DNA of 7,089 nt. Source: Alphaproteobacteria bacterium (GTDB lineage: Bacteria; Pseudomonadota; Alphaproteobacteria; JAEULC01). This document shows positions 1 through 7,089 of this stretch, piece by piece. Position 1 is the stretch's first letter; every line of letters begins with the position of its first letter. A model generated the notes under the pieces. It worked only from the letters and a program-made list of their open reading frames with translations, made no database searches and had not been told where the DNA came from. The stretch lies in NCBI GenBank assembly GCA_020851015.1, contig JADZDN010000380.1, positions 1 through 7,089 of the forward strand. The letters are read 5' to 3'. The translations under genes were made by a program, and so were the position numbers.

Positions 1-19
1 GGGTAGATCTCGTGTTTGG

Positions 20-391
20 CCCCCCCGCCCCGTGCGGGTGGGGGTTGGGGGGTGGGGTACGCGCGAGGGCGCGCGTCCTCGCGATGCGCCCGCGCGCCGC
101 GAGCGTTCAGAACCCTTGGAAACCACCAAGGCACCAAGACATCAAGAAAGACGGATTGATCCGCCACGACATCACGGACACGGCGTCCGACAGAGCGAGA
201 GGGTTTTTTGCGCGGCGCTTGGCCGCGCGCCCATTCCGACGTGGTGTCCGCGACGTCCTGACGGCGAGTCCCTTTTCCCTTCCTTGGTGTCTTGGTGGTT
301 TCCTCGCGTTCCGCTCGATCCACGCCGCGCGGCCGATCGCGCGAAAACGCGACGCCCCCTCCCCCTACCCCCTCCCGCAAGGGGAGGGGGT
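20..391. repeat. Large imperfect palindrome of nested inverted repeats
   Basis: Four pairs of inverted segments share nearly the same centre, about position 206-219. The outer pair is C/G blocks at 21-57 and 354-390, which align as reverse complements with a minority of mismatches. The middle pair is ACCAAGG-type heptad arrays: 118-150 and 280-303 share the perfect 13-base arm GGAAACCACCAAG, and the left arm carries one extra heptad. The inner pair is GACATCACGGACAC at 168-181 against 244-257, matching at 12 of 14 positions. The innermost is a small hairpin, GCGCGGC 210-216 and GCCGCGC 222-228. GC-rich stretches between outer and middle arms (58-117 and 304-353) also resemble each other in inverted orientation. 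No convincing protein is encoded. It could be a non-autonomous mobile element, a structured RNA, or a stack of smaller palindromic repeats. The symmetry is seen directly; the function is unknown. Confidence 0.7.
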
Positions 392-444
392 ACGGAGAGA
401 CTCGCGCGAGCGCGCTGGGGCCGGCACGGACCGTCTTGAATGTC
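162..444. repeat. Long direct repeat, copy A
   Basis: This segment matches 1369-1665 in the same orientation, with scattered substitutions and short indels, including one extra heptad in copy B's ACCAAG-type block. The shared unit runs from CGCCACGACATCACGG through the inner hairpin, the CCTTGGTGTCTTGGTGG block, the C-rich block and the GCAA-loop hairpin (366-392) to a tail ending GACCGTCTTGAATGTC. After 444 the two copies diverge at once. Copy A has left palindrome arms that copy B lacks. In 445-559, between this repeat and the next hairpin, I see no gene or motif. Confidence 0.85.
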
Positions 445-559
445 ATCGCTGGGCCTGTCCCACGGCTGTCCGGTGGAATGTTTGACGACCTGCACGGAAG
501 CCGACGTCGATTGGGCATTTGATTCAATGCGCGCGATGCCGGGACGCAAACCTTGGGTC

Positions 560-611
560 CCCCCTCCCCCGAGCGCGACGACGCCTGCGGCGTCGCGCTC
601 GGGGGAGGGGG
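560..611. repeat. Long GC hairpin downstream of vapC
   Basis: The arms 560-580 and 591-611 are perfect 21-base reverse complements around a ten-base loop; a shifted register could extend the stem with a three-base bulge. The outer part is C5-T-C5 against G5-A-G5, echoing the C/G blocks of the larger repeats. It sits 19 bases beyond the vapC stop on the minus strand, so it could protect the transcript end or help termination. No T tract follows on either strand, so it is not a classical intrinsic terminator. Confidence 0.6.
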
Positions 612-630
612 CAGAAGGATTCGCTTGCGC

Positions 631-1041
631 TCATTCCCGCGACCAGTTCTCCACCTTGAGTCCCGACACCCGCCCCAGTTCGCGTTCGTCGTTGGTAACC
701 AGGATCAGCCCGGCCGCAAGGGCGTGCGCGGCGATCCATAAATCGTTGTTGCCGATCATGCGGCCTTTGCGTTCCAGCGCCGCCCGCTGCGCCGCGTAAG
801 AGGCCGCCGCATCTTCGGGAAGCGGCATCACCGGAATGAGCTCGACGAGTTGGCGCAGCTTCTCGGTCGCGCTTGCCCGCTCGGCGCTCTTCTCGGCGCC
901 ATAGAGCAATTCGCCAAAGGTGATCACGGACAAGACGGCTTCTCCCGGCGCAAGGCGGCGGAACCGCTCCATGACAAGGGGCGGTCTTCGTTGGCGTATA
1001 TAGATGCAGATGTTCGTGTCCAGGAGGTACCGCGCGGTCAT
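631..1041 (-). CDS. vapC: PIN-domain ribonuclease toxin VapC
   Basis: This 136-residue protein is a complete PIN-domain VapC toxin, the nuclease half of a type II toxin-antitoxin pair. It opens with YLLDTNICIYI, and the four acidic residues expected to hold the catalytic metal are visible: D8, E44 in TFGELLYGAEKS, D100 in GNNDLWIAAHAL and D118 in LVTNDERE. The DTNICIYI start and overall length resemble the enterobacterial VapC proteins that cleave initiator tRNA-fMet in the anticodon loop. That target is family knowledge, not shown here. Its ATG shares one base with the TAA stop of vapB (TAATG), so the two are surely co-transcribed and probably translationally coupled. VapB is expected to bind and inhibit it. 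All catalytic residues are present, so it is probably active. Confidence 0.95.
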   Translation of the reverse strand: MTARYLLDTNICIYIRQRRPPLVMERFRRLAPGEAVLSVITFGELLYGAEKSAERASATEKLRQLVELIPVMPLPEDAAASYAAQRAALERKGRMIGNNDLWIAAHALAAGLILVTNDERELGRVSGLKVENWSRE

Positions 1042-1271
1042 TACAGGCCCCGCCGGCGCTGCGGCGGCGAATCCCGTCGTCCGCCGGCCATGAAGTCGTC
1101 CGGCAGTTCCGTCAGCAGGGTAAAGGCCCGGCCCATGTCGGGCGCGATCTCGCGCAACACCAGGTCCTTGCCGCGGCGGAAGATTTCAACTTCCTTCGAC
1201 GCAAGGCGAAACTCCTTGGGCAGCCGCACGGCCTGGCTGTTGCCGGAGTTGAAGACGCGCGCGGTGGCCAT
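1041..1271 (-). CDS. vapB: VapB-type AbrB/MazE-fold antitoxin
   Basis: This 76-residue protein matches the VapB family: residues 1-42 form a swapped-hairpin AbrB-like DNA-binding domain with the hallmark RVFNSGNSQAVRLPKEFRL, followed by VEIFRRGKDLVLREI. The remaining C-terminal part, with a short acidic stretch around ELPDDF, is where VapB proteins usually wrap around the toxin. The tail RRDSPPQRRRGL is basic. The frame is open further upstream, but I chose the ATG at 1271 because the homologous region begins there and GAAGGAG lies seven bases upstream (1278-1284). It precedes vapC with a one-base overlap. The VapBC complex normally represses its own promoter, which fits the palindrome at 1296-1317. 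Confidence 0.93.
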   Translation of the reverse strand: MATARVFNSGNSQAVRLPKEFRLASKEVEIFRRGKDLVLREIAPDMGRAFTLLTELPDDFMAGGRRDSPPQRRRGL

Positions 1272-1286
1272 TGGACGCTCCTTCAA

Positions 1287-1317
1287 TGTATATACGGAAT
1301 TGTATATACACAATTCC
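1287..1317 (-). promoter_or_regulatory. Putative vapBC operator
   Basis: This AT-rich island in GC-rich DNA lies directly upstream of the vapB ribosome-binding site. It contains an inverted repeat, GGAATTGT at 1296-1303 and ACAATTCC at 1310-1317 with a six-base centre. It also contains two direct copies of TGTATATAC, at 1287-1295 and 1301-1309, spaced 14 bases apart. VapB or VapBC usually binds such repeats to repress the operon. Several weak -10/-35 pairs fit on the minus strand, for example TTGTGT and TACATT 17 apart, but none stands out, so I do not place the start of transcription. Confidence 0.6.
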
Positions 1318-1368
1318 ATGAAGCGACTCAAGCTGGACACGCGGAGACGCCGGACGAAACGAGCCGAT

Positions 1369-1665
1369 CGCCACGACATCACGGACACGGCGCCAGACAA
1401 AGCGAGAGGGATTTTTGCGCGGCGCTTGGCCGCGCGCCCGTTCCGACCTGGTGTCCAGGACGTCCTGACGGCGAGTCCCTTTTCCCTTCCTTGGTGTCTT
1501 GGTGCCTTGGTGGTTTGGTTTCCTCGCGTTCCGCTCGATCCACACCGCACAGCCGATCGCGCGAGAACGCGACGCCCCCTCCCCCTAACCCCCTCCCGCA
1601 AGGGGAGGGGGTACGGAGAGACTCGCGCGAGCGCGCTGGGGCCGGCGCGGACCGTCTTGAACGTC
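1369..1665. repeat. Long direct repeat, copy B
   Basis: This is the second copy of the unit at 162-444, same orientation. It fills almost the whole gap between the vapB upstream region and the HTH antitoxin gene, ending six bases before that gene's TAG stop on the other strand. It keeps the inner arms, an ACCAAG-type block with the extra heptad (1486-1523) and the C-rich block with GCAA-loop hairpin (1575-1612). The left outer and middle arms present at copy A are absent; there the sequence is the vapB upstream region. It may serve as the transcript end of the toxin-antitoxin operon on its right. Confidence 0.85.
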
Positions 1666-1670
1666 GGCGC

Positions 1671-1985
1671 CTACCGGACTTCGACACGAACCTCAACCTT
1701 CGCCCGCTTTTGCAGGTACCCCAATACGGCAAACAAGTTCTTTGCCTGCGGATTGCCCCGGGGGCCGAACATCCGGATGAGGCTCTTTGGCTGCTTTCTG
1801 GTCGCCTTTCCCAGCTTCTCGAAGCCAATCGTCGCCTTGATGTAGTCGCGCAAGATCGTCTTGCCGGTTTCGATGTCGCCGGCGAGCATCGCGGCGATAC
1901 CTTCGCGCAGCAGCGCCTCGCGGAAATGCGGGTCGCGCGCCACCTCTCGACGAACCAGTTCCTTGAAACTCTTCGTCACTGCCAT
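1671..1985 (-). CDS. HTH antitoxin/regulator paired with RelE-like toxin
   Basis: This 104-residue protein belongs to the small HTH regulators encoded just after RelE/HigB-like toxins and usually annotated as transcriptional regulator or addiction-module antidote. Residues 1-50 (KSFKELVRREVARDPHFREALLREG and the DIETGKTILRDYI segment) are helical. Residues 52-77, TIGFEKLGKATRKQPKSLIRMFG, form the helix-turn-helix, followed by GNPQAKNLFAVLGYLQK, a conserved end of the HTH region. I chose the ATG at 1985 because AAGGAGGG lies four bases upstream. It begins 25 bases after the toxin stop, in toxin-first order. It should neutralise the toxin and repress the promoter near 2340-2368. It is full length, unlike its partner. 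The oddly repetitive tail is VEVRVEVR. Confidence 0.85.
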   Translation of the reverse strand: MAVTKSFKELVRREVARDPHFREALLREGIAAMLAGDIETGKTILRDYIKATIGFEKLGKATRKQPKSLIRMFGPRGNPQAKNLFAVLGYLQKRAKVEVRVEVR

Positions 1986-2010
1986 GCTGCCCTCCTTGGC
2001 ATCGGACCGT

Positions 2011-2334
2011 TCATCGTCGCGTGCGCTTCTTGTATGAATCCCACATGACTTTTGCCTGATCGATATCTCGCTGCTGACGCTTTTTGGTCCCACCGGTCAG
2101 CAAGATGACGAGAATGTCCCCGTCGCGGCCGAAGTAGACGCGGTAGCCAGGTCCGAAATCGATCCTGTATTCCAGCACGCCCTCGCCGACCGACTTGACC
2201 CGCGAGATATTTCCTTGCCCGAGCCGCGCGACTGCCGTGGCGACACGGGCTCGCGCGGTGGCTTCCAAGCCCACAAATCATTCCTCGAAGGGGCTTCGAC
2301 CGTCATCGGTCAGAAAATAGCGAAGCTCCAGCAT
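2011..2334 (-). pseudogene. RelE/HigB-like toxin interrupted by in-frame TGA
   Basis: Read through one stop, this frame gives a 107-codon protein typical of Gp49/HigB-like addiction-module killer toxins, which cleave mRNA at the ribosome. Codons 1-18 read MLELRYFLTDDGRSPFEE. Codon 19 (2278-2280) is TGA, and then FVGLEATARARV, RVKSVGEGVLEYRIDFGPGYRVYFGRDGD and ILLTGGTKKRQQRDIDQAK follow in the same frame to a TGA at 2011-2013. From memory of the family, this N-terminal position is a Trp in a (F/x)xEWF motif, so TGG to TGA is the simplest explanation. A GTG at 2274, with GAGGA eight bases upstream, could restart an 87-residue form lacking the first beta strand. The toxin is most likely inactive. 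Alternatives are a sequencing error or a functional restart product. The antitoxin follows 25 bases later. Confidence 0.85.
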
Positions 2335-2339
2335 ATGTT

Positions 2340-2368
2340 ATAGTAACATATATGTTACTATTCCTCAA
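2340..2368 (-). promoter_or_regulatory. Promoter and palindromic operator of toxin-antitoxin operon
   Basis: Bases 2340-2361 are a perfect 22-base palindrome with core TAACATATATGTTA. A further ATATGTTA half-site at 2333-2340 forms a second inverted pair with TAACATAT at 2344-2351. On the minus strand, TTGAGG (2363-2368) and TACTAT (2340-2345) are separated by 17 bases, giving a plausible sigma-70 promoter whose spacer and -10 are covered by the palindrome. That is the expected place for autorepression by the HTH antitoxin. The predicted transcription start falls on or next to the toxin ATG at 2334, and there is no Shine-Dalgarno sequence just upstream of it. Confidence 0.65.
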
Positions 2369-2387
2369 GCGACTGTCGAGAACGTCC

Positions 2388-2415
2388 TTGACAGGATGAT
2401 CCAGTATATGATACT
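2388..2415 (+). promoter_or_regulatory. Predicted sigma-70 promoter of HNH gene
   Basis: A perfect TTGACA (2388-2393) is followed after 16 bases by GATACT (2410-2415). Transcription would start near 2422, leaving about a 30-base leader. AGGAG at 2443-2447 lies four bases before the ATG at 2452. An inverted repeat GATAC/GTATC (2410-2414 and 2420-2424) overlaps the -10 and could be an operator. The promoter is divergent from the toxin promoter, with the two -35 boxes 19 bases apart, so the palindrome-binding antitoxin might affect both. Confidence 0.6.
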
Positions 2416-2451
2416 TATTGTATCCTTTCCATCCCCTCATCCAGGAGACCG

Positions 2452-3378
2452 ATGATCGACATCGCCGGGTCGGGCCGCGGTGCTGGTGCACCCGCGCCCG
2501 CTACCCCGATCGACGCCGTTCCGGCCCGCGGGCCGGTCCCGGCATCCCCGCAGCGCCTCGACGCCGATGCGTCGCGCGCTGCCGAGCCCGCGGAAAGGCC
2601 CGAACGCAGCCGCTCGGCGGGCATGCTGACGGACGCAGAGGTGCTGGAGCGCCTGCGCGCGCTGGCGCGGGCCAAGGGCGGCGCCTTGACGGAGCGCGAC
2701 CTGGCGCGGAACGGCGCGCCGTCGCGCGGCCTGCTGGAGCGGCGCTTCGGGTCGTGGCGCGCCGCGCTGGCGGCGGCCGGCATTCCCGTGCAATCCGCAT
2801 CGCAACGATACACCGACGAAGAATGCTTCGCTAACCTGGCGCGGCTGTGGCGCCACCACGGCCGGGCGCCGCGGGTGGTCGACGCCGACCGCGCGCCGTC
2901 GCGAATCGGGTCGGCGGCCTATCTGCGCCGCGCCGGCACGTGGCGGCGCGCGATCGCCGCCTTCGCGGCCTTCACGGGACGCGATCCGGCGCGGAGCGGG
3001 AGCGCGGCCCGGTCCGACATCGACCCCGCGTTGGGCCTGCCGCCGCGTCCCGGCCGCGATGCCGCGACGCCGGCGGGCACCGAGCCCTCGCCGCGCGCGG
3101 CGCGACGATCCGGCCACACCACGCCCTTGGGCGCGACGCCCTTGGGCGCGACGCCCCTGTCGCTGCGCTTCGCGGTGCTGCAGCGCGACCGCTTCCGCTG
3201 CACCGCCTGCGGCAACAGCCCGGCGGTCGATCCCGCGTGCCGGCTGCACGCCGACCACATCGTGCCGCGATCGGCCGGCGGGCGCACCGAGGCCGCCAAC
3301 CTGCGCAGCCTGTGCGCGGCATGCAACCTGGGGCGCGGCGACCGCGTGGCTTCAGGCGAAACGCCACCGCGGGGCTGA
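2452..3378 (+). CDS. HNH endonuclease with homing-endonuclease-associated repeats
   Basis: This 308-residue protein ends in a clear HNH nuclease domain (about 237-298). It has C250 and C253 in CTACG, HADHIVPRSAGG at 266-277, N283, and C288 and C291 in CAACN; the four cysteines should bind a structural zinc. Two copies of the DNA-binding repeat associated with HNH homing endonucleases precede it. One is at about 58-111, ending RRFGSWRAALAAAGI; the other is at 120-174, ending RRAGTWRRAIAAFAAF. Residues 1-57 are low-complexity Ala/Pro/Arg, and MLTDAEV at residue 58 is an alternative start, but AGGAG supports the ATG at 2452. A PLGAT tandem linker (224-236) joins repeats and nuclease. It is free-standing, not inside an intron or intein that I can see. 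It is convergent with the flavoprotein gene, eight bases apart. Its target is unknown. Confidence 0.88.
   Translation: MIDIAGSGRGAGAPAPATPIDAVPARGPVPASPQRLDADASRAAEPAERPERSRSAGMLTDAEVLERLRALARAKGGALTERDLARNGAPSRGLLERRFGSWRAALAAAGIPVQSASQRYTDEECFANLARLWRHHGRAPRVVDADRAPSRIGSAAYLRRAGTWRRAIAAFAAFTGRDPARSGSAARSDIDPALGLPPRPGRDAATPAGTEPSPRAARRSGHTTPLGATPLGATPLSLRFAVLQRDRFRCTACGNSPAVDPACRLHADHIVPRSAGGRTEAANLRSLCAACNLGRGDRVASGETPPRG
3121..3159 (+). repeat. 15-base tandem repeat in HNH linker
   Basis: The unit ACGCCCTTGGGCGCG occurs twice without mismatch (3121-3135 and 3136-3150), followed by a partial third copy, ACGCCCCTG. It encodes the repeated TPLGA peptide between the DNA-binding repeats and the nuclease. 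Because the unit is a multiple of three, slippage would change linker length without breaking the frame. Confidence 0.85.
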
Positions 3379-3384
3379 AGCCAC
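3346..3384. terminator. Possible hairpin between convergent genes
   Basis: GTGGCTTCAG (3346-3355) and CTGAAGCCAC (3375-3384) are perfect ten-base reverse complements, with a smaller GGCG-AAA-CGCC hairpin inside the 19-base loop. The structure covers the stop codon of the HNH gene and nearly reaches the stop of the flavoprotein gene, a suitable place for a bidirectional end signal. Neither side has a T tract, so intrinsic termination is uncertain. Confidence 0.4.
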
Positions 3385-3386
3385 CG

Positions 3387-4610
3387 TCAGCGCGGCGTCG
3401 CCGCCCCCGCGTGCAGCCAGTCCAGCACGCCGCGCCCGGCGGCGGCGCCGGTGGCGAGGCAGCCCTGCAGCAGGTAGCCGCCCGTGGGCGCCTCCCAGTC
3501 CAGCATCTCGCCGGCGGCGAACACGCCGGGGCGCCGGCGCAGCATCAGGTGTTCGTCCAGCTCGCCCAGCGCGATGCCGCCCGCGCTGGAGATCGCGCGC
3601 GCGATGGCGAACGGCGCCGTCAGGCGCAGCGGCAATGCCTTGACCAGCGCCGGCAACGGCTCGGCGGCACCGCCGTGCAGCGCCTCCTGCACCAGCCCGA
3701 CGGCGACGGGATTGAGGCCGACGCGCTTGGCGAGGAAGGTCGAGAGGGACGCCGATCCGCGCGGCGCGGCCAGGCGCAGGGCGAGCGCCGTGGCGTCGAG
3801 GTCCGGGCGCAGGTCCACCCGGACCGTGGCGAGGCCGTCGCGCGCGATCGCGTCGCGCAACAGCGCCGACAGCGCGTAGACCGCGCCGCCCTCGATCCCC
3901 TTCGCGGTGATAACCGCCTCGCCGCGCGCGGTTTCGCCCGCGAAGGACAGCGCGATGCGCTTGAGCGGTGCGCCGGCATGGCGCTGGCGGAACCGATCGG
4001 ACCATTCGACGGCGAAGCCGCAATTCGCCGGGCGCAGCGGCGCCATCGCGACATCCGGCAGCAGCGCGGTCCAGGCGCCGTCGGAACCGAGCCGCGGCCA
4101 GGACGCGCCGCCGAGCGCCAGCACCGTCGCGTCGGCGGCGAAGGGTGGGCGATGCGCGAAGGTCAACGCGCCCGCCTCGTTCCAGCCGGTCCAGCGCGCG
4201 CGCGGCACGAAGCCGACGCCGAGCCCGGCGAGCCGCGCGAGCCAGGCGCGCAGCAACGGGCTCGCCTTCATCGCGCGCGGGAACACGCGGCCGCTGCTGC
4301 CCACGAAGGTGGGCTGGCCCAGCCCCTCGCACCACGCGACCGCGGCCGAGGGCGGAAAGGCGTCGAGATGCGGCCGCATCCATTGCGCGGCCGCGCCGTA
4401 GCGCCGGCAGAAGCGTTCGACCGGCTCGCGGTGCGTCAGGTTCAACCCGCCGCGCCCCGCCATCAGCAGCTTGCGCCCCATGCTCGCCATGCGATCGAAC
4501 ACGGTGACGGGCACGCCCGCGCCGGCGACGACCTCGGCCGCCATCAGCCCGGCCGGGCCGCCGCCGATGACGGCGACGCGGCGGGCGCGGCCGGCTGCGC
4601 TGTCGCGCAT
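3387..4610 (-). CDS. FAD-dependent oxidoreductase, HI0933/BaiN-like
   Basis: This 407-residue cytosolic flavoprotein belongs to the HI0933/BaiN-like NAD(P)/FAD oxidoreductases, in my judgement the TIGR03862 subgroup. The N-terminal Rossmann motif is RVAVIGGGPAGLMAAEV with GGGPAG at 16-21 and the ribose-binding acidic residue D39 in TVFD. The subgroup signature GRKLLMAGRGGLNLTH spans 45-60. A middle insertion domain follows, and the C-terminal FAD motif is FAAGEMLDWEAPTGGYLLQG. Length is normal. The physiological substrate of this subgroup is not known to me. The ATG at 4610 fits the family N-terminus but has no good ribosome-binding site of its own. It lies inside the truncated glutathione S-transferase frame, whose strong site at about 4706-4711 may deliver ribosomes by coupling. 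The frame stays open upstream to about 5294, an artefact of GC content. Confidence 0.9.
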   Translation of the reverse strand: MRDSAAGRARRVAVIGGGPAGLMAAEVVAGAGVPVTVFDRMASMGRKLLMAGRGGLNLTHREPVERFCRRYGAAAQWMRPHLDAFPPSAAVAWCEGLGQPTFVGSSGRVFPRAMKASPLLRAWLARLAGLGVGFVPRARWTGWNEAGALTFAHRPPFAADATVLALGGASWPRLGSDGAWTALLPDVAMAPLRPANCGFAVEWSDRFRQRHAGAPLKRIALSFAGETARGEAVITAKGIEGGAVYALSALLRDAIARDGLATVRVDLRPDLDATALALRLAAPRGSASLSTFLAKRVGLNPVAVGLVQEALHGGAAEPLPALVKALPLRLTAPFAIARAISSAGGIALGELDEHLMLRRRPGVFAAGEMLDWEAPTGGYLLQGCLATGAAAGRGVLDWLHAGAATPR

Positions 4611-4699
4611 GATGCGGGCTCGAAGCCGGCGCCGACCTCGTGCAGCGCGGCGGGCGGGGCCATCGAACTGGACCCCGGCGCGAAATCGAAGGTGAGCAT
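4544..4699 (-). pseudogene. Glutathione S-transferase N-terminal remnant
   Basis: From the ATG at 4699 the frame reads MLTFDFAPGSSSMAPPAALH followed by EVGAGFEP. This closely resembles the first beta-alpha unit of bacterial glutathione S-transferases (APGSxSxAPHIALxExGxxFE), including the Ser region that contacts glutathione. After about residue 28 (4616) similarity ends abruptly, and the frame continues 23 more residues as an out-of-frame shadow of the flavoprotein, stopping at 4544-4546. A whole transferase is about 200 residues, so nearly everything is missing. AAGGGG lies six bases upstream of the start. The simplest reading is a deletion that joined a GST start region to the flavoprotein gene. 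Alternatively it may now act as a short leader peptide. The first-28-residue match is from memory of the family. Confidence 0.65.
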
Positions 4700-4807
4700 C
4701 GCCGTCCCCTTTTCCGGATCCCCCGCCGCTCCTGCCCTGCCCGCTTGGTAGCCCGGCGCGGGCCGGGGCTTCAACCGGCCCGCTTCCCTGCCGGCCCGGA
4801 ATCCGGC

Positions 4808-4835
4808 TTGACAGAAGGATTGATATCAACATAAT
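4808..4835 (+). promoter_or_regulatory. MarR gene promoter with embedded palindrome
   Basis: TTGACA (4808-4813) and CATAAT (4830-4835) are separated by 16 bases, a near-consensus sigma-70 promoter. The perfect palindrome TTGATATCAA (4820-4829) fills the spacer, a usual position for a MarR-family autorepression site. The predicted start of transcription, six to seven bases after the -10, is at about 4842, the A of the ATG, so the mRNA may be leaderless. Confidence 0.7.
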
Positions 4836-4841
4836 CGCCGC

Positions 4842-5288
4842 ATGTCCGCATTCGAGGCGCTGTCCTTCGCCACGACGCCCGGCGTGCGCGACGCCTGCCT
4901 GTGCCTGCACGTGCAGCGCGCGGCCCGCGCGGTGGCGCGGCGGTTCGACGAGGCGTTGCGGCCGGCCGGGCTGACCAACCAGCAGTTCTCGCTGCTGATG
5001 GCGCTGAACCGGCCCGTCCCCGCAACCATGCGCGGCGTCGCGACGTTGTTGGCGATGGACCGCACGACCCTGACCGCCAACCTGAAGCCGCTGGAGCGGC
5101 GCGGGCTGGTCAAGGTCGCGGTCGATCCCGCGGATCGGCGCGGGCGCCTGCTGGCGCTTACCGCCGCCGGGCGGGCGGCGCTGGCCAAGGCGCTGCCGCA
5201 CTGGCGCCAGGCCCAGGCGGCGGCCGAGCGGACGATCGCCGGGATCAGCCCGGAGCAGATGCGGATCGAGCTGCGCGCGCTTTCGTGA
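4842..5288 (+). CDS. MarR-family transcriptional regulator
   Basis: This 148-residue protein is a typical MarR winged-helix dimer. The N-terminal helix is about residues 15-40, then GLTNQQFSLLMALN, then the HTH with RGVATLLAMDRTTLTANLKPLERRGLV (64-90; recognition helix near 76-88). The wing is DPADRRGRLLALT, and a C-terminal dimerisation helix follows. C19 and C21 sit in the N-terminal helix, and C21 aligns without gaps to the redox Cys of OhrR as I recall it. The nearby Tyr partners are not conserved (Q25, F35), so redox sensing is only a possibility. No Shine-Dalgarno precedes the ATG, and the next Met is residue 53, inside the fold, so this start is forced. It probably represses itself, and perhaps the divergent GST-remnant/flavoprotein unit or the VOC gene 52 bases downstream. 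Confidence 0.9.
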   Translation: MSAFEALSFATTPGVRDACLCLHVQRAARAVARRFDEALRPAGLTNQQFSLLMALNRPVPATMRGVATLLAMDRTTLTANLKPLERRGLVKVAVDPADRRGRLLALTAAGRAALAKALPHWRQAQAAAERTIAGISPEQMRIELRALS

Positions 5289-5340
5289 ACGCAAGCGGCG
5301 CGCCGCAACCAGCCGACCAACCCCGGAGAGGAGACGAGCG

Positions 5341-5757
5341 ATGCACGTGCAATCCTACCTGTTCTTCGACGGCCGCTGCGAGGAGGCGATCCAGTTCTAC
5401 CAGAAGGCCGTCGGCGCCAAGGTCAAGATGGTGATGCGCTTCAAGGACAGCCCCGAGAAGCCGCGCGAGGGCTGCGCGCCGGCCGACCCCGACAAGGTGA
5501 TGCACGCGTGCCTCGGCATCGGCGACAGCGACGTGATGGCGTCGGACGGCATGGCCCAGGGCAAGCCGAACTTCCAGGGCTTCGCGCTGTCGCTCACCTG
5601 CGCCAGCGAGGCCGAGGCCGACCGGCGCTTCGCCGCGCTGAGCGAGGGGGGCCAGGTGCAGCAGCCGCTCGTCAAGACCTTCTTCTCGCCGCGCTTCGGC
5701 ATGCTGACCGACCGGTTCGGCGTGATGTGGATGGTCATCGTCATGCCGAAGTCCTGA
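5341..5757 (+). CDS. VOC/PhnB-like glyoxalase-fold protein
   Basis: This 138-residue protein belongs to the PhnB-like (3-demethylubiquinone methyltransferase-like) branch of the vicinal-oxygen-chelate superfamily. It has the usual two halves. The first is VQSYLFFDGRCEEAIQFYQKAVGA (residues 3-26). The second runs from VMHACLGIGDSDVMASDGM through GFALSLTCASEAEADRRFAAL to the hallmark FFSPRFGMLTDRFGVMWMVIV (114-134). The length is that of the whole family domain, and both ends look complete. A strong ribosome-binding site, GGAGAGGAG, lies seven bases before the ATG. The substrate is unknown for this branch; the UbiG-related name is historical. The gene follows the MarR regulator and precedes the SRPBCC remnant by 13 bases, so all three probably formed one operon. 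Confidence 0.9.
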   Translation: MHVQSYLFFDGRCEEAIQFYQKAVGAKVKMVMRFKDSPEKPREGCAPADPDKVMHACLGIGDSDVMASDGMAQGKPNFQGFALSLTCASEAEADRRFAALSEGGQVQQPLVKTFFSPRFGMLTDRFGVMWMVIVMPKS

Positions 5758-5770
5758 CCGGAGGCCGCGG

Positions 5771-5987
5771 ATGCTCAAGAAGACGATTTCTTCAAGCCGT
5801 TCGAGGCCCACGACATCGCCGGCTTCGAGCTGCGGCCCAGGGACGACGCGACGGACGTCACCTGGTTGATCCACGGGTCGATGCCGTTTTTGTCGAAGGT
5901 GATGTGCGTCTTCTTCGACATGGACAGGATGATCGGCCGCGAGTTCGAGACCGGCTTGCGAACCTGAAGGCGGTGACCGAACGTTAG
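5771..5987 (+). pseudogene. SRPBCC/polyketide-cyclase-like gene, deleted and frameshifted
   Basis: GGAGG six bases upstream supports an ATG at 5771 that begins MLKK, the usual start of one group of SRPBCC proteins. The next 40 or so bases fall directly into the family's C-terminal half, but in a different frame. From 5788 it reads FFKPFEAHDIAGFELRP and then DVTWLIHGSMPFLSKVM, followed by DMDRMIGREFETGL, which fits the typical HG-PF-SKVM and MIG-EFE-GL motifs. That frame stops at TGA 5965-5967. One base shifted, from 5961, the expected end NLKAVTER with TAG at 5985-5987 follows, so a base has been lost near 5958. About 90-100 residues between MLKK and FFKPF are missing. It is a decayed gene. 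No intact product is possible. Confidence 0.8.
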
Positions 5988-6049
5988 GCACACGCAGAAG
6001 CAAACGGCCGGCGCCATACAAGCCGGCGACCACGGAAGGGATGAGCGAC

Positions 6050-7089
6050 ATGGCTGTACGCAAGAGGACCGCCCGCGCGAAGGCGAAGCCGGGCGGCGGC
6101 AAACGCAAGCCGGCCGCCCGCGCGGCACGCGGCGCGGTGCTGATGGTGGCCACGCGCAAGGGCGCCTGGCTCTATCACGGCGATGCCGGCCGCCGGAGCT
6201 GGCGGGTCGACGGGCCGCATTTCCTCGGCCACATCGTCAACCACCTGGTGCTGGACCCGCGCGACGGGCGCACCATGTTGGCCGCGGCCAAGACCGGGCA
6301 TATCGGCCCGACCATCTTCCGCTCGACCGACCGCGGCCGCACCTGGAAGGAAGCCAAACGTCCGCCCGCCTTCGCCAAGGCCGCCAACGGCGCAGCGCCG
6401 AACGGCGCGGGCGGCCGCGCGGTCGACCACACGTTCTGGCTGACGCCCTGCCACGCCAACGAGCCGGACGCTTGGTATGCCGGCACCTCACCGCAGGGCA
6501 TCTTCCGCAGCGAGGACGGCGGCGACACCGGGGCGCCCTTCTCCAGCGTCAACGACGATCCCAAGTACCGCGCGTGGATGGGCACGGTGCAGGACGGCAC
6601 GCCGGACGGCCCCAAGCTGCATTCGCTGATCGTCGACCCGCGCGATCCCGCGCATCTCTACATGGGCATGTCGGGCGGCGGCGTGCACGAGACGGCCGAC
6701 GGCGGCGAGACCTGGACGCCGCTGCTCGACGGGCTGGAGGTGGTGGAGGGCTTCGACGTCGCGACGCCCACCTTCCACGATCCGCACTGCGTGCGCATGT
6801 GCCCGGCCGATCCCGACCGGCTCTACCAGCAGAACCATTGCGGCATCTACCGCCTGGACCGCCCGTCGCGCAGCTGGGTCCGCATCGGCAGGTCGATGCC
6901 GAAGAAGGTGGGCGATATCGGCCTGCCGATGGTGGTGCATCCGCGCGACCCCGACACCGCCTGGGTGTTCCCGATGGACGGCACCACCGTGTGGCCGCGC
7001 ACCTGCCCCGGCGGCATCGCCGGCGCCTTCGTCACGCGCAACGGCGGCCGGACCTGGCGGCGCCAGGCCAGCGGCATGCCCGACCGCCA
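6050..7089 (+). CDS. BNR/Asp-box repeat (sialidase-like beta-propeller) protein, partial
   Basis: The frame is open to the window end (346 complete codons), so the C-terminus is missing. It carries four Asp-box motifs (S/T-x-D-x-G-x-T-W): STDRGRTW (92-99), SEDGGDTG (154-161, Trp replaced by Gly), TADGGETW (215-222) and TRNGGRTW (329-336, Asp replaced by Asn). Conserved stretches such as LYQQNHCGIYRLDRP and VGDIGLPMVVHPRDPDTAWVFPMDG match proteins annotated as exo-alpha-sialidase or BNR glycosyl hydrolase, but sialidase activity is unproven for them. The first 30 residues are rich in Lys, Arg and Ala with no signal peptide, which suggests a cytosolic protein. I prefer the ATG at 6050: the Shine-Dalgarno GGAAGGG ends nine bases before it, but directly abuts the in-frame ATG at 6041. 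Confidence 0.85.
   Translation, partial: MAVRKRTARAKAKPGGGKRKPAARAARGAVLMVATRKGAWLYHGDAGRRSWRVDGPHFLGHIVNHLVLDPRDGRTMLAAAKTGHIGPTIFRSTDRGRTWKEAKRPPAFAKAANGAAPNGAGGRAVDHTFWLTPCHANEPDAWYAGTSPQGIFRSEDGGDTGAPFSSVNDDPKYRAWMGTVQDGTPDGPKLHSLIVDPRDPAHLYMGMSGGGVHETADGGETWTPLLDGLEVVEGFDVATPTFHDPHCVRMCPADPDRLYQQNHCGIYRLDRPSRSWVRIGRSMPKKVGDIGLPMVVHPRDPDTAWVFPMDGTTVWPRTCPGGIAGAFVTRNGGRTWRRQASGMPDR

Follow-up and report, generated by a model that had tools for sequence, protein, structure and literature searches.

A layered, mostly intergenic palindrome of Alphaproteobacteria, probably assembled by nesting and then copied whole

Introduction

How do several unrelated kinds of inverted arm come to lie around nearly one centre? 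The question is raised by a contig of an Alphaproteobacteria bacterium (assembly GCA_020851015.1, JADZDN010000380.1), whose 7,089 nucleotides, analysed in full and referred to here as the window, begin with a palindrome of concentric inverted repeats. Such an arrangement could be a mobile element of the MITE kind, a structured RNA, one repeat joined head to head, or coincidence. Bacterial MITEs are short, non-coding elements with inverted terminal repeats. We describe the layers of the palindrome, its relatives in other genomes, its placement, and a candidate enzyme for one of its layers. Our reading, to which we give a probability of roughly 60%, is that the feature is a member of a dispersed, non-coding, intergenic, REPIN/MITE-like family of composite palindromes, which probably formed by nesting before being copied as wholes.

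The palindrome of the window

A preliminary description had placed a palindrome of about 370 bases at positions 20 to 391, and this is borne out. In a blastn comparison of the window with itself, positions 22-390 match their own reverse complement at 65.9% over 387 columns (E 3e-16 to 3e-17), and the two halves, aligned to each other, score above all 300 dinucleotide shuffles (z 9.6). Positions 1-450 fold as RNA at -254.7 kcal/mol, against a shuffle mean of -208.6 (z -7.0), and as DNA with a z of -5.7; 0 of 100 shuffles were as good in either case.

From the outside in, the layers are GC-rich hairpin arms, octads of the form (ACCAAGRC)n, an inner ring, and a central hairpin (Table 1). Four kinds of arm around nearly one centre had been described, and the midpoints of the arm pairs agree: 206 for the GC arms, 210.5 for the octads, 215 for the ring, and 219 for the central hairpin, a drift of 13 bp. 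The repeat first given as the heptad ACCAAGG is in fact a unit of 8 bases, ACCAAGRC, with 6 matches in the window at no more than two mismatches against 0.04 expected. The links between octads and GC arms do mirror each other as claimed, but weakly.

Table 1. Positions of the palindrome layers and related elements in the window
Feature	Position	Strand	Remarks
Left outer GC-rich arm, itself a hairpin	22..57	-	outward, divergent; self reverse complement; arm match 46 bits
Left link	58..120	.	weak mirror of right link; 34/1000 and 33/1000 shuffles as good
Left octad run (ACCAAGRC)n	121..150	+	
Left inner-ring arm GCCACGACATCACGGACACG	163..182	+	related sequence ACCACGACGACACCACGGACACGACG in G870
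Central hairpin GCGCGGC-GCTTG-GCCGCGC	210..228	.	
Right inner-ring arm	244..267	-	core arms: 16/1000 shuffles as good
Right octad run	279..300	-	
Right link	301..351	.	within the octad-to-GC-arm match to G870 C17 (L186)
Right outer GC-rich arm	352..395	+	38/38 bases identical to G815 arm
Tail past right GC arm	396..444	+	common to window copy 2
CGTC-REP-like half TGTCATCGCTGGGCCTGT then outer terminal repeat CCCACGGCTGTCCGG	441..475	+	
Second truncated element abutting first copy	443..612	+	outer left segment, then GC hairpin at its end
Second, 5'-truncated copy (copy 2)	1369..1665	+	ring, central hairpin, octads, link, right GC arm, tail

The window holds more than one copy. Copy 2 (1369-1665) is 90.6% identical to positions 162-444; it is without the left GC arm and the left octads, and carries extra octad sequence on the right relative to the first copy. 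Its ring-arm stretches have lost their mirroring (720/1000 shuffles as good), and the match stops 5 bases short of the end of the next gene at 1671. The element that abuts the first copy starts with the REP-like half and terminal repeat of 441-475; its positions 443-569 match 696-818 of locus L191 (contig C242 of genome G870) at 79.5% over 127 columns (E 1e-23); the arms of its GC hairpin, 560-584 and 587-611, are 96% complementary.

Between the two element copies lie a VapC toxin (NF047863) and a VapB antitoxin (NF040493), both over cut-off, at 631-1271 on the minus strand. A RelE/ParE-type toxin (TIGR02683, over cut-off) and a downstream protein of 104 amino acids, perhaps its antitoxin, occupy 1671-2274 on the same strand, and copy 2 sits between this pair and VapBC. 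Palindromic stretches of 22 bases at 1296-1317 and 2340-2361 (91% and 100% self-complementary) precede the VapB and RelE-type genes, where autoregulatory operators would be expected. Further along are an HNH endonuclease with two HNH_repeat stretches (2452-3378, plus strand; PF18780, PF01844) and a flavoprotein (3387-4610) that shares 88% identity with a flavoprotein in a MAG labelled Alphaproteobacteria bacterium; its next relative with an organism name is from Ferrovibrio sp. (76%).

Relatives across genomes

The flavoprotein was searched in 249 genomes from the phylum of the E. coli type strain, and the class of one match was then used for the element: window positions 100-445 were the query against 337 genomes of that class. 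Matches were found in 23 of them, and 38 of the 39 listed places fall on the GC-arm end of the query. An arm-bearing query gave 91, 94, and 48 matches in genomes G621, G803, and G815, counts that can include the same arm twice, once per strand. Four genomes represent the order of G621: G621, G815, G728, and the draft G870. This order is rich in the element, whereas in the order of G612, which holds the best flavoprotein match in the class sample (77%), a single weak match was found across 15 genomes. This could mean that the element crosses orders, or that the host comes from an order outside the sample.

GC arms occur in inverted pairs, many per genome, as do the hairpin repeats of REPINs and BIMEs. 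Among the unselected sites L031-L060, 6 pairs point outward and 2 inward within 250 bp. An earlier impression that the arms nearly always point outward was dropped: the 20 uniform regions behind it had been chosen beforehand for neighbouring matches on opposite strands and were biased. In a larger set, chosen for neighbours on opposite strands, the spacers are mostly unrelated and unmirrored. Among its 22 GC-arm pairs outside the window, two duplicates having been removed, only L031 (5.8) and L150 (2.8) exceed a z of 2, and mirror symmetry was rejected as a rule for all spacers, most GC-arm spacers being unmirrored. L031, in G815, is a GC-arm pair around an octad palindrome, and its RNA fold has a z of -10.3.

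Octads were found at 12 sites in 4 of the 27 genomes searched, and a reversed-pattern control gave 0 matches. One of the sites is a single arm (L108) and one is interrupted by a contig end (L115); several enclose a central hairpin resembling that of the window.

Beyond these genomes, phages and plasmids gave no match to positions 1-450. Plasmid searches with the element modules returned weak, short matches or none, and a ring-arm search of viral contigs returned two matches, neither with the element. A 19-base ring string had one Streptomyces match in the genome collection, judged to be chance, and the triple octad was absent from 296 genomes of the phylum of that match. Read as protein, the palindrome had no relatives (314 candidates, none at E <= 0.001). 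Several IMG/VR contigs from different samples carry inverted octad pairs (L007 and L016, which share one sequence, L010, L014, L015, L018, L019, and L020); other matches of the octad search there, such as L004, L009, and L013, are apparently chance matches in coding sequence.

Full nests, fixed order, and a shared centre

The fullest relatives come from G870. The arrangement GC arm, octads, octads, GC arm is present at five loci (L186, L188, L189, L190, and L193), and three of the four arms at four more (L187, L191, L192, and L194). A ring lies inside the octads in L187-L192 and L194, and is alignable in L186 and L193; in another locus, L195, it lies beside the right octad run only. The central-hairpin position is occupied in other copies by hairpins of altered sequence. 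Three of the full loci, L188, L189, and L190, are 91-94% identical over 377-507 aligned columns, with matches that end inside loci of 1.7-1.8 kb; thus the lineages are fewer than the five full loci. The window itself matches L187 at 71.5% (118-297) and positions 720-838 of L186 at 79% (283-400), and copy 2 (1485-1621) matches 707-838 of L186 at 77%.

The same genome has GC-only pairs (L196-L201, L203, and L204) and octad-only loci (L202 and L205-L208). The proportions are biased, as the G870 search was weighted to multi-layer loci and at most 40 candidates were scored per genome. The left octad run of L191 (888-947) numbers about seven units and the right one two, an expansion such as replication slippage would give.

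Centre and order are constant where layers meet. In all seven loci with both pairs (five in G870, L031 in G815, and the window), the midpoints of the octads and of the GC arms are 1.5-4.5 bp apart, within an available slide of 88-112 bp. Under uniform placement this common centre has an approximate P of 0.0002 for seven loci, or of 0.0016 for five when one of L188-L190 is kept; common descent could also be the source of the shared centre. None of the scored loci had its octad pair outside its GC pair or its ring outside the octads; stray ring-like matches (<=3 mismatches) outside octad pairs are few.

These results bear on coincidence, by which unrelated palindromic repeats would share a centre by chance. 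The preliminary description had argued against it, and had taken arms scattered independently, in random order and spacing, as the sign that would restore it. Independence is partly real: GC pairs without octads and octad palindromes without GC arms both exist, as chance stacking would allow. No other nesting order was found among the loci examined, however; the same nest recurs with the same order and centre in five G870 loci and at L031, its centres at most 4.5 bp apart, and the links are homologous. The G870 copies contradict coincidence, which we regard as extremely improbable. Four-arm copies in the same order were the recurrence that had been sought among genome copies; the constant outer boundaries and target duplications sought with them appear in part, as the outer layers show.

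Outer layers and insertion into REP loops

Outside the GC arms lie two further layers. From the outside in, the fullest copies consist of halves of a CGTC-REP-like hairpin, the terminal repeat CCACGGCTGTCCGG, GC arms, octads, a ACCACGACACCACGGACACGACG-like ring, and the central hairpin. CGTC REPs are small palindromic sequences, found mainly in Alphaproteobacteria, often in inverted pairs and in intergenic positions; the available text of their description reports dimers with spacers and, in three species, dimers that had inserted into palindromes (Di Nocera et al. 2013, PMC3733652). We recognized them by a CGTC or TGTC tag, a stem of 8-9 bp starting with AT, a loop of 4-5 bases, and a CCA tail.

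The outermost layer in G870 has all of these features. The flanks of L195, GTGGATCGCCGGG-ACAAG-CCCGGCGATGACG, comprise a CGTC tag, a 9-bp stem starting with AT, a 5-base loop, and a CCA tail, and so fit the tag, stem, loop, and tail in the available text of that description. The homology of L188 and L190 spans about 505 bp and reaches terminal repeats CCACGGCTGTCCGG, which lie between the halves of such a hairpin. Among the fetched loci, the repeat is present at both ends in L188, L190, and L195, with a near-match at one end in L189. L188, L190, and L195 end in inverted terminal repeats, as MITEs do; the window, which begins 21 bases before the left GC arm, shows the repeat at one end, and its REP-like half, tagged TGTC, occurs at 441 only.

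The bases of the REP loop are doubled around the outer element in L195 (ACAAG) and L190 (CTCGAG). Loop bases on both sides of the terminal repeats are the pattern that insertion into the loop would leave behind. Such target duplications occur in two of the four loci that have both REP halves and a terminal repeat; L188 and L189 are without them. Direct examples of insertion into a REP loop are few, namely L190 and L195; L188, L189, and L190 exemplify dispersal. L195 has a single GC hairpin between its terminal repeats. It was considered as proof of an unfilled centre and not kept as such, since a deletion between arms explains it equally well; L195 may instead be a copy that has collapsed.

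Nesting or one-step inverted duplication

A single event could also give concentric symmetry. If a half-unit of GC arm, link, octads, and ring were duplicated head to head all at once, as a template switch at a replication fork might do, and the halves then diverged, the layers would never have been separate insertions. Equal arm spacing follows directly from such an event, and some of the mirroring agrees with it. Weak mirroring of the links is seen in the window (equalled by 33 of 1000 shuffles) and in the three near-identical copies L188 (26), L189 (30), and L190 (35); the inner regions are mirrored in L188, L191, and L195 (0 of 1000 each), L190 (5), L189 (6), the window (12), and L186 (20). 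Other copies count against it: the links are unmirrored in L186 (338 of 1000), L193 (309), and L031 (234), and the inner regions in L193 (670), L202 (254), and L187 (204), with L194 not clearly mirrored (73). Moreover, many GC pairs have spacers that are neither related nor mirrored, and octad palindromes that lack GC arms are likewise common, so the layers also live apart. We consider a head-to-head origin unlikely, yet still a live rival.

Nesting at or near palindrome centres, followed by copying, is the simplest account. On this account, palindromic units would insert centrally into other palindromes, including the loops of REP hairpins already in place, and would so build up a nest; the composite would then be inherited and copied as a unit. 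We infer that an enzyme supplied in trans may copy or move the element into intergenic spaces, as for a passenger of the REPIN or MITE kind.

Placement, gain, and structure

Elements of this family mostly lie between genes. Predicted genes are avoided by 25 of 26 octad or full elements and by 21 of 25 GC-only pairs, as judged by a rough gene finder based on codon usage and trained on 1620 codons, with L206-L208, L142, L151, and L197 left unscored. Both neighbours are known for 20 octad or full elements, of which 15 lie between codirectional genes, 2 between convergent, and 3 between divergent genes. If transcribed, an element would fold at the end of a gene into one long hairpin; L188, taken with its outer layers, folds as a single long hairpin (RNA z -13.1).

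Presence and absence can be compared at one place. The spacer between rpsA and sppA, assigned by Pfam domains (five S1 domains and Peptidase_S49), holds an octad element in G621 and is about 200 bases long there; in G870, G728, and G815 the element is absent and the spacer is about 40-55 bases. This empty orthologous site concerns one octad element rather than a full nest.

Structure is kept as sequence changes. In the central hairpin, 85% of cells stay paired despite sequence change, and 5 cells have changed on both sides against 1.0 expected (0/500 shuffles as good); counted by pairs, the figures are 3 and 0.9 (7/500). Octad and ring pairs are 95% kept paired, with 12 cells changed on both sides against 5.0 expected (0/500), and a weak signal by pairs (5 against 3.3, 33/500); kinship among the copies weakens both of these controls. 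Covariation of hairpin, octads, and ring, together with mostly intergenic placement, is what a conserved structured RNA would show, its layering being RNA design for a terminator, a 3' stabiliser, or a riboregulator. Against this stand the weak octad and ring signal by pairs, the kinship that remains in the control, the dispersal of the copies, and the frequent absence of layers; gene conversion from arm to arm could also produce covariation, and 4227 Rfam families gave 0 matches on the window at curated thresholds. A structured RNA is improbable as the main explanation. Of the three explanations offered in the preliminary description, the MITE-like one fits best; the RNA has covariation in its favour, and a head-to-head origin stays in contention.

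A candidate enzyme for the GC-arm layer

RAYT transposases, known from REPINs, were considered for this element too. Y1_Tnp is present in 6 of the 23 GC-arm genomes (G870 is not among them), and no GC arm lies near a Y1 transposase among the 14 matches listed. The RAYT was dropped as a mobiliser, a RAYT gene flanked by the GC-arm repeat not being found where tested. Two Y1-transposase genes, L095 in G803 and L094 in G694, have hairpin pairs of their own, unrelated to the GC arms, and are apparent REPtrons.

A different nuclease is found within the arms. At locus L142 of G621, an open frame with a match to DUF559 (PF04480, E 2.6e-38) lies within a GC-arm pair (530-569 and 928-969), the one such place encountered in the order. 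Plasmid DUF559 loci were sampled because of this arrangement: 20 loci were drawn from 40 listed of 43 records with a match, and the identity of the DUF559 gene was checked for six. An inverted pair spans the gene in 11 of the 20 loci (11 of 16 distinct ones), against 0 of 568 control windows, which were overlapping windows from 50-kb stretches of four sampled alphaproteobacterial plasmids and not small genes.

The two parts of the sample behave differently. Among the first 12 loci, all alphaproteobacterial, a strong palindrome ends just upstream of the DUF559 match in 11 (E <= 1e-9), and an inverted pair spans the gene in 5. As five of the 12 are one Azospirillum locus, the distinct loci number 8; the upstream palindrome is present in 7 of these and the pair in 5. 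Control windows passed the upstream test in 2 of 568 cases at 1e-9 and 6 of 568 at 1e-7, all from a Methylobacterium stretch; at a loose threshold of 1e-3, 23 of 284 had a palindrome. Among the next 8 loci, the pair is present in 6, namely three of three from Deinococcus and three of three from Sphingomonadales, and the upstream test is positive in 1 (L238, at 1e-7 only); the two cyanobacterial loci have no palindromes.

Some of these palindromes resemble the GC arms. Among the first 12 loci, GC-arm queries matched those of L222 (63.5 bits), L215 (47.3), L224 (44.6), and L216 (41.0); by blastn, L221, L223, and L226 gave weak matches or none, the alphaproteobacterial L223 and L226 giving none. 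Three DUF559 genes lie between operon-like neighbours: sufB/sufC, transhydrogenase subunits, and paaD/paaZ. In Alphaproteobacteria and Deinococcus, named plasmids of the sample (L215-L226 and L231-L238) carry DUF559 genes beside or within palindromes, some apparently inserted inside operons. No DUF559 relative was confirmed in viral contigs.

As the gene is often bracketed by the same type of palindrome, DUF559 is a candidate enzyme, and the GC-arm layer may be moved by this Vsr-like, PD-(D/E)XK nuclease. The available portion of a report on a Caulobacter DUF559 protein describes a Vsr-like endonuclease of the PD-(D/E)XK type with a link to the SOS response (PMC12907096). By analogy, DUF559 is a plausible counterpart of the RAYT and a candidate mobiliser of the GC-arm layer. 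Judged mainly by titles and the opening lines of abstracts, no open paper was found that joins DUF559 to palindromic repeats.

Relation to known repeat systems

Parts of the element resemble known repeats. The published description of CGTC REPs, in its available text, found no dedicated transposase for them, and its main text, as far as available, leaves DUF559 unmentioned (PMC3733652). Compared with that text, the GC arms, octads, and ring differ in sequence and lie within the REP instead of forming it, and a stack of five or six layers is not told there. REPINs and BIMEs with their RAYT, as far as they are covered in the available text of PMC3116915 and PMC2817692, are alike in having two inverted hairpins with a spacer, many copies, and non-coding placement; a nuclease gene flanked by its own hairpin type would be the RAYT analogue here. 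The element differs from them in being larger and multi-layered, and the flanked gene, DUF559, has a different nuclease fold. Insertion sequences that target REPs are a precedent for insertion into a REP (Tobes and Pareja 2006, PMC1525189, available text), the inserted DNA here being a non-coding palindrome.

The likeness to MITEs is also partial. The element is short and non-coding, has terminal inverted repeats, and occurs in near-identical copies with unrelated flanks; it differs in that target duplications occur at only 2 of 4 loci and that its parent element is a candidate only. The octad and GC-arm strings were absent from the relevant open papers searched, and the layered architecture was not found in the REP and REPIN literature as represented by titles and the opening lines of abstracts. 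A GC-arm pair or an octad palindrome alone is REP- or REPIN-like; it is the stack that is new.

Implications

REP-type repeats are among the commonest non-coding DNA of bacteria, and the formation of larger composites from them is little understood. Here the same four to six layers occur in a fixed order, with some copies missing layers, and so provide a series in which growth by insertion at the centre can be tested. A wider proposal, which we put forward tentatively and would not yet bet on, is that Vsr-like nucleases of the DUF559 family spread GC-rich hairpin pairs and constitute a second REP-like mobile system beside RAYT/REPIN. Arm-DUF559-arm units would be autonomous and empty pairs their passengers; palindromes would grow from the centre and then spread as an ordered unit. 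If it is true that DUF559 moves the GC arms, a widespread protein family would gain a role, and REP-like repeats would gain an enzyme.
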